Source: Aliiglaciecola sp. M165 (lineage in GTDB: Bacteria; Pseudomonadota; Gammaproteobacteria; Enterobacterales; Alteromonadaceae). Taken from it: a stretch of DNA of 64,000 bases. Position 1 is the stretch's first letter. Every line of letters starts with the position of its first letter. Both the position numbers and the translations under genes were made by a program. Positions 1 through 64,000 of the stretch are shown in pieces. The stretch is from assembly GCF_007197995.1 (NCBI RefSeq), contig NZ_VKKH01000009.1, positions 248,001-312,000 on the forward strand, given 5' to 3'. The notes beneath the pieces were generated by a model. It was not told the DNA's origin. It worked only from the letters and a program-made list of their open reading frames with translations, and ran no database searches.

Positions 1-68
1 GCCAGTGCTTATTTTGCTATGCTTGGCGGCGAATTTCTTGACTGTTTGTTTATAAACCATAACAAAAT

Positions 69-659
69 ATGAAAAAACCACTGAATCTGGCTAACGAAAA
101 AGGCAACGACACATCTGTTGATGATGAGTTTACAATGTTTCGCGACACTTTCAGTGATGTCAAACCGATCAAGCAGGACAAAATAACGCCTCCGCAGCGA
201 TCCAGCAAGAAAAAATCTCGTTATTCTGAGAAAAATCTATCGCAAGGAAAACATCTTAAACAAGCCCTAGCCTCCTTTCATTTTTCGGACGGCTTTGAAG
301 CACATTTTGCTGAACAAGGACCTTTGAAATACACGAAGGAAGGCTGTCCCGCATACGAAGTGAAACGACTGCGTAGAGGAGACTACCCCCCAGATCTGAT
401 ATTAGACCTGCATGGTCTCAACAAAGAGCAAGCTAAACTAGAAATTGCAGCATTAATCCATGCTGCACAGAAACAACATGCACACTGCGTTTGTATTGTC
501 CACGGCGTGGGATCATATGTGTTGAAAAAGGCTGTACCAAATTGGCTGGTCCAGCACCCTGCGATATTAGGTTTTCACCAGGCACCACTGGAATGGGGTG
601 GAAAAGGAGCATTGCTAGCGTTAATTGAAATCCCAGATATACACGAAGGAATTCGTTGA
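69..659 (+). CDS. smrB: Smr-domain endonuclease/ribosome rescue factor SmrB
   Basis: The 196-residue protein has a poorly conserved charged N-terminal region (about 1-105) followed by a C-terminal Smr domain. The hallmark motifs are visible: DLHG at residues 113-116, HGVG at 145-148 and GGKGALL at 177-183. Length and architecture match SmrB (YfcN), which in Escherichia coli cleaves mRNA at collided ribosomes. The gene stands alone at the left edge. In related genomes prmB is usually divergent from it, but only 60 bases are visible upstream, so this cannot be checked. The family assignment is firm; the ribosome-collision role is by homology. Confidence 0.93.
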   Translation: MKKPLNLANEKGNDTSVDDEFTMFRDTFSDVKPIKQDKITPPQRSSKKKSRYSEKNLSQGKHLKQALASFHFSDGFEAHFAEQGPLKYTKEGCPAYEVKRLRRGDYPPDLILDLHGLNKEQAKLEIAALIHAAQKQHAHCVCIVHGVGSYVLKKAVPNWLVQHPAILGFHQAPLEWGGKGALLALIEIPDIHEGIR

Positions 660-730
660 CTGGTCTCTATTCCAGATATTTATGAATCTGCGCACTTGAC
701 GGACAGGACAGCCGCCAAGTGCAAAAAAAC

Positions 731-853
731 CTATAAATCGTGATTGGTGTTGTACACAAACAAATATAAGTAGTACGCACAAAGGCCGATCACAACCGCC
801 AACCCGAAAAGTGAACCCCAAACTACAGGATCTTTGAATAGTATCTCTAACAT
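731..853 (-). CDS. Small single-pass membrane protein, DUF3149-like
   Basis: This is a 40-residue peptide starting MLEILFKDPVVWGSLFG and continuing as one hydrophobic membrane segment ending near LYLFVY, with a short polar tail. The start at 853 is chosen because GAGGATAAG lies just upstream; a longer frame reaching 916 would run into a mobile element. The 'FKDPVVW' start followed by one transmembrane helix resembles the DUF3149 family of tiny proteobacterial membrane proteins. Function unknown. A MITE is inserted about 30 bp upstream of this start, so its original promoter or leader may be displaced. Confidence 0.6.
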   Translation of the reverse strand: MLEILFKDPVVWGSLFGLAVVIGLCAYYLYLFVYNTNHDL

Positions 854-881
854 GATCTTATCCTCGCTATGACTTATTAAC

Positions 882-1087
882 TGATTAACCTGAACTCGGG
901 ATAAGAGAATCTGCAACTTATTGATTTTAATGAAAAGACTAAAACATATGACCCGGTAGTGGTCTAAAGTTCGAGTTCAAGGCACACAAGTGAAGGAATA
1001 ACGGGTTATTTCGAGCTTGTGTAACGCAGAAATCGTACTTTAGAACGCTGCTGGGTGGATTCGCTTATCCCGAATTCAGGTTGATTA
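882..1087. mobile_element. 194-bp MITE with 6-bp target duplication
   Basis: The element spans 888-1081. Its ends are inverted: ACCTGAACTCGGGATAAG on the left and CTTATCCCGAATTCAGGT on the right. TGATTA flanks it directly at 882-887 and 1082-1087, a perfect 6-bp target-site duplication. A second inverted pair lies inside (TCTAAAGT near 962 and ACTTTAGA near 1037; ACACAAG and CTTGTGT around a short loop), so the middle can also fold. No transposase is encoded. The terminal repeats resemble those of the elements at 37801 and 44631 (ACC..AA..C.GGATAAG), suggesting mobilisation by one transposase family. Confidence 0.85.
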
Positions 1088-1188
1088 CCATTGTAGTGAT
1101 TGTCATCGAATTCTTGACTGATCCAGATCAAACAATTGAGTCGAAACATCGTGTTTTGCATTTTTTGACTGTCTGTAGATTGCGCCAT
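1006..1188 (-). pseudogene. Small ORF whose 3' end is encoded by the MITE
   Basis: A 60-codon frame starts MAQSTDSQKMQNTMFRLN and its last ~25 codons (from about ISESTQQ onward) are read inside the MITE. If the MITE and one TGATTA copy are removed, this frame joins without a stop to the frame of the small membrane protein at 731-853 (giving ..NGNQLISHSEDKIM..). So this may be the amputated 5' part of a longer ancestral ORF, or simply a short upstream ORF. No family was recognised and the ribosome binding site is weak. Confidence 0.3.
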
Positions 1189-1361
1189 AACAGCCTAAAC
1201 AAGCGTCCAAGAAATCACTTATCCCTTTGATTTTATTACTTTTAAATTTTTGGAACAGAAGATGCAATTCAGTTCATTGCCGTCGCATTTTACGCGCCAT
1301 GACATAATGTGGAAGGTTGATTTATTCACCCTCCAAAATAACAAATAAAGGGGATAGGCTG

Positions 1362-2072
1362 ATGAACCCGCTTCAACAAAATCAATCGTACTCGAAAACC
1401 AAAATGACAAGGGCAAGCAATAATGTGCAAGGTGCCAGGCAATATCAATACGAAAAAATTACTGTAGTTGGCCTAGGCTTAATGGGGACGCTACTAAGTG
1501 TCTCTTTTGCCAACAACGGGCACCAGGTCATTGCCGTAGATATGGACGGCAGAAAGGTTAATTGTGTCAATCAAAATCAATCGCCCATTCAGGATAAAGA
1601 GTTGCAAATAGCAATCCGAAACGCCCGATTCAAACGCAATCTGATTGCAACAGGCGATATGCATCATGCTGTGTTAAAAACGGATGTCAGTTTGGTATGT
1701 ATTGGGCAATCTCAAACTTCCGAGACGGTGAAAAGCAATAAGCAGTTAGAAGCGGTCTGCCAACAAATTGGCGCAAGTCTAGCAAGTAAGGGTAAATACC
1801 ATTTGGTTGTCGTGCATTCTCATTTAGCGCCTACAACCTGTGAATCGCTAGTTTTACCGATCCTTGAAAATTGGTCGAATAAACGTTGCGGAAGTGACTT
1901 TGGTTTATGCTACTTACCCTTGCATGTTGCCCACAAGAGTCAGCACTCTCCGGCAAAATTACATGACAGCATCTTACATGGCGCGTACGACAATAAGAGT
2001 GCCAAGTTAGCCACTCGGTTGTTTGCAACGCTCGATATTGGATTGAAAACAGTGGGCGTCCGAACAAGCTAA
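1362..2072 (+). pseudogene. Truncated UDP-glucose/GDP-mannose dehydrogenase-like Rossmann protein
   Basis: The 236-residue product carries an N-terminal NAD-binding fold (ITVVGLGLMGTLL, residues about 32-44) and the following segment typical of AlgD/Ugd N-terminal domains (VVVHSHLAPTTCE). Where the family has NPEFLREG there is LPLHVAHKS. The central dimerisation domain and the C-terminal domain, with the catalytic cysteine, are absent. The reading frame ends inside a 101-bp tandem repeat (2031-2222), so the last ~14 codons come from repeat sequence. The start at 1362 follows AAAGGGGATAGG. The protein cannot be a normal dehydrogenase; it is most likely a decayed fragment, though expression is possible given the good ribosome binding site. 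Confidence 0.6.
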
Positions 2073-2255
2073 AAGACTAACTAGCTTCAGTATAGCCACC
2101 ACTTTTATGTGGGTGTCCATTTTTAAAGATTCTCGATATTGGTCAAAAACAGTGGGCGTCTATACTGGCTGAGAGATCAACTAGCTAAGCTATAGCCTCC
2201 ACTTTTACGTAAATGTCCAACTCTATAGGTCACCCCTTTAAGTGGGTGTCCAACT
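2031..2255. repeat. 101-bp imperfect tandem repeat with GTGGGTGTCC motifs
   Basis: CTCGATATTGG at 2031 recurs at 2132, and the ~90 bases after each copy align throughout (AACAGTGGGCGTC, ACTAGCT, TATAGCC.CCACTTTTA.GT). GTGGGCGTC(C/T) occurs at 2052-2061 and 2152-2161, GTGGGTGTCC at 2109-2118 and 2242-2251, and a decayed GTAAATGTCC at 2209-2218. This is the complement of the GGACACCCAC motif seen at 9.7, 31.3 and 61.6 kb. The first copy overlaps the 3' end of the truncated dehydrogenase. No gene is seen between 2073 and 2262. Confidence 0.8.
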
Positions 2256-2262
2256 ATATTGG

Positions 2263-2904
2263 TCAGCTAAACAACTTCCAAAACCAACTTTTACTCAGCT
2301 CGTCCTCGCAGGTTTTTAACTGTTTGGCATAACGTAATGAGCGACTATTCACCTTTTTAGCAACCGCAATCAGCCATTTCTTTTTGTTGTAGGTTTTGCG
2401 TTGGAATCCACCCCAACCTTCATGATAATTCAGGTACTGGGCGTAGGCATCCCACTTTGAAATACCATTAATCTTGTAGGTCTTGCTGATAAACCAGCCC
2501 ATAAAATCTATCGCATCATCAAAATCGTCGCGGTCGGCACCACTATTTTTGGTTTCTCTGATGTAATCGGTCCATGTGGGGGTCTTAGCCTGCGAATAAC
2601 CATAGGCACTGCTGACGCGCCCCCAAGGTATCAAACCAAAAAACACATAATCTCTAGGTGGCAGTGCATCTGAACGAAATGAACTCTCCTGATACATCAT
2701 CGCCATAGGGACATGAATCGGAACTCCCCATTTGTCTCTCGCATCTGCAGCAGCGTCATACCAATCGGATTTCTCTTCAAAAATCTTACAAATATTGCTG
2801 ATATTTTTGGGAGGTGTCGAGCTGCACCCCACTAAAAACAAGGGGACAAAAACAATTGTTAAAAAAGTTTTAAAAAAAACACATTTTTTACTGAACTTTC
2901 TCAT
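2263..2904 (-). CDS. Lipoprotein with lysozyme-like/SLT transglycosylase fold
   Basis: The start MRKFSKKC begins a basic n-region and hydrophobic stretch ending in the lipobox LVGC, so the mature protein is probably an outer- or inner-membrane lipoprotein of about 190 residues. The middle (MAMMYQESSFRSDALPP... AYGYSQAKTPTWTDY) has the E-S-S-F and GYSQ pattern of lytic transglycosylase SLT domains, with the glutamate of QESSF as probable catalytic acid. Later YLNYHEGWGGF is also typical. An alternative start 18 bases upstream exists, but it would put extra residues before the signal peptide. Likely role: peptidoglycan cleavage; substrate unproven. Confidence 0.7.
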   Translation of the reverse strand: MRKFSKKCVFFKTFLTIVFVPLFLVGCSSTPPKNISNICKIFEEKSDWYDAAADARDKWGVPIHVPMAMMYQESSFRSDALPPRDYVFFGLIPWGRVSSAYGYSQAKTPTWTDYIRETKNSGADRDDFDDAIDFMGWFISKTYKINGISKWDAYAQYLNYHEGWGGFQRKTYNKKKWLIAVAKKVNSRSLRYAKQLKTCEDELSKSWFWKLFS

Positions 2905-2964
2905 ACATCCATACTCATACATAGTGTGTTCTAGTTATTGTGTGTTTTCCCTGGTAGTAGTTTG

Positions 2965-2993
2965 ATGCCTGACCATGTGTCAGGCATTTTTTT
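2965..2993 (+). terminator. Intrinsic terminator hairpin
   Basis: A perfect 9-bp stem, ATGCCTGAC/GTCAGGCAT (2965-2973 and 2979-2987), with a 5-base loop is followed by seven T on the + strand. It lies between the lipoprotein start and the gshA stop. The U-tract faces right, so it would best block rightward transcription into gshA; it may still help end gshA transcripts. Confidence 0.6.
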
Positions 2994-3017
2994 GTCTGCC
3001 GTTTAGGTCACTGGCAG

Positions 3018-4616
3018 TTAAACCGCTCTCTTTTCATAAGAGGCAAAATAATCTGTTATAAATTGGTCAAAGGATTCGACGCCTTCCAGTTCTTTTTGTT
3101 GCTGCAGTGCCAGCGATGATTTGGCTTGCTCTTCAAATACCTCTTGGCTGAACATGGCGTAATCGTTTTCCATCAATTGCACCCGATACATTTCTGCCAA
3201 CTCAACTCCAAATGCACCATTGTCTTTGCCCTGCTCTAATAACGTCTTCAGAACTAGTGCAGAAGGCGTTTTTGTTGGATCGACAACTTTGTCCCATTGG
3301 CGTTCTAAGGCGGCCGAGTAACTCTTGTTATCATTGGCAGAATCAAGCACCTGGGCAACCTCTCGCATTTCATCGAACAACACTTTCGACCACTGAGGAA
3401 TACTCAGTTGTTGATCTCCATTGTCTAACTTCAATTCTGGATCTCGCCCATTAACTACTACTGCATTCAGGTTTTTTTCGGTTTGCGCGAACTGTTCTGC
3501 ATTCATAAAATCGCTTGGTTTAACCAGACAATAGGTCAAGAATACGTCTAGAAAATAAAACTGATCTTCGCTGATCCCTATTGGACTGAAAGGGTTTACG
3601 TCTAGGGCGCGCACCTCTATGTAATTCACGCCGCGCTGTGCCAAAGCATCCGTAGGTTTCTCAAGAGAACGCGTAGGTTGCTTGGGCCGTATAGGCGAAT
3701 AGAGCTCGTTTTCAATTTGCAACACGTTGGCATTAAGTTGCTGATACTGACCGTCTTTCTTACCAGAGAATTTTTGATATTTTTCAGACGGTGTATTGAT
3801 GGCATTGCGCAATGAAGCGATATAGGTATCTAACTGGTTGTAGCATATCTTCAGCCCTGATTGCTCAGAGTTGGTGTAACCCAAATCACTCATACGCAAA
3901 GACGTTGCATAGGGAAGATAATGGGTTCCTTTGCCAAGCGTCTGGAACGGAAGCGTTGTCTTTTTGCCTTTAATAAACGATCCGCAAATTGCCGGTGATG
4001 CGCCAAATAAAAACGGAATTAGCCAGCAAAAGCGGCGATAATTTCGGATCATGGCGAAATATGCGGCTGATATATTTTCTTTGTTTGGTGCCTTTTGCTC
4101 AGCACTTTCCAACCAATGTTGCCAAAATGATTCAGACAACGAGAAATTGAAATGTACACCGGCAATCGCTTGCATCATGCTTCCATAGCGATTTTTTAAC
4201 CCAACACGATACAGCGTCTTCATTTTTCCAATGTTAGAGCTGCCATATTGTGCGATTGGAATGTTGTCATCTCCATCGATAAAACACGGCATACTCATTG
4301 GCCAGAGTCTTTCATCGCCAATGTTTTCCATCACGTATTTGTGTACGTCGGCAAGCTGCGCCATTGTTACCTTAGGATCTGACTCTGGAGGCGTTATAAA
4401 TTCTAGTAACGATTCGGAGAAGTCTGTCGTAATGTATTCATGGGTCAACGCAGCACCAAGGACTTCACTGTGCGGTGTTTGTGCCAGCGTGCCGTTGGCA
4501 TTGATTCTTAATGTCTCGCGCTCAACACCATGTTTAATTTGCACAAGGGTTTTAGCCACCTGAGGACGTTTTAAGACCGTTAGTCGGTCACCAAAAGACG
4601 GGGAAATAGACGTCAA
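3018..4616 (-). CDS. gshA: Glutamate-cysteine ligase
   Basis: A protein of 532 residues, the usual length for the proteobacterial GshA family, catalysing ATP-dependent gamma-glutamylcysteine formation, the first step of glutathione synthesis. Recognisable segments are GVERETLRIN near residue 30, HEYITTDFSESLLEFITPP near 60-78, GVHFNFSLS and NYIEVRALDVNPFSPIGI. It is a single cytosolic domain. It is monocistronic, with 170 bp before the next gene on the same strand. The gene looks intact. Confidence 0.97.
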   Translation of the reverse strand: MTSISPSFGDRLTVLKRPQVAKTLVQIKHGVERETLRINANGTLAQTPHSEVLGAALTHEYITTDFSESLLEFITPPESDPKVTMAQLADVHKYVMENIGDERLWPMSMPCFIDGDDNIPIAQYGSSNIGKMKTLYRVGLKNRYGSMMQAIAGVHFNFSLSESFWQHWLESAEQKAPNKENISAAYFAMIRNYRRFCWLIPFLFGASPAICGSFIKGKKTTLPFQTLGKGTHYLPYATSLRMSDLGYTNSEQSGLKICYNQLDTYIASLRNAINTPSEKYQKFSGKKDGQYQQLNANVLQIENELYSPIRPKQPTRSLEKPTDALAQRGVNYIEVRALDVNPFSPIGISEDQFYFLDVFLTYCLVKPSDFMNAEQFAQTEKNLNAVVVNGRDPELKLDNGDQQLSIPQWSKVLFDEMREVAQVLDSANDNKSYSAALERQWDKVVDPTKTPSALVLKTLLEQGKDNGAFGVELAEMYRVQLMENDYAMFSQEVFEEQAKSSLALQQQKELEGVESFDQFITDYFASYEKRAV

Positions 4617-4720
4617 AATTCAATCCTAATAAAAGGCCAAAAGTGTAAAGTGGGGAGAAAATCTGGCTTTTCAAGCATTTCCAAAAACCCAAATTCCTCT
4701 GCTCACTTTGTGTAAACTTG

Positions 4721-4769
4721 CAGTTTGAATGAATTCATCTTGCGAGAAAACGCCCCGCAATTCAAACTG
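4721..4769. other. Nested inverted repeat between the M16 peptidase gene and gshA
   Basis: CAGTTTGAA at 4721-4729 pairs with TTCAAACTG at 4761-4769, and inside it TTGCG at 4740-4744 pairs with CGCAA at 4756-4760. This would form one long interrupted hairpin just downstream of the M16 peptidase stop codon. There is no T-run on either side, so a terminator is uncertain; it could instead be an RNA-stability structure. Confidence 0.4.
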
Positions 4770-4786
4770 AAATAGATCAAATCGAA

Positions 4787-7648
4787 TTATTCTGGCGTTG
4801 GCAATACCACTATCTCTTTACCCAACGATTCCAGCTGTTGACGAATTTTACTCTCTTCGCCAACTACAACAATTTGCATATTTTCCGTGCGCAATAACTG
4901 TTTTGCGAGCGCATTTAATTCTGTCTTTTTAATGTTCTTAATAATATCGTTTTGTTGTTCTTTGTATTTCGTTTTTAGCTCATAAGTTAGCAAATGATTA
5001 AAAAATGTCGCTTTATTAAATGGCGTTTCGTAATTTAACGCTTCAGATTGAGTATAAGCACTTCGCATCATCGCCAGCTCTTCATCAGTCATACCATTTT
5101 TGCTAAACATATTAATTTCATTCAATATTTCGGAAATACTGTCTGCTGTATTTTCTTGTTTAACATCGGCCCCCGCTTGAAAACGGCCCAAGGTTTTACC
5201 GCCAATAAATCGGCTAGTAGCACCATAGGTGTATCCTTTATCCTCTCGAAGATTTAAGTTTATACGGCTATTAAACATGCCGCCTAAAGGGTAGTTCATT
5301 AACTTGCTTTTAAAATGCGTACCTGTCGCATCGTAAGGCAACCCTTGTTCAACAATGCGCACAACAGACTGCGCTGCGTCGGGTTTGTTGATCAAGTATA
5401 TTTTACTTTGTTGATAGGATGGAAACTCTTGATAGGGTGGAATTTCATAGTCTTCACCTTGCCAATTGGTTAAAAACGTCAAGCGGTCGGCAATACGTTT
5501 TTCGTTGATGTCGCCGACAACGACTAAATTGGCCTGTGCCGGAGAATAATAGCTTTGATAAAACGCTTTAACATCATTCAGGGTAATATTTTGCAAGGTT
5601 GTCAATGTTCCGGAATCTGGCAAGCTAATGCGATTGTTTTCCCCGTACATCAACAGATCAACAGCTCGGCTAGCAAGCACTGAGGGATTTTTTATTTGCT
5701 GCTGCATTTGTTGTGCAAGACTTTGCTGAATTCGAACAAAGTCTTCCTCCAGGAACGCAGGCTTAAACAATTTAGTTTCTAACAATTGCAGGGTTTTGTC
5801 CAAGTTAGACAGCAAACTACTGACCCGAATTTGCGTAAACCTGCCGGCGGCACTAAAACTGATTTGGCTCCCTAACAAGGCTAATTGATTGGCCATTTCC
5901 TCGTTGGACATAACGGTAGTGGATTCATTCATCATTGTCGCAGTAAAAGAAGCCAAGCCAGCCTTATCGATGGGGTCAAGCAAAGGGCCTCCTTCAAGAC
6001 TTAGTAGTAGAGTGACTGTCGGCGTTTCGCTGCTGTTATGCGCTAGCATCTCCAAACCATTTTCGAAGTTCACACGATAATACTGAGGAACTTTAATTGA
6101 AGGATTTGGGCCCGCTACAGGGACTTGTGAGCGGTCGAAATTGTCGACAATTTGCGGCGCGGCTACGTTGTCGTTTTCACTAGATGGTGCTATTTCGCGT
6201 TCAGGCAGAGAGAAATTCTGAGGCTTTGCCGCCAGCTCTAGCTGACCTTTTGGCACAATGCTTAGTACAACTTTAGACTTGTTTTTAATATACTGTTGAT
6301 AAACCCGCATCACATCCTCAGCAGTGACACTGTTGTATCGATCCAAGTCATATTGGACCATATCTGGTTTATCATCAAACAACTGATTCATCGCCAACGT
6401 AGACACTTTACCGGCAACACTCTGCAATCCAAATACGGTCGACGATGTAATGCTTGCCTTGGTTCTGGCCAAATCATCTTGGTTGACGCCACGCTGTTCA
6501 AACTCGGCTAGGGTGTCTTCAATTCGCTTCTGAATATCGGCCAACTTGGTTGATTTTGCTGGGTTAGCTAAGGCAATTAACTGGAATTCGCAGGCCAACT
6601 CGCGACAAGGATGCGACACCACAGCTTGCACAGCGTGGTTGTCTTTGACCAGATTTTTATAAAACAGTGAGGTTTTTCCACCACCAAGAATATCAGACAG
6701 CACATCAAGGGGCGCTTCATCTGGATGTCTCAAATGTACAGTAGGAAAAGTCAATTGAAGTAATGGAAGATAAACTTGATCCTCTAACGTGACGTAACGG
6801 TCTTCATTGAGAAGAACTGGCGTTTTTTCAGCAGCAAGCACTTCAGGACCCGCTGGGATAGAACCAAAGTATTTATTTACCCAGGCGAGGGTTTGTGCAA
6901 CGTCAAGATCGCCACCAATGGTCAATACCGCATTGTTGGGGCCATACCAACGCAAGAAAAATGCTTTTAAATCATTTACCGTTACTCTATCGAGATCTTC
7001 AACATAACCGATTGTCGACCATGAGTATGGGTGTCCAACCGGATACAATGCCTCGCTATTTCGTTCGCTACGAAGACCATAAGGACGATTGTCATAATTT
7101 TGTCCGCGCTCATTTTTAACTGTTTCGCGCTGGACTTCGAATTTTTCTTGAGTCACCGCATCGAGTAAAAAGCCCATTCTGTCGGCTTCTAACCACAACA
7201 CCTTTTCTAGCTGATTAGCTGGCACTGTTTGATAATAATTGGTGCGATCAGAGTTTGTGGTTCCATTCATGTCACCACCCGCTTCAGTGATAATTCGAAA
7301 ATGCTCTTCGTCTGCAACGTTCTTTGACCCTTGAAACATCATATGTTCAAAAAAATGGGCAAATCCTGACTTGCCGACTTCTTCGCGGGCAGAGCCGACG
7401 TGATATGTCACATCAACATGCACTAGTGGGTCAGATTTATCCGAATGCAATACCAATGTGAGTCCGTTATCAAGACGGTATTTTTGATAGGCGATTGAGA
7501 CACCATTTGTTTGTTCAACGGTACTGTCTTCGACCAGTGAGACACCAACTGGCAGTTCAGCTTTCACTGAATTTTTAATCGTTTGTTGAGAAGTGCATCC
7601 GGCAAGAACTAATGAGAGGGCCCCAATAACAAATAGTATTTTTTTCAC
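4787..7648 (-). CDS. M16 family zinc metallopeptidase lipoprotein
   Basis: The 953-residue protein begins with a lipoprotein signal (lipobox LVLAGC, Cys about 18), so it is anchored in the envelope. The first M16 half contains the inverted zinc motif HFFEH at residues 98-102 and the downstream VKNERGQNYDNRPYG with the third-ligand glutamate. The second half (from about residue 510) has the M16 C-domain fold without the zinc motif, as in two-domain pitrilysin-like proteases. Likely degrades peptides in the periplasm. It is a single gene with its own promoter region shared divergently with the Hpt gene. Confidence 0.93.
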   Translation of the reverse strand: MKKILFVIGALSLVLAGCTSQQTIKNSVKAELPVGVSLVEDSTVEQTNGVSIAYQKYRLDNGLTLVLHSDKSDPLVHVDVTYHVGSAREEVGKSGFAHFFEHMMFQGSKNVADEEHFRIITEAGGDMNGTTNSDRTNYYQTVPANQLEKVLWLEADRMGFLLDAVTQEKFEVQRETVKNERGQNYDNRPYGLRSERNSEALYPVGHPYSWSTIGYVEDLDRVTVNDLKAFFLRWYGPNNAVLTIGGDLDVAQTLAWVNKYFGSIPAGPEVLAAEKTPVLLNEDRYVTLEDQVYLPLLQLTFPTVHLRHPDEAPLDVLSDILGGGKTSLFYKNLVKDNHAVQAVVSHPCRELACEFQLIALANPAKSTKLADIQKRIEDTLAEFEQRGVNQDDLARTKASITSSTVFGLQSVAGKVSTLAMNQLFDDKPDMVQYDLDRYNSVTAEDVMRVYQQYIKNKSKVVLSIVPKGQLELAAKPQNFSLPEREIAPSSENDNVAAPQIVDNFDRSQVPVAGPNPSIKVPQYYRVNFENGLEMLAHNSSETPTVTLLLSLEGGPLLDPIDKAGLASFTATMMNESTTVMSNEEMANQLALLGSQISFSAAGRFTQIRVSSLLSNLDKTLQLLETKLFKPAFLEEDFVRIQQSLAQQMQQQIKNPSVLASRAVDLLMYGENNRISLPDSGTLTTLQNITLNDVKAFYQSYYSPAQANLVVVGDINEKRIADRLTFLTNWQGEDYEIPPYQEFPSYQQSKIYLINKPDAAQSVVRIVEQGLPYDATGTHFKSKLMNYPLGGMFNSRINLNLREDKGYTYGATSRFIGGKTLGRFQAGADVKQENTADSISEILNEINMFSKNGMTDEELAMMRSAYTQSEALNYETPFNKATFFNHLLTYELKTKYKEQQNDIIKNIKKTELNALAKQLLRTENMQIVVVGEESKIRQQLESLGKEIVVLPTPE

Positions 7649-7791
7649 ACAACAACCTTTTAAAACGAAAATGTCGATGTGTACAAATCACCGAAAATTT
7701 TCTTTGTTTGATATCCTAATTGCTATTTAGTCTACCCTTTGACAAATAATAAAGTAATATGTTGTTAAAATTTGTGTGCAAAGAGATTTAA

Positions 7792-8352
7792 ATGTCGCAA
7801 AAGCAAGAATTCATCGACTTAACATTTGGCCTATCGCAACTTAGCGGAAATCACTCATTGCTCGTTAAGTTACTTGGCAAATTTAGTATGGAATATCAAG
7901 ACTTGCCCGAGAAGCTCATTGAGATGAATAGCCAAGAAAACATGGTCGCTTACAAGCAGGCAGTTCATACCATAAAAGGTGTATCAGGTAATTTAGGCTT
8001 AAACGCACTGCATCATGCCGCTAAGGCGCTGGAAGCAGATATAATTAGTGGTACAGATCATCACGCCAACTTTCTACAATTTAAGTCTGTCCTTATCGAA
8101 ACGCTGTCTCAAATTAAGGCGCTATCTGCTGAATCCGAAGGAACAAAAGAAGAAGACCAACCAAAAGACGTTGCCAATGATGGAATTGAAAAGCTCAGAG
8201 GAGCATTAGAGCGAAATCAGTTTATCCCTCCTGATGAATTGACTTCTATCCTGTCAGGTTGTCATTTTTCTGATCCCCTAAAAGAGGAGATTTCTTCTGC
8301 GATTTCAGACTTGGATTATCCGTTGGCGCTGCAATTAATAGAGAGCCATTAA
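7792..8352 (+). CDS. Histidine phosphotransfer (Hpt) domain protein
   Basis: The 186-residue protein has an N-terminal Hpt four-helix bundle with the phosphorylatable histidine in AVHTIKGVSGNLG (His59). Residues 110-186 are a polar, helical tail of unknown purpose. It would relay phosphate from a hybrid histidine kinase to a response regulator, but no kinase or receiver gene is adjacent, so its partners are not known. The pseudouridine synthase starts 24 bp downstream on the same strand, so the two may be cotranscribed. Confidence 0.85.
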   Translation: MSQKQEFIDLTFGLSQLSGNHSLLVKLLGKFSMEYQDLPEKLIEMNSQENMVAYKQAVHTIKGVSGNLGLNALHHAAKALEADIISGTDHHANFLQFKSVLIETLSQIKALSAESEGTKEEDQPKDVANDGIEKLRGALERNQFIPPDELTSILSGCHFSDPLKEEISSAISDLDYPLALQLIESH

Positions 8353-8376
8353 CCAGGCTCATTAGTTATCATTAAA

Positions 8377-9084
8377 ATGAATATTCCAATCGTCTACGAA
8401 AACGACCACTTTGTTGTTGTCAACAAACCTGTCAACATTGCTGTGCAAGACGAAGCAACTCAACCTGGTATTATTCCCGTATTAACCCAGCAACTCAATC
8501 TACCAAAGCTATGGCTCGTGCACCGATTGGACAAAGTCACATCTGGTCTTTTATTGCTTGCGAAAAATGCCGAAGCGGCATCTTTGCTAAGTCAATGTTT
8601 TGCGCAACGTAAAATGCAAAAATACTACTTAGCATTGAGCGATAAAAAGCCAAAGAAAAAACAAGGGACAGTGATAGGCGATATGCACAAGATCCGCGAC
8701 GGCAAGTGGGCATTGTCCCCATCCACTGTTCAACCGGCGATTAGCCAATTTTTTAGCAGTAGCGTAGCGCCAAAAAAACGATTATTTATCGTCAAACCTT
8801 ACACCGGTAAAACGCACCAAATCCGTGTGATGCTCAAGAGCCTTGGCAGCCCAATTATCGGGGATACCGCATATAAAGGAATTGAAGAAGACCGTACCTA
8901 CTTACATGCTTTCGGATTACAGTTTGAACTTGATGGGACTTCGCACAGCTTTAGCTGTCTTCCCGAACAAGGCAGACTGTTTAATTGTCAACAGTGGCAG
9001 CAAATTCGGGCGGATTTTTTTCAGCCTTGGACACTTCCCTGGCCAATATTGCCTAACGCGACAACCGCAATGGTAAGCGTATGA
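8377..9084 (+). CDS. RluA-family pseudouridine synthase (TIGR01621-like)
   Basis: The 235-residue protein has the RluA-family catalytic motif HRLDKVTSGLLLLAKN with catalytic Asp52, and the C-terminal RNA-binding motif TGKTHQIRVMLKSLGSPIIGD. It lacks an S4 domain and is shorter than RluA/RluC, fitting the short TIGR01621-type subfamily. It should isomerise uridine in rRNA or tRNA; the target base cannot be read from sequence. Its stop overlaps the start of the VanZ gene by 4 bp, so translation is probably coupled. Confidence 0.88.
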   Translation: MNIPIVYENDHFVVVNKPVNIAVQDEATQPGIIPVLTQQLNLPKLWLVHRLDKVTSGLLLLAKNAEAASLLSQCFAQRKMQKYYLALSDKKPKKKQGTVIGDMHKIRDGKWALSPSTVQPAISQFFSSSVAPKKRLFIVKPYTGKTHQIRVMLKSLGSPIIGDTAYKGIEEDRTYLHAFGLQFELDGTSHSFSCLPEQGRLFNCQQWQQIRADFFQPWTLPWPILPNATTAMVSV

Positions 9085-9476
9085 CTAACGAGGATATTCG
9101 TATCGATAAAGGCCGATTTTGGAATAGAAAATTGGCTGCCATTGTGTCTCTTATCGTTGTAGCAGTCTTTATCGTTTCGATGACAGTTCCGGTTGAATAT
9201 ATCCCCTTTGGAGGGCGTTACGACAAAATTAAACATGCACTGTTTTTTGTGGTGATTACTTTGTCGTTTAAGTCTTACTTGAAAACGAACATATGGTTAT
9301 TAGGTGCTGGCATCGCCGTATTTGCAGCATTGAGTGAATGGATGCAGCAGTTAATTCCCCATCGCAGCGGAAACCTGGAAGATCTCTATGCTGATTGGAT
9401 TGGTATTGGCCTGACCTGCTGTGTTTGGCAACTGGGACTATGGATGAGTTGGTTTATTCGACGAGCTAAAAAATGA
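9081..9476 (+). CDS. VanZ-like membrane protein
   Basis: The 131-residue protein has about four transmembrane segments. It shows the VanZ-family pattern: D-K-I-x-H-A-L-F-F in the second segment, then SEWMQQLIPHRSGNLEDLYADWIGI, where the conserved E, Q, R and D..A.. positions are retained. Function in Proteobacteria is unknown; VanZ itself gives low-level teicoplanin resistance. ATGA overlaps link it to both neighbouring genes, forming a three-gene operon with the pseudouridine synthase and ketopantoate reductase. Confidence 0.82.
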   Translation: MTNEDIRIDKGRFWNRKLAAIVSLIVVAVFIVSMTVPVEYIPFGGRYDKIKHALFFVVITLSFKSYLKTNIWLLGAGIAVFAALSEWMQQLIPHRSGNLEDLYADWIGIGLTCCVWQLGLWMSWFIRRAKK

Positions 9477-10408
9477 TCTCAATTGTCGGTAATGGTGCCA
9501 TAGGAAACTTACTTGCACTAAAGTGCTCGCAGAAGCAACTGCCCTATCAACTGATCGTTCGCTCTAAAGCGCCTGACTCAATTGTCTGCCATGAACAAGA
9601 CCACGTCACAACGCTCGCACCTTCCTTCGTTAGCACTAATGCGCTTGGTTACACTAGTGTAGACACCCATTCGAAAATCTCGCCTCAAACTGTGGACACC
9701 CACTCTGGTTGTGACCTGCTAATTTTGCCTCTGAAGTCTTATCAAATAGTGGACGCACTAAAACAATTGAAACCTGTCATTTCTGACAAAGTTTCTATTG
9801 TTCTGCTACACAACGGCATGGGACCGCATGAGAGCATCCAGTCTATCCTCCCTGACAATCCGACAATCATCGCCACTACAAGTTACGGGGCATATAAGCC
9901 AAAAATCGACCAATTAAACGTGACAGGGATTGGCCGAACACAGGCTGGATGGCTGAATAACGACAACACAAACGCGAAGGCAGAGCACATTTTCGACATC
10001 TTGTTACCTCCTTGCCAATGGCATAACAATATCACACAGATACTTTGGCAAAAACTTGCGGTCAATGCGGTCATTAACCCTTTAACCGCAATGTACGATA
10101 TCCCCAATGGAGATTTACTTCGCGCAGAATTTGCAGAACATATAACAACACTCTGCGAAGAAATAGCCCGTGTTATGAATGCTCTTGGCATGGCTACCAC
10201 AAAAGCGCATTTGATAGAGCGTTGTATGCAGGTTGCAAGCCTCACGGCGACAAATTTTTCATCTATGTGCCAGGACATCAGACTAGGACGGCGCACTGAG
10301 ATTGATGATATCAATGGCTATGTTGTCAAACAGGCTAAAAGGCTAAAAATCGCCACGCCTTTTAGTCAACATCTGTATGAGAACATTAAAAAAAAGGAAG
10401 CACTTTAG
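9473..10408 (+). CDS. panE: 2-dehydropantoate 2-reductase
   Basis: The 311-residue protein reduces ketopantoate to pantoate with NADPH in coenzyme A synthesis. It starts with a Rossmann GNGAIG loop (residues 6-11). The catalytic lysine sits in QKLAVNAVINPLTAMYDIPNG, followed by the C-terminal helical domain. Residues about 62-78 (VDTH at 63-66 and 74-77) are encoded by two copies of the dispersed motif G(T)GGACACCCA(C/T), an in-frame insertion between the nucleotide-binding strands and the conserved LPLKSYQ segment. The frame is open and conserved residues remain, so function is probably kept. Overlaps the VanZ stop. Confidence 0.88.
   Translation: MISIVGNGAIGNLLALKCSQKQLPYQLIVRSKAPDSIVCHEQDHVTTLAPSFVSTNALGYTSVDTHSKISPQTVDTHSGCDLLILPLKSYQIVDALKQLKPVISDKVSIVLLHNGMGPHESIQSILPDNPTIIATTSYGAYKPKIDQLNVTGIGRTQAGWLNNDNTNAKAEHIFDILLPPCQWHNNITQILWQKLAVNAVINPLTAMYDIPNGDLLRAEFAEHITTLCEEIARVMNALGMATTKAHLIERCMQVASLTATNFSSMCQDIRLGRRTEIDDINGYVVKQAKRLKIATPFSQHLYENIKKKEAL
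9659..9703 (+). repeat. Two GTGGACACCCAC-type motifs inside panE
   Basis: GTAGACACCCAT at 9659-9670 and GTGGACACCCAC at 9692-9703 are 33 bp apart, a multiple of three. Both are read as VDTH. They match the motif clusters at 31330-31389 and 61598-61710 and the complement at 2.05-2.25 kb. Confidence 0.75.
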
Positions 10409-10414
10409 CTTCCT
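10388..10414 (-). terminator. Terminator of lysS, overlapping the end of panE
   Basis: AGGAAGC (10395-10401) pairs with GCTTCCT (10408-10414) around a 6-base loop, and a run of A at 10388-10394 gives a U-tract in the minus-strand transcript. It lies 24 bp past the lysS stop. The panE stop codon falls in the hairpin, so the structure may also serve panE. Confidence 0.75.
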
Positions 10415-10437
10415 CTTTCGAACTACGCAGATTGCGC

Positions 10438-11985
10438 TCAGGATTCTTTCGGCGCTTCAGGTTTCATGTGCGGGAATAAAATCACGTCTTTGATCGTAGA
10501 GCTATTGGTGAACAACATTACTAAACGGTCAATTCCAATTCCTTCACCTGCTGTTGGTGGCAAACCATACTCCAATGCTCGGATGTAGTCTTCATCGAAG
10601 TGCATGGCTTCATCATCACCAGCGTCTTTTTCTTCTACCTGCTTTCTGAATCTTGCCGCTTGATCTTCAGGATCATTCAGCTCAGAAAAACCGTTGGCTA
10701 GTTCTCTACCACCAACAAAAAACTCAAAGCGATCTGTAATAAAATGATTGTCATCATTGCGACGGGCAAGAGGTGATACTTCCCAAGGATAGGCGGTAAT
10801 AAACGTTGGTTGAATCAACTTCTCTTCTGCGGTGGCCTCAAAGATCTCACACAAGTATTTACCTGCTCCCCAAATCCCCTCTACTTCAGGCTCTTTGATG
10901 TGCAATTGTTTCGCCATCGCTTTGAGCGCATCCAGATGATTTTCTGGATCATTAATCGCCTCAACATTCGCTTCTGGCCAATACTTGATAATCGCCTCAT
11001 TCATGGTCAATCGTTCAAAAGATTGACCAAAATCGTATTCCACTTCGTTGATGGGATTACCTTCTTGATCTAACTCAAAATTCTTGATGGTCGTAGAACC
11101 CAACACTTCTTGCGCTAAAGTGCGCAGCATGTCTTCTGTCAAATTCATTAAGTCATGGTAATCAGCATACGCCTGATAAAATTCCAACATAGTGAATTCT
11201 GGATTGTGCCGCGTGGATAAGCCTTCGTTTCTGAAGTTACGATTGATCTCGAACACACGCTCAAAACCCCCGACAACTAAACGTTTTAAATACAACTCCG
11301 GCGCAATGCGTAGGTACATGCCGATGTCCAGTGCATTGTGGTGAGTAACAAATGGCTTTGCCGTAGCGCCACCTGGGATAACTTGCAACATGGGCGTTTC
11401 AACTTCCATGTATTTACGCTCGGTAAGGTAATTGCGAATACCATTTACCACCTTGCTACGAACCATGAAAGTTTCGCGAGTTTGTGGATTGGTGATCAGA
11501 TCCACATAACGTTGACGATATTTCGTTTCTTGATCCGCTAAACCGTGAAACTTCTCTGGTAACGGACGTAATGATTTTGTCAGTAGCTGATACTCAGCCA
11601 TGTTGACATACAAATCTCCCTTGCCCGATTTATGCAGTTCACCTTTCACGCCAATTATGTCGCCAATATCCAGGCTTCCGTAACGGGCCTTTATGTCTTT
11701 TTGCGTGTCTTTTGCCGCATAGGCCTGGATCCGCCCAGTCATGTCTTGCAACAACAAAAAGGGTCCACGCTTTGCCAAAATACGCCCTGCAATACTGACA
11801 ACTTTGCCCAGCTGCTCTAACGCATCTTTCTCGTGTTCGCCAAACTCATCTTGAAGATCCTGGCTATAAAATTCGCGTCTGAATGTATTTGGAAAACCAT
11901 TAGAGCCGCAGTTGTCACGGATCTGCTCGAGTTTACCGCGACGCTCGGCTATCAATTTGTTTTCATCTTGTTGAATGTCAGTCAT
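10438..11985 (-). CDS. lysS: Lysyl-tRNA synthetase, class II
   Basis: The 515-residue protein has an N-terminal OB-fold anticodon-binding domain (roughly 55-170; [20 protein letters not shown]) and the class II catalytic core. Motif 2 is visible in [23 protein letters not shown] and motif 3 in [19 protein letters not shown]. It charges tRNA-Lys. It follows prfB by 23 bp on the same strand, the conserved prfB-lysS pairing of Gammaproteobacteria, so both are probably in one transcript. Confidence 0.98.
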
Positions 11986-12008
11986 CGACTTTCCTGCAAT
12001 AATTAAGG

Positions 12009-13107
12009 CTAAAGACCAGACTTAAGGCTGGCCTGAATAAATTTGTCGAGATCTCCGTCTAACACAGCTTGAGTGTTGCGAGTTTCAACGCCGGTGCGCA
12101 AATCTTTAATACGAGAATCGTCCAATACATACGAACGTATCTGACTTCCCCAGCCGATGTCTGACTTACTGTCTTCCATCGCCTGCTTTTCTTCATTGTG
12201 CTTTTGCATCTCGAATTCATAAAGCTTGGCTTTAAGCTGCTTCATGGCTTGGTCTTTGTTTTTGTGCTGTGACCGATCATTTTGACATTGCACCACAATA
12301 TTTGTGGGCAAATGGGTGATCCGCACGGCTGAATCTGTCCGGTTTACGTGTTGACCTCCAGCGCCTGATGCACGGTACGTATCAATTCGCAAATCAGCAG
12401 GATTAATGTCTATTTCAATGTCGTCATTGATCTCTGGATAAATAAAAGCAGAGGCAAATGACGTATGACGACGATTCCCAGAATCAAAAGGGGATTTTCT
12501 GACCAGACGATGAACACCGGTTTCGGTGCGCAGCCAACCAAAAGCATATTCGCCACCAAATCGGATTGTCGCACTTTTAATGCCCGCAACATCACCATCA
12601 GACACTTCGATCAGTTCGGTTTTAAACCCATGATCTTCGCCCCATCGCAAATACATGCGTAATAACATGTTGGCCCAATCTTGAGCTTCAGTACCGCCAG
12701 AGCCTGATTGAATATCAAGGTAACAATCGTTGGTATCATTAGGACCGGAGAACATACGACGAAATTCTAACAATTCGAGCTGCTCGACTAACGCTTGCAA
12801 TTCGGCCTGGGCCTCATTAAAAGTCTCTTCGTCTTCGGCTTCGACGGCAAGCTCTAGCAGTCCCTCGACGTCTTCGGCACCCTGGTCGAGATTAATGATG
12901 GTTTCAACTACTTGTTCAAGAGCGACTTTTTCTTTACCTAGCGCTTGAGCCCGGTCAGGTTCGTTCCACACATCAGGACTTTCTAACTCTCGGCTGACTT
13001 CTTCTAATCGTTCACGTTTGTGATCGAAGTCAAAGATACCCCCGAAGCAAAGCATTACGTTCTCTAACGTCAGCTAGCGTATTTTGTACAGGATTGATTT
13101 CAAACAT
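12009..13107 (-). CDS. prfB: Peptide chain release factor 2 with programmed +1 frameshift
   Basis: Translation starts at ATG 13105-13107 ([18 protein letters not shown]) and runs 25 codons to an in-frame TGA at 13030-13032. The surrounding CGGGGGTATCTTTGAC is the classical RF2 recoding site: a Shine-Dalgarno-like GGGGG, then CTT slipping +1 at the UGA. After the shift the frame reads [12 protein letters not shown] and gives 365 residues, exactly the usual size. SPF (in [11 protein letters not shown]) reads UGA/UAA and GGQ (in [12 protein letters not shown]) triggers peptide release. RF2 shortage promotes the shift, so the gene is autoregulated. The break must not be called a pseudogene. Confidence 0.97.
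13030..13045 (-). promoter_or_regulatory. prfB +1 ribosomal frameshift site
   Basis: Read on the minus strand this is CGGGGGTATCTTTGAC-like, with CTT at 13033-13035 and TGA at 13030-13032. The purine-rich block upstream acts as an internal Shine-Dalgarno in the known mechanism. Confidence 0.95.
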
Positions 13108-13186
13108 AAAAATCGAAGTTACATTAAATTAGGCCGCAGATTCTACCGGATTTAAACGCATTTGGACAGCCACGAGACGAGGAATC

Positions 13187-13207
13187 GACGGCATAAGTTA
13201 TGCCGTC
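13187..13207. terminator. Palindrome downstream of prfB promoter region
   Basis: GACGGCATAA and TTATGCCGTC flank a single central base, giving a near-perfect palindrome just past the FMN reductase stop. There is no T-run on either side. It may be a weak terminator or a protein site. Confidence 0.35.
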
Positions 13208-13218
13208 TCAATGAAATG

Positions 13219-13791
13219 TTAAGCTTTCAGTTTTTCTAAGGTAGTAACCAATTCTTTGCCGATGTTTTTAAGCACTTTTTCGGTTCGTTCATCAGTTACG
13301 TTTCCGTCTTCGTCAAACTTTTCAAATGCTTTGCTGATCGCTTGTTGGGTTGGTAAAACCATGGTACCGATATTTTCCATCAACATTCGTAGAGTTACTA
13401 AAACACGCATGCCACCCAATGCACCAGGGGAAGCTGCCATGATGCCAGCCACTTTGCCTTTAAACGCTTCAAGAACTTTTTCATCACCGACTTTACGAGA
13501 CGCCCAATCGATTGAATTTTTGAATAGTGCGCTGTAGGAGCTATTGTATTCAGGACATGAAATCAAAAAGCCGTCACTCTCAATCAATAGTTTTTTAAAC
13601 GCCTGCCCACCTTCACACATACCTTTTTCTGCTTCCAAATCTTCAGTAAAAATGGGCATATTGAAGTCTTCAAGGTTAACGATTGTGACTTGTGCCCCTG
13701 CCTCTTCAGCGCCTTTGGCGGCAACGGCAACAACCTTTTTATTAACCGAATCTCTGCGCCCACTACCACTAAAGGCTAATATCTTAATCAT
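13219..13791 (-). CDS. NAD(P)H-dependent FMN reductase family flavoprotein
   Basis: The 190-residue flavodoxin-like protein starts ILAFSGSGRRDSVNKK, a phosphate-binding loop for FMN, and carries PEYNSSYSALFKNSIDWASR, typical of the YieF/ChrR/ArsH-like NADPH-dependent FMN reductases. It probably reduces quinones, azo compounds or metals with NAD(P)H; the natural substrate is unknown. It is a single gene, transcribed away from the PAS-MCP gene, with which it shares a 120-bp promoter region. Confidence 0.88.
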   Translation of the reverse strand: MIKILAFSGSGRRDSVNKKVVAVAAKGAEEAGAQVTIVNLEDFNMPIFTEDLEAEKGMCEGGQAFKKLLIESDGFLISCPEYNSSYSALFKNSIDWASRKVGDEKVLEAFKGKVAGIMAASPGALGGMRVLVTLRMLMENIGTMVLPTQQAISKAFEKFDEDGNVTDERTEKVLKNIGKELVTTLEKLKA

Positions 13792-13911
13792 TGTTTTTCC
13801 TCGTTTTTAAGCTATTTTTTAAACTGGTCGATAGAGTTTAGTACAGAGTACACACCAATATCGATTAAAAAATTACGACATCACTAAGTCCGGGACAAAA
13901 GAGGTTGTTTT

Positions 13912-15678
13912 ATGATATCCAAGTTATTCGGAAGATTGTCATCTGGAGAGACCCAAAACCAAACACAGGTTTTAGAGCAGGCCATTGATGCAGTTGTCAG
14001 CATTGATCACAATAATAACGTCACGTTTTTTAATCGCGCCGCAGAGCAGCTTTGGGGATACAAGCGTGCTGAAGTATTAGGCAAAAACGTCAAAATGCTA
14101 GTGCCTATGGCTATCCAGTCAAATCATGATGGATATGTCAACGCAAATAGAAATACAGGAAATGACAAGATTGTCGGGACGTCTCGTGACGTGCAATTGG
14201 AGCGAAAAGATGGCAAAAAGGTATGGTGTAACCTCTCACTATCAAAGGTGCATACCGGAGATAAAATCCATTACACCGCTTTTGTAAAAGACATTACCGA
14301 GCAGAAACAAGCGAAGGAGCGCATCGACCAAACTTTAGAGCAATGCATTGATGCTGTTGTGACCATAGATGAAAACAATGAAGTCATCTTCTTTAACCAA
14401 GCAGCTGAAAAACTCTGGGGCGTATCTCGAGACAAAGTGCTGGGCAACAACGTTAAAATGCTCGTTCCCTTAGCCATCCAACCTCAACACGACAGCCTGG
14501 TTAACGCCAATCGCACCACCGGCGTAGATAAAATAGTGGGCACCAGTCGTGACGTGCAAATTGAAACATTAGATGGCCGCTCGATTTGGGGAAACTTGTC
14601 CTTATCGAAGGTGGAATCTGCAGGTGAAATTCTCTATACCGCTTTTGTTAAAGACATTACCGAACAAAAGCTTCAACAAGAAGCGTTTTCAACCTTGTCT
14701 TTGGTAGCCAACGAAACCGATAATTCGGTGATCATCACCGATGCCAATGGGCTAATTGAATATGTAAACCCAGGTTTTACTAAATTAACTGACTACACCA
14801 TAGAAGACGTTCGCGGTAAAAAACCCGGCCAAGTGCTGCAAGGCAAGCATACCAGCGCGGAAACCCGACAAAGGATCCGAGAAAACCTTGCGAATAAACA
14901 AGCGTTTTATGACGAGATTTTAAACTATGACAGGCATGGCAATGCCTACTGGATCAGCCTGGCGATTAATCCTGTTTTGGATTCTAAGGGCAACTTAAGT
15001 AAATTTATCTCAATCCAAGCCAATATTGATGAAACGAAAAAGCGCGCGCTGGAAAACGATATCCGTCTTAATGCCATTAATCAAAGCAATATCGTCATGG
15101 AATTTAATAATGATGGTGCATTAAGCCATGCTAATGAATTAGCATTAAAAACATTTAGACAAAATGACATGCAATCTATGCATGCACAACTGGACAACAT
15201 CAAACATTATCTGGCGAAAGGCGATGTAGATTCCATTATGCAAGGTAACTCTGTTCAAAAGGAATTAGTGATAAAATTAAAACAGTCTGATATTTCAGCG
15301 CATTTGGCGGTTGCACTTTCCCCCGTAATCGATTCTGAAGGTAAGCTTAATAAAATTTTATTGTATGGTTCTGATGTATCAGAGCGAAACTCGGTGATTG
15401 CAGACACGCATACTGCAATGTCGCAGGTGCTCGATCGAATTAGCGGAATTATTCAAACTATAAACAGTATTTCTAATCAAACCAATCTGTTAGCCCTAAA
15501 CGCTGCCATTGAGTCAGCTCGTGCAGGAGAGGCAGGAAGAGGCTTTGCAGTGGTTGCCGATGAAGTAAGGAATCTGGCACAAAGTACCACTGAGTCAGCC
15601 CATGAAATCAGTTCACTCATTGGAGAAACCAAAGGTCACGTAGACAAACTTAGTGAATACATGAGCAATGCTGAGTAA
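13912..15678 (+). CDS. Soluble PAS-PAS-PAS methyl-accepting chemotaxis-type sensor
   Basis: The 588-residue protein has no signal peptide or membrane segment. PAS1 (about 19-130) and PAS2 (about 139-250) are close duplicates of each other: both contain NVKMLVP.AIQ..HD and [13 protein letters not shown]3 (about 260-380) has [12 protein letters not shown] and a LQGKHTS segment as in cofactor-binding PAS domains but lacks the LOV cysteine motif. A degenerate fourth PAS follows (385-490). The MCP hairpin tip is intact ([21 protein letters not shown]), but the protein stops soon after, making a short signalling domain. It resembles cytoplasmic aerotaxis/BdlA-type receptors. Ligand unknown. Confidence 0.85.
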
Positions 15679-15683
15679 ATTAA

Positions 15684-15726
15684 AGCGGAATATAGGGATT
15701 ATTGACGCAAAACCCTATGTTCCACT
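15684..15726. terminator. Hairpin between convergent PAS-MCP and argS genes
   Basis: AGCGGAATATAGGG at 15684-15697 pairs with CCCTATGTTCCACT at 15713-15726 with two G-U pairs and a 15-base loop. It lies between two converging stop codons and probably ends both transcripts, although no strong T-run follows. Confidence 0.5.
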
Positions 15727-15736
15727 TAAATCACTC

Positions 15737-17473
15737 TTACATCTTTTCCATTGTATCAATACCAAGCAATTCTAAGCCGGTTTTTAGTGTGCTCGCGGTG
15801 AGCGCAGCCAAGCGTAAACGGCTTTGCTTGTCAAATTCACTCACTCCCTCTTTTAAAATTGGGCAGGCTTCATAGAACGACATGAAGTGACTGGCCAATT
15901 CGTACAAGTAAGTACACAATACATGAGGTGTCGCTTCAGAGGTCACTTGATTAATTGACTCAATCATCTGCAGCAATTTTATTGCCAAGGTGCGTTCTTG
16001 CGGCGCAACCAAGCTAATACTGCCAGATAGCGACTGGGCCGTTACGCCTGCGTTGCGAAGAATACTTTGTACCCGTGTGTAGGCATATTGCAGATAGGGT
16101 GCCGTGTTACCTTCAAAGCTCAACATGGTGTCCCAATTGAATATGTAATCTGTGGTGCGGTTTTTACTTAAATCAGCATACTTAACTGCGCTTATTCCCA
16201 CTTTCTGGGCAATTTCCTGACGCTCTTGTTCACTTAAATCAGACTCACGTTTAGCCATTAAAGTCTGAGCGCGTTCAACCGCTTCATCAAGCAAGTCTGC
16301 CAGTTTTACCGTACCGCCGCTGCGTGTTTTGAAGGGCTTGCCATCTTGGCCTAACATCATCCCAAATGGGCAATGTTCGTAAGTCTGTTGCTCGTTGATG
16401 AAACCCGCTTTGCGGGCAACAATTTCGGTTTGCTTGAAGTGCAACGCTTGGCGAGCGTCGGTGAATATTAACGTGCGATCAGCACCAAGTTTACCGCAGC
16501 GGTATCGAATGGCTGCCTGATCGGTACTCGAATACAAAAATCCACCACCGGATTTTTGCACAATATACACCGCCGGATTGCCCTCTTTGTCGGCTAACTC
16601 TTCGATAAATACAACTTGGGCACCTTGATCTTCGACTGCAATGTTTTTTGCTTTAAGTTCATCAAGGGTATTTTGCAGATCGGCGTTGTAAGCACTTTCC
16701 CCCATGATGTCGTCGCGCGTCAGGCTGACATTCAGTTTTTCGTAGACCTCCTCGCTGTGAGTAATCGACACATCGATAAATTGCTGCCACAAAGTCAGGC
16801 ACTTTCCATCGCCACTTTGCAGTTTCACCACATACTCGCGGGCACGATCAGCAAAACCTTCTTCGTTATCAAAACGCACTTTAGCTTCGCGATAGAAATC
16901 TTCCAGATCTGCCAGAGCCGTTTCAGCGACTTCATCTGCCGCCAACTTGTCGTTCAAATGGGCAAGTAACATTCCAAATTGTGTCCCCCAATCGCCCATA
17001 TGGTTTTGACGAATGACGTTGTGCCCCATGAATTCAAGGGTTTTTGCTACAGCATCACCAATAATCGTGCTACGTAGATGGCCCACGTGCATTTCTTTTG
17101 CAAGGTTGGGAGATGAATAATCGACAACAATGGTTTTTGCTGTTTCCTGCTCGATACCAAGTCGAGGATCCTGCTGCGCGCTTTCCAGCTGTTTGGCCAT
17201 GAATGCAGCGTTCAAATGCACGTTAATAAACCCAGGACCTGCAATCTCTAACTTATCTGCAATCCCCTGTAAATCAACCGCTGCAACAATCTTCTCGGCA
17301 ATATCTCGAGGTTTTTGCTTAAGCATTTTGGCCAAGGCCATTGCACCGTTAAATTGATATTCGCCAAACTCTGGGCGGGTGCTTTTGGCTAAAGGCGCTG
17401 GTGCGTCTTCGGGTGCGCCGATGGCAACTAACGCGGCTTTAAAACGTGCTAATAAAACGGTATGTAAATTCAT
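15737..17473 (-). CDS. argS: Arginyl-tRNA synthetase
   Basis: The 578-residue class I synthetase has the HIGH-type signature in NLAKEMHVGHLRSTIIGD and the KMSK-loop region near GKPFKTRSGGTVKLADLL, where ArgRS enzymes normally lack a canonical KMSKS. The N-terminal Add-1 domain (first ~110 residues) and C-terminal DALR anticodon-binding domain (ending KTGLELLGIDTMEKM) are complete. It charges tRNA-Arg. It lies 37 bp downstream of prfC on the same strand. Confidence 0.98.
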   Translation of the reverse strand: MNLHTVLLARFKAALVAIGAPEDAPAPLAKSTRPEFGEYQFNGAMALAKMLKQKPRDIAEKIVAAVDLQGIADKLEIAGPGFINVHLNAAFMAKQLESAQQDPRLGIEQETAKTIVVDYSSPNLAKEMHVGHLRSTIIGDAVAKTLEFMGHNVIRQNHMGDWGTQFGMLLAHLNDKLAADEVAETALADLEDFYREAKVRFDNEEGFADRAREYVVKLQSGDGKCLTLWQQFIDVSITHSEEVYEKLNVSLTRDDIMGESAYNADLQNTLDELKAKNIAVEDQGAQVVFIEELADKEGNPAVYIVQKSGGGFLYSSTDQAAIRYRCGKLGADRTLIFTDARQALHFKQTEIVARKAGFINEQQTYEHCPFGMMLGQDGKPFKTRSGGTVKLADLLDEAVERAQTLMAKRESDLSEQERQEIAQKVGISAVKYADLSKNRTTDYIFNWDTMLSFEGNTAPYLQYAYTRVQSILRNAGVTAQSLSGSISLVAPQERTLAIKLLQMIESINQVTSEATPHVLCTYLYELASHFMSFYEACPILKEGVSEFDKQSRLRLAALTASTLKTGLELLGIDTMEKM

Positions 17474-17510
17474 AGTGTCTAATTCTGGTAATCTTTTTAA
17501 ATATCGTGGA

Positions 17511-19088
17511 TTAATGTTCGCGTGTCGTTAAAAACTCAATGTCCGGGAAACGTTCCTGCGACAAACTTAGATTCACCATAGTGGGTGCAATATAGGTTAA
17601 GTTGTCACCGCCGTCTAACGCGATGTTCGTCTCTGCCTTGCGTCTGAATTCATCGAGTTTTTTCTGATCATCACAGCGCACCCATCTGGCAGTGCTAACG
17701 TTCACATGCTCGTAGATGGCATCAACATTATATTCGGCCTTAAGACGGGCAACGACAACATCAAACTGCAAGACACCCACGGCGCCGACAATCAAATCAT
17801 TGTTGATTAGCGGGCGGAACACCTGTACAGCGCCTTCTTCAGACAATTGAATCAAGCCTTTTTGCAATTGCTTTTGTTTCAACGGATCTTTTAGTCGTAT
17901 GCGTTTGAATAACTCAGGCGCAAAGTTAGGGATACCCGCAAAGCGAAACTTCTCACCCCAGGTAAAGGTATCGCCGATCTGAATTGAACCGTGATTATGC
18001 AGGCCAATAATGTCGCCAGCGTAAGCTTCCTCTAGCAAAGCACGATCGCCGGCTAAAAACGTCAAGGCGTCAGAAATCCTGACGTCTTTGCCGATACGGG
18101 TTTGATGCATTTTCATGCCTTTTTCGTATTTACCTGACACGATGCGACAAAACGCAATTCGGTCACGGTGTTTCGGATCCATGTTAGCCTGGATCTTAAA
18201 TACAAATCCGGAGAATTTAGCTTGAGCTGCGTCAACGTTTCCTTGGTCAGTTTCTCTGCCCTGCGGTTTTGGTGCCCACTCCACCAGCCCGTCCAGCATA
18301 TGATCAACACCAAAGTTGCCCAACGCCGTGCCGAAATAGACAGGCGTTAGCTCGCCATCTAGGAACTCTTGCAAATTAAATTCATGTGACGCGCCCTTCA
18401 CCAACTCCAACATTTCTCTCAATTCTTCGGCATAGGAACCTATGGCATCGTCTAGCTCGGAATTGTCTATTCCCTTGATGATCCGCTGTTCCTGAATGGT
18501 GTGGCCCATACCCGTTTGATATAAAATCGTTTCGTCACGCAATAAGTGATACACACCTTTGAATTCTTTGCCCATGCCAATTGGCCAGGTGATGGGCGCG
18601 CATTTGATTTTCAATACGTCTTCAACTTCATCAAGCAAGTCAATAGGGTCGCGGGTGTCACGATCCAATTTATTCATGAAGGTCACGATCGGTGTATCGC
18701 GCAAGCGTGTCACTTCCATTAATTTGATAGTACGAGCTTCAACCCCTTTTGCTGCGTCTATGACCATCAAACAGGAATCTACTGCCGTTAAAGTACGGTA
18801 AGTATCTTCGGAGAAATCCTCGTGCCCTGGTGTATCCAGCAGGTTTACTAGATGATCTTGATAGGGAAATTGCATTACCGAAGTGGTCACCGAGATACCA
18901 CGTTCTTTTTCCATTTCCATCCAGTCAGATTTTGCGTGCTGACCGGACTTTTTGCCTTTAACCGTGCCGGCTTTTTGTAAAGCATTACCGAACAATAATA
19001 CCTTTTCAGTAATGGTCGTTTTACCCGCATCAGGGTGAGAAATAATGGCGAACGTTCGACGTTTATCGACTTCTTGCTGGTATGACAT
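17511..19088 (-). CDS. prfC: Peptide chain release factor 3
   Basis: The 525-residue translational GTPase carries the P-loop [13 protein letters not shown], the G3 motif [14 protein letters not shown] and the G4 motif NKLDRD. It recycles RF1/RF2 from the ribosome after peptide release. The start at 19088 ([14 protein letters not shown]) is preferred to an in-frame ATG 69 bases upstream because it matches the family's N-terminus. With prfB at 13 kb, the window holds two release-factor genes. Confidence 0.97.
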
Positions 19089-19330
19089 GGTTGCTCTAAT
19101 TTGAATAATTAACTGACAAAGATTTTCGGGCGCGAATTGTATATGAGATGAGCACAAAAGTCCCGTTGCTTGTGCGTAAAACTCACTGGTAATTAAAATT
19201 GACTATCTAGTCCAAAATATAATAAAAAAAACCAAATATTTACATTTACTGTTAGGGACAATTAGCTTATATTCTGAACTGGTAAGTTTTTTACCGTTAT
19301 ATTTCTCCGCATCACACTGGAAACGAGTCA

Positions 19331-19594
19331 ATGTCACGAAGAAAGCGATTTAGCGGTGCGCAACTGCGTTCTTTGCGAAAAGAAGCAGGGTACACTCAGG
19401 AAGAGCTTGGTCTGCGAGTAGGGATCAGCAGGGAGACGGTGTCTGCTATTGAGAATGACAAACCGGAAACCATGAACAGTATAGGGGTTGAGGTCATCAG
19501 TAAATGGTGGTCAATATGCCGACAGCGAGCGTCTGAACAAACTCGTGAGTCTTTTTTCTCGACTGTGATGGACTACTTCGGCTTCTCAGCATAG
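19331..19594 (+). CDS. XRE-family HTH regulator (regulator 1)
   Basis: The 87-residue protein is almost entirely one Cro/C1-type helix-turn-helix domain: LRSLRKEAGYTQEELGLRVGISRETVSAIEND (residues about 12-43). A short tail follows with tryptophans (SKWWSICRQR). GGAAACGAG precedes the ATG. It lies 4 bp upstream of a polytopic membrane protein gene, so the two are presumably one operon. An imperfect inverted repeat, GGTAA..TTACC, sits at about 19281-19295 in its promoter and may be its own operator. Its link to the peptide array 0.8 kb downstream is inferred only from position. Confidence 0.85.
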   Translation: MSRRKRFSGAQLRSLRKEAGYTQEELGLRVGISRETVSAIENDKPETMNSIGVEVISKWWSICRQRASEQTRESFFSTVMDYFGFSA

Positions 19595-19598
19595 CAGA

Positions 19599-20318
19599 AT
19601 GCTCCTTTCTCACTACTTACCCAAGATACTAACAGCCCTCTTTGGAGGGCTTTTTATCTTTGCGGGTATTTATACCTTTGGTGAGCCTCTTTTATTCGAT
19701 CGACTTTTTATTTGTATTCTTATCTTTACTGCAGTGATATGCCGAAAAAACATTAATGTTTTGGGTGTGGTAGTAATTTTGGTCGCTCAACGCCTTGTAG
19801 AAGAAACAGCATGGTCGATCAGCGAGTTAGAATACAAAGACATAATTAAGGCAGCGTTTTACTTCTTCGCTATCGCTATTTACTGGAAAGTAAAATATGA
19901 CAACGCATCCAGAATTCTGCTGATTGCCCTCTTTGCAGCTATTGCGTCCGAGTTTTATTGGATATATACCAAGCAAAACGCACCAGAGATATACTGGTAT
20001 GCAGCTCATGCTGGGTTTTTCCTGTTCGCCAGGCATCTTTTTTTTATGAGAGTTGCGTACATGGAAGACCTTTTCCCCAATCGCAAGATCGATTCGATTA
20101 ATTTAGATTGGCAAATTTATAAACTGAGTGTCGTATTTGCTGCACTCCAACTCTTCATGGTTTTAGAATACGTGGCAAGAAGCGTATTTGGTCAAACACA
20201 TATAGAGTTTGTTTGGGTAACATACCCCTATATTAGCCAATTATGTTATACCTATCTGGTGTGGGTGATATTTTTCGAAAGTTACAAACTGCTCCTGCCA
20301 AAACTTCTCCGAGCATAA
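19599..20318 (+). CDS. Polytopic membrane protein of unknown family
   Basis: The 239-residue protein has about six to seven hydrophobic helices (for example LTALFGGLFIFAGIYTF, LFICILIFTAVIC, ILLIALFAAIASEFYWIY, near 10, 35 and 105, and a final one ending LVWVIFFES). Charged loops lie between them (VAYMEDLFPNRKIDSINLDW). No known family was recognised. It follows regulator 1 by 4 bp and ends 100 bp before the peptide array. Position suggests a sensor, transporter or immunity protein for the peptides, but nothing in the sequence proves this. Confidence 0.75.
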   Translation: MLLSHYLPKILTALFGGLFIFAGIYTFGEPLLFDRLFICILIFTAVICRKNINVLGVVVILVAQRLVEETAWSISELEYKDIIKAAFYFFAIAIYWKVKYDNASRILLIALFAAIASEFYWIYTKQNAPEIYWYAAHAGFFLFARHLFFMRVAYMEDLFPNRKIDSINLDWQIYKLSVVFAALQLFMVLEYVARSVFGQTHIEFVWVTYPYISQLCYTYLVWVIFFESYKLLLPKLLRA

Positions 20319-20360
20319 ACACTGCAAATTTGTTCAAAAAAAAAGCATACTAACACTATG

Positions 20361-20380
20361 ATGTGGATTGAAATCCACAT
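20361..20380. promoter_or_regulatory. Palindromic operator in front of the peptide array
   Basis: ATGTGGATTGAAATCCACAT is a near-perfect palindrome (9-bp arms). It lies 38 bp upstream of the first peptide ATG, overlapping a plausible -10 element TATGAT at 20358-20363. The TGTGGA-N6-TCCACA core recurs at 21293-21310 in front of the second HTH gene. Confidence 0.7.
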
Positions 20381-20417
20381 TCTCGATTATTAAACGTTAC
20401 AAAAAATAGGATCTCAT

Positions 20418-20576
20418 ATGAAAACTAATAGAGCGACTAAAGCAATAATCGTGTCGTTATTTCTATCAACAGCGGTAGTTGCAACAACAGCGCAAGCCGG
20501 CTCTAAACAAAAACCTAAGGTAGCAGAAGTGCAGATTGCGTGGTATCAACCAGTTCTAGACTTTTTTAACTTTTAA
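20418..20576 (+). CDS. Small secreted peptide, array copy 1
   Basis: This is a 52-residue precursor: a basic start (MKTNRATK), a hydrophobic core (AIIVSLFLSTAVVATT) and the AQA signal-peptidase site, then a mature part of 25 residues. The mature part begins GSKQKPK and ends AWYQPVLDFFNF: a cationic head and an aromatic, hydrophobic tail. It has no cysteine and no double-glycine leader. It is the first of four copies spaced exactly 192 bp apart; its first codons differ from the others (NRATK versus KTVTK). AGGATCTC precedes the ATG. Family not recognised; a signal or an antimicrobial peptide is possible. Confidence 0.8.
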   Translation: MKTNRATKAIIVSLFLSTAVVATTAQAGSKQKPKVAEVQIAWYQPVLDFFNF

Positions 20577-20609
20577 TCAAAATTGGCTAAGCACCAAAAA
20601 GGAAAAATT

Positions 20610-20768
20610 ATGAAAACTAAAACTGTCACCAGAGCAATAATCGTGTCGTTATTTCTATCAACAGCGGTAGTTGCAACAACAGCGCAAGCTGGCTCTAAAC
20701 AAAAACCTAAGGTAGCAGAATTACAGATTGCGTGGTATCAACCTGTTCTAGACTTTTTTAACTTTTAA
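20610..20768 (+). CDS. Small secreted peptide, array copy 2
   Basis: This 52-residue copy starts MKTKTVTRAII after a good ribosome binding site (AAAAAGGAAAAATT). The signal peptide ends TTAQA. The mature part is identical to copy 1 except for one conservative Val-to-Leu change (AELQ instead of AEVQ). Codon for Pro in YQP is CCT here versus CCA in the other copies, a silent change. A 33-base spacer with its own ribosome binding site separates it from copy 1, so each copy can be translated independently from one transcript. Confidence 0.82.
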   Translation: MKTKTVTRAIIVSLFLSTAVVATTAQAGSKQKPKVAELQIAWYQPVLDFFNF

Positions 20769-20801
20769 TCAAAATTAGCTAAGCACCAAAGAGGAAAAAT
20801 T

Positions 20802-20960
20802 ATGAAAACCAAAACTGTCACCAAAGCAATAATCTTGTCGCTATTTCTATCAACAGCGGTAGTTGCAACAGCAGCACAAGCCGGCTCTAAACAAAAACCT
20901 AAGGTAGCAGAAGTGCAGATTGCGTGGTATCAACCAGTTCTAGACTTTTTTAACTTTTAA
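20802..20960 (+). CDS. Small secreted peptide, array copy 3
   Basis: This 52-residue copy starts MKTKTVTKAIIL with GAGGAAAAATT upstream. Changes are confined to the signal peptide (AIILSLF; ATAAQA instead of ATTAQA); the mature 25 residues are identical to copies 1 and 4. It is too short for usual gene-finding cut-offs, and standard annotation may miss it. Confidence 0.82.
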   Translation: MKTKTVTKAIILSLFLSTAVVATAAQAGSKQKPKVAEVQIAWYQPVLDFFNF

Positions 20961-20993
20961 TCAAAATTGGCTAAGCACCAAAGAGGAAAAATT

Positions 20994-21152
20994 ATGAAAA
21001 CCAAAACTGTCACCAAAGCAATAATCGTGTCGCTATTTCTATCAACAGCGGCAGTTGCAACAACAGCGCAAGCTGGCTCTAAACAAAAACCTAAGGTAGC
21101 AGAAGTACAGATTGCGTGGTACCAACCAGTTTTAGATTTTTTTAATTTCTAA
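20994..21152 (+). CDS. Small secreted peptide, array copy 4
   Basis: This last copy has 52 residues and an Ala substitution in the signal peptide (STAAVATT). The mature part is identical in protein to copies 1 and 3, yet its last ten codons carry five silent differences from copy 3 (TAC, TTA, GAT, AAT, TTC for TAT, CTA, GAC, AAC, TTT). That pattern is what purifying selection on the peptide would leave. A hairpin at 21169-21193 follows the stop. Confidence 0.82.
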   Translation: MKTKTVTKAIIVSLFLSTAAVATTAQAGSKQKPKVAEVQIAWYQPVLDFFNF

Positions 21153-21168
21153 AATAAGTGTTTGTAGA

Positions 21169-21193
21169 AAGGTGCTTTTCTTCAAAGCACCTT
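21169..21193 (+). terminator. Hairpin after the peptide array
   Basis: AAGGTGCTTT at 21169-21178 pairs perfectly with AAAGCACCTT at 21184-21193 around TCTTC. Only CCCT follows, so there is no classical U-tract; it may end or stabilise the array transcript. The rest of 21194-21290 contains no gene but does contain one degenerate dispersed motif, TAGACACCCGAC, at 21216-21227. Confidence 0.55.
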
Positions 21194-21292
21194 CCCTAAA
21201 CTCGTCTCGTAAAAATAGACACCCGACTATTAAGAAATTTATTTACCCTGAAAAAACAATACGTTAGCGTTTCCGAGAGATTTTTTACTCTT

Positions 21293-21310
21293 TGTGGAAC
21301 TCAATCCACA
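21293..21310. promoter_or_regulatory. Second copy of the TGTGGA-N6-TCCACA operator
   Basis: TGTGGAACTCAATCCACA shares both 6-bp arms and the 6-bp spacing with the site at 20362-20379. It lies about 105 bp upstream of the second HTH gene, just before TACACTATGG, a possible -10 region. Confidence 0.68.
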
Positions 21311-21414
21311 TCCACTTGCTTACACTATGGGTGAAAATTAAACAGGCAGGTGGGTAAAAACGCCGTTATTCCATTGGCCTGTTGCAGTAATAAAAATAAA
21401 TGGAGTAGGAACCT

Positions 21415-21669
21415 ATGTATATTACAGGTAGCGATTTAAGAAAAATGCGCTTAGAGGCAGGTCTCACAACTGTGCAAATGGCTAAACTAGCTGAGGTAAA
21501 AACCAGAAAGACTTACGAAAACTGGGAAAAAAATATTGGTAGCCCGAGCATGAATCAATTTATTGCCATGTGCACAGGATGTCAGTTTAATTCTTCGGCT
21601 ATAGTGCAAATGGCAATGGAGCGCTCAGACATAAGCCAGCAAATGAACTTAGAGAACGCGGCAGTTTAA
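21415..21669 (+). CDS. HTH regulator (regulator 2)
   Basis: This 84-residue protein is a compact helix-turn-helix domain: LRKMRLEAGLTTVQMAKLAEVKTRKTYENWEK (about 8-39), then SPSMNQFIAMCTGCQFN. The pattern is of the XRE/phage-repressor class. GGAGTAGGAA lies before the ATG. The palindrome TGTGGA-N6-TCCACA in its upstream region, shared with the peptide array, makes this protein or regulator 1 the best candidate to bind it. Which regulator binds is not decided by the sequence. Confidence 0.75.
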   Translation: MYITGSDLRKMRLEAGLTTVQMAKLAEVKTRKTYENWEKNIGSPSMNQFIAMCTGCQFNSSAIVQMAMERSDISQQMNLENAAV

Positions 21670-21676
21670 ATCGCCT

Positions 21677-22129
21677 TCACGTTTTCAATTGCATAATCAG
21701 GCCGTTTTCACGGCCTGATTCAGTTGGATAGTAACCTTTTCTAATTTCAATTAATTGAAATCCATAGTTTTCATACAAACGAATTGCAACAAAATTCGAT
21801 TCTCGCACTTCCAACCACACCTCATTACAATGATTGACTTTGCACTGTGCCAAAAAGTGCTGCATTAATAACTTCGCATAGCCTTTACCGCGCTGACTAT
21901 CCTTTACACCAATGTCCATCAATGTGGCTTCGCCTGCTACCGCCAACCCGACGTAATATCCCACAACATCTTTGTATGAGTCGTTAGCGTGCATCTGAAA
22001 AGAAAAATACGGCGAGGATAAACAGTCGGCAAATACCGCCTCAGACCATGGATGTGAGTGGCAGGTTGTTTGGATTTGAAACGCCTCGGAATAACTGTGT
22101 TCCGATAGTTGTATGAAGGCAAATGTCAT
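21677..22129 (-). CDS. rimI: Ribosomal protein S18-alanine N-acetyltransferase
   Basis: The 150-residue GNAT acetyltransferase contains the acetyl-CoA loop QRGKGYAKLLMQ and the RimI-typical HPWSEAVFADCL and EVRESNFVAIRLYENYGF. It acetylates the N-terminal Ala of ribosomal protein S18. It lies 9 bp downstream of holD, the conserved holD-rimI operon. A perfect 10-bp stem (AATCAGGCCG/CGGCCTGATT, 21695-21720) lies within its last codons. Confidence 0.95.
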   Translation of the reverse strand: MTFAFIQLSEHSYSEAFQIQTTCHSHPWSEAVFADCLSSPYFSFQMHANDSYKDVVGYYVGLAVAGEATLMDIGVKDSQRGKGYAKLLMQHFLAQCKVNHCNEVWLEVRESNFVAIRLYENYGFQLIEIRKGYYPTESGRENGLIMQLKT

Positions 22130-22138
22130 AGCTTCGAA

Positions 22139-22636
22139 TTATCGCTGTACAGCGAGTACGTCCCATAACTGTTTTTTGACTTTGGGGTCCGTTAACTGGT
22201 CTGGCGAAAGCGTTTGCAACACGTTGTCAGTAAAATCGATGGTATTGGAGATCTGCCAGACAAATGAATAGTTTTTAAAATCATCCAAGGCTTGATCCGA
22301 CTTTACAAAGACAATTGTTTTGTCATCTGCTAGGTATTGAAGTAAATCTCTAATTATTCGTCGTTGTGCATGTGTTTCTTTAAAAAGCACCAATACACCG
22401 CCTTTAGCGTCGAATTTCGGAGTAGATATATGTTGTTTAAGCTTTTCCAAGCCTTTTTGTTTTTGCGCTTGTGATGGCTGTGATTCACCTGTTGCCATCT
22501 TTGTTGCAGAAGGTGTCACTGGGCGCAGCTCCTTAGCTTCTTCCTTGTCACCTTTTACTTGCCACGGGGTTATTCCCATGTGGGTTAACATGGCTTTTTG
22601 ATATCGACTTAAATTAAAGCTGCTTTTGTCTGTCAT
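22139..22636 (-). CDS. holD: DNA polymerase III psi subunit
   Basis: The 165-residue protein starts with a psi-like N-terminus (SRYQKAMLTHMGITPWQVK), which binds the chi subunit in E. coli. A polar linker follows, then a C-terminal alpha/beta region (GGVLVLFKETHAQRRIIRDLLQYL). It is somewhat longer than E. coli HolD (137 residues) because of the linker. Its position directly upstream of rimI supports the call. It couples the clamp-loader to single-strand binding protein through chi. Confidence 0.88.
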   Translation of the reverse strand: MTDKSSFNLSRYQKAMLTHMGITPWQVKGDKEEAKELRPVTPSATKMATGESQPSQAQKQKGLEKLKQHISTPKFDAKGGVLVLFKETHAQRRIIRDLLQYLADDKTIVFVKSDQALDDFKNYSFVWQISNTIDFTDNVLQTLSPDQLTDPKVKKQLWDVLAVQR

Positions 22637-22658
22637 AAGTTAAGGTTAACAGAAAGAG

Positions 22659-22735
22659 TGGCAGGGGTGGAGGGATTCGAACCCCCAACCGTCGGTTTTG
22701 GAGACCGCCGTTCTACCAATTGGAACTACACCCCT
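22659..22735 (-). tRNA. trpT: tRNA-Trp (CCA anticodon)
   Basis: Read on the minus strand, the acceptor arms AGGGGTG and CACCCCT pair. The D arm has AATTGG, the anticodon loop is CTCCAAA with anticodon CCA, and the T loop is GGTTCGAATCC. The 3' CCA is encoded (22659-22661). The cloverleaf is complete. It lies alone between holD and the thiamin kinase gene. Confidence 0.96.
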
Positions 22736-22825
22736 GTGGAAGAAGCCAGCATTATACTGATGACTGCAAAAAGGTAAAGTGCTTTGCAACGTGAATTTGT
22801 CGCCTAAATGACGCGCAAACGAGGT

Positions 22826-23623
22826 TTAGACAATGTCCTTTCCAACCGTTGATGCAGCCAGATACCACAGATCATTGGTGAGGGTGACTATCGGAAACTG
22901 CTTTTGACATTGTTCGAAAACGTAGCTTTCTTCTAAGCCACTAATATGCGCATATTGCTGTTGCAAGTACAAGGTCTGGTGAGCGTCCAGTTTGTTAATT
23001 AAGGCACAGGATGCGATATCAAAAAAACGATTCCCCAACGCTGCATATTCCCAGTCAAACACCAATGACGGCTTACCAACTGCCACATGCTCCATTGCAA
23101 GATCATTGTGGCACAACACTTGGTCTACTTTGTGAGTATCTATCCAGTCGGGCTTACAACGTGCAATCCGGTCGAGCCAGTCCTTATCATCACCCAATCC
23201 TGCGATATCGAGATAAAGTAACCAGTCTTTTGGTAAGTCAATGGATACTGCCATCGTTGGCAATTGATGAACTTCATTTAAAGTTTGCGCCAATGCTTTG
23301 ATTTTTTCATCGTATTCAATTTGCGCGGTTTTCAGTGAGGTATGCGCTGTCCAGGTTTCAACTTGGAAATCGTGTCCTTTAGACAAATAGAGAGGTCGCG
23401 CCGCCTTGTGGAAATCGGCAAGCTGTTGTTGATGCAGAAATAACGCTTGACGGTCCGTTGGAGCAATATGATTAAGTTCAAAGGTTTTTAAAAAATACCG
23501 ATGTTCTTGAGCAACCAGCTGATAACTTCGATTGACGGTTCCACCTTGAATTGGTTGCAAAGATATGTGTTTTCCAAACTGCTGGGAAGCGATTAGCTCG
23601 TCAATGATTTTTTGCTGTTTCAC
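22826..23623 (-). CDS. Thiamin kinase-like phosphotransferase (choline kinase/APH fold)
   Basis: The 265-residue protein has the kinase catalytic loop LCHNDLAMEHV and the Mg-binding VFDWEYAALGNRFFDIAS, as in ThiK/LicA-type kinases. GTG at 23621-23623 is taken as the start because GGGGAGGG lies just upstream; an ATG 30 bases further up has none. It is the last gene of the TPP-riboswitch operon (receptor, YkoF-like, PnuT-like, kinase). Thiamin phosphorylation is inferred from that context rather than shown by residues. It would trap imported thiamin inside the cell. Confidence 0.82.
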   Translation of the reverse strand: MKQQKIIDELIASQQFGKHISLQPIQGGTVNRSYQLVAQEHRYFLKTFELNHIAPTDRQALFLHQQQLADFHKAARPLYLSKGHDFQVETWTAHTSLKTAQIEYDEKIKALAQTLNEVHQLPTMAVSIDLPKDWLLYLDIAGLGDDKDWLDRIARCKPDWIDTHKVDQVLCHNDLAMEHVAVGKPSLVFDWEYAALGNRFFDIASCALINKLDAHQTLYLQQQYAHISGLEESYVFEQCQKQFPIVTLTNDLWYLAASTVGKDIV

Positions 23624-23703
23624 ACGCCCTCCCCTATGCAAGAACCCGCGCATAGATGTAAAAGATTAGCTTACAACAGCCCAAAAATCCAAGTGATAAG
23701 CAC

Positions 23704-24327
23704 TTAAACTAACTGTTGTTCTGGCGCTCCTTGCGTTTTGTAATCTCGCTTCCAATGACAATATCCATAAAACGCAAATATAAAGTAGCCAATAAACAAC
23801 ACCCCGGTAAGAAATAGTCCGTTGGTGAAGTACAGATAACAGGCAAACCCGTTTATTACGATCCAGAACAACCAGTTTTCCAACACTTTATTGGCCATCA
23901 AAAACGTCGCATAAACACTAAACACCGTAACCATTGCATCCAAATATAAGTCGGTTCCAGCCCAAGAAAATGTCACTAAATGACTTAAGGTGAAGCCACT
24001 GATGAGTAAAACAGGAACCGCAACAATGTGATAAATCAAAGGTAATGTAGAAACCGCTAACGTTTTACCCGAATCATCTTTACTCCAGCGCACCCAGCCA
24101 TACACTGCCATCACCAGGTAATAAACATTCAAAACACTGTTAAATGGCAGGTTAGACTCCCAAAACACATAAGCGTATAAAGAGGTACTTAATAATGCTG
24201 CAGGCCAACACAAGATATTTTGTCTGGCGGCCAACCAAGGGTACAACATTGAAAAAAGCACAGCGGCGATTTCAAGGAGCGATTGCTGCTGCCATTGAGC
24301 TAAAAGAGAACTGAAAATTTCGTCCAT
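23704..24327 (-). CDS. pnuT: PnuC-family transporter, probable thiamin permease (PnuT)
   Basis: The 207-residue protein has about seven membrane segments and the PnuC-family signature around NSVLNVYYLVMAVYGWVRW and ENWLFWIVINGFACYLYF. PnuC proteins facilitate entry of nicotinamide riboside; members encoded in TPP-riboswitch operons with thiamin kinases (PnuT) carry thiamin instead. The TPP riboswitch and adjacent kinase favour thiamin here. The gene lies 64 bp after the YkoF-like gene. Confidence 0.85.
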   Translation of the reverse strand: MDEIFSSLLAQWQQQSLLEIAAVLFSMLYPWLAARQNILCWPAALLSTSLYAYVFWESNLPFNSVLNVYYLVMAVYGWVRWSKDDSGKTLAVSTLPLIYHIVAVPVLLISGFTLSHLVTFSWAGTDLYLDAMVTVFSVYATFLMANKVLENWLFWIVINGFACYLYFTNGLFLTGVLFIGYFIFAFYGYCHWKRDYKTQGAPEQQLV

Positions 24328-24391
24328 TAAATCACTTGGTCCTGTATTGTACAGTGAATTTTATCGATGCCGTTAAACGGCCGACCAACGT

Positions 24392-24640
24392 TCATTCCAT
24401 CAAGTCGCCATTTAGAAACTTACAAACAAAAATCGCTTGCCCAACCTGTGCATAAGTGGCTTGCATTTCTTTGTTTAAAATTTGCATAAGCTCATTCATT
24501 TCACCGCTCACGACCGTGCTTGTAGAACCTGTCTGGGCGGTGATCCTATCGTACGTATTTATGCGCTCGATAAAGTCTTTTATTGGTCCAATATAAGCTT
24601 CTTTTAATGGATAAAGCGAGATCTCTACTACCAAGCGCAT
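24392..24640 (-). CDS. YkoF/MTH1187-like thiamin-binding protein
   Basis: The 82-residue protein has the YkoF-family pattern: VEISLYPL at the start, FIERINTY, then GSTSTVVSGEMNELMQIL. YkoF in Bacillus binds thiamin in a ferredoxin-like fold. It has no signal peptide, so it acts in the cytoplasm. AAAGGAA precedes its ATG. It starts 13 bp after the receptor stop. It may deliver thiamin to the kinase; that is an inference. Confidence 0.8.
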   Translation of the reverse strand: MRLVVEISLYPLKEAYIGPIKDFIERINTYDRITAQTGSTSTVVSGEMNELMQILNKEMQATYAQVGQAIFVCKFLNGDLME

Positions 24641-24652
24641 AAAAGATTCCTT

Positions 24653-26716
24653 TTAATAAGTTAGCGACGCTGTCAGACCAAACTGGCGGCCATCCCCTAA
24701 TTGCAGGTAGGGCTCAGGGAATGCATATTCGTCGCGGGGATCGTTGCTGAACCCTCCAAAGCCACGCACATAATGCTCCCTGTCAAATAAGTTTTTGCTC
24801 CACACCGAGAACGTCCATTCCTGCCATTCTAGACGCATTTGTGCATTCACTAACAGAGTGAACGGCGAGGTCACATTGTGACCGTCTGAAAAACGATATT
24901 GATCTTTACCATCAGCCTCGATTCTTATACTCAAACGGTCATTTAAATAGCCCGTCGCAGCCAAATGGAAGCTATGTTTTGGCGCCTGCGCTTGCTGTTG
25001 TTCGTCGACAACAGTTCCGTCTGCCAAGGTGTAATCTTCAAAGCTTGCTCTAAGATAGCCGTAGTTGGCACTGATAAGTAGGCTCTCACTGGGCTGCCAA
25101 TCAACTTCAACTTCAAGCCCTTTGTTAGTGCCAACATCCGCATTACCAATAATATCGATAAAATCTGGCGAGCCATCTTCACGAAGCTGTACATCAAAAT
25201 CACTTACCTGAGTATCTTGTCTGTCCATGTAAAACGCAGCGAATCGAACAAAAAGGGTATTATTTAGTCCGGTGCCTTTAACTCCAACCTCGTAGTTCCA
25301 GTTATATTCCGGCTTAAACAAACGATTTTCATTTGTTACCCGCTCGTCAGGATTGAACCCGCCGGCTTTGTAACCTCTTGATATGCTGGTATAAACTGCA
25401 GAATTTCCAATACTATACTTGAGTACAGCTTTTCCACCAACAAGGGTATCTTCAGTGCTTTGCGTAAAACCTGAGTTATCACTGTAGTCGATATCGAACT
25501 GATCAGCTCTTATTCCTAAACTAAGACTCAGTGTGTCACTAAGTTGGGTATCTGTTTGCGCATAAACGCCAACATTTGAGGGTTGGTAAACGCTGCTGAA
25601 AATACCATCAGCAAAGGTGTATTCTCTACGCAAAGTCTCTTCAATATCCCTGGCGAAAAAACCTGCCAACCATTGAGTTGAATTGTTAAACAGCAAAGCC
25701 TGATCATTAGAAAGTAAACGCATATCAATGCTGCTTAAATCTCGATCACGGAAATAATAGTCTGTAGAGCTGTATTCAAAGGGATGAAAGCCAACAAAAG
25801 TCCAATCTTCATCGTAACCGTAGACCAAGTCTGATGTTGCGTGATTGACAGAAATACTTAAATCAGCGTGATCTAAAGCAAAGTTTCCTTTAACTCCAAT
25901 AGCATGGGTTTCTTGGGTATCGACACCGGGTTCATCTGATTGGGTAATCCCGTCATTGTCTAGCGAAAACGCATCGTAGCCATTATCGATATCAAAATAC
26001 TGATAATTGAAGTCGATAGTTGCACGGTCAGACACAACATACTTTAGCTTTAGCCGAGCCGTCAATTCGTCAAGATTATCGGTATCTTCTCGATCTAAAA
26101 ATTGATTTTTAACAAAACCATCGCTTTTAAATTGGTTTATTGCGACGCGGTAAAACAGGTTATCGGTAATTTTGTCGCCGTAAGCAGCCCCTAGATTCCA
26201 GGTATCTTGCTGGGCAATGGTCGCGACAAATTTACTAGTTTGCTCAGCGTTTGCTTCAGTTGTTTTGATTTTAATCGTGCCAGCCATGCCTGCAGCACCA
26301 AATTCGGTTGCCTGTGGGCCTCGTAATATCTCTACTTGCTCAACGTCAAATAAGGTCGCTACACCTGCAATGCCGGAAAAATCAAAATCATCAACTAGTA
26401 AACCCACTGAAGGGTTAATAGGTTCAGCAAATTGACTGCGTTCACCTATGCCACGAATTTGTATAAAACGACCTCTGGAAGCGCCTGAGGCAAAATTAAT
26501 GTTTGCGCCGAGTGCTAGTATGTCTTCTAAGTAGAACGCTTGTCTCTGCTCGATTGTGTCCGCAGCAATCACACTGACACTAGCCGTGACATTTTGAATG
26601 TCATTGGCTCGAAAATCAGAGGAAACTGTAATCTTTTCGATATCGGCTGAATCATCAGCAACAACCTGCGATGATAAGATCAGAGCAGTGCATAAAGTTA
26701 AATATTTTATTGTCAT
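24653..26716 (-). CDS. TonB-dependent outer-membrane receptor, thiamin-regulated
   Basis: The 687-residue protein has a cleavable signal peptide (ending SSQVVADD), a TonB box IEKITVSSD near residue 25, a plug domain (NVTASVSVIAADTIEQR; QIRGIGERSQ; VEILRGPQATEFGAAGMAGTI) and a 22-strand-type barrel ending in LTASLTY. It is the first gene after a TPP riboswitch, followed by thiamin-binding, permease and kinase genes. So it very probably imports thiamin or its phosphates across the outer membrane. The substrate is inferred from regulation. Confidence 0.92.
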   Translation of the reverse strand: MTIKYLTLCTALILSSQVVADDSADIEKITVSSDFRANDIQNVTASVSVIAADTIEQRQAFYLEDILALGANINFASGASRGRFIQIRGIGERSQFAEPINPSVGLLVDDFDFSGIAGVATLFDVEQVEILRGPQATEFGAAGMAGTIKIKTTEANAEQTSKFVATIAQQDTWNLGAAYGDKITDNLFYRVAINQFKSDGFVKNQFLDREDTDNLDELTARLKLKYVVSDRATIDFNYQYFDIDNGYDAFSLDNDGITQSDEPGVDTQETHAIGVKGNFALDHADLSISVNHATSDLVYGYDEDWTFVGFHPFEYSSTDYYFRDRDLSSIDMRLLSNDQALLFNNSTQWLAGFFARDIEETLRREYTFADGIFSSVYQPSNVGVYAQTDTQLSDTLSLSLGIRADQFDIDYSDNSGFTQSTEDTLVGGKAVLKYSIGNSAVYTSISRGYKAGGFNPDERVTNENRLFKPEYNWNYEVGVKGTGLNNTLFVRFAAFYMDRQDTQVSDFDVQLREDGSPDFIDIIGNADVGTNKGLEVEVDWQPSESLLISANYGYLRASFEDYTLADGTVVDEQQQAQAPKHSFHLAATGYLNDRLSIRIEADGKDQYRFSDGHNVTSPFTLLVNAQMRLEWQEWTFSVWSKNLFDREHYVRGFGGFSNDPRDEYAFPEPYLQLGDGRQFGLTASLTY

Positions 26717-26789
26717 TAGGATCTCTTCTTAAACAAAATGAAAAGACCCGGTGTTACGGCAGGTAAGTGGAAAGCAATACGTTGTCTTT

Positions 26790-26872
26790 CATACCATTCC
26801 TACGCCGGTATTATCCGGATCAGGTCTAGGGTTCCCAAATTAATGGATCTCAGCAAGAGCACCCCTTGGTCG
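26790..26872 (-). promoter_or_regulatory. TPP riboswitch (THI element)
   Basis: Read on the minus strand, the conserved THI-box elements appear in order: GGGGTGC, GCTGAGA, AACCCTAGA, then ACCTGATCCGGATAATACC and GGCGTAGGAA. The aptamer starts about 70 bp upstream of the TonB receptor ATG and should lower expression of the four-gene operon when thiamin pyrophosphate is plentiful. No obvious terminator was seen between aptamer and ATG, so control may be at translation. Confidence 0.95.
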
Positions 26873-26897
26873 CGTTAATGGTCAGTTGCCATTAACG
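26873..26897 (-). promoter_or_regulatory. Hairpin just upstream of the TPP aptamer
   Basis: CGTTAATGG (26873-26881) pairs perfectly with CCATTAACG (26889-26897) around 7 bases, immediately 5' of the aptamer in the minus-strand transcript. It could be a leader stem-loop or a repressor site near the promoter. The rest of 26898-27054 holds no gene and presumably both divergent promoters. Confidence 0.45.
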
Positions 26898-27054
26898 GCG
26901 AAATGATATCAAGCATTAGCGTCAACTGCTATGCTTTGTTTTACTGTAATCATAGCCTCGCAAATAATTTGTGCTGTAAGCTCGGTGACAGCACTATTGA
27001 ATTTTCATCGGATCATGTCCATATCAAAGATAAAGCGAAACCAAGAGACGATTA

Positions 27055-28203
27055 ATGAACAATTTTATTTATCACAACCCAACAAAAGTAGCATTTGGCA
27101 AAGGCAGCATTGCCAAGCTTTCCGTTTTGTTACCAGACGCAAAAATCATGCTGGTTTATGGTGGAGGTAGTATCAAAAATAACGGCATTTACCAACAGAT
27201 CCTGGAACAATTGGAAGGTCGAAATTGGTGCGAATTTTCAGGTATCGAGCCTAACCCGGAATATTCGACTTTGATGAAGGCCGTTGAATTGGCCAAACAA
27301 GAAGAAGTAGAATTTATTCTGGCTGTAGGCGGCGGTTCAGTGATCGATGGTTCAAAGTTTATCGCCGCTGCCGCACACTATGACGGCGAACCTTGGGAAA
27401 TTCTGGCAAGTGGTGGCAAGGTGCATAGCGCCATTCCGTTAGGGTGTGTTCTCACACTTCCTGCAACGGGAACTGAGACCAATACTGCCTCGGTAGTTAA
27501 TCGAACCGACATTGGCAAGAAATTGTCGTTTTTATCCGATCATGTTCGCCCAAAATTCGCTGTGTTAGATCCTGAAGCAACCTACTCCTTACCAGAGCGC
27601 CAATTGGCGAACGGTGTAGTGGATGCCTTTGTACACGTTATGGAGCAATATCTCACCTACCCTATTGGCGCCAGTGTTCAGGACAGATTTGCCGAGGCGA
27701 TTCTGTCAAACCTATTGGAAATAGGTCCTCAGGTTTTAGCGTCTCAAGACTATCAGGTAAGAGCAAACTTAATGTGGAATGCGACTCAGGCGCTAAGCGG
27801 GCTTATAGGCGCTGGGGTGCCACAGGATTGGAGCACACACATGATTGGCCATGAATTGACTGCGCTACATAATTTGGATCATGCTGTCACACTGGCTATT
27901 GTGCTTCCCCGAGTAATGCACTATCAAAAAGAACATAAGCGCGAAAAATTGCTGCAGTACGCTGAACGAGTATGGGGTTTGAGCCGCTATGATGAAGAGG
28001 GTGCTATCGATTTAGCCATAGAGAAAACCGAACAATTTTTCCGTGACATGGGGATTAAAACCAAGCTTTCCGAGTATGATATTTCATCGGAGGTCGCCAA
28101 TGAAGTCGCGCGCAAGTTAGAAGAAAATGGATTTACTCGGTTGGGAGAGCACCAGAATATTAGCCCAGACGATGCGCGTAAAATCGTCGCAGCGTGCATG
28201 TAA
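27055..28203 (+). CDS. Iron-containing alcohol dehydrogenase, YqhD-like
   Basis: The 382-residue group III alcohol dehydrogenase has the nucleotide-binding GGGSVIDGSKFIAAA motif near residue 95. Metal-ligand regions are NGVVDAFVHVMEQYLT (D and H) and HELTALHNLDHAVTLAIVLP (His residues). Close relatives such as E. coli YqhD use NADPH to reduce short aldehydes and defend against lipid peroxidation products. It is a single gene, divergent from the thiamin operon. Confidence 0.92.
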   Translation: MNNFIYHNPTKVAFGKGSIAKLSVLLPDAKIMLVYGGGSIKNNGIYQQILEQLEGRNWCEFSGIEPNPEYSTLMKAVELAKQEEVEFILAVGGGSVIDGSKFIAAAAHYDGEPWEILASGGKVHSAIPLGCVLTLPATGTETNTASVVNRTDIGKKLSFLSDHVRPKFAVLDPEATYSLPERQLANGVVDAFVHVMEQYLTYPIGASVQDRFAEAILSNLLEIGPQVLASQDYQVRANLMWNATQALSGLIGAGVPQDWSTHMIGHELTALHNLDHAVTLAIVLPRVMHYQKEHKREKLLQYAERVWGLSRYDEEGAIDLAIEKTEQFFRDMGIKTKLSEYDISSEVANEVARKLEENGFTRLGEHQNISPDDARKIVAACM

Positions 28204-28213
28204 CAAAGAATCT

Positions 28214-28297
28214 AAAAAGGGGTCGGAGTGAATTGACACACTCCTTTTATTACATTTTGAATGCGTACGAATTATAAATTCACTCCGCCCCCTTTTT
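28214..28297. repeat. Inverted-repeat element (REPIN/MITE-like) at a gene junction
   Basis: AAAAAGGGGTCGGAGTGAAT at 28214-28233 is repeated inverted at 28278-28297 with one mismatch, over 21 bp in all, with a 42-base loop. The GGGGTCGGAGTG-type end resembles terminal hairpins of elements moved by REP-associated (Y1) transposases, which is from memory of such sequences and unproven here. The right arm encodes the last codons and stop of the M28 peptidase. It may also act as terminator for both converging genes. Confidence 0.7.
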
Positions 28298-29371
28298 AAA
28301 ATTTAGCCATTTATCTGCATCCAAGACTAAGCGTTCAAGCAGTTCTGTGTTCATCCGCATCTGTTTACTCACCCGGCCGGGAAACAATTCATTAAGAAGT
28401 GATAATCGATCATTATCGGTGTGCCAGATGTTACCCCATTTTTTTTCGGCATCTCGATCACAAGCGGTATTGGTTTTTTCATCAAAACAATCCCACAGTT
28501 TTGGGTGTGTCGATTGAGAATACCCGTCATACCCATCTTTGCCATTGATACTAAAGTTAGTTGTTTCAATATACGCTATGGGCACACCTGCACAGGCAAA
28601 AGGTGCATGATCAGACCAGCCGCCTGTTACACCTTCAGGGTACCCTGGATAGGCCGGATGCAACTTGTGGGCTTGGTCTTCAAATAATGTTTGCGATAAT
28701 ATCTGCAATGCATCGCGGACTGCAGGACTACTCGTATAGTCCCCTTGACCATCATCACACTTATAGGGTTTAGTATGCGCACTATGCACATACAAGTTGT
28801 CCCCTCCTGCGATAGTATCTAAATTGACCATAGCAATAATGGAATCTATCTCAGTCTGGGTTAGTTTAGAAACATAATGTTTAGCACCTTGTAACCCTAC
28901 CTCTTCTGCCCCTAATGCCAATAATCGGATACTGTATGGGAAGGATTTATGATCTCGCAGGCGATTGGCCAATGCCAGCAATACAGCGATTCCTGCACCA
29001 TTGTCTGTGGCACCTAGAGACCCTTCTCCCGTGGAGTCATAATGGGCTGCTATCACTACCCACTTATCTTGCTGGCCAGGAATATCAATCGTTAAGTTTT
29101 CAGAACGCAGGTTTGCATTTTGAGTTTTAAAAGCAAATTGCTGGCTTTTCACTGTATACCCCATTTGCAACCAGTGACGTTCAATAAAATCGGCAGTCTC
29201 CTGTTCTTGTTTAGAGCCGGCAAAACGGGCCCCTATAGCCTGTTTACTATCTACCAACAATTGCAAGTATTCGTATTCGGACATGGCTATGGCTGGGTTC
29301 AACACGAACGAAAAGTATAAGGTTACAGCAAGGGCGCGAAACCCAAGTTTTGAGCAGAAAAGGTACAACAT
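28280..29371 (-). CDS. Secreted M28 family metallopeptidase
   Basis: The ~363-residue exported protein has a signal peptide (SKLGFRALAVTLYFSF... cleavage after PAIA). The M28 zinc ligands are all present: AAHYDS (His), GATDNG (bridging Asp), GAEEVG (Glu catalytic and ligand), VNLDT (Asp) and SDHAPF (His). It is a two-zinc aminopeptidase that probably acts in the periplasm or outside the cell. Several in-frame starts exist; the one at 29371 fits the signal peptide best, but ribosome binding sites are weak for all. The last codons come from the inverted repeat at 28277-28297. Confidence 0.88.
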   Translation of the reverse strand: MLYLFCSKLGFRALAVTLYFSFVLNPAIAMSEYEYLQLLVDSKQAIGARFAGSKQEQETADFIERHWLQMGYTVKSQQFAFKTQNANLRSENLTIDIPGQQDKWVVIAAHYDSTGEGSLGATDNGAGIAVLLALANRLRDHKSFPYSIRLLALGAEEVGLQGAKHYVSKLTQTEIDSIIAMVNLDTIAGGDNLYVHSAHTKPYKCDDGQGDYTSSPAVRDALQILSQTLFEDQAHKLHPAYPGYPEGVTGGWSDHAPFACAGVPIAYIETTNFSINGKDGYDGYSQSTHPKLWDCFDEKTNTACDRDAEKKWGNIWHTDNDRLSLLNELFPGRVSKQMRMNTELLERLVLDADKWLNFKKGAE

Positions 29372-29488
29372 ATTTAGTACTTTAATTTGAATTTTCAACA
29401 TGGTAGCAAATGCAAAAAGTGTGGTGTAACGGGTTGCGTTCAATCACCTTTTTACGGGTTCATTGGAATGACAGATTGCCATCTCAAC

Positions 29489-29902
29489 CTAGTCCATATT
29501 TAATGTACGGATTTCATCCTTGGTCTGGTTTTCAAGCTCTTCAAGCGTTTTGCCATGGGGGATAGGTTCCCGAGTACCAGGATCAAGCTTAACAAACACA
29601 ATATCATCTGCTACACAGATGGTTTTCTTGGTTGCTTTGTTGCGCACCATACAGGTAACGGTAATTGATGTCCGCCCAACTGTTTTAGTGGCTAGACCAA
29701 ATTCAACAACATCGCCTTTTAATGCCGGCGATTCAAAACTGATTTCGCCAATATGTTTGGTTACCAAAACATTGGTCTCTAATTGACAGATTGCGTAAAT
29801 AGCAGCTTCTTCATCAATCCATTCAAGGGCTCGACCACCGAATAGCGACCCGGCATAATTCAAGTCACCAGGCATCACTAATCGTCTGGATAGAAAGCGC
29901 AT
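29489..29902 (-). CDS. Acyl-CoA thioesterase, hotdog fold
   Basis: The 137-residue protein has the hot-dog acyl-CoA hydrolase layout of YciA-type enzymes: MPGDLNYAGSLFGGRALEWIDEEAA, with the catalytic region, then ISFESPALKGDVVEFG. It hydrolyses acyl-CoA thioesters in the cytosol; chain-length preference cannot be read. It is divergent from tmcA with about 60 bp between starts. Confidence 0.88.
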   Translation of the reverse strand: MRFLSRRLVMPGDLNYAGSLFGGRALEWIDEEAAIYAICQLETNVLVTKHIGEISFESPALKGDVVEFGLATKTVGRTSITVTCMVRNKATKKTICVADDIVFVKLDPGTREPIPHGKTLEELENQTKDEIRTLNMD

Positions 29903-29966
29903 TCGTATTCCTCATATTAATTCAATACACTATGTGGTGTTAATAATACCAAGAAAGCCAGACAAT

Positions 29967-32216
29967 ATGCAGCCAATCGAACAAGTAATAAGATGGATAG
30001 AGAAGCGTAAAGCACTTTTTTGCCATCGGCAGTTGCTAGTTGTATCAGGAGACGAACAATGGGCGCATGATTCGATAGCAAAATTACTCGAGCACGCTGG
30101 GTCAAATTCTGTATTGTGGTTCGGTGATCATTATTCCCACAATATTGAAGCCACGACGAATTTCAAATCAGTTTTGGGTCAAGAATACCATTGGGTCATA
30201 GTCAATGGGTTTAGTGGTTTACGAGGCAATGCATTGATGGCACTGAGTGGTTGCGTAGCAAAACACGGTATCATGATATTACTTTGCCCGGATATGCCAT
30301 CTTGGCATCGATATGATGATCCACAAATCCGTCACCGGGTGTCCTATGGTTCAACCCAAGTCGATTTTTTAAGCAGCTTTATTCAATGGCTGGTTCGTCA
30401 CGTCGAAGCAGATTCAACCGTAAGCGTCTTGACGGAAAAAACGTTTACGGGAGAAATAGTAGAATATTCAAAACTATGCGCTAACGAGCCAGATAATTTT
30501 TGTGCAACCGCTGAACAAGCAGTCGTTGTGAATGACATACTTAAGCTCAACAAACGCCCTTCAGGCCATTTAGTGATTACTGCGGACAGAGGCAGAGGTA
30601 AATCAAGCGCTCTGGGAATTGCTTCTGCGTCGCTGCAGATAAATGCGACAACTCGTGTAGTGGTAACTGCCTCCCACCCTTCACAAACTGCGCGTTTATT
30701 TAGTATCTACGAAGAGATTCTTAGTCAAAACCCGTTACAAAGTTCTGATGAACATAGAATGGTTTTCATTCCTTTCGATGTACTGTTGGAAAAACAACCT
30801 AAGTTCGACATGCTATTTATCGATGAAGCTGCGTCTATTCCCAATCGAATTTTGGAACAGCTTGTTGAGGTTTACCCACGAATTATCTTTTGTACCACCG
30901 TAAATGGATATGAAGGAAGTGGAAGAGGCTTCAGTTTACGGTTCAAACCATATTTATATCATCGCTTTCCCGATACGATTTTTTTAACCATGCGAGAACC
31001 GATCCGCTGGTACCCAAATGATTGTTTGGAAAGATTTTTCAATCAAGTGTTTGCGATGGACATAAATGAAAACAGTGATATAAATCTACTCACATCAATA
31101 ACGGAAGAACAGAATAAAAAGAATAACGAGACTTTTTCTCAAAACCGCGACGCGACAGTTTATCGATGTTTCAAAGGCAATGAACTGATTAACCAACCTA
31201 TCATCCTCAAACAGATATTCGCGCTTCTTGTCGACGCGCATTACCAAACAACACCCGATGACTTTGTGCGAATGTTGGATGACTCCAGTCATCGTGTCCA
31301 TGCCGTGTTCGAACGTAGTCCCATAGAATGTGGACACCCACTCAACACCAACAGTGGACACCCACAAAATGATAAGAGTGGACACCCACTTGCAGTAGCA
31401 TTGACAGTAAGCGAAGGCGGGGACGCTCTGAATGAGCTTGCCGAACCAATAACAATGGGTAAACGGCGTGTTCCGGGCCACTTAACCGCACAGAGATTAG
31501 CGTTTGAGTATAGTGACCCGAAGCTAGCAACTTTAAATTACTTACGTATTGTAAGGATTGCAGTAATGCCAAGTGCGCGAAGGCAATCACTAGGAAGCAA
31601 TTTGCTAAACCAAATAGAACTGCAAGCATTAGAAAAAAACTTCAGTGCTGTTTCAACTTCTTTTGGCATCACCAAAGAGCTTTTACCTTTTTGGCAAAAC
31701 AATGGATATTTGTTAGCCAAAATGGGAATTAAAAAGGATGCGTCAAGCGGGGAATTCAGCGCAATAATGATCAAACCCTTGTTACAAAAGCTGAAACAAG
31801 ATATCTCGATTATGAATCAAACAGCACTGGCCAATATTCGTTATCAACAAGATTTTAGGTTGAAAGAGTTGCCCGCTGAATTGTTAAATCAACTACTTTT
31901 AAGGGAAGAAGAAGCAACAATTCCCGAGTTAATCGAGCAACGGGTAACAAGTGTAATTGACATATATGCGCAGGGAAATAGACCATTATCGAACAGTGAA
32001 TGGTACTTGTCAGTTTGGTTGCGTTTCCCTAATACATATTGGGATAACAAGGTATTAAAGACAGATGTGGGGCAAGATGCCTTTTCCTTTTTATCTAAAC
32101 TGGTTATTAAGAAGTGGACACTTCCCCAACTTAAAAATGAATTTAGACTGACTGGAAAAAAAGATATTGAAGCGCATGCTAGGCGCTGTCTCAATATTCT
32201 GCGCCAATCAGTATAA
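29967..32216 (+). CDS. tmcA: tRNA(Met) cytidine acetyltransferase TmcA
   Basis: The ~749-residue protein makes N4-acetylcytidine at the wobble position of elongator tRNA-Met. Order: N-terminal DUF1726-like domain; RecD-like helicase with Walker A TADRGRGKSSALG and Walker B LFIDEAASIP; GNAT acetyltransferase (VRIAVMPSARRQSLGSNLL); C-terminal tRNA-binding region. ATG 29967 is preferred over GTG 29934. Between HAVFERSPI and LAVALTVSEGG in the GNAT domain an in-frame insert encodes three octad repeats (GHPLNTNS, GHPQNDKS, GHPLAVAL) from the dispersed motif. E. coli TmcA has no such repeat there as far as I recall. The frame stays open. Confidence 0.95.
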   Translation: MQPIEQVIRWIEKRKALFCHRQLLVVSGDEQWAHDSIAKLLEHAGSNSVLWFGDHYSHNIEATTNFKSVLGQEYHWVIVNGFSGLRGNALMALSGCVAKHGIMILLCPDMPSWHRYDDPQIRHRVSYGSTQVDFLSSFIQWLVRHVEADSTVSVLTEKTFTGEIVEYSKLCANEPDNFCATAEQAVVVNDILKLNKRPSGHLVITADRGRGKSSALGIASASLQINATTRVVVTASHPSQTARLFSIYEEILSQNPLQSSDEHRMVFIPFDVLLEKQPKFDMLFIDEAASIPNRILEQLVEVYPRIIFCTTVNGYEGSGRGFSLRFKPYLYHRFPDTIFLTMREPIRWYPNDCLERFFNQVFAMDINENSDINLLTSITEEQNKKNNETFSQNRDATVYRCFKGNELINQPIILKQIFALLVDAHYQTTPDDFVRMLDDSSHRVHAVFERSPIECGHPLNTNSGHPQNDKSGHPLAVALTVSEGGDALNELAEPITMGKRRVPGHLTAQRLAFEYSDPKLATLNYLRIVRIAVMPSARRQSLGSNLLNQIELQALEKNFSAVSTSFGITKELLPFWQNNGYLLAKMGIKKDASSGEFSAIMIKPLLQKLKQDISIMNQTALANIRYQQDFRLKELPAELLNQLLLREEEATIPELIEQRVTSVIDIYAQGNRPLSNSEWYLSVWLRFPNTYWDNKVLKTDVGQDAFSFLSKLVIKKWTLPQLKNEFRLTGKKDIEAHARRCLNILRQSV
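31330..31389 (+). repeat. Three GTGGACACCCAC motifs, 24 bp apart, inside tmcA
   Basis: Identical 12-mers occur at 31330-31341, 31354-31365 and 31378-31389. The 24-bp period keeps the reading frame and gives GHP every eight residues. In panE the same 12-mer is read in another frame (VDTH), so selection acts on DNA or on tolerance rather than on the encoded peptide. Confidence 0.9.
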
Positions 32217-32300
32217 AAAACACTGTTGCGAGTCGCCGCAATAGGAAATTTATTGAGATCGTTTGCAGAAACTCATAACAAAGACGACAGATCTATACAA

Positions 32301-32327
32301 ATAAAAAAGGCTCCAGAGAGGAGCCTT
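32301..32327 (-). terminator. Terminator of the TonB2 operon
   Basis: AAGGCTCC (32307-32314) pairs with GGAGCCTT (32320-32327) around AGAGA, with a run of A on the left giving a U-tract in the minus-strand transcript. It lies 17 bp past the last gene of the operon and also follows the converging tmcA stop. Confidence 0.85.
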
Positions 32328-32343
32328 CGATAGTAAACAGTGT

Positions 32344-33603
32344 TTAGACTTTTATTCCGCGATTCTTCGCTTTCTCTTTAATGTATGGTTCCCACGCTCT
32401 TGCGGTTCTCTCAACATTCTTGTCCTTTTTCGCTTCACGAACATGGACCATAGCTTGTCGGAAATTACCGGTATAGATGTGTGCTTCCATCATTGCGATA
32501 TGAATTCGGCCTTTTTGATCTGCACCTTTGTCCAAAGCTTTTTGTAGCGCATTCAATGCACCTTTATAGTCTTCGGCAGCATGCAATAGAATACCTTGTT
32601 TACGATAGTAATCAGGATCTTCTTTTTCCTGAGCAGCTTGCGCGTAATACCCTGCAGCTTTTTTGTACTCTCGAGCTTGATGCCAAGAATTTGCTAAGTT
32701 AGCTAAGCTCTTGTCATCTTTCTCAATCAAGCCTTCTTTTATGTATTTCTCCATAATGACAGCCGCTTTGTACGGAATATCATTCGTTGCATACAATTGG
32801 GCAAGCGCCTTGATTTCAGATTTTTTGCTCAAAAACCCTTGGTTATAAGCAATTTCAAACGTAGAAAGAGCCTTTTTATAGTCCTCGACCAACATGTAGA
32901 AGAAGCCAAGTTGAGACCACCACTGTTTGTTGTCAGGGAAGATACGAACCAATTCTTCAGCTACAGCAACCGTCTGAGGATACATTTTACGCTCATAGAA
33001 CGATTGCAACTTCAACACATAAGGGTTCTTGTTAGGCTTTTCGTACAAGGCTATTGCTTTGTCTGAAGGCTCAACCATTTTTGGAAGCTGTTTAAGTTCA
33101 TAATAAGCCTGAGCCATACGAGTGAATACGTCTGGGTCTTGCTTACAGGTAAATGTCATCCACCTTTCATAATACTCAATGGCTTGGTCATACTTCTTCT
33201 CTTGCATGCTCAAGTCAGCAACCAAGCGGACGGTACCAGCATGTTCGGAATCATTCAAAGCTTTAGGGTTTACGGAGCCCTTAAGATATTGAAGCGCCTT
33301 GTCGCCTTGCCCATCCTGACCTGCCAGCATTTTACCAATAAAATTATCAGTGAAAGCACGGTCATATGTTTGTTTGGTATCAATCTCATAAAGCAATTCA
33401 AGCGCTTCACTGATCAAATCATTGTTATACGCTTCAAGGGCTTTTTGAATTTTCTTACCCGCACGCTCACCAATAATATTGGTGGTACCGCGCTTGTAAT
33501 CTGGACAAACCACGGGAGAAGATTGGGCTGCCGCATAATTTGATACCAGTGCAGCAGCGCTCAACGTTGCAATTGCAGTAATATTTTTGACAAATTTTTT
33601 CAT
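32344..33603 (-). CDS. TPR-repeat protein of the TonB2 cluster
   Basis: The 419-residue protein has a signal peptide (ATLSAAALVSNYAAAQS) and then a series of tetratricopeptide repeats (for example YDQAIEYYERWMTF, YKKALSTFEIAYNQG, YKGALNALQKALDKG). It is a periplasmic scaffold. Its ATG overlaps the tonB stop (TAATG), so translation is coupled. TPR proteins of this kind accompany TonB2 systems in Vibrio and Shewanella and are thought to help transport; the exact role is unproven. Confidence 0.88.
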   Translation of the reverse strand: MKKFVKNITAIATLSAAALVSNYAAAQSSPVVCPDYKRGTTNIIGERAGKKIQKALEAYNNDLISEALELLYEIDTKQTYDRAFTDNFIGKMLAGQDGQGDKALQYLKGSVNPKALNDSEHAGTVRLVADLSMQEKKYDQAIEYYERWMTFTCKQDPDVFTRMAQAYYELKQLPKMVEPSDKAIALYEKPNKNPYVLKLQSFYERKMYPQTVAVAEELVRIFPDNKQWWSQLGFFYMLVEDYKKALSTFEIAYNQGFLSKKSEIKALAQLYATNDIPYKAAVIMEKYIKEGLIEKDDKSLANLANSWHQAREYKKAAGYYAQAAQEKEDPDYYRKQGILLHAAEDYKGALNALQKALDKGADQKGRIHIAMMEAHIYTGNFRQAMVHVREAKKDKNVERTARAWEPYIKEKAKNRGIKV

Positions 33604-34214
33604 TAGCCTTGATCCAATTTAAAGTCCAACTGTACCTTCATATTGAACTGTTTCTCGGGTTTACCATCAACGATTTTTGGTTTGTATTTCCATTTACGCA
33701 AAGCGCGTTTTGCTTCACGGTCAAAAATACGTTTAGGTTCTGCTTGTATGACTTCTACATCATCCACACCACCGACTTCATTGATTGTAAATGAAAGTAT
33801 TACGTACCCTTCTTTACCGTCACGTGCTGCTTGCACAGGGTATTTAGGCTCAATACGAACGATAGGTGTGGCTTCACCGTCACGTTGCATGTTGCCAACA
33901 CCACCAATATCAATTGATGCTCCGCCTACGTCTACTGCTGGCATATTGAAGCTAACACCATCGGCACTGGCGTCTTCCACATCAGGTTCAACCGGTTGAA
34001 TCTTAGGCGGTTGTTGAGGTGGAGGCGGAGGTGGGGGTGGAACACGTTGACGTGTTTGAGTGTTTTCATCAGGGTCATTCATGACAATATCAATAACTGG
34101 CGCGTCGGGTACTTCACTCGCTGGACGCGAAGAGTTAGCTACCAACTTAGCCATGACCACAAATAGTGCAAATGCGATTGCGGCACCAAGCAAAATAGAA
34201 ATAATTACTCTCAT
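33603..34214 (-). CDS. tonB: TonB2-type energy transducer
   Basis: The 203-residue protein has one N-terminal membrane anchor (VIISILLGAAIAFALFVVMAKLV), a proline-rich spacer (VPPPPPPPPQQPPK near residue 60) and a C-terminal TonB domain (PIVRIEPKYPVQAARDGKEG, then KRALRKWKYKPKIVDGKP). It contacts TonB boxes of outer-membrane receptors such as those at 24.7 and 40.8 kb. It is short-armed, as TonB2 proteins are. It sits between exbD and the TPR gene. Confidence 0.94.
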   Translation of the reverse strand: MRVIISILLGAAIAFALFVVMAKLVANSSRPASEVPDAPVIDIVMNDPDENTQTRQRVPPPPPPPPQQPPKIQPVEPDVEDASADGVSFNMPAVDVGGASIDIGGVGNMQRDGEATPIVRIEPKYPVQAARDGKEGYVILSFTINEVGGVDDVEVIQAEPKRIFDREAKRALRKWKYKPKIVDGKPEKQFNMKVQLDFKLDQG

Positions 34215-34216
34215 GT

Positions 34217-34621
34217 CTATGAAGCTCCTTTAGCCGCAACAGAAATTTGATCAACACCTGCCGCTTTGATTTGATCCATTACCTTGACGACAATACCATG
34301 TTCGGCTTTTTCGTCAGCTTGGATAATAACCACATCAGAGGGCTGCTCTGCCAAAAGCTTCTCAAGGTTCGCCTGAATCGACTCTACCTTAATCTCTCTT
34401 TTATCCATCCAAATAGCACCGTCTTCAGTGATTGCAATGAATATGTTTGCATTTTTTGGCAAAAACGCCTGGCTGGCGCCGGGTTTATTTATTTGTATCC
34501 CTGCTTCTTTAACAAAAACAGTGGTTACAATGAAGAAGATAAGCATGATAAACACGATATCCAGCATCGGTGTCATGTCTATCGCTGCATCTTCCTCTGG
34601 TACACGTTCTTTACGAGCCAT
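34217..34621 (-). CDS. exbD: Biopolymer transport protein ExbD
   Basis: The 134-residue protein has a short cytosolic start, one membrane helix (PMLDIVFIMLIFFIVTTVFV) containing the conserved Asp of IDMTPMLD that carries protons, and a periplasmic domain ending in VMDQIKAAGVDQISVAAK. It forms the motor with ExbB and powers TonB. It is 2 bp from tonB. Confidence 0.95.
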   Translation of the reverse strand: MARKERVPEEDAAIDMTPMLDIVFIMLIFFIVTTVFVKEAGIQINKPGASQAFLPKNANIFIAITEDGAIWMDKREIKVESIQANLEKLLAEQPSDVVIIQADEKAEHGIVVKVMDQIKAAGVDQISVAAKGAS

Positions 34622-34632
34622 AAACTTCTCTC

Positions 34633-35157
34633 TTAATGGTGAGGAAGGCTGTCTACCAGCTTCTCTTTAGCGATTTTAACTTTCGCTTCCAGACGTGAAC
34701 TGAAGAACACGCCAGACAAAGCAGCGACCATTCCAGCCATAGTTGGAATTGTTGCCATAGAGATACCAGCAGCCATCAGGCGTGCATTACCAGTACCTTG
34801 TGTCGCCATAGTTTCAAATACATTAATCATGCCCCAAACAGTGCCGAGTAAACCAATCAGCGGACACATTGCCACCAAGGTTTTAATCAATAAGATATTG
34901 GTACTCAACTTGTCTGACGCTTGTGAAATCCAAGCATCACGGATTCTATGCGCATACCATGAGGTTGTATCACTTCGAGCATCCCAATCGCCGATGATGT
35001 CTTTTCTCATCTTAGGATAAACCGAAGTTAAAAACCAAAAGCGCTCAATCATTAATACCCACATTAAGAAGAGCGCCATGGCGACGAGGTAAAGTACCCC
35101 ACCGCCGGTCGCGATAAATTCCCTGACCGATTCCCATAATCCAATCAGGTCATACAT
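34633..35157 (-). CDS. exbB: Biopolymer transport protein ExbB (TolQ/MotA family)
   Basis: The 174-residue protein has three membrane helices and the family motif LLGTVWGMINVFETMATQGTGNARLMAAGIS, followed by TIPTMAGMVAALSGVFFSSRLE. This is the short ExbB2 type that lacks a long N-terminal part. It lies between the long TtpC-type subunit and exbD with 1-11 bp gaps. Confidence 0.95.
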   Translation of the reverse strand: MYDLIGLWESVREFIATGGGVLYLVAMALFLMWVLMIERFWFLTSVYPKMRKDIIGDWDARSDTTSWYAHRIRDAWISQASDKLSTNILLIKTLVAMCPLIGLLGTVWGMINVFETMATQGTGNARLMAAGISMATIPTMAGMVAALSGVFFSSRLEAKVKIAKEKLVDSLPHH

Positions 35158-35158
35158 A

Positions 35159-36511
35159 TTAAGCTTTCTCCGACTCTGAATGAGCTGCTACGATTCCAGC
35201 AGTTTGCTCATCGAGTATGTGAACGATTGATTTGCTGCGTCCCGCTACGATGCTGTGCATCAAAATAAGCGGTAGTGCTGCGATAATACCTTGAGCAGTG
35301 GTTACCAATGCCATGGAGATACTACCCGCCATCAATCTAGGGTCCCCTGTACCAAACAACGTAATTTGTTGGAAGGTTGCGATCATGCCCAGTACTGTAC
35401 CTAGTAGGCCTAGTAACGGAGCAATGGCTGCAAAAATCTTGATGATGTTAATACCGCTTTCTATAGAAGGTAGCTCTTTCAAAATGGCTTCATCAAGCTT
35501 TAACTCTAGGTTCTCAGTGTCTGTACCTTTGTTATCGTTGTAAACTCTTAGTACACGACCTAAGGGGTTAGAATCTGAAGGCGAACCAGGGTTATTTAGT
35601 TGAGCACGCATTTTGCCGCTGATTAACGTCAAGGTGATGATCTTGTATAAACCAATTAATAAACCAATAGCCAACATGACCGTGATGGTGTAACCAACTG
35701 CACCACCTGCATGGTAACGCTCTTCCCAAGTCGCTTTCTGCTTAAGAAGGCCAAGGATTGCGCCGCTTGATGGGTCGACAAACGTTGGTATTACACCTGA
35801 ATTACTAGCAAATAATTCTCTGGCAGTTTCGGCTTGATACGCATCAGGCTGACGGCCCAGAGGCTGAACGATTTCTTCTTGATCATCGTAAACCAGGTAT
35901 CCAATTTCACCAACCAGGTTAAACGTCCCTACACGAACAATCTCTTGCTGTGAAGAACCACCTTCAAGGTTAATAACTTCAGTATTGAAACGAGATATTT
36001 TGCCCGACTCAGTCATTTCAGTTTGCAGAGCAATCCACATATCTTCCAACTCACGGATATTTGGAAGACCTTCAGATTCTTCTGACATACGTCTTAAGAA
36101 GGCGGCACGGCCTGGGAACTGAGCACTTACAATAGAAGTCGCTATGCGGCCATAAGATTCAGAAGCTGCCTGACGAACAACACCAAACATCTCACCTAGG
36201 TCACCGGTGGCTAGGTCTAGCTCAGTGGATTTTTCTGTTAAGGTGACTTCATTGTCAGCAAACTGTTTTGCCAGACGCTCACCACGCTCTTCTTCTGCGC
36301 GAAGGTTGGCGCGAGCCGTTCTTAGAAGAGCTTGTTTGTCTGCGCGAGCAGATTGAAATTCAGCCTCTCGTTGTGAGTTAAGACGTGCTTCTGATACACG
36401 ATTGTTTTTCACTTCTTCTAGAAGTTGATCGAGCGTTGTTTGCGCAGAAGCACCTGATGCAAAAACGGTTACTGCCGCTGCAGCCAATACGGATTTAAAT
36501 GTAAGTTTCAT
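35159..36511 (-). CDS. ttpC: Large MotA/TolQ/ExbB-type protein (TtpC)
   Basis: The 450-residue protein has a signal peptide (AAAAVTVFASGASAQ), a long helical periplasmic coiled-coil region (about 25-260, with RADKQALLRTARANLRAEEERGERLAKQF) and a C-terminal MotA/ExbB domain (LLGLLGTVLGMIATFQQITLFGTGDPRLMAGSIS). This is the layout of TtpC, the extra subunit essential for TonB2 systems in Vibrio. A 1-bp gap separates it from exbB. Confidence 0.9.
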   Translation of the reverse strand: MKLTFKSVLAAAAVTVFASGASAQTTLDQLLEEVKNNRVSEARLNSQREAEFQSARADKQALLRTARANLRAEEERGERLAKQFADNEVTLTEKSTELDLATGDLGEMFGVVRQAASESYGRIATSIVSAQFPGRAAFLRRMSEESEGLPNIRELEDMWIALQTEMTESGKISRFNTEVINLEGGSSQQEIVRVGTFNLVGEIGYLVYDDQEEIVQPLGRQPDAYQAETARELFASNSGVIPTFVDPSSGAILGLLKQKATWEERYHAGGAVGYTITVMLAIGLLIGLYKIITLTLISGKMRAQLNNPGSPSDSNPLGRVLRVYNDNKGTDTENLELKLDEAILKELPSIESGINIIKIFAAIAPLLGLLGTVLGMIATFQQITLFGTGDPRLMAGSISMALVTTAQGIIAALPLILMHSIVAGRSKSIVHILDEQTAGIVAAHSESEKA

Positions 36512-36518
36512 TTTCTAA

Positions 36519-37289
36519 TTACTCCGCAGCAGGAATGGGTAGTTTAACTAGGTTAGCTGGCAATTGTTTTCTTGCCATACGAACTGCTTCGATACTTGAT
36601 TCCAAGTAAGAACCATCCAGTTCAACCCAAGAACGATTGCCGTTATCCCACATCCAGGCATTTTTCTGGTCTAGAGATAGTGCAATCAACGCTGTGCGTC
36701 CCAAATTGAAGAAGTCCACGGTAATATCGGTACCGTTATAGTTCATGTTACCTTGGTAAGCATCGATTTTTGAGCCGTAATCAAGTTCGATTTGGTACGC
36801 TTCGATAACTTGGCGGAAACGCTCAGAAACGGTGACGTTTGAGTTACCCATTACATCACGAAGACGCTCAATACGGGCGTTTCGTTCTGCCAACTTGATA
36901 GGAACATCCGCAGCAATAAATTTCTCAAGGCTGTCAATCATACGAAACAATAAGGGTACGATGCCGCGCTTGGTCTCATCAATCTGGTCGATTTGACGCT
37001 GTAGCGAATCAATCCCGCGTTGCTGGTCAGCAACCAGTGTAGCAACGTAATCGTTGTACACTTTCAGGTTTTCGGTTTCATCAACGACTTGACGATACTC
37101 TGCAAGCAGTTCTTGTGATTGTTCATAGAGATTGTTGATTTTCTCTTGGGATTTTGCTGCAGCTACGTGAATTCTACCTTCTTCTTTATGAAGGTCATTA
37201 AGTGTATCTGCAGAGACAGCACTGCTACCCAGTACGAAAGCACCAATCACGGTAGAGGCAATAAGGGTTCTCTTGCTCATTTTGGACAT
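36519..37289 (-). CDS. DUF3450 periplasmic coiled-coil protein
   Basis: The ~256-residue exported protein (signal peptide ending SSAVSA) is a coiled coil over about residues 25-120, followed by a globular part with NYNGTDITVDFFNLGRTALIALSLDQ. It matches DUF3450, always found upstream of ttpC in TonB2 operons of marine Gammaproteobacteria. GGGA precedes the ATG at 37289. It is the first gene of the six-gene operon. Biochemical role unknown. Confidence 0.88.
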   Translation of the reverse strand: MSKMSKRTLIASTVIGAFVLGSSAVSADTLNDLHKEEGRIHVAAAKSQEKINNLYEQSQELLAEYRQVVDETENLKVYNDYVATLVADQQRGIDSLQRQIDQIDETKRGIVPLLFRMIDSLEKFIAADVPIKLAERNARIERLRDVMGNSNVTVSERFRQVIEAYQIELDYGSKIDAYQGNMNYNGTDITVDFFNLGRTALIALSLDQKNAWMWDNGNRSWVELDGSYLESSIEAVRMARKQLPANLVKLPIPAAE

Positions 37290-37800
37290 AGTTCCCAACC
37301 AATTTTCTTGTTTTGAATCCTAGCCTAGGTGAAAAGTTCCCTGGCAAGGGGCTATAAACTTTTTTATATAAGGAGTTTAGCTTCAATCCGATGACGGAAA
37401 AAGCTATTACGCACGAATGGTCACATGGATGCAATCAAATTGTCAAGGTGCGCCATTGAGCATAATTAACAATTAATTAAAGTAGTGTAGACCTTTACAC
37501 GACATTTTGATTACATTTTACGCAGCAATATGACGAAAATTTTCGTAATTTAGTCGCATTCTTATCGTATAAATAGTATTTCAGCGCAAAAAGCGTCCGC
37601 TGAAGCGTAAACATTAACGCTTAAACGATTAACTCATCTTACCAGAAATATTTTGAATTTTTTTCACCTGGCCGATCCAAATTTTTACCCTGCTCGACAT
37701 TTAACTCGGTTGTTCGTTAATAATGTTACGGTAGAAATTATCCAAACAACATCGTTTTCAATGTAAAAAGAAGTGACTACAAAGGTGATTAAATTAATTG
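37290..37800. other. AT-rich intergenic region upstream of the TonB2 operon
   Basis: No gene was seen in these 511 bp. The stretch near 37350-37380 contains TATAAACTTTTTTATA, palindromic at its ends. The rest is AT-rich and presumably carries the promoter of the DUF3450-ttpC operon. No convincing Fur box was found by eye. Confidence 0.4.
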
Positions 37801-38031
37801 ACCCCAATCCTGGATAAGAAATGTCGGTGTAGCTATGTTTTAAGCTTAATCAATAGGATAATAGTAGCATCATTTTGATATCGGTCTTTTGTAGGTAAGC
37901 GCCGTGTTTTATTCACCTATCAAGTCAAAAGTTATGTTGTCTAGAAGCTCTAAACGCATAACGAACAAAGAAGATAAGGGGATAAATAGCAATGCTCACA
38001 GGCGTTGCTAATCCGGGATTGAGGTTAATTA
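37795..38031. mobile_element. 225-bp MITE, copy 1, at the stop codon of the TPR/oxygenase gene
   Basis: The element spans 37801-38025. It starts ACCCCAATCCTGGATAAG and ends with the inverse TAATCCGGGATTGAGGT. TAATTG (37795-37800) and TAATTA (38026-38031) flank it as a nearly perfect 6-bp target duplication. About 80% of it aligns with 44631-44858, including the internal blocks TATGTTGTCTAG and CTCTAAACGCATAA. The last base of the element forms part of the TAA stop of the minus-strand gene at 38025. No ORF inside. Confidence 0.88.
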
Positions 38032-39824
38032 TTTTTAATCACGTCAAATGCAACGGTTGTGCGATTTTGTGCAGATTCAAAAGCCGTTGTTGAATGCCAC
38101 ATATACGAGCGAAACAACACTAACTTACCAATCGATGGTTGTATCTTGCGCACTGCCCCCAGTTCTGGCGATGTCTTAATATTCGGTTTCCCAAGACAAA
38201 ACCAACCTTGCTTTGTCTCACAGTCTTCAGTTATTGAAGGCAATGACACATAAAATGCTGAACTTAACCACCCCATCGGATGAATGTGAGACGTATGGAA
38301 ACCTTTATCTTGTAATTGCACCGACCAAGACCCAGAAAACTCAAACTCTTGTGAACTTTTACACGAATCGACGTATTCAAAAGAAGCCGAGATTTCAATA
38401 AATTTGGCAATGCATTTACGTAATTCAATTTCTAACGCTTGAACGAGCGGATTGAGGTTATCAAAAAGATTTCCTCGTGTTTGGGTACCGCCGGTAAGTG
38501 TTTGCTCTAGAGGTTGATTAGTCCCGGTGTGTAGTTCCGTTAAATATTGGTTTAGCTGCTGACAAAATTCGTCAACTGAATTAAAACCAGGTGGAATATC
38601 AATTTCAAATTCCCCCACCAGATTTTCGTAATCGTTTAGCAAGTGCTCTCTAGGATCGCTATTGAGACGCCAGCAAATCCCTAACAAAGACCAGGCAAAC
38701 TGATCATTTGTGTCTTTACCAACAACTTCTTCAAGTAATTTTTGTGCCCTATTAACTTGTCGAGCTTCAATCAATGCTTGCGCAAAATTGAGTAGCACGT
38801 CTCGGTCAGAATCGTTTTGTTCAATCGCCGTTTGGTAGTGAGCCAAACATCTATCGATGTTACCTAAACCTTTTTCAGCTCTGGCGGACAAGTCCCAAAA
38901 CTCAGAAGAAACTCTCAATTCGGGTTCAACTTCTTCTAGCAAGGCTAAGCAAATATCATAATTGCTTGTTCGTAACAGGCTTTGGCAATAGGCAAACTTG
39001 AGGGGCATATTGCGAGGTTCTAACGGAATAGCTTGCAAATAAGAGGCTAAAAAACGCTGCTTTTGCCCTGTTTCCCAAAGCAATTCATTTAAATTTATAT
39101 GCGAGTGGATATAGCCTGGGTTCAGCTCAATCGATTTTTCGTAATAGCTGATGGCTGCGTCTAAGCGACCTAAATCCGATAATGCATTACCCATATTGTG
39201 GAATAATTGGAATGTTGACACGCCTTGAGCTTGAACTTTCTCATATAACCCCAACGCTTGTAGAGGCTCACCTTTTTGTCGCAATGCTAAAGCTATTCCG
39301 TGTATATATTCAGGCGTGTTAGGTTGGCTCACCAACAAGGATTGAAATATCTGGATGGATTCGTCGTATCGCTGCATCGTTGTAAGTAGGTCGGCCTTTT
39401 TGGAATCAAAGTAATGATTTTGGCCCGTCGCTGATACTGCTTCTTCACAAAGCTTTAACGCTTTATCAAATAGCTTGGCCTCCGTTAAGAGGCGCAATAA
39501 ATACTGATATGCTTGGATATTTTTCGGTTGAATGGAAAGTACTCTTCGATAAATGTGTTCGGCTTTTTCTATCTGACCATCACGTTTACATGCTATAGCG
39601 AGATTAAGCATGACCTGCGGTTGATCATTTTTCTGTTCGAGAGAACGTTCCATTAAACTGATTGCGAGAGGGAAGTTTTCTTTAGCTGCGTGCAAAGAAC
39701 CTAATAATTGCAATCCATTTACGTCGTTGGGATATTTTTGCAAAAACTGTTCATACAATGATTGAGCGTTGTCAAAGTCACCGGCCTGATGAAATTTTAG
39801 CGCCTGTTGTAACAATATAGACAT
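38025..39824 (-). CDS. TPR protein with C-terminal 2OG-Fe(II) oxygenase-like domain
   Basis: The 599-residue cytosolic protein has about ten TPR units (1-390; for example PLAISLMERSLEQKNDQPQVMLNLAIACKRD-type helices) and a C-terminal domain with the putative 2OG-Fe(II) oxygenase pattern: FHTSHIHPMGWLSSAFYVSLP, then GKLVLFRSYMWHSTTAF and RTTVAFDV. The spaced histidines fit iron ligands, though the HxD signature is not clear. It is last in an operon with a methyltransferase and a large TonB receptor. Probable role: hydroxylation of an unknown substrate. A MITE abuts its stop. Confidence 0.75.
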   Translation of the reverse strand: MSILLQQALKFHQAGDFDNAQSLYEQFLQKYPNDVNGLQLLGSLHAAKENFPLAISLMERSLEQKNDQPQVMLNLAIACKRDGQIEKAEHIYRRVLSIQPKNIQAYQYLLRLLTEAKLFDKALKLCEEAVSATGQNHYFDSKKADLLTTMQRYDESIQIFQSLLVSQPNTPEYIHGIALALRQKGEPLQALGLYEKVQAQGVSTFQLFHNMGNALSDLGRLDAAISYYEKSIELNPGYIHSHINLNELLWETGQKQRFLASYLQAIPLEPRNMPLKFAYCQSLLRTSNYDICLALLEEVEPELRVSSEFWDLSARAEKGLGNIDRCLAHYQTAIEQNDSDRDVLLNFAQALIEARQVNRAQKLLEEVVGKDTNDQFAWSLLGICWRLNSDPREHLLNDYENLVGEFEIDIPPGFNSVDEFCQQLNQYLTELHTGTNQPLEQTLTGGTQTRGNLFDNLNPLVQALEIELRKCIAKFIEISASFEYVDSCKSSQEFEFSGSWSVQLQDKGFHTSHIHPMGWLSSAFYVSLPSITEDCETKQGWFCLGKPNIKTSPELGAVRKIQPSIGKLVLFRSYMWHSTTAFESAQNRTTVAFDVIKNN

Positions 39825-39833
39825 AGTTGTTGT

Positions 39834-40751
39834 TTAAGGTTTGGTATATTCAAAATGCCAAGCAACGGGCAATTCGTGTCCGCTTAGCGTAAACGAACTA
39901 AATTTTGGTTCCCCTGCATAGTTAGCGGCAACCTGATCACAAACGTCAATCATTTGCTGTTCACTCAGGGCTGCATTACGCATATCGGTCAATCTAAGAA
40001 TTGCGGTTGAAACCTCATCGGACATCGCATCTAACCAACCGATAATATCTTCTTTGGCATAGGCCTGTCGATTCATGAAAAGTTGTTTAAAACCATTATA
40101 TAAATGAACGTGAACACCACTAGTCGCAACAGCAACCTTTTTTGCTAGTTCAGGCTCCACAGAGGTAAATTCGTTCATCGCTTGTGTGATGAGGTTCTCT
40201 TTAGCCGCATAAAATGCGTTGGTTACCTTTTTCGCAATTGGAATAAAGTTTAAAGCTTCTACTAGTTTGGCACCTTCTAATTCTTGTTTATTCTTGCTAT
40301 CGATAAACCCATCTTGAAAATGACAAAGTACAACAAGTGTCTTTTCGGGTTTTAGCACTCTCGTTGCCTCAACAAACGCACTTAATCCGGCATATTCAAT
40401 TCCGAATTGACTCACAACACCATCAAACATGTTGTCTTCATAAGGTAGATCATTGGCAGAGCACACTTTAATGCTTACGTCGGGCATGCGTTTGACAAGC
40501 TGCTCCAATGCACTTTGCGAATAATCCGCGGCAAATAAGTCAAAGTTAGCAGCATTTTCTAAATCCGCATAAATTGAACCAGCACCACATGCCAGATCAA
40601 CAATACGTGAAGCCGCTGGCAAATTATCCAGCTTCGAGCGCCAAAAATCGCGCAAACCTTGATGTTTATTGCCATCTTTGTTTACAAATACTTCGCCCTT
40701 GGCACTCTCTTTTTGCCAATACTGAGACCAGTTTTCTTTTTCTTTATTCAT
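39834..40751 (-). CDS. Class I SAM-dependent methyltransferase
   Basis: The 305-residue protein has the Rossmann-type motif I in IVDLACGAGSIYADLE (near residue 47), the acidic end of beta-2 (DLFAADYS) and motif around LPYEDNMFDGVVSQFGIEYA. Substrate unknown; the helical C-terminal half is not recognised. It lies 9 bp upstream of the TPR/oxygenase gene and downstream of a TonB receptor. A terminator between it and the receptor suggests it may be expressed mostly from readthrough or its own promoter. Confidence 0.8.
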   Translation of the reverse strand: MNKEKENWSQYWQKESAKGEVFVNKDGNKHQGLRDFWRSKLDNLPAASRIVDLACGAGSIYADLENAANFDLFAADYSQSALEQLVKRMPDVSIKVCSANDLPYEDNMFDGVVSQFGIEYAGLSAFVEATRVLKPEKTLVVLCHFQDGFIDSKNKQELEGAKLVEALNFIPIAKKVTNAFYAAKENLITQAMNEFTSVEPELAKKVAVATSGVHVHLYNGFKQLFMNRQAYAKEDIIGWLDAMSDEVSTAILRLTDMRNAALSEQQMIDVCDQVAANYAGEPKFSSFTLSGHELPVAWHFEYTKP

Positions 40752-40766
40752 TTACGACCTTCCAAT

Positions 40767-40796
40767 AAAAAAGGTGAGCCTAAGCTCACCTTTTTT
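40767..40796. terminator. Bidirectional terminator after the TonB receptor
   Basis: AAAAAAGGTGAGC (40767-40779) pairs with GCTCACCTTTTTT (40784-40796) around CTAA. Runs of A and T flank both sides. It lies 17 bp past the receptor stop and upstream of the methyltransferase start. Confidence 0.9.
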
Positions 40797-40812
40797 CAGT
40801 TTTAACTACTAC

Positions 40813-43800
40813 TTAGAAGCTTGCAGTGAAGTTCACGTAGTAAGTACGACCAAATACGTCATAAGTAGCTGGGTATGTGTTTGACTGCTCGTCGTTAGCA
40901 CCAAGGATAGGTGGCTTTTTGTCGAACAAGTTGTCAATACCAGCAGTTACGCGGTAGTTGTCGTTGATGTAATAGGTAGCAGATGCATCAAAGTAGCTGA
41001 AACCGTCGATACGTTCAACTGTGTACTCAGCACCGTCGTCGTCGTCATTAGTTTCGCCTACGAAGCGCCACAATAACTGTGCAACGAATTCGTCAGCAGA
41101 GTACTTGAATGTCATGCGGTGCTTATACTCTGGCGTAGGTTCGCCACAGTTTTGACCGAATTTACCCGCACACTCTAGAATCTCGCCTGCAGCAAATGAC
41201 TGGAAGCTAGCTTCTTCAGTGTAAGTACCCAAGTAATCGATATCTAGAGTACCTTCACCTAGCTCCATTTGGTAGCTAGCGATCAAGTCATAACCAGACA
41301 AGTTAGTTGATGCAGCGTTTTGCGATGTATCAGAAACGAAGTCGATAGTACCGTCAGAACGACGATTAACTAGGTTACAGAACAACGAACCTACACCACC
41401 TTCTGGTCTGTTATAACAAGTATCCAAGATATTGTTAGTACCGATACCAGAGATAGCGTCTTCGATTTCAATTTCGAAGTAATCTAAGCTGAATGTGAAG
41501 CCTTCCATTGGTTCTGCAACAAAACCAATAGTCAATGTTTCAGCTTTCTCTTCTTTCAGATTTGGATCACCACCGCCAATTGAACGAACCTGACCAGATG
41601 CAGGGTCAATTGCGTCACTGAAAACTGCATTAGCAGGTACGCCAGTTGCGATACATAGGTTACGCAACGCGTCACCAGCACCAGCAGGAGCACCGCTTTC
41701 AGAACATGGATCTAGTGCACCAGGGAAGCCTTCGCCTTGTGGCGCGAACAATTCACCGATGTTAGGAGCACGTACCGCAGTGTTGAAACCTACGCGGAAA
41801 CGTAGTTCATCAACTGGTGCCCAAGAACCGGCAATTTTATAACTTTCTACTTGACCAGCAGTAGAGTAGTCAGCAGAACGGTAAGCTAGTTCTACGTCAA
41901 GAGTCTCTGCAAACTCAACACCATCTAGAATTGGCAAGTAAGTTTCGATGTAGTACTCAGATACACTGTATTGACCAGCTAGAGGTGGAGCACCGTTAAA
42001 GCCAGCGATTGTGCCTGCAGCCAAATCTTGAGAAGGCAAGAATTCAAAAGCTTCTTCTCTGTGCTCGTAACCTACCGCGATACCAACTGGGCCACCAGGT
42101 AGTTCAAACATATCTTCTGTGTCACCCGCTAAGGTTACAGCAAATAGTTTTTGGTCGAATACAGCAGTTGAAGCAACAGCAGTTCTCAAGAATGCAGCAG
42201 CATCTTCAGAAATGTTACCTTCACCGAAGATATTCAAAGGAGCACAACCAACTGTTGCACCATTTGAAGATGTGTCAGAACAAGTAGGTTGTCCATCAGC
42301 ACCAACGATTACGTTACCACCTTCAGAAGCAAGCAACATTGCTTGGTCAAAACGGTCACGGTTTACGTTACCAAGTTGAGCAGTTGTGTTGTTTACTTTA
42401 CCAGTTTGGTAGTAAGCATCGTAGGTCCAGCTAGATTCACCGATTGCACCACGCACACCGATTTGCATTTGGTAAGAGTTGAATGCGTCTTCAGAACGAC
42501 GGAACCCAACTTCTTCTAGACGACGACGTAACAATGCACGAGCGTTGTCTGCAATGCCGTCACCATCTGTATCGACGATAGCAGTTGTATCGTTCCAACC
42601 TTGAACATTGTCTGAACCAGCAGTTGAATCAAAGATACAGTTCAAACATACGTTACCAGATGTGTTGATACCGTCAGCATTGATAGCAGTTGGGTCGTTA
42701 AAGTTATTTGGATCAAGGATTTTCGCTTCACGAACACCGATACCAACATAATCTGTGTTGTTACCACTTAGGAATTCTTGAGACTCAGCCGTTAGGAACG
42801 GGTTGTTGTCTAGCGAGAAAGTTGAAGTTTGGAAAATTGGCGTAGGAGCCAACTGTTGAGGTACACGGCTATCTGTGAACATTGCACGGCCGTAGAACTC
42901 AAGATTTTCGTTTGCTTCATAGCTACCTAGAGCAGTAATTTGGTGACGCTCTTGAGGAAGTTGAATGTAGTTAACTGGTGCATAGTTATAGAAATCGTTA
43001 ACGTCGCCGCCAGTAACGAACTGACGTAGGTCACCGTTCTGTTCGAAGATAACACCATTTGGTAGGCCACCATTGAAGATACCTGCCTGAGGAACACCTG
43101 AAGAACCGCCTGGCTCTAGGCCAGAGTTGTCAGCGTTATCAAACAATGCTGTTTCAGCAAAGCTACGATCGCCTTGGAACAATTCGTCACGGTCTGTGTA
43201 GCTCAAGTTAAATACAACGTTACCTTTACCGTCAGCGAAGTTACCACCGATTGTGAAGTCAGCGCTCCAGATAGCAGCGTCGTTTTCGTCAGTTACTTCG
43301 TAACCAACACTTGTTTGAACGCCTTCAAAGTCATCTTTAAGGATGAAGTTGATTACACCTGCAACAGCGTCAGAACCGTATACTGCTGATGCACCACCAG
43401 TTAGTACTTCAACGTCTTGAATTAGTGCTGTAGGAATACTGTTGATATCAACTGTACCACCAGAAGTAGTAGGAACAGCACGCGTACCATTGATTAGAAC
43501 CAACGTACGGTTAGTACCTAGACCACGAAGGTCAACAGTTGCTGTACCGTTACCAGGGTTGTTAGATGTACGGTCTAGACCGGGAACAACCTGAGGTAGA
43601 GTGTTTAGTAGCGACTCAGTGTTAACTGTCGCTGTCAAAGCAAACTGCTCTTGACCGATAGTTGCAACTGGTGCGTTAGAAACGAAATCAGCTTTACGGA
43701 TACGAGAACCTGTTACGGCAATCTTTTCTACTGACTCTTCAGCAGCTGCTTCTTGAGCAACAGCAGCGTTAGAGGCAACCATAGCTGTTGACGCAGCGCC

Positions 43801-43851
43801 AAAAGCCATAGCTAGGCGAATTGACTTCGCCAACTTGGAATTTGTAAACAT
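40813..43851 (-). CDS. Large TonB-dependent outer-membrane receptor
   Basis: The 1012-residue protein has a signal peptide (ending AAVAQEA), a TonB box VEKIAVTGSRI near residue 41, a plug domain (VDLRGLGTNRTLVLINGTRAVPTT; VEVLTGGASAVYGSDAVAGVINFIL) and a long barrel ending VNFTASF. This belongs to the group of big receptors of Alteromonadales used for oligosaccharides or peptides. Codon choice is markedly biased to preferred codons, suggesting high expression. The substrate is unknown; no hydrolase is linked. An inverted repeat (CACTAT/ATAGTG, 43868-43882) lies just before its ribosome binding site GGGAG. Confidence 0.93.
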   Translation of the reverse strand: MFTNSKLAKSIRLAMAFGAASTAMVASNAAVAQEAAAEESVEKIAVTGSRIRKADFVSNAPVATIGQEQFALTATVNTESLLNTLPQVVPGLDRTSNNPGNGTATVDLRGLGTNRTLVLINGTRAVPTTSGGTVDINSIPTALIQDVEVLTGGASAVYGSDAVAGVINFILKDDFEGVQTSVGYEVTDENDAAIWSADFTIGGNFADGKGNVVFNLSYTDRDELFQGDRSFAETALFDNADNSGLEPGGSSGVPQAGIFNGGLPNGVIFEQNGDLRQFVTGGDVNDFYNYAPVNYIQLPQERHQITALGSYEANENLEFYGRAMFTDSRVPQQLAPTPIFQTSTFSLDNNPFLTAESQEFLSGNNTDYVGIGVREAKILDPNNFNDPTAINADGINTSGNVCLNCIFDSTAGSDNVQGWNDTTAIVDTDGDGIADNARALLRRRLEEVGFRRSEDAFNSYQMQIGVRGAIGESSWTYDAYYQTGKVNNTTAQLGNVNRDRFDQAMLLASEGGNVIVGADGQPTCSDTSSNGATVGCAPLNIFGEGNISEDAAAFLRTAVASTAVFDQKLFAVTLAGDTEDMFELPGGPVGIAVGYEHREEAFEFLPSQDLAAGTIAGFNGAPPLAGQYSVSEYYIETYLPILDGVEFAETLDVELAYRSADYSTAGQVESYKIAGSWAPVDELRFRVGFNTAVRAPNIGELFAPQGEGFPGALDPCSESGAPAGAGDALRNLCIATGVPANAVFSDAIDPASGQVRSIGGGDPNLKEEKAETLTIGFVAEPMEGFTFSLDYFEIEIEDAISGIGTNNILDTCYNRPEGGVGSLFCNLVNRRSDGTIDFVSDTSQNAASTNLSGYDLIASYQMELGEGTLDIDYLGTYTEEASFQSFAAGEILECAGKFGQNCGEPTPEYKHRMTFKYSADEFVAQLLWRFVGETNDDDDGAEYTVERIDGFSYFDASATYYINDNYRVTAGIDNLFDKKPPILGANDEQSNTYPATYDVFGRTYYVNFTASF

Positions 43852-44349
43852 GTATGTCTCCCTGGACCACTATTAAATAGTGTGAGTTTTTGCCGCTTTT
43901 GCGACTTTTTATTAGTAAGGTAGTGAACCTCGCGACAGATAATAAACACATAGTGATGCTCTGGTCAACTGGTTGTATCAGTGTATTTCAGGAAAGTTCA
44001 AATTATTTTTAGTCGATTTTCACTCAGTTGAGTAAGCATTTGTTTACGGTTGAAAAATTTTGAATTTTTTTTGGATTTCACTAACTTGTTATTTTTCAAA
44101 AAATTAATGTAACAAATTGGAAATACTTTCTACGTAGAACTTCGTAGGTTGTTTTTAGGCAATCTCTGACGGTTCAAACTTTAGTATAAGTCATAGTAAA
44201 TTCGCAAAATTCATCCAATCAAAATGTCATTTAGCTGGCTAGCATGAATAAATCGGGATTCTACGATTCACAGTTTAAGAATAGCCGCTTGGTAATTTTT
44301 GCCGTTTCTACTACTCTAGTGTTTTCTAACAATAATAAAGAATTGCGCA
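43852..44349. other. Intergenic region between the large TonB receptor and the ComFB-like gene
   Basis: No gene was seen in 498 bp. It has the divergent promoters of both genes. The receptor leader includes a short hairpin (CACTAT TAA ATAGTG at 43868-43882) immediately upstream of its Shine-Dalgarno. The rest is AT-rich without recognised repeats. Confidence 0.4.
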
Positions 44350-44631
44350 ATGAAATTAGACGACGATATTCACAATTATTATGAACATTTAATTCTAGAA
44401 AGAATTGAAAAGTTGGATCTCAATGCTAGTAAAAGCAATGACTATATTGCAGATTTGTGTTGCTTGGCGTTAAACCAGGTGCCGCCTCGTTATATTCGAT
44501 ATGAAGTCGACATGTCATTTTATCTGCCACAAAGTGAACGGCAACAAATGGAAATGAATGTGGAAAACGCGATCTCTAAAGCCATGCGGTTTTTAGATGA
44601 ACCGAAAGGGAAAAAGCCAAAGAGTAAATAA
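44350..44631 (+). CDS. ComFB-domain protein
   Basis: The 93-residue protein matches the late-competence ComFB domain: IHNYYEHLILERIEKL, then DYIADLCCLALNQVPPRYIRYEVDMSFYL. ComFB-type domains bind cyclic di-GMP in some bacteria, but that property cannot be read from this sequence. The tail KGKKPKSK is basic. Its stop codon is completed by the first base of the MITE at 44631. Confidence 0.8.
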   Translation: MKLDDDIHNYYEHLILERIEKLDLNASKSNDYIADLCCLALNQVPPRYIRYEVDMSFYLPQSERQQMEMNVENAISKAMRFLDEPKGKKPKSK

Positions 44632-44864
44632 CCCCAATTCTGGATAAGAAATGTCGGAATAGCTTAGTTTTTAAAGCTTTATCAATAAAATAGAAGCTAT
44701 CGTCATTTTGATATTGGTTTTTAATAGGTAAGTGCCGTGATTTATTACCTTATCAAGGCGAGAATTATGTTGTCTAGTCGCTCTAAACGCATAATGAACA
44801 ACGATGATAGGGGGATAAATAGCGGTGCTTACAGGCGTTGCTTATCCGGGATTGGGGTTAAATA
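44625..44864. mobile_element. 228-bp MITE, copy 2, at the stop codon of the ComFB-like gene
   Basis: The element spans 44631-44858 with ends ACCCCAATTCTGGATAAG and CTTATCCGGGATTGGGGT, almost perfectly inverted. TAAATA flanks it on both sides (44625-44630 and 44859-44864), an exact 6-bp target duplication. Homologous throughout to 37801-38025. The preceding gene's TAA is made from the duplicated target plus the element's first base. Confidence 0.92.
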
Positions 44865-44879
44865 GATGAGAGAGGGTTG

Positions 44880-44990
44880 GGTGGCGGTCCTCCAGCCACA
44901 TTCCGGCACATGAGTCGTCTGCTGCGGCTGCTCCCTTCCAGGCCTGACCGGGTTCACAGAGTATCATTGCGGAAGGACCAAAAGACCACC
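44880..44990 (-). ncRNA. ffs: 4.5S RNA of the signal recognition particle
   Basis: On the minus strand the ends GGTGGTC and GACCGCCACC pair. The centre holds the conserved SRP helix-8 loop GGTCAGGCCTGGAAGG then GAGCAGCCGCAG, where Ffh binds. Size about 110 nt is that of the bacterial small SRP RNA. It lies between the MITE and the Leu/Phe dehydrogenase gene. Exact ends are estimated from the stem. Confidence 0.94.
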
Positions 44991-45147
44991 ATTGAAACCG
45001 TCGAAACGTTGCTCAAGCAACGATTCGGCGCGCATTATGACCAATGACTGCAATATATGCAAGGAGCTTCGAGCTGAAAAAAGCCTTTCGCTTAAAGAAC
45101 AGGCAGTTTTCGATTTCGTCTTTATTTTCAACTAAATTGTTCTGGCT

Positions 45148-46197
45148 TTATTTCTTAAAGCGCTCTTCTGCAATTTTGTTGGATACCACATTCGTTGGCA
45201 ACCCTTGTTGAGAAGATCGGTTATATATTTCCGTCAAATTGTCAGCGATACCTTCTATATGGCTTCTCATTGCCTGAGCGGTGCTTAAGATGCGTTGATG
45301 ATAGATATCAATCACCCCGCCAGCGTTTATGACATAGTCAGGAGCATAGAGCACACCCTTTTGCCTTAACACTTCACCCAAAGACTCTTCAGCTAATTGA
45401 TTGTTGGCTGCACCAGCAATGACTTTCGCTTTGATTCTGCGAATTGTGTCTTGATTGACCGATGCGCCCATTGCGCAAGGTGCATAAACATCAACATCCA
45501 AATCAAATATTTCATCTGGGTGCACTGCGGTTGCACCAAATTCCTCAACGGCCTTCTCCACCCCTTGAGGGTAAATATCTGTTACAATGAGTTCCGCCCC
45601 ATGCTCATGTAGGTGTTTCGCCAAGCGGAATCCAACGTGCCCCAATCCCTGGACAGCGACTCTTACACCTTTTAAGTCTGTTTTTAGCGCATACTCCACG
45701 CTAGCTCGCAATCCAACGAAAACACCGTAAGCAGTAGAAGGTGCCGGATTTCCATCAGCTTCTCCTCCATCATAGCGATATTTTGCACTTATCCCAGACA
45801 CGTGTTGGGTATTTTGTGCCATGAGCTGAATGTCACTGACCGCGATTCCTGAGTCTTCGGCTGTAATGTAACGGCCACCAACTTGTTCAACAAATCGTCC
45901 CATCGCCTGCATCATTTCCGGCGTTTTATGTAATCGAGGATCTCCCAGAATAACGGATTTTCCGCCACCGAGCTTTAGTTCCGCCATAGCAGCTTTATAG
46001 GTCATTCCTCTTGACAGTCTAAGCACATCATTTAGTGCCTCTTCGCTATTAGCATATGGCCACATTCTGCAGCCGCCTAAGGACGGTCCCAAATTTGTGT
46101 TATGCACAGCGATAATCGCCTTGAGCCCTGATGCTTTGTCGCTAAAAAAAGCAACTTGCTCATGATTATCAAATTCTTTGTGATCAAACACCGACAT
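45148..46197 (-). CDS. Leucine/phenylalanine dehydrogenase family protein
   Basis: The 349-residue Glu/Leu/Phe/Val dehydrogenase starts MSVFDHKEFDNHEQ after AGGTACC; a longer in-frame start at 46296 lacks family residues. Catalytic segments are GPSLGGCRMWPY, AELKLGGGKSVILGDP (catalytic Lys) and the NAD-binding VQGLGHVGFRLAKHL. It deaminates branched-chain or aromatic amino acids. It lies next to an Lrp regulator and close to phenylalanine hydroxylase genes, fitting amino-acid catabolism. Confidence 0.92.
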   Translation of the reverse strand: MSVFDHKEFDNHEQVAFFSDKASGLKAIIAVHNTNLGPSLGGCRMWPYANSEEALNDVLRLSRGMTYKAAMAELKLGGGKSVILGDPRLHKTPEMMQAMGRFVEQVGGRYITAEDSGIAVSDIQLMAQNTQHVSGISAKYRYDGGEADGNPAPSTAYGVFVGLRASVEYALKTDLKGVRVAVQGLGHVGFRLAKHLHEHGAELIVTDIYPQGVEKAVEEFGATAVHPDEIFDLDVDVYAPCAMGASVNQDTIRRIKAKVIAGAANNQLAEESLGEVLRQKGVLYAPDYVINAGGVIDIYHQRILSTAQAMRSHIEGIADNLTEIYNRSSQQGLPTNVVSNKIAEERFKK

Positions 46198-46336
46198 GCA
46201 GGTACCTATTTTATTGGTTATTGTTTTGCACAATAGTAGCCCATGGGCACGAGGACAAGTGTTGCTAACTTTTTGGTCAGAGAATAGAAAGTGCAAACCC
46301 GTAACGCTAGTTTTCTAACAAGTAGGATAAATATCC

Positions 46337-46605
46337 TAGAGCGTGTTTATCTTTGTTGTGTGAAATTTGTTCTGGTGATAAGTGCTTTGATCGCGGCGCG
46401 GGTTCGCAGTCCTAGTGGTTCTGCGCCAAGAATGCGCAACATAGAGCAGGACGCATATAAACTGAACCCAAGGGGCAGCGTTTGAGCGGCATTTGTTCAG
46501 CTTTATCGCTCATTCATGCAGAGCAACTACATAACAATCGCAATGCATTGCTCAAATTCCACTCCATGCGCTGCAAAATCTTACAACAAAGATAATCACG
46601 CTCTA
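46337..46605. mobile_element. 269-bp inverted-repeat element (TAGAGCG family), copy A
   Basis: Begins TAGAGCGTGTTTATCTTTG and ends with the inverse CAAAGATAATCACGCTCTA, next to CTAG on both sides. The first 140 bp align with the reverse complement of 49638-49822. It carries no transposase. It lies between the Leu/Phe dehydrogenase and lrp genes; 46198-46336 and 46606-46685 hold no gene. Confidence 0.85.
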
Positions 46606-46685
46606 GTTTTATTGGTTGAAAAAGATGAAGTTTTTGCGCATGCTGCACAAAATGGTATGAGCCTAACTTTTAACAAAGAAAATAT

Positions 46686-47153
46686 ATGAAATTTGACAAG
46701 TTTGATCGCGAGATCCTTCGTGTACTACAAAAAGATGCAACGGTTTCTATGGCTGAGCTTAGCCAGAAAGTTGGATTGTCTCATACCCCTTGTTGGCGTC
46801 GTGTTAAGCGCATGGAAGCCGAAGGGATCATCAAACAAAAAGTTACATTGCTGGACAACAAAAAGCTCAATTTGGGCGTATCAGTATTTATTTATGTAAC
46901 GTTGAAAAACCATGACGGTGATTCTCTCAACGATTTTGAGGACTCAGTTCAGAATATTGATGAAATTGTAGAATGCCACACGACCAGCGGCGATAAAGAT
47001 TATTTATTAAAAGTAATAGTCGAAAGTATTGAAGAGTACGAGCATTTGCTAAAAAGTAAACTGACGCATTTGCCACTGGTCGACCATCTCAGCTCAACCT
47101 TCGCTTTGAAACAGGTAAAAAACACCACCGAGTTGCCAATTAAAAGCCAATAG
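46686..47153 (+). CDS. Lrp/AsnC family transcriptional regulator
   Basis: The 155-residue protein has an N-terminal HTH (FDREILRVLQKDATVSMAELSQKVGLSHTPCWRRVKRME) and a C-terminal RAM/AsnC ligand domain (TTSGDKDYLLKVIVESIEEYEHLL). It probably senses an amino acid. It is divergent from the Leu/Phe dehydrogenase gene, the likely target, with the inverted-repeat element between them. Confidence 0.93.
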   Translation: MKFDKFDREILRVLQKDATVSMAELSQKVGLSHTPCWRRVKRMEAEGIIKQKVTLLDNKKLNLGVSVFIYVTLKNHDGDSLNDFEDSVQNIDEIVECHTTSGDKDYLLKVIVESIEEYEHLLKSKLTHLPLVDHLSSTFALKQVKNTTELPIKSQ

Positions 47154-47172
47154 TAGGGCATCTGCCCTACCT

Positions 47173-47829
47173 TTAAGAAACTGCGTCTATTTGATTTTCG
47201 GGTTTGGCCTGAATAAACGCTGGTAATTCATTGCAATTTTGGGCAACGCGCTGGATGGTAGGATATTGTCCCATATCAACGTCAAATCGCTCTGCATTGT
47301 AAACTTGAGGGATCAAAAAAATGTCTGCAAGCGTTAAGTCAAAACCAAAACAATAATCCGTGGCACTATTGCGTATGCGCCTTTCAATTGCAGTAAATCC
47401 TTTTTCAATCCAATGTTTACACCACTGATTACGTTGTTCAGGCAAAGCATCAAACTCTTGGGATAATTGATTTAACACTCGTAAATTTGCGACAGGTTGA
47501 ATATCGCAAGCAATATCCTGGGTTAGAGCTCTGACTCTGGCCCGATCAATTCTATGACTGGGTAGTAGTTTAACTGGTTCTTCATATCGCTCATCCAAGT
47601 ATTCAATAATTGCCATCGATTGGTTGAGAAAAATATCAGCGTCGTCATTGATAAAGGTTGGGACTAATTGAGCCGGATTGAGTGATGTATAACTATCGCT
47701 AAATTGCTGTCCACCATCTTTCGCTAAGTGCACAGGTACGTAATTGTATTCAAGTTCTTTTAGATTTAAGGCTATCCGTACCCTGTAGGTAGCAGAAGAA
47801 CGCCAATAACCATGTAAATGCAAACTCAT
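47173..47829 (-). CDS. maiA: Maleylacetoacetate isomerase (zeta-class GST)
   Basis: The 218-residue glutathione transferase has the zeta-class active-site motif YWRSSATYRVRIALNL (SSxxxR) and NPAQLVPTFI. It isomerises maleylacetoacetate to fumarylacetoacetate in tyrosine degradation using glutathione (gshA is at 3 kb). hmgA and fahA are not in the window. It lies 100 bp from the TyrR-type regulator gene on the same strand. Confidence 0.92.
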   Translation of the reverse strand: MSLHLHGYWRSSATYRVRIALNLKELEYNYVPVHLAKDGGQQFSDSYTSLNPAQLVPTFINDDADIFLNQSMAIIEYLDERYEEPVKLLPSHRIDRARVRALTQDIACDIQPVANLRVLNQLSQEFDALPEQRNQWCKHWIEKGFTAIERRIRNSATDYCFGFDLTLADIFLIPQVYNAERFDVDMGQYPTIQRVAQNCNELPAFIQAKPENQIDAVS

Positions 47830-47930
47830 AGAAACTACTCCAACTTATTTATTCAAGAAAATGCTAACGTTTTGGTTGCTGCCAATGTAGCAAATCTTAA
47901 CATTCTCATATATTCATTATGGACGAGATA

Positions 47931-49478
47931 TTAAACTTTAACGGTCTTTTTATTTATACCGTATTCTCGCAATTTGTTTGCGATTGCTGTGTGGCTTAAG
48001 CCTAGTTTTTTCGCCAACTGGCGGGTGCTGGGATAAAAAGGATAAAGTCGTCTCAGCAAGCTTTTTTCGTAGCGCTTAACCTCGTCTTCTAAACTGCCGT
48101 CGAATTCCTCGGGAACAAAACTTACACTGGTAGCACTTGAGGGCAGTTTAATATGTTCGATGCTTAATTCGTTGCCTTCTAACAATGAAACTGCTTTATA
48201 AAGTGTGTTTTCCAATTGTCTTACATTACCCGGCCACGGATAAGCTTGCAGGTAATCAATACAAGACTTGTTTAATTTAGGCGCGCGCCGGCCTAATTTC
48301 ATACTTTGCTGTTTAATAAAGCGGTCAGCTAAAGGAATAATATCTGAACGCCTGTCTCTCAACGGCGGGATTACCATGCTCAATACATTGAGACGGTAAT
48401 AGAGATCCTCTCTAAAATGCCCATCTTCGATTAATTTATTCATGTCTTTTTGCGTGGTAGAAACGATCCGCAAATCAAGATTTACCTCTTCGTTGCTACC
48501 TATTTTGCCAAAAGATCCTTTTTGTAAAACATTCAGCAATTTACCTTGCATGTTATGTGTGAGATCTCCAATCTCGTCAATAAATAGAGTACCCCCGGAA
48601 GCCTCTTCCAATAGCCCTAAATGACCACTTTTTTCAGTCTCTTCTCTTCCAAACAATTCCGTATCGATTTGCTCATCCGATAACGACGCCGGGCTAAAGG
48701 AAACAAATTGACCGCTAGCTCGTCGACTCGCTTCGTGACTGGCACGAGCAATCATTTCTTTGCCAGTACCAGACTCACCCCAAATCAATATAGGTGCATC
48801 AAGCTCCGCCATCCGCGTCGCTTCTTTGACAACTTTTTTCATCAAATTACTACTGGCTTGAATTGACGCAAAGCTATCGCTGCTAACTTGATGAAACACG
48901 GTTAGTTGTTGACCCAAACGAAATTCAGATTTCAACATTAGTAAGGCGCCGGCGAGAATAGATTCGCCTTCTGCGTCGGGGATCATGACGGGTAAAATAT
49001 CGGCAAGAAAGTCTTGCTCAAGAAAATTCACCTTTTGAGTTTGTCCTGCAACCACTTTGCCGTCGAGCCATTTTTGAAAGTTAAAGCCACGAACAAATTC
49101 GCTGATTTCCATCCCCAACAATTTTTCAGAAGGCTGTTCGATGCTGCTCACCGCAGCATCATTTACCAGCAATATGCGGCCTTTCGTATCAAACGAAAAT
49201 ATCGGATCGGGCAAGGTTTGAAGCAACGCACGAAGTTGGTTCTGTTCTCGCTCAATAGGCATGAAAGGAGTTGTTTTAACGTCTTCAATTCCCTCAATTC
49301 GACGAATTTCCGGCATTAGGTGCTGAAAATCAGCAAATTCAATATTAGGGAAGTTGAGAAATATCTTTCCGGCTGAATCAAGTTCGATTCCACGAAGATC
49401 AATCTTATAATTAACAAGAATGTCCAGCACGTCTTGCGTAATACCTACACGGTCCTGGCAAATGATTTCCAATCGCAT
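47931..49478 (-). CDS. tyrR: TyrR/PhhR-type aromatic amino-acid regulator
   Basis: The 515-residue protein has an N-terminal ACT domain (MRLEIICQDRVGITQDVLDIL), a PAS domain (LPDPIFSFDTKGRILLVNDAA), an AAA+ domain (Walker A GESGTGKEMIAR, Walker B GTLFIDEIGDL) and a C-terminal HTH ending near LAKKLGLSHTAIANKLREYG. The GAFTGA loop that contacts sigma-54 is missing (LFGREETEKSGHLGLLEEA in its place), as in TyrR, so it probably acts with sigma-70. Two TyrR-type boxes precede phhA and one precedes this gene. Confidence 0.92.
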   Translation of the reverse strand: MRLEIICQDRVGITQDVLDILVNYKIDLRGIELDSAGKIFLNFPNIEFADFQHLMPEIRRIEGIEDVKTTPFMPIEREQNQLRALLQTLPDPIFSFDTKGRILLVNDAAVSSIEQPSEKLLGMEISEFVRGFNFQKWLDGKVVAGQTQKVNFLEQDFLADILPVMIPDAEGESILAGALLMLKSEFRLGQQLTVFHQVSSDSFASIQASSNLMKKVVKEATRMAELDAPILIWGESGTGKEMIARASHEASRRASGQFVSFSPASLSDEQIDTELFGREETEKSGHLGLLEEASGGTLFIDEIGDLTHNMQGKLLNVLQKGSFGKIGSNEEVNLDLRIVSTTQKDMNKLIEDGHFREDLYYRLNVLSMVIPPLRDRRSDIIPLADRFIKQQSMKLGRRAPKLNKSCIDYLQAYPWPGNVRQLENTLYKAVSLLEGNELSIEHIKLPSSATSVSFVPEEFDGSLEDEVKRYEKSLLRRLYPFYPSTRQLAKKLGLSHTAIANKLREYGINKKTVKV

Positions 49479-49504
49479 TGAAAAGAGAAGTCCTAAATTT
49501 GTAA

Positions 49505-49522
49505 TGTAAAGATATTATTACA
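49505..49522. promoter_or_regulatory. TyrR-type box upstream of tyrR
   Basis: TGTAAAGATATTATTACA matches the TyrR consensus TGTAAA-N6-TTTACA at 11 of 12 fixed positions. It is 27 bp upstream of the tyrR ATG and lies within a larger palindrome TTTGTAAT...ATTACAAA, suggesting autoregulation. Confidence 0.65.
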
Positions 49523-49587
49523 AATTGGTGAAGCTGTCTGCAATATCAGTGAGATAAATTACCTAGGTGTTCGACGAGATGCGATAA

Positions 49588-49608
49588 GCCCACACAATTT
49601 GTGTGGGC
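49588..49608. terminator. Strong palindrome upstream of the tyrR promoter
   Basis: GCCCACACAA and TTGTGTGGGC flank one base. The 10-bp stem lies between the inverted-repeat element and the tyrR promoter. There is no T-run. It may stop phhA-ward readthrough. Confidence 0.4.
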
Positions 49609-49637
49609 GGGATAAGTAAAATTAAACAGAGGTTAAT

Positions 49638-49822
49638 TAGAGCGTGCTTACCTTTGCTGTATAATTTTGCAGCGAATTGAGTGGTATTTGGGTTCAGTTT
49701 ACATGCGCCCTGCTCTTTGTTGCGTGTTCTTGACTTAGAATCACTAGGACTGCAAACCTGCGCCGCGATCAGAGCGCATACAAACAGAACAAATTTCATA
49801 CAGCAAAGGTAAACACGCTCTA
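49638..49822. mobile_element. 185-bp inverted-repeat element (TAGAGCG family), copy B
   Basis: Ends are TAGAGCGTGCTTACCTTTGC and GCAAAGGTAAACACGCTCTA. The body is the reverse complement of most of copy A with a deletion of about 85 bp. The terminal CTA at 49820-49822 is, on the minus strand, the TAG stop codon of phhA. Copies A and B lie in opposite orientation on either side of lrp-maiA-tyrR. Confidence 0.85.
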
Positions 49823-50620
49823 GCTGGCGAGCTGATTTTTAGGTGCAAACTTGGGTGCATGTAACCCAAGCTTCTTGGCTGTATTTACCAGTGCCATGAT
49901 GTCCATATCGGCCAATTCAAAAAGTTGCTCAAAGCGATTCAAAGTGAAATATACAGGCTGCATGATATCTATTCGATATGGCGTGCGAAGAGCTTCAAGT
50001 GGATTCATCGTTTGCCTTATCACATTATCACTCTCAAGTGCATAAACGGTTTCACCTGGCGATGACAATATACCGCCACCGTAAATTCGTGTCCCTTCTG
50101 CCGTGTTCAATAAGCCAAACTCGACAGTAAACCAGTATAGTCTTGCTAAGTATGCACGGTCTTCTTTACTTGCGGCCAGCCCAAGCTTTCCATAGGTATG
50201 AGTAAAATGGGCGAAAGCTGGATTAGTCAATAGTGGACAGTGACCAAATATTTCATGAAAAATGTCGGGCTCTTGTAAGTAGTCAAAATCATCACGGGAG
50301 CGGATAAAAGTCGCGACCGGGAATTTTTTATTTGCCAATAAAGTAAAAAACGCATCAAAATTAATTAGCGACGGGACTTGCTCAACCTGCCATCCTGTAT
50401 GTTCTCCCAGAACCTGGTTGATTTCATGTAATTGTGGAACACGGTTGTGCGGTAAATCCAGCAACTCTAGCCCGTGCATAAACTCATCACATGCACGCCC
50501 TTTAATAACTTCTAATTGGCGTTCTATCAAATCTTGCCAAATTTTATTCTCTTCTTCTGTCCAACTGACAATGCCATTTTCGTCGGCGGGATTGGACACA
50601 TATTTGGTTGACTTTGACAT
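49820..50620 (-). CDS. phhA: Phenylalanine-4-hydroxylase
   Basis: The 266-residue pterin-dependent hydroxylase converts phenylalanine to tyrosine. Iron ligands lie in HEIFGHCPLL (two His) and WFTVEFGLL (Glu). The N-terminus VSWTEEENKIWQDLIERQLE and C-terminus are complete, apart from the stop, which is provided by the mobile element. With maiA and tyrR this is a phenylalanine/tyrosine catabolism block. phhB was not seen here. Confidence 0.95.
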   Translation of the reverse strand: MSKSTKYVSNPADENGIVSWTEEENKIWQDLIERQLEVIKGRACDEFMHGLELLDLPHNRVPQLHEINQVLGEHTGWQVEQVPSLINFDAFFTLLANKKFPVATFIRSRDDFDYLQEPDIFHEIFGHCPLLTNPAFAHFTHTYGKLGLAASKEDRAYLARLYWFTVEFGLLNTAEGTRIYGGGILSSPGETVYALESDNVIRQTMNPLEALRTPYRIDIMQPVYFTLNRFEQLFELADMDIMALVNTAKKLGLHAPKFAPKNQLAS

Positions 50621-50752
50621 AAAGTAATCCTTGATTTTGATACGTTCAAAATCGGTTTATTTGAGCATCAGCTCGAATTAATCTGATATCAAAAGTCTAC
50701 TGGTTTCCCGCAAAAGAAACAGTTTTGGGTGCACATATAGAATCTGAAATAA

Positions 50753-50770
50753 TGTAACACTTAATTTACA
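50753..50770. promoter_or_regulatory. TyrR-type box 1 upstream of phhA
   Basis: TGTAACACTTAATTTACA matches TGTAAA-N6-TTTACA with one mismatch in the left arm. It lies about 133 bp upstream of the phhA ATG. Confidence 0.65.
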
Positions 50771-50825
50771 TTAGTATAAATAATGACTTATATTTCAATT
50801 AATTAAAAATTTAAAAAAGCACTTA

Positions 50826-50843
50826 TGTAAATTCTTTTTTACG
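50826..50843. promoter_or_regulatory. TyrR-type box 2 upstream of phhA
   Basis: TGTAAATTCTTTTTTACG matches TGTAAA-N6-TTTACA except for the last base. It is 73 bp (about seven helical turns) from box 1. Both boxes lie in the 231-bp gap between ycjF and phhA, so they most likely serve phhA. Confidence 0.6.
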
Positions 50844-50851
50844 CATTGTAG

Positions 50852-51895
50852 CTATTTTTTTGTCAGTGATTTTAAATCACTTAGTAGTTGTTGGGTGAGC
50901 TGATTTATGCCCGGTTTTGCTAGGGCATTCCAGGGCATAGGACGACAGGTTTGCATTGCTTTAATACCAACCCTTGTGGTCATGACGCCAACACCTATAC
51001 CTTGTGCCAGTCGAGTTGAAAGTTTGCCTGTGACCCCTGCACTCACTGCATAGTTTCCAGCATCACTTATGATTTCGGTCGCACCTGCTAAAAGCATGGT
51101 TTTAAAGACTTGCTTTATCAATCTTATTCTTCCCCAATAACTCAGAGGCAGACCGTAACACTGGCTCACCTGTTTAAGCATGACTAAATTACGCCAAAGA
51201 ACTATGATCATATCTAACAAGGCAAATGGACTCACAGCAATCATCGCTGCTGATGCCGATGCGTGTTTAGTCACAACCTGTAACGCATGTTTATCTGCCG
51301 CAGATAAAACATTGGTTTCAAACAACTGAAGGACTTCTTTGTCGACATGATGAGGCTGGATCGCCTGTTGCCATTGATTTATTTGGTTAGGATATAAGGG
51401 TAAAAATAGAGGAGTTAATTGTTCGCAAAAAGCCTTGCCTTGGCCAATGGTGGGGGCGCTTAAAAACGCGATAGATTGTGTTCTAAGTTGTTCGGTTTTT
51501 TTGAGCTGTCGCAAGCTTCGTAGTTCACTTATAAAAGCCTTTACTGCAAAAATTAATGCAGCGACAATTACGATAAGCCAGGCGCCACTGAGCCAGTCAC
51601 TTTGGGTTAAAATATGCTCTATCCAAAATCCTGCTTCAATCAATGATAATAGAATTACAATCCCTGCAAACCAAACCCACTTTCTTCCCGAGTTTGACGT
51701 CTCATCGTTATCTTCTCGTTCAATAACAACCTGTTCAAAAGAATAACTATTTGCGACTGCTGTCGCTGGCATTATAACCTCATTGCTTTGAGATTCTGCG
51801 GCTGTGCCATTGGGTTCATTTAATTGAACATCGCTTTGTTCAAATATTACGGCTTTTTGAATGTCTGCTTGATGAGTCGTGTTTTTTTCGGTCAT
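50852..51895 (-). CDS. ycjF: YcjF family membrane protein (DUF697)
   Basis: The 347-residue protein has two adjacent membrane helices near residues 73-120 (WVWFAGIVILLSLIEAGFWIEHI; GAWLIVIVAALIFAVKAF) and a C-terminal DUF697-like region (KHASASAAMIAVSPFALLDMIIVLWRNLVML). It is the partner of YcjX, always adjacent in the psp regulon. Inner membrane; exact function unknown. It lies 6 bp from ycjX. Confidence 0.88.
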   Translation of the reverse strand: MTEKNTTHQADIQKAVIFEQSDVQLNEPNGTAAESQSNEVIMPATAVANSYSFEQVVIEREDNDETSNSGRKWVWFAGIVILLSLIEAGFWIEHILTQSDWLSGAWLIVIVAALIFAVKAFISELRSLRQLKKTEQLRTQSIAFLSAPTIGQGKAFCEQLTPLFLPLYPNQINQWQQAIQPHHVDKEVLQLFETNVLSAADKHALQVVTKHASASAAMIAVSPFALLDMIIVLWRNLVMLKQVSQCYGLPLSYWGRIRLIKQVFKTMLLAGATEIISDAGNYAVSAGVTGKLSTRLAQGIGVGVMTTRVGIKAMQTCRPMPWNALAKPGINQLTQQLLSDLKSLTKK

Positions 51896-51901
51896 GGTTG
51901 G

Positions 51902-53335
51902 TTACTCTAATTTGTCACCCAGGACAAATTGCAAAATATGGTCAATGCGAATGTGCGGAAGAGCCTGCCGATCGTGTGCTAAGGCTTTTGGCATAAAATT
52001 GGGAAATGAAAACCCTTGTTTATCCCAAAAATCATCCTCAGGACATTGGCTAGGCACATCACCAGGGTATAAGTTCAAAATCGAGCCGTCTTCCTTTGCA
52101 CCACTAAGCACCTGAATTGGCTTCCCATTAACTTGGCTTTGTCCCACGCTCGTAGTCCGAATAGCGCTGAACGCAGTTGACTCGGTGGCAACACCCTCAT
52201 ATTGGATATGTTGCCTTGCCTCGTGGACAATAGACTCCAACAGTTTGACTAAATTTGGTTGTTGATCGGGTGTAATGTGATCTGATTTACTCGCAGCAAA
52301 TATCAATTTATCAATGTTAGGCGCGAAAATTCGTTTGAGAATGTTACTGCGCCCATAATGGAAGCTACCCAATAACCAATTAATTGCTTTTTTCAGATCG
52401 TTAAAACTATGAGCGCCCAGATTCAGCGCTGACAAACAATCTACAAGAATGATTTGACGATCAAATCGCTTAAAGTGTTTTTTGTAGAATGGCTTCACCA
52501 CTTTAGATTGATATTGTTCAAATCGTTGTTGCAACAGTGATGCGGGACTATGTTGACTTATTGAACGCGTATGATCTTTAGTAGATGCCAACTGCTCCAA
52601 CGATATTGGGAAAAATTGTAATACAGGTGCACCGTCTAATTCTCCAGGCAAAACAAAACGGCCGGGTTGGATAAGCTGATACCCAGCGTCTTTGCAAGCA
52701 TGAAGATACTCGGTGAATCGCAGTGCTATGCTTTGCAATTGCATTTCGTCGACTTCGTCATGCAAGTTTATTGCGCTTAGCGCCTCTTTAAATGGCGCTA
52801 TCAGTGTTGCTTTGTCACCGTCTTTAACATCTTCCCAAAACCTTTCACACCATGTTTGATAGTCAGTTTCTAACAGTGGTAAATCAAGCAGCCATTCCCC
52901 TGGATAATCAGTGATATCTAATGTTAGCGTACTATGTTGTGAAACCAACCTGCGCAATCTGGATTGACTTTTATACTTGATGAGCAATCTGACCTGGCTA
53001 ACACCATTAGTTGAATTAGGCCAAAGTGGAGGGATATTGCTTAAGTTTTCCATGCCTTGTTCGTAAGCAAAACGTGAAACCGTGACATCCGGTTGAACTT
53101 CGCGTTTTACACCAATAAGGCGATTATCGGATACCACATTTAAAAAGGGAAGTTGGGCACCGTCTCGTGCATTAATTAGTTGATTAATCAATGAAGTAAT
53201 GAAGGCTGTTTTACCGCTTTTACTTAAACCGGTTACCGCCAAACTTATATGGTGATCGGCCAGGCGGTTGCCAAGCACCTTGGCCTGGTCCTGCCATTTC
53301 TGTACGGAAGGGTTTTGCGTAATTTTGTTAAGCAA
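51902..53335 (-). CDS. ycjX: YcjX family P-loop GTPase-like protein
   Basis: The 477-residue protein has a Walker A loop AVTGLSKSGKTAFITSLINQL near residue 35 and a DYPGEWLLDLPLL switch region. YcjX is a stress-response GTPase of the phage-shock regulon. It is upstream of ycjF and downstream of pspC, with a hairpin between. Confidence 0.92.
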   Translation of the reverse strand: MLNKITQNPSVQKWQDQAKVLGNRLADHHISLAVTGLSKSGKTAFITSLINQLINARDGAQLPFLNVVSDNRLIGVKREVQPDVTVSRFAYEQGMENLSNIPPLWPNSTNGVSQVRLLIKYKSQSRLRRLVSQHSTLTLDITDYPGEWLLDLPLLETDYQTWCERFWEDVKDGDKATLIAPFKEALSAINLHDEVDEMQLQSIALRFTEYLHACKDAGYQLIQPGRFVLPGELDGAPVLQFFPISLEQLASTKDHTRSISQHSPASLLQQRFEQYQSKVVKPFYKKHFKRFDRQIILVDCLSALNLGAHSFNDLKKAINWLLGSFHYGRSNILKRIFAPNIDKLIFAASKSDHITPDQQPNLVKLLESIVHEARQHIQYEGVATESTAFSAIRTTSVGQSQVNGKPIQVLSGAKEDGSILNLYPGDVPSQCPEDDFWDKQGFSFPNFMPKALAHDRQALPHIRIDHILQFVLGDKLE

Positions 53336-53371
53336 GATACTTCTCTCTGTGGTTCAAGCTCAAGACACAAA

Positions 53372-53389
53372 AGCGGCCCGAAGGCCGCT
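53372..53389 (-). terminator. Hairpin between pspC and ycjX
   Basis: AGCGGCC (53372-53378) pairs with GGCCGCT (53383-53389) around a CGAA tetraloop, with A residues on the left giving a short U-run for minus-strand transcripts. It lies 37 bp upstream of the ycjX ATG and probably attenuates readthrough from pspABC into ycjXF. Confidence 0.65.
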
Positions 53390-53438
53390 CTCTCAGGGGC
53401 TTACCGCCCTCCACGCTAATGGATCTTTTTTCATTCGA

Positions 53439-53897
53439 TCAGAGTTTGTTAATTTCTCTGTTTAGTTGATACTCCGACGAAGTCACATAAGTTTCAACTT
53501 TTCTGAGTCGTGATTCAATACGAACAAACTGTTGTTTAATATCATAAAAGGCTTGTCGTGGCGGTTCGCCTGCTTGCCATACCTTTGATTTGACCTCGAC
53601 TTTTTTGTCTTCGTCTTCTTCATCTATATCGTTGCGCCAGCCTTTGACACCACTCGCTCTGTTAAATGTAGCGGTTCGATGACCAGAATGTCCATGCTCA
53701 GGTGTTTTTTTGTCCATAATAAACCAGGCAGCAATATAAAAAACAGGTACAAAGGGGCCCGCAAGCAACAGAGTCGCTGCGACGGTCATAATCCTCACTA
53801 ACCAAGTTTCGATGCCAAAGTACTCTGCAATGCCAGCACAGACTCCGGCGATCTTTCCTTGTTGAGGATCTCGCTGAAGTTGTTTACGAACTGTCAT
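53439..53897 (-). CDS. pspC: Phage shock protein C
   Basis: The 152-residue protein has a PspC domain (GKIAGVCAGIAEYFGIETWLVRI) with one or two membrane helices (VAATLLLAGPFVPVFYIAAWFIM) and a C-terminal coiled-coil (FYDIKQQFVRIESRLRKVETYV). ATG at 53897 overlaps the pspB stop (ATGA) and has GGAGA upstream; an earlier frame start is not used. PspC with PspB senses envelope stress and releases PspA from PspF. Confidence 0.92.
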   Translation of the reverse strand: MTVRKQLQRDPQQGKIAGVCAGIAEYFGIETWLVRIMTVAATLLLAGPFVPVFYIAAWFIMDKKTPEHGHSGHRTATFNRASGVKGWRNDIDEEDEDKKVEVKSKVWQAGEPPRQAFYDIKQQFVRIESRLRKVETYVTSSEYQLNREINKL

Positions 53898-54133
53898 GCT
53901 TTGTTTCTCCAATCTGGTGTTTCCGCGTCTAAAATTGCTTCCAAAGTTTGAATACGATCTGCCATCGCTTCAGCCTTGTTGGCTAAGTCTTGAAGGGTTA
54001 AATATTCATCTTCAGACAATCCCTGGCTCACCTGCTTTTTACTGCGATAGTGAAGTATCAGCCAGATTGGCGCGACAATCGTCATGAAAATAATCGTGGG
54101 AATCCCCACTGTAAACATTAATATATCTTCCAC
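53894..54133 (-). CDS. pspB: Phage shock protein B
   Basis: The 79-residue inner-membrane protein has one N-terminal helix (TVGIPTIIFMTIVAPIWLILHY), then a soluble helical segment (LQDLANKAEAMADRIQTLEAIL) typical of PspB. It acts with PspC as the stress sensor. It is 29 bp downstream of pspA. Confidence 0.93.
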   Translation of the reverse strand: MEDILMFTVGIPTIIFMTIVAPIWLILHYRSKKQVSQGLSEDEYLTLQDLANKAEAMADRIQTLEAILDAETPDWRNKA

Positions 54134-54162
54134 TGTCTTACTCCTTTACAGGCAACCTACCA

Positions 54163-54861
54163 CTATTTCTTAGCTTTACTTGCAGCCGTTTTTGCTTTTG
54201 TCGGTTTGGTTTGTACTTTTTTCTTCAAAGCAGCTAACTCATCGTCGATCTTATCATCTGATTCCAAGTCAGCAAATTCATCCGCCAACGTCTTTTTACC
54301 TAAATCATAAGCTTCAACCTGAGATTCTAAATCGTCGATTTTCCGCTCGTATTGTTCAAAACGTCCCATCGCCGCATCAACTTTAGAATTGTCCAGCGTG
54401 CGTTTAACTTCCAAACGGGAGCTAACGGTTTTTTGACGCATAATAATTGTTTTTTGACGTGCTTTTGCATCGGCCAGCTTTTCTTGCAATTGACCAATTT
54501 CTCCTTGCAGTTTACCGATTTGCTCATCAATAACCGCCAGTTCTTTTGCCAACACTTCACTGTGTTCTGTGCATTTTTTCTTCTCTTGCAAAGCAGCTCT
54601 GGCTAGGTCTTCACGATCTTTGTTTAAAGCCAACTCGGCCTTATATTGCCAATCTTCAGCTTCGTTTTGTAATTTGGTGATTTGTGACGAAATGTCTTTT
54701 TTATTCGCTAAGGTTTTCGCCGATGCTGAACGCACTTCAACCAAAGTGTCTTCCATCTCTTGTATAATTAGACGGACCATTTTTTCTGGATCTTCAGCTT
54801 TATCCAGTAACGAGTTAATATTTGAATTCACTATGTCAGTAAAACGCGAGAAGATACCCAT
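54163..54861 (-). CDS. pspA: Phage shock protein A
   Basis: The 232-residue coiled-coil protein begins MGIFSRFTDIVNSNINSLLDKAEDPEKMVRL, the PspA/Vipp1 signature, and has long helices throughout. It binds membranes and represses PspF. ATG 54861 with AGGAAAAGATT upstream is chosen over an earlier in-frame start. A sigma-54 promoter lies at 54923-54939. The basic tail (KTKPTKAKTAASKAKK) is longer than in E. coli. Confidence 0.96.
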   Translation of the reverse strand: MGIFSRFTDIVNSNINSLLDKAEDPEKMVRLIIQEMEDTLVEVRSASAKTLANKKDISSQITKLQNEAEDWQYKAELALNKDREDLARAALQEKKKCTEHSEVLAKELAVIDEQIGKLQGEIGQLQEKLADAKARQKTIIMRQKTVSSRLEVKRTLDNSKVDAAMGRFEQYERKIDDLESQVEAYDLGKKTLADEFADLESDDKIDDELAALKKKVQTKPTKAKTAASKAKK

Positions 54862-54922
54862 AATCTTTTCCTCTAACTTTATTGATAAAAATTGATGCAA
54901 AATGCATTACTGTAGTGTTTTA

Positions 54923-54939
54923 TTCAATAACCGGGCCAA
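54923..54939 (-). promoter_or_regulatory. Sigma-54 promoter of pspABC
   Basis: On the minus strand TTGGCCCGGTTATTGAA fits the -24/-12 consensus (TGGCACG-N4-TTGC) with GG and GA at the right spacing; the -12 has GA instead of GC. It lies about 60 bp upstream of the pspA ATG, with the sigma-54 activator gene pspF divergent from it. Confidence 0.75.
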
Positions 54940-55169
54940 TCAAAAAATGATTACTAATTCTTTGTTTTTTAAAGATATTAATAATTCTTCCTTATTTTAC
55001 CTCTTTTAGCGTATTATGATTATCAACCATATATTAGCGGATTAGACCACTTTTTAAATTTTTAGGCATAATCGACGAACAGCCTGAGATGAATCAGCGC
55101 CCGATAAGCCTATACCATTGAAAATTAAGGTATAAATCCAACAGAATAAGATTTAAAGGATAACCGGTA

Positions 55170-56273
55170 ATGAGCCGATTTCGCCAACAAGATAATTTAC
55201 TCGGGCAATCTAACAGTTTTTTGGAGGTCTTGGAGCAAATATCTCAAATAGCACCTTTGAACAAACCGGTTCTGATTATTGGAGAGCGGGGTACGGGTAA
55301 AGAACTCGTGGCAGCTCGCCTTCATTATTTATCTAAGCGCTGGGAACAAACCTACTTAAAATTAAATTGCGCAGCGTTGAGTGAAAGTCTATTAGAGAGT
55401 GAATTATTTGGTTATGAGGCAGGTGCTTTTACCGGCGCACAAAAAAGACGAGAAGGAAGGTTTGAGGTTGCCCACAATGGCACTTTGTTCCTTGACGAAT
55501 TGGCAAACACATCAGGTCTTATCCAAGAAAAGCTGCTTCGCGTTATCGAATATGGTGAATTTGAACGTGTAGGCGGATCACGTTCGGTTAAGGTGGATGT
55601 GCGTTTGGTCGCTGCAACCAATGAAGATTTGCCTTCGCTGGCCGATTCTGGGGAATTTCGCCCCGACCTACTCGATCGATTAGCGTTTGACGTTATCACT
55701 TTGCCACCGCTTCGAGAAAGAATTGAAGACATCATGATGCTAGCTGAACATTTTGCCATTAACATGGCCCGAGAGCTGGAGATGGAGTTGTTTAGCGGTT
55801 TCACCGAAAAAGCAAAACGGACCTTGTTGGAGTATGACTGGCCTGGCAATATTCGTGAACTGAAAAATGTCGTGGAGCGTGCGGTCTACCGCAATAACAA
55901 CCCCCATGTTCCGGTACACAACATTGTGCTTGACCCATTCGAGTCCGTCTTTAGACCTCAAGGCAGAATCAAAACCCAAGACCGGATTACGGTTAAACCC
56001 GTTTCCGAACAGGTTGCATCAATCGCTGAATCACCGGCGTTACAGAAGAAAACTGAGGATTTCTCTACTGCAACACAAAATTTTGAGTTCCCTGTCGACC
56101 TAAAAACATTGTCTCAAGATTTCGAAATCGACCTCATTAAACAAGCCTTGGCAGATAGCCAATTTAATCAGAAAAAAACCGCAGAAAAACTATCCTTGAC
56201 CTATCATCAGTTAAGGGGATATTTGAAGAAGTATAATTTACTCGAAGGTCCCAACGAGGAAGTGGAAGATTAA
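55170..56273 (+). CDS. pspF: Sigma-54-dependent activator PspF
   Basis: The 367-residue protein has an AAA+ domain (Walker A GERGTGKELVAARLH, GAFTGA in LFGYEAGAFTGAQKRREG, Walker B TLFLDELAN) without an N-terminal regulatory domain, then a linker of ~60 residues and a C-terminal Fis-type HTH (QKKTAEKLSLTYHQLRGYLKKY). It activates pspABC from upstream sites when freed from PspA. About 40 residues longer than E. coli PspF, mostly in the linker. Confidence 0.96.
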   Translation: MSRFRQQDNLLGQSNSFLEVLEQISQIAPLNKPVLIIGERGTGKELVAARLHYLSKRWEQTYLKLNCAALSESLLESELFGYEAGAFTGAQKRREGRFEVAHNGTLFLDELANTSGLIQEKLLRVIEYGEFERVGGSRSVKVDVRLVAATNEDLPSLADSGEFRPDLLDRLAFDVITLPPLRERIEDIMMLAEHFAINMARELEMELFSGFTEKAKRTLLEYDWPGNIRELKNVVERAVYRNNNPHVPVHNIVLDPFESVFRPQGRIKTQDRITVKPVSEQVASIAESPALQKKTEDFSTATQNFEFPVDLKTLSQDFEIDLIKQALADSQFNQKKTAEKLSLTYHQLRGYLKKYNLLEGPNEEVED

Positions 56274-56274
56274 G

Positions 56275-57903
56275 GTGATTAAACTGCTTTACAAGTCGAT
56301 ATCCCTAGCAAAACCGATGTTTTTGTGTGCCACCTTGGTACTGACAGGTTGTTTTAATAGTGACTTGGAAATGCCCGAATCAGGGGTGATTTACTGCTCA
56401 GAAGGAAACCCAAGCAGTTTCAACCCTCAACTGGATACCTCAGGAACGACATCCGATGCATCTTCTCATCAAATCTATGATCGATTAATTAATTTCGACC
56501 CGTTAACGGGAACCATAGTGCCGGCACTTTCAAGTAGTTGGTTAGTTAGCCAAGACGGTCTAACTTACACCTTTCAACTGCGAAGAGGTGTAAAGTTTCA
56601 TCAAACCAATTACTTCTCACCAGGCAGAAATTTTAACGCTGATGACGTGATCTTTAGTATTAATCGTTGGCGATTGGCAGAGCACTCTTATCATCAAGTT
56701 TCGGGGGGCAGTTATCCATACTTTTCAAGTTTAGGGCTCAGTGATGTGATCGTTGATGTGAAACGTATCAATGGTTATCGTGTTGAGCTGATACTCAACC
56801 GCCCGGACAGTTCGTTTTTGGCAAATTTGGCAACGGATTTCGCGGTAATTTTGTCGTCAGAGTATGCACAATTCCTGGAAAATAGCGGCAATAAAGAGCG
56901 TATTGACAGTTACCCTATCGGTACTGGGCCTTTTAAATTTGTGGATTTTAAGAAAGATCGTTTTATTCGCTATGCAAAGCATGAAAATTACTGGCAACAT
57001 CAAAACGCACCAGACAATCTGATCTTTGACATTACCCCTTCAAGCTCGCTGAGGCTCGCAAAGTTAATTACCGGAGAATGTGATGCCATCGCTTTTCCTG
57101 CAAACAGCGAATTGGATTTAATTAGAGAGAGAACTGACTTAAAACTTGATGAAAAACCCGGATTAAATGTGGGATTTTGGGCATTTAATTCTTCTAAACC
57201 TCCTTTTGATAATCCGAAGGTTAGAAAAGCCTTAGCCATGGCGATTGACAAAGCAACTTTGCTTGAAGCGGTTTACTTTGGCAGTGCAGTGGGTGCTAGA
57301 GGATTACTCCCAGAATCTTCTTGGGCCTATCAGGCAAACCTCAACGATACTAATTACAACCCGGTCATGGCCAGACAATTGCTCCGCGAAAGTGGTATTG
57401 AAGAAGGTTTTACGATGAACATTTGGGCAATGCCGGTTGAACGAGCGTACAATCCTAATGCGCGGAAAATGGCTGAACTTATACAAAACTATCTCAATCA
57501 GGTAGGGATTACTGTCAATATTGTTAGTTACGAATGGTCTGCTTTTCGCGAGCGTTTAAAAGAGGGTCTTCATGATTCGGTGTTAATAGGCTGGTCTGCT
57601 GACAATGGCGATCCGGACAACTTCTATCGACCTCTCCTAACCTGTTCAGCGATTGAATCAGGGACAAATAGAGCAATGTGGTGTTCTCCTGAGTATGACT
57701 CGCTGATTAATCAAGCACTAAAGTACACTGAAATAGATCAAAGAAATCGCTATTACCGGTTAGCCAATGCGCTGATCGCCGAACAAGTTCCCTTAGTCCC
57801 CCTTGCCCATGCCTATCGTTACCGGGCATACAGAAATGACTTAGAGGGACTACTAATTAATCCATTTGGGGCCATTCGTTTTGGCGATGTGAACAAGCAA
57901 TGA
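56275..57903 (+). CDS. sapA: SapA-type periplasmic substrate-binding lipoprotein
   Basis: The 542-residue protein is a family 5 solute-binding protein (SBP_bac_5): HQIYDRLINFDPLTGTIVPALSSSW, QLRRGVKFH, NADDVIFSINRW. The lipobox LVLTGCF gives a lipid anchor. GTG at 56275 starts 1 bp after the pspF stop, with GAGGAAG upstream. It feeds the Sap transporter; in enteric bacteria SapA binds antimicrobial peptides or other cargo, and substrate here is unknown. Confidence 0.92.
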   Translation: MIKLLYKSISLAKPMFLCATLVLTGCFNSDLEMPESGVIYCSEGNPSSFNPQLDTSGTTSDASSHQIYDRLINFDPLTGTIVPALSSSWLVSQDGLTYTFQLRRGVKFHQTNYFSPGRNFNADDVIFSINRWRLAEHSYHQVSGGSYPYFSSLGLSDVIVDVKRINGYRVELILNRPDSSFLANLATDFAVILSSEYAQFLENSGNKERIDSYPIGTGPFKFVDFKKDRFIRYAKHENYWQHQNAPDNLIFDITPSSSLRLAKLITGECDAIAFPANSELDLIRERTDLKLDEKPGLNVGFWAFNSSKPPFDNPKVRKALAMAIDKATLLEAVYFGSAVGARGLLPESSWAYQANLNDTNYNPVMARQLLRESGIEEGFTMNIWAMPVERAYNPNARKMAELIQNYLNQVGITVNIVSYEWSAFRERLKEGLHDSVLIGWSADNGDPDNFYRPLLTCSAIESGTNRAMWCSPEYDSLINQALKYTEIDQRNRYYRLANALIAEQVPLVPLAHAYRYRAYRNDLEGLLINPFGAIRFGDVNKQ

Positions 57904-58934
57904 TGCTCGCTCATGTCATCCGGAAATTTAACCTCTTAGTGCTAACCTTAATTGTACTGAGCGCATTTTCTTTTTCATTGGTGTACTTGTTTCCAGGTGA
58001 CCCTATCGTTAACCTGACCGGGCAACGTAACATATCTCAAGCCCACTATGATGCACTCATTCAAATGCATGGCTTTGATAAATCCTATTTTCATCAATAC
58101 TGGTATTATATGACCAATCTATTTGATGGAGATTGGGGGTACAGCTTCAGTTCTGGACTCCCTTTATGGCAAGAAATAACTCAGACATTTCCTGCCAGCA
58201 TTGAACTTAGTTCCTATGCACTTGTGTTGTCTTTATTGATTGGTGTACCACTAGGATTTTTAGCGGGGTTCCAACATCATAAACCTGCTGATTTTGGATT
58301 ATTGGCAGCCAGCGTGATTGGTTATTCAACCCCTATATTTTGGTTGGCACTTATCCTTATTCTAGTTTTTTCATTGCAATTGGGTTGGTTACCGTTGTCT
58401 GGCCGAATAAACTTATTGTTCGATATCCCTCATCAGACAGGGTTTATTTTGATTGATATTTTCCTCAGTGACTCACTGTATAAGTCTGCGGCGGCCAAAA
58501 GCGCCTTGCAACATCTTATTATGCCAACATTAACGCTGACGATTGTCACCGCTGCGATTATTTTCAGGTTGACCCGACGCTCATTGATAGATGTGATGTC
58601 TAGTCAGTACATTCAGACGGCCTATACTAGGGGCTTGAGCAACTTTCAGGTTGTTATGCGCCATGGAGTCAGAAATGCGCTACTACCTATAGTTCCACTG
58701 TTTGGTATGCAATTCGCTGTCTTGTTAACCAACGCTATGATAATAGAAGTTGTGTTTTCCTGGCCAGGCATTGGAAATTGGCTGATCCAGGCAATAAATC
58801 AAAGAGATTATCCCGCCATTCGTGCAGGCATGCTTGCGGTGTCAACTCTGGTGATTATTGTAACCGTGTCAACAGAGCTGCTAGCAAAATTGATAAACCC
58901 TGAACTCGTGGGCAAAATTCATGGCAAATCTTAA
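57900..58934 (+). CDS. sapB: Sap ABC transporter permease SapB
   Basis: The 344-residue inner-membrane protein has six membrane segments and the DppB/OppB-type signature RRSLIDVMSSQYIQTAYTRGLSNFQVVMRHGVRNALLPIV containing the EAA loop. It overlaps sapA by 4 bp and sapC by 14 bp. It forms the channel with SapC. Confidence 0.93.
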   Translation: MMLAHVIRKFNLLVLTLIVLSAFSFSLVYLFPGDPIVNLTGQRNISQAHYDALIQMHGFDKSYFHQYWYYMTNLFDGDWGYSFSSGLPLWQEITQTFPASIELSSYALVLSLLIGVPLGFLAGFQHHKPADFGLLAASVIGYSTPIFWLALILILVFSLQLGWLPLSGRINLLFDIPHQTGFILIDIFLSDSLYKSAAAKSALQHLIMPTLTLTIVTAAIIFRLTRRSLIDVMSSQYIQTAYTRGLSNFQVVMRHGVRNALLPIVPLFGMQFAVLLTNAMIIEVVFSWPGIGNWLIQAINQRDYPAIRAGMLAVSTLVIIVTVSTELLAKLINPELVGKIHGKS

Positions 58935-59814
58935 TATGTACCAAGAAGAATTCCATCCTTCTCCCCTGGTTCACACATGGCTGGAGTTTCGCAAAAGTCA
59001 TATTGCAGTTTTGGGGCTTTGGGTTTTGGCATTTTTTATTTCAATGGTGATATTTGGGCCATTGATTGCACCGTTCGACCCATTGATGCAAAACCCCAAT
59101 GCTTTTTTAATTGAACCAGCGTGGGATGCAAATGGATCTATACGACACGTCTTTGGCACCGATAGTATAGGTAGAGACTTACTTTCTCGGCTCATTTACG
59201 GGTGCAGAATGACATTGGGATTAAGTATTCTGTTGGTATTTTTGTCAATGCTTGTCGGCGTTGCTATCGGTGCAATTGCGGGAATGAGTCGTGGAGTGCG
59301 CTCGAGTATCTTAAATCATCTTTTGGATTCAATCATGGCTGTTCCTACTCTGCTTATTGCCATCGTGATTGTTGGTATTTTAGGAGTTGGTTTAGTCAAT
59401 AGCATGTGGGCTATCAGCTTAGCTTTGATACCACAGTTTGTGCATAATACCCGGGAAGTTGTCAGAGCTGAAATGCAAAAAGAATACGTTCTAGCCTCGC
59501 AGCTCGACGGGGCTCGTAGGTTTCACCTTTTCTTTTATTGTATTTTGCCCAATATGTACGAAATGCTTGTCGTACAATGCACCATGGCTTTGTCGGTAGC
59601 TATTTTGGACGTCACGGCATTAGGATTTCTTGGATTAGGTGCGCAGCCGCCCTCTCCAGAATTGGGAACGATGCTCTCTGAGGGTTTGAAAGTGGCCTAT
59701 AAATCTCCGTGGAGTATAGCGCTTCCCGGTAGTGCCATATTTTTGATGGTGTTATCTATCAATGTTGTAGGTGATGGTTTGCGTTCTGCATTGCGGAATA
59801 GGTTGAGTCACTGA
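58921..59814 (+). CDS. sapC: Sap ABC transporter permease SapC
   Basis: The 297-residue protein is a DppC/OppC-type permease: an N-terminal helix (IAVLGLWVLAFFISMVIFGPL), FGTDSIGRDLLSRLIYGCRM, and the EAA loop region near REVVRAEMQKEYVLASQLDGAR. Overlaps sapB and, by one base, sapD. Confidence 0.93.
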   Translation: MANLNMYQEEFHPSPLVHTWLEFRKSHIAVLGLWVLAFFISMVIFGPLIAPFDPLMQNPNAFLIEPAWDANGSIRHVFGTDSIGRDLLSRLIYGCRMTLGLSILLVFLSMLVGVAIGAIAGMSRGVRSSILNHLLDSIMAVPTLLIAIVIVGILGVGLVNSMWAISLALIPQFVHNTREVVRAEMQKEYVLASQLDGARRFHLFFYCILPNMYEMLVVQCTMALSVAILDVTALGFLGLGAQPPSPELGTMLSEGLKVAYKSPWSIALPGSAIFLMVLSINVVGDGLRSALRNRLSH

Positions 59815-60815
59815 TGGCACTATTAGATATCAAAAACCTCACTTTAGAAATTGATGGTTCCAGCGGCTGGATGAAAGCACTGGACAAAGTGAGTTTGCGC
59901 ATTGAAGAAGGCGAGATTCGAGCCTTGGTAGGGGAATCAGGATCCGGTAAAAGTCTGATTGTTCGTGCTGTAGTCGGCGCTATTCCAGAACATTGGCGCG
60001 TTACCGCGGATCGTATGACCTGGAAAGGTAAAGATTTGCTTACCATGAGTCAAATCGAACGGCGTAAAATTATGCGCTCAGAAATCGCAGTAATATTTCA
60101 GAATCCCCTTTTGTCGCTTGATCCTTCCGCGACATTAGGCGAACAGTTGATGGAAAGTATTCCCGGTAACTTAGTAAGTGGAAGGTGGTTCTGGCAGCGC
60201 ACAAAAAAACGGCGTGAAATGGCGATTAAGCTACTCCATAAAGTCGGGATTAAAGAACATAAAAAATATCTCGGCGCTTATCCTCATCAAATAGCAGACG
60301 ATATTGGACAGAAATTTCTGATTGCCTGTGCGTTAGTATCTTCTCCCCGCCTGTTAATCGCAGACGACCCCACACGTGGAATGGAAATTACGACCAAGAC
60401 ACAAATTCTAAAGCTTTTAACCCGTTTAAATAAAACAAGAAATTTAAGTATTTTGTTTGTCAGCCATGACCTTTTGGCTATTTCAAGCATGTCTGACAGA
60501 ATGACAGTTCTTTACTGCGGTCAGACTGTTGAAGATGGAAAAATGAGCCAACTACGCAAACGCCCATTGCACCCTTATACTAAGGCGTTGCTGGATAGCG
60601 CACCCAGCTTTAGAAAAGATTTGGCACCGAAATCTCCTCTTGCTGCCCTTGATGGCACCATTCCGACCTTGCAACACCTTCCTATTGGATGTCGATTAGG
60701 GCCTCGCTGCCCTCGAGCACAAAAGGAGTGTGTTCGCACACCGGAGCTACGTCACGTGCAAGACCATTTTTATAGCTGTCATTTCCCACTCATTAGAGAG
60801 AGAGAAAAACAATGA
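59814..60815 (+). CDS. sapD: Sap ABC transporter ATPase SapD
   Basis: The 333-residue OppD-type ATPase has Walker A VGESGSGKSLIVRA, Walker B LLIADDPTRGME and the C-terminal oligopeptide/dipeptide region with cysteines (RCPRAQKEC) that coordinates Fe-S or metal in relatives. The signature loop is altered (PHQIADDIGQKFLIA instead of LSGGQ), as is usual in SapD. It overlaps sapF by 4 bp. Confidence 0.93.
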   Translation: MALLDIKNLTLEIDGSSGWMKALDKVSLRIEEGEIRALVGESGSGKSLIVRAVVGAIPEHWRVTADRMTWKGKDLLTMSQIERRKIMRSEIAVIFQNPLLSLDPSATLGEQLMESIPGNLVSGRWFWQRTKKRREMAIKLLHKVGIKEHKKYLGAYPHQIADDIGQKFLIACALVSSPRLLIADDPTRGMEITTKTQILKLLTRLNKTRNLSILFVSHDLLAISSMSDRMTVLYCGQTVEDGKMSQLRKRPLHPYTKALLDSAPSFRKDLAPKSPLAALDGTIPTLQHLPIGCRLGPRCPRAQKECVRTPELRHVQDHFYSCHFPLIREREKQ

Positions 60816-61594
60816 CGGCGCTGTTAAATGTTGAAGAACTGAGCTTTATCCAGAAGCCAGGGGGAAGCTGGTTTAAGAAGGTATCTGGCTTTCAACTTGA
60901 ACCACTAAGTTTTTCGTTAAATGCCGGGGAAACCTTGGCGATTGTCGGGGAAAATGGCTCTGGAAAATCATTGATAGGTAAACTCTTGGTAGGTGCGGCA
61001 AAACCAACAAGTGGTAACATCTATTTAAATGGGCAAAAGCTGTCTGAACGAAATCTCAAACAAAGATGTTTAAGCATTCGGATGATTTTTCAACACAGCA
61101 ATGAGTCACTCAACCCAGGGATCACAGTTGCGAAGATCCTCGAAGAGCCGTTGCTTTTAAATACTCAGCTATCTCAACCAGACAGGCTAAAAAAAATTGA
61201 TGAGACATTAAACCTCGTTGGGCTGCTTAGTGAACACATGTTTTTTTATCGACATATGTTATCGGATGGCCAAAGGCAGCGTCTGGCACTTGCAAAAGCA
61301 TTAATACTGAACCCTCAAATAATTGTTGCAGATGAACCTTTTGCCGCACTTGACCCTTCGGTGCGTTCGCAAACAATCAATTTGATCATGAAACTACAAC
61401 AAGACTTAGGATTAGGATTTATTTTTATCTCTCACAATTTGGGCATAGTTCGGCATATCAGTGATCGGGTATTGATCCTGCAAAATGGAAAGGTTGTAGA
61501 AAAAGGTAAAACCGACGCCATATTCAATTGGCCAAACAACGAATACACAGAGAAACTGATGAAGTCTCACCAATCTCTCGTAACACCAAAATAA
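60812..61594 (+). CDS. sapF: Sap ABC transporter ATPase SapF
   Basis: The 260-residue ATPase has Walker A IVGENGSGKSLIGKLL, signature LSDGQRQRLALAKAL and Walker B IIVADEPFAALDPS. It pairs with SapD. The final codons VTPK and stop lie in a 27-bp direct repeat with the dispersed GGACACCCAC motif. Confidence 0.94.
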   Translation: MTALLNVEELSFIQKPGGSWFKKVSGFQLEPLSFSLNAGETLAIVGENGSGKSLIGKLLVGAAKPTSGNIYLNGQKLSERNLKQRCLSIRMIFQHSNESLNPGITVAKILEEPLLLNTQLSQPDRLKKIDETLNLVGLLSEHMFFYRHMLSDGQRQRLALAKALILNPQIIVADEPFAALDPSVRSQTINLIMKLQQDLGLGFIFISHNLGIVRHISDRVLILQNGKVVEKGKTDAIFNWPNNEYTEKLMKSHQSLVTPK

Positions 61595-61710
61595 TACTTG
61601 GACACCCACTCCGAAAATAATTCTTGCACCAAAATAATACTTGGACACCCACTATAAATATTGTCAGACACCCATTTATAAGCCTGCATCGAGATATTTT
61701 GGACACCCAC
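61584..61710. repeat. GGACACCCAC motif cluster after sapF
   Basis: A 27-bp direct repeat (CACCAAAATAATACTTGG then ACACCCACT) occurs at 61584-61610 and 61627-61653. Motifs are at 61598-61609, 61641-61652, a degenerate TCAGACACCCAT at 61664-61675 and 61699-61710. Distances between starts are 43, 23 and 35 bp. The first copy includes the sapF stop. No gene was seen in 61595-61822. Confidence 0.85.
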
Positions 61711-61822
61711 AACAAATAGGCTGAACTACCCATCCGTTGGTAACAAGCATTTTAACGAATGTGAGTATATTGGAATTTAAACCGCCAGTACCTTTGCTAA
61801 ATAGAATTTAAAAAGAATGATT

Positions 61823-62956
61823 CTAGGGGCCAACCAATGCCAGCAATATCCCTGCCGCCACCGCAGAACCTAAAACGCCTGCCACGTTTGGTCCCATAGC
61901 ATGCATCAGTAAGAAGTTATGATGGTTTGATTCTAATCCAACTTTGTTTACAACTCGTGCAGCCATAGGGACCGCTGAGACGCCAGCTGCACCGATCAAA
62001 GGATTGATGTCAGCTTTGCTATACTTATTCATGATTTTTGCCATGATAACCCCTGTAGCCGTCCCTATCGCAAATGCCACAGCTCCAAGTGCAAGGATAC
62101 CGAGAGTTTCCGCTTTGAGGAATTTGTCTGCAGAGAGTTTAGAGCCAACGGCCAATCCTAGAAAGATAGTCACGATATTAATAAGTTCATTTTGAGCGGT
62201 ATTGCTTAACCGGTCTACAACACCACACTCTTTCATCAAATTTCCGAGGCAAAACATTCCAACAAGTGGTGTAGCAGTTGGCAAAAACAGTATAGTCATC
62301 AACAATACAGCTAGCGGAAAGATAATTTTTTCACGCTTGGAAACAACTCTCAATTGAGCCATTTCTATTTCGCGCTCTTTTTTACTGGTTAATGCCTTCA
62401 TAATTGGCGGCTGAATGATGGGTACTAACGCCATGTATGAATAGGCCGCCACGGCGATTGTTCCCAACAACTCAGGAGCAAGCTTTGATGCCAAAAATAT
62501 CGCCGTTGGTCCATCTGCACCGCCTATAATTGCGATCGCTGCGGCATCTTGAAGAGTGAATTCTAACCCAGGAATATAGTTTAGTAGAATGGCGCCAAGT
62601 AAGGTGGCGAAAATCCCAAACTGAGCCGCCGCACCTAACAGTAACATTCTTGGATTTGCAATGAGGGCGCCAAAATCTGTCATGGCGCCAACGCCCATAA
62701 AAATCAAAAGTGGGAAGACGCCGGTGCCGATACCTACTTCGTAGACATAATGCAATAACCCACCAACTTCAGAGAATCCTGCCAACGGAATGTTCGTAAG
62801 CATTGCTCCAAAACCAATTGGTAACAGTAGTAATGGTTCAAATTTTTTGACGATAGCGAGGTACAAAAGCCCCAAACCCACCAGCATCATAACGATTTGG
62901 CCAATCTCGAAGTGGGCAAGTGCCGTGCTTTGCCATAACGTTTCTAACTTCTCCAT
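61823..62956 (-). CDS. oadB: Oxaloacetate decarboxylase beta subunit
   Basis: The 377-residue inner-membrane protein has nine or so helices and the conserved [23 protein letters not shown] motif, whose Asp takes part in Na+ pumping. It decarboxylates carboxybiotin and exports sodium. It lies 4 bp downstream of oadA. It follows the usual oadGAB order, with oadG expected beyond the right edge. Confidence 0.95.
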
Positions 62957-62960
62957 GAGT

Positions 62961-64000
62961 TTAGCCTAAACTCAATACAGGCTGTCCAGATTGCACTGCA
63001 TCTCCTTCATTAACGAGAACGGCATTGACGGTGCCGTCAGATGACGCGCGTACTTCTGTTTCCATCTTCATGGCTTCCATAATGAGCACGACGTCGCCAG
63101 CTTTAACCAAATCGCCTTCCCTAACCAGAATTCTAAATATGTTACCTGCCAATGGTGCGTTTAAATTATTAGCCGGCGTTACTTGTTGTTCGACTTTTGA
63201 TGGTGTCATGGCTTGTACAGAGGTGAGTTGGCCACTTGGACCTACTTCCACATCGTAGAGCTTGCCATCAACTTTCACTGAATAACGTTCAATTTCAGTT
63301 TGGGTAGTCGAAGATTTTGCAGGTGGTAAGGATGTTTCTTCCAATCCCGGTGCAGGTTCAAATGCCGATGGATTTTCTCTGTTCTTGAGGAATTTGAGGC
63401 CAACTTGTGGAAATAGCGCATAGATAAGAACGTCATCAACCTTGTCATTGGCAAGCGCAATGGATTGCTTGTCTGCAATTTCTGTCAATTCACTATCTAA
63501 CTTGTCTAATTCAGGTGCCAGTGCGTCTGCTGGACGACAAGTAATCACTGATTCCTCACCTAGAACACGCTTTTGCAGCTCAGCGTTGACTGGAGCTGCA
63601 GTAGCACCGTATTCACCCTTAAGTACCCCGGCAGTTTCTTTAGTAATACTTTTATAACGTTCACCAGTGAGAACGTTTAGTACAGCTTGAGAACCCACGA
63701 TTTGCGAGGTTGGTGTTACCAAAGGGATATAGCCTAAATCTTCCCTGACTCGAGGAATTTCCTGCAATACGTCGTCCATCTTGTCTTCTGCGCCTTGTTC
63801 TCGCAGCTGATTTTCCATATTCGTCAGCATTCCACCCGGAACTTGGGCGATAAGGATCCGCGCATCGACCCCTTTCAAACTTCCTTCAAATTTTGCGTAT
63901 TTTTTACGAACTTCCCGGAAATAACCTGCGATTTCTGCAAGTAACACCATATCAAGTCCTGTGTCTCGCTTAGTGCCCTCTACGATAGACATGATAGTTT
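62961..64000 (-). CDS. oadA: Oxaloacetate decarboxylase alpha subunit, 3' part (runs off the window)
   Basis: The visible ~346 codons are the end of the carboxyltransferase domain ([22 protein letters not shown]), the association domain and the C-terminal biotinyl domain with the biotin lysine in EAMKMETEV. The frame is open to the edge, and residues before the ATG at 63992 ([16 protein letters not shown]) fit the family, so that ATG is internal. It transfers CO2 from oxaloacetate to biotin. The full gene would be about 600 codons. Confidence 0.95.

Follow-up and report, generated by a model that had tools for sequence, protein, structure and literature searches.

A conserved cassette of secreted-peptide genes, an eight-helix membrane protein and XRE-type regulators in Alteromonadaceae, a candidate peptide signalling system

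The window, the 64,000-nt stretch of Aliiglaciecola sp. M165 DNA analysed here, carries a compact cassette of six parts: a small regulator (HTH1), a membrane protein (MP), a perfect palindrome, an array of four secreted-peptide genes, a second palindrome and a second small regulator (HTH2). Sister genomes repeat this order. The conserved unit spans positions 19331 to 21669 and is thus wider than the array alone, on which the original prediction had centred; that reading left out the upstream regulator and membrane-protein pair, the palindromes, HTH2 and the polyprotein relatives described below. The features are:

19331 to 19594, + strand: HTH1, 87-aa XRE-type regulator (Pfam HTH_3, E 1.8e-10)
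19599 to 20318, + strand: MP, 239-aa membrane protein with eight long helices, proposed peptide receptor
20323 to 20351, + strand: presumed array promoter (TGCAAA, 17 nt, CATACT), blocks conserved in 7 aligned loci
20362 to 20379, no strand: putative operator 1, TGTGGATTGAAATCCACA, conserved in 7 aligned loci
20418 to 20576, + strand: peptide copy 1, mature part 20499 to 20573
20610 to 20768, + strand: peptide copy 2 (V to L)
20802 to 20960, + strand: peptide copy 3
20994 to 21152, + strand: peptide copy 4
21169 to 21193, + strand: hairpin after the array, possible mRNA 3′ end (−15.2 kcal/mol, z −4.54; no T-run)
21293 to 21310, no strand: putative operator 2, TGTGGAACTCAATCCACA, 122 bp before HTH2
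21415 to 21669, + strand: HTH2, 84-aa XRE-type regulator, proposed output gene (Pfam HTH_3, E 3.7e-5)

The four peptide ORFs are each 52 codons long and follow one another at an ATG-to-ATG distance of 192 bp, exactly as originally claimed; Tandem Repeats Finder describes the array as 3.7 copies of period 192 (94% match, score 1281). Each precursor consists of a 27-residue signal part ending in AQA and a 25-residue mature part, GSKQKPKVAE[V/L]QIAWYQPVLDFFNF, with L in copy 2 only, in agreement with the predicted AxA site and single V/L change among otherwise identical mature parts. Codon comparison also recovers the five silent changes reported between copies 3 and 4 within the last ten codons. 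Across the four copies, whose pairs are not independent, pS and pN are 0.243 and 0.008 in the mature part and 0.169 and 0.064 in the signal part, so that replacements are indeed rarer in the mature part, as the claim of a variable signal and a steady mature part had it. The silent excess is real, though it rests on few changes. The mature part of the array in sister genome G005 behaves likewise (pS 0.151, pN 0.007), and in G007 (pS 0.022, pN 0.008) the bias is weak because the changes are few, too few to weigh. The claim that the peptide belongs to no recognisable family held up: the precursor has no match above cutoff in Pfam (best DUF3836, E 0.11) or NCBIfam (JUQZ_fam_ocin, E 0.061, 13.6 bits against a cutoff of 40). 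The array is the sole such locus found in the 4.6-Mb genome of the window (four strong matches; next best E 0.3). An unrelated 100-bp direct repeat (1.9 copies) lies at positions 2031 to 2219 of the window.

Comparison across the genus narrows the conserved unit. Because copies in the sister arrays are near-identical inside each array yet only ∼45–57% identical to those of the window, homogenisation of copies would largely account for near-identity inside an array. Across species, what recurs of these short peptides, which start cationic and end amphipathic, is confined to the mature start (GSKxKPP) and a W-Y...F tail. The conserved unit is therefore smaller than the full 25-mer. Of the proposed selection on the mature peptide, purifying selection on a secreted peptide stands; the whole mature part as its unit, and within-array identity as its evidence, do not. 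Selection on all 25 residues as a general rule was accordingly rejected, the unit kept from species to species being a short core. Multiple copies, which the original prediction had emphasised, are found in most relatives too: the window has 4, G005, G007 and G008 have 6 each, G002 has 5 diverged copies and G006 at least 3 short ones, and unbroken arrays of the genus hold 3–6 gene copies. A direct peptide search of genome contigs found no relative, probably because the peptide diverges fast; searches based on MP did find relatives.

Within the window's family, the MP profile matches 48 of 395 genomes, which fall in 12 of 52 genera; some of them carry several paralogues, and in four of the 48, all from one genus, the matches are weak and partial. 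The closest named relatives are in Aliiglaciecola lipolytica and an Aliiglaciecola sp. Outside the family MP did not turn up: sets of 394 order-level and 369 class-level genomes gave 5 and 2 hits, all from family members. Searches of plasmid and phage collections by tblastn, and one scan of viral contigs, gave no MP match, and neither MP nor the precursor matched PHROGs or PADLOC, in which HTH1 and HTH2 gave only generic HTH matches. A mobile-element or defence origin thus finds no support in plasmids, phages, viral contigs, PHROGs or PADLOC. An Rfam scan of positions 19000 to 22000 gave no match.

MP itself has no family match in Pfam, NCBIfam, PHROGs, PADLOC or PDB sequences. When 63 members were searched against Pfam and NCBIfam, only stray weak hits appeared (one to GhoT_OrtT, two to a methyltransferase model) and none placed MP in the SdpI family. 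An AlphaFold2 model built from 63 sequences shows eight long helices (pLDDT 92, pTM 0.87), and Foldseek found nothing in the PDB at E ≤ 0.001; a likeness to rhodopsins or GPCRs was rejected (best E 0.22, TM 0.29, rmsd 10.3). Nor does MP look like a histidine kinase receptor, since it lacks a family match and its chain ends after the eighth helix. Mean K+R counts are 1.62, 2.56 and 3.60 in loops 2, 4 and 6, 1.65 at the C-terminus, and 0.17, 0.21 and 0.52 in loops 1, 3 and 5, with loop 7 intermediate (1.48). We infer that both ends of MP are cytoplasmic, because these loop charges place them there and because a fused HTH domain, as seen in one lineage, must lie there. In this topology the conserved residues D34, E69, W72, W121, W133, E190 and R194 would lie on or close to the periplasmic face, with R151 and the invariant D170 turned towards the cytoplasm.

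The fusions are six tandem ORFs of 304–361 aa in one genome (G074), in which an HTH-like stretch precedes the MP domain. Pfam finds the HTH in five of the six at E ≤ 0.01 and in four above the curated cutoff; an AlphaFold2 model from the six alone (pLDDT 76, pTM 0.60) is poor in the linker. The fusions suggest that a main role of MP is regulatory. The six genes (L142, 2570–9862, minus strand) are interrupted by transposase-like ORFs, and the ORF list of the locus contains no recognisable precursor near them. Elsewhere the two proteins are separate: HTH1, of XRE type by Pfam, adjoins MP upstream in 64 of 67 MP loci (all except L121, L127 and L136; L142 treated apart), a pairing of small HTH and membrane protein that recalls SdpR and SdpI.

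Sixty further MP neighbourhoods were taken into the comparison. The precursor count covers 62 distinct MP loci, each followed by at least 320 nt of sequence; five shorter loci and L142 were set aside. Under a strict rule (same-strand ORF within 270 nt, basic start, hydrophobic stretch and [K/R]-x(0-2)-[P/D]-P), a precursor follows MP in 53 of these 62 loci, which are related to each other and hence not independent events, versus 5 of 3,100 shuffles (50 each) and 0 of 62 reverse complements. Reading by eye adds five (window, L028, L096, L110 and L119), bringing the total to 58 of 62; the window core is GSKQKPK where sister species show GSKxKPP. The layout of the autoinducer class, a secreted peptide beside a regulator and a membrane protein that would serve as sensor, is thus present in 58 of 62 loci. 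No precursor adjoins MP in L109, L130, L136 and L138, and the genome of L109 holds an unlinked precursor-like gene. A comparable orphan was seen in G012 (L033, ∼6190–6333, minus strand; GTG start, core TSKQKPIDP, tail WYTPILDFFGF), on a different contig from that genome's HTH1-MP-HTH2 locus, which has no precursor.

The typical core is G-x-K-x-x-P-P within a Sec-type precursor, and in 24 of the 53 strict precursors at least three cores share one ORF, forming a polyprotein; strict cores per ORF range from 1 to 31. For example, single ORFs encode GTGGKMVPPSxI six times (L113), NVGGKRVPPLAF 11 times (L123), MTKGTQKPPMALLA nine times (L104), AVGSKQVPPxLL 19 times (L087) and, within 447 aa, AATSRRTPPVIEx 31 times (L089). 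Among 23 precursors given, the 20 with at least three alignable units were measured, and in all 20 pN/pS between units lies between 0 and 0.34: the repeat units are kept while codons drift. The original prediction had named random copy number together with a lack of silent bias as evidence against it; copy number does vary, but every one of the 20 repeat precursors measured shows the silent bias. Arrays of genes and polyproteins appear to be alternative means to one end. The polyprotein cores lack the amphipathic tail, and 13 of 24 repeat precursors have a hydrophobic residue followed by Ala ahead of the commonest core, a step that may recall the signal-peptidase site preceding the core in single-core forms.

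Core sequence tracks MP more than HTH1. In 45 loci (54 minus near-duplicates), the correlation of core similarity is stronger with MP distance (r 0.34) than with HTH1 distance (r 0.22); the partial correlation is 0.28 for MP with HTH1 held constant and −0.09 for HTH1 with MP held constant. The MP values were reached by 0 of 2,000 permutations, phylogeny being controlled through HTH1 only. Such covariation is what a ligand and its receptor should show.

The palindromes would link the peptide genes to the regulators. Operator 1 starts 10 nt after the presumed −10 of the array promoter, over the expected start site, so a bound protein would repress the array. A generic promoter scan did not list the pair at 20323 to 20351 and gave another (20333–20362), reporting two sites where shuffles average 5.1, that is, fewer than shuffles; no intrinsic terminator after the array was listed by scan. 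Across loci, a −10-like [CG]ATA[AC]T lies upstream of 39 of 53 precursors (shuffled 13.5%), followed directly by a strong palindrome in 16 of the 39 (shuffled 3.8%). The exact form TGTGGA-N6-TCCACA occurs at 31 sites in 33 genomes (27 with MP, six without; reversed control 8), 28 of them at cassettes as tallied against MP and HTH2 positions; the three exceptions (G067, G286 and the MP-free G013) have no cassette within 1.5 kb. The genome of the window has exactly two, operators 1 and 2. The looser GTGG-N8-CCAC precedes the precursor in 23 of 54 loci, versus 141 of 10,600 background stretches, and in 20 of the 23 it lies 19–38 nt before the ATG; some of the other 31 loci carry a different palindrome there.

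HTH1 is the likelier of the two regulators to bind the palindrome, because in G009 a palindrome (two bases off) stays beside HTH1, before the peptide gene, in a genome where no HTH2 is detected at E ≤ 1e-15. Likewise, L124, L131, L132 and L134 have the palindrome and no HTH2 match within ∼4 kb. HTH2 as sole operator binder was set aside on these five cases; where a species holds both regulators, HTH2 may bind the palindrome as well. HTH2 is 87–95% identical in five sister loci. Of 196 family genomes, 27 have it (E ≤ 1e-15), and 22 of these have MP as well. One locus (L177 in G022, 293–1758) keeps HTH1, palindrome and HTH2 but shows neither an MP match nor a peptide in between, probably through secondary loss. 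Two genomes, G075 and G112, show a striking expansion to 12 and 13 HTH2-like genes (E ≤ 1e-15).

We consider it probable, with ample room for doubt, that the cassette is a quorum-sensing-like system for peptide signalling through MP and HTH1. 'Signal' was among the original guesses, beside antimicrobial and surface-active peptide, and is the one that matches this reading. In the mechanism we propose, HTH1 would repress the array by binding the palindrome that covers the promoter's start site. Basal precursor, whose signal peptide is evident in the sequence, would leave via Sec, and signal peptidase would free short cationic peptides starting at about G-S-K-x-K-P-P; in polyprotein relatives an additional protease would cut between repeats. 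The peptide would then bind the periplasmic side of MP, where D34, E69, W72, W121, W133 and E190 would suit a Lys-x-x-Pro-Pro ligand, and MP would capture HTH1 by its cytoplasmic side (R151 and D170). Capture would turn on the peptide genes in positive feedback, and HTH2, with the same operator, would relay the state to target genes. Many cores per transcript, whether from gene arrays or polyproteins, would raise signal output. That the ligand relieves HTH1 repression in this way we hold at slightly less than an even chance. Several observations weigh against signalling: the model gives the peptide no exit route through the outer membrane; the predicted MP structure resembles no known receptor by Foldseek against the PDB; four MP loci lack an adjoining precursor and three an upstream HTH1; and the exact palindrome is missing from 8 of the 27 MP-bearing genomes scanned and GTGG-N8-CCAC from 31 of 54 loci.

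The main rival, which we regard as unlikely, is a bacteriocin or cannibalism toxin that would inhibit relatives, with MP an immunity protein that also reports the peptide to HTH1 in the manner of SdpI. In the SdpC-SdpI-SdpR system of Bacillus subtilis, as described in PMC1626106, a secreted peptide is encoded together with a polytopic membrane protein and a small HTH repressor, a three-part layout like the present one; the peptide is sensed at the membrane, where the repressor is captured. The cationic start and amphipathic end of the short genus peptides would also suit a toxin. However, the amphipathic tail is missing from the polyprotein cores, MP members match no Pfam immunity family, the precursor matches none above cutoff in Pfam or NCBIfam, and the HTH-MP fusions favour regulation as a main MP role. 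The genus cassette also has no dedicated maturation or export genes, outer-membrane export included; sdpAB-like maturation genes are likewise absent beside the array, and MP matches no SdpI Pfam model. SdpR is of ArsR type, whereas HTH1 is of XRE type, and the Sdp system is Gram-positive. Relatives here have polyprotein precursors.

Signalling with the opposite polarity, in which the peptide would reinforce HTH1 and so keep down its own output by negative feedback, is distinctly unlikely in our view. The anatomy leaves the sign unfixed, and operator 2 lies upstream of the presumed HTH2 −10, so a bound regulator could act differently there; we argue that the amplified number of ligand copies is more in keeping with positive feedback. 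Least probable is envelope or export surveillance within one cell, the precursor being a decoy whose processing or accumulation in the periplasm would report secretion or protease activity via MP to HTH1. A signal peptide that directs it to the periplasm and the lack of an outer-membrane export gene in the cassette speak for this, but cores that diversify with MP and occur in many copies would be more expected of a ligand than of a generic substrate.

Peptide autoinduction through MP, the reading we prefer, shares traits with several known systems. RRNPP receptors sense through TPR repeats after peptide import and are cytoplasmic, whereas HTH1 has 87 aa with an HTH match only, lacks a C-terminal repeat domain of that kind and is partnered with a membrane protein. 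The likeness lies in an XRE-type HTH regulator beside a secreted propeptide (PMC9765709, PMC10075063). MP lacks a kinase domain and the genus cassette lacks a response regulator. In these respects it differs from Agr- and Com-type systems, which use histidine kinase receptors and encode a multi-helix membrane sensor beside the peptide; a multi-helix membrane protein encoded beside the peptide is the shared trait. The fungal alpha-factor pheromone and insect multi-core antimicrobial precursors likewise combine a signal peptide with many tandem copies of one short peptide, but they are eukaryotic and use other processing signals than the hydrophobic-Ala step seen here. We rate the system as new in kind, peptide autoinduction as a broad idea being already known, because its specific parts fall in no family of the libraries searched and the traits that define RRNPP, two-component and SdpI systems are absent. 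A search of open-access PMC text turned up no earlier description of the cassette.

To our knowledge, Gram-negative bacteria communicate mainly with small molecules, and dedicated receptors for peptide signals are typical of Gram-positive bacteria. If confirmed, the cassette would be a peptide communication system unusual for Gram-negative bacteria and a new communication channel in a marine family, combining peptide, membrane receptor and regulator compactly with polyprotein precursors. It would also supply sensor parts whose ligands can be predicted, and receptors of a family for which the libraries searched contain no described relative. In its fullest form, the proposal is a new Gram-negative class of peptide quorum sensing, in which Sec-exported Lys-x-x-Pro-Pro peptides from arrays or 30-odd-copy polyproteins act on a kinase-free eight-helix inner-membrane receptor that directly controls an XRE regulator (fused to it in one lineage), peptide and receptor having co-diversified into many pherotypes across Alteromonadaceae; we judge this as apt to be right as wrong. 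The ligands can be synthesised from sequence, which makes the idea directly testable. Such systems stay hidden because short or repetitive precursors are easily overlooked and several of them sit at draft-genome contig ends. The arrays of G001, G003 and G006 coincide with such ends, and in G003 the first array unit (L028, ∼12234–12362) resembles a decayed precursor (MKHESVLST...), with an intact copy after it.
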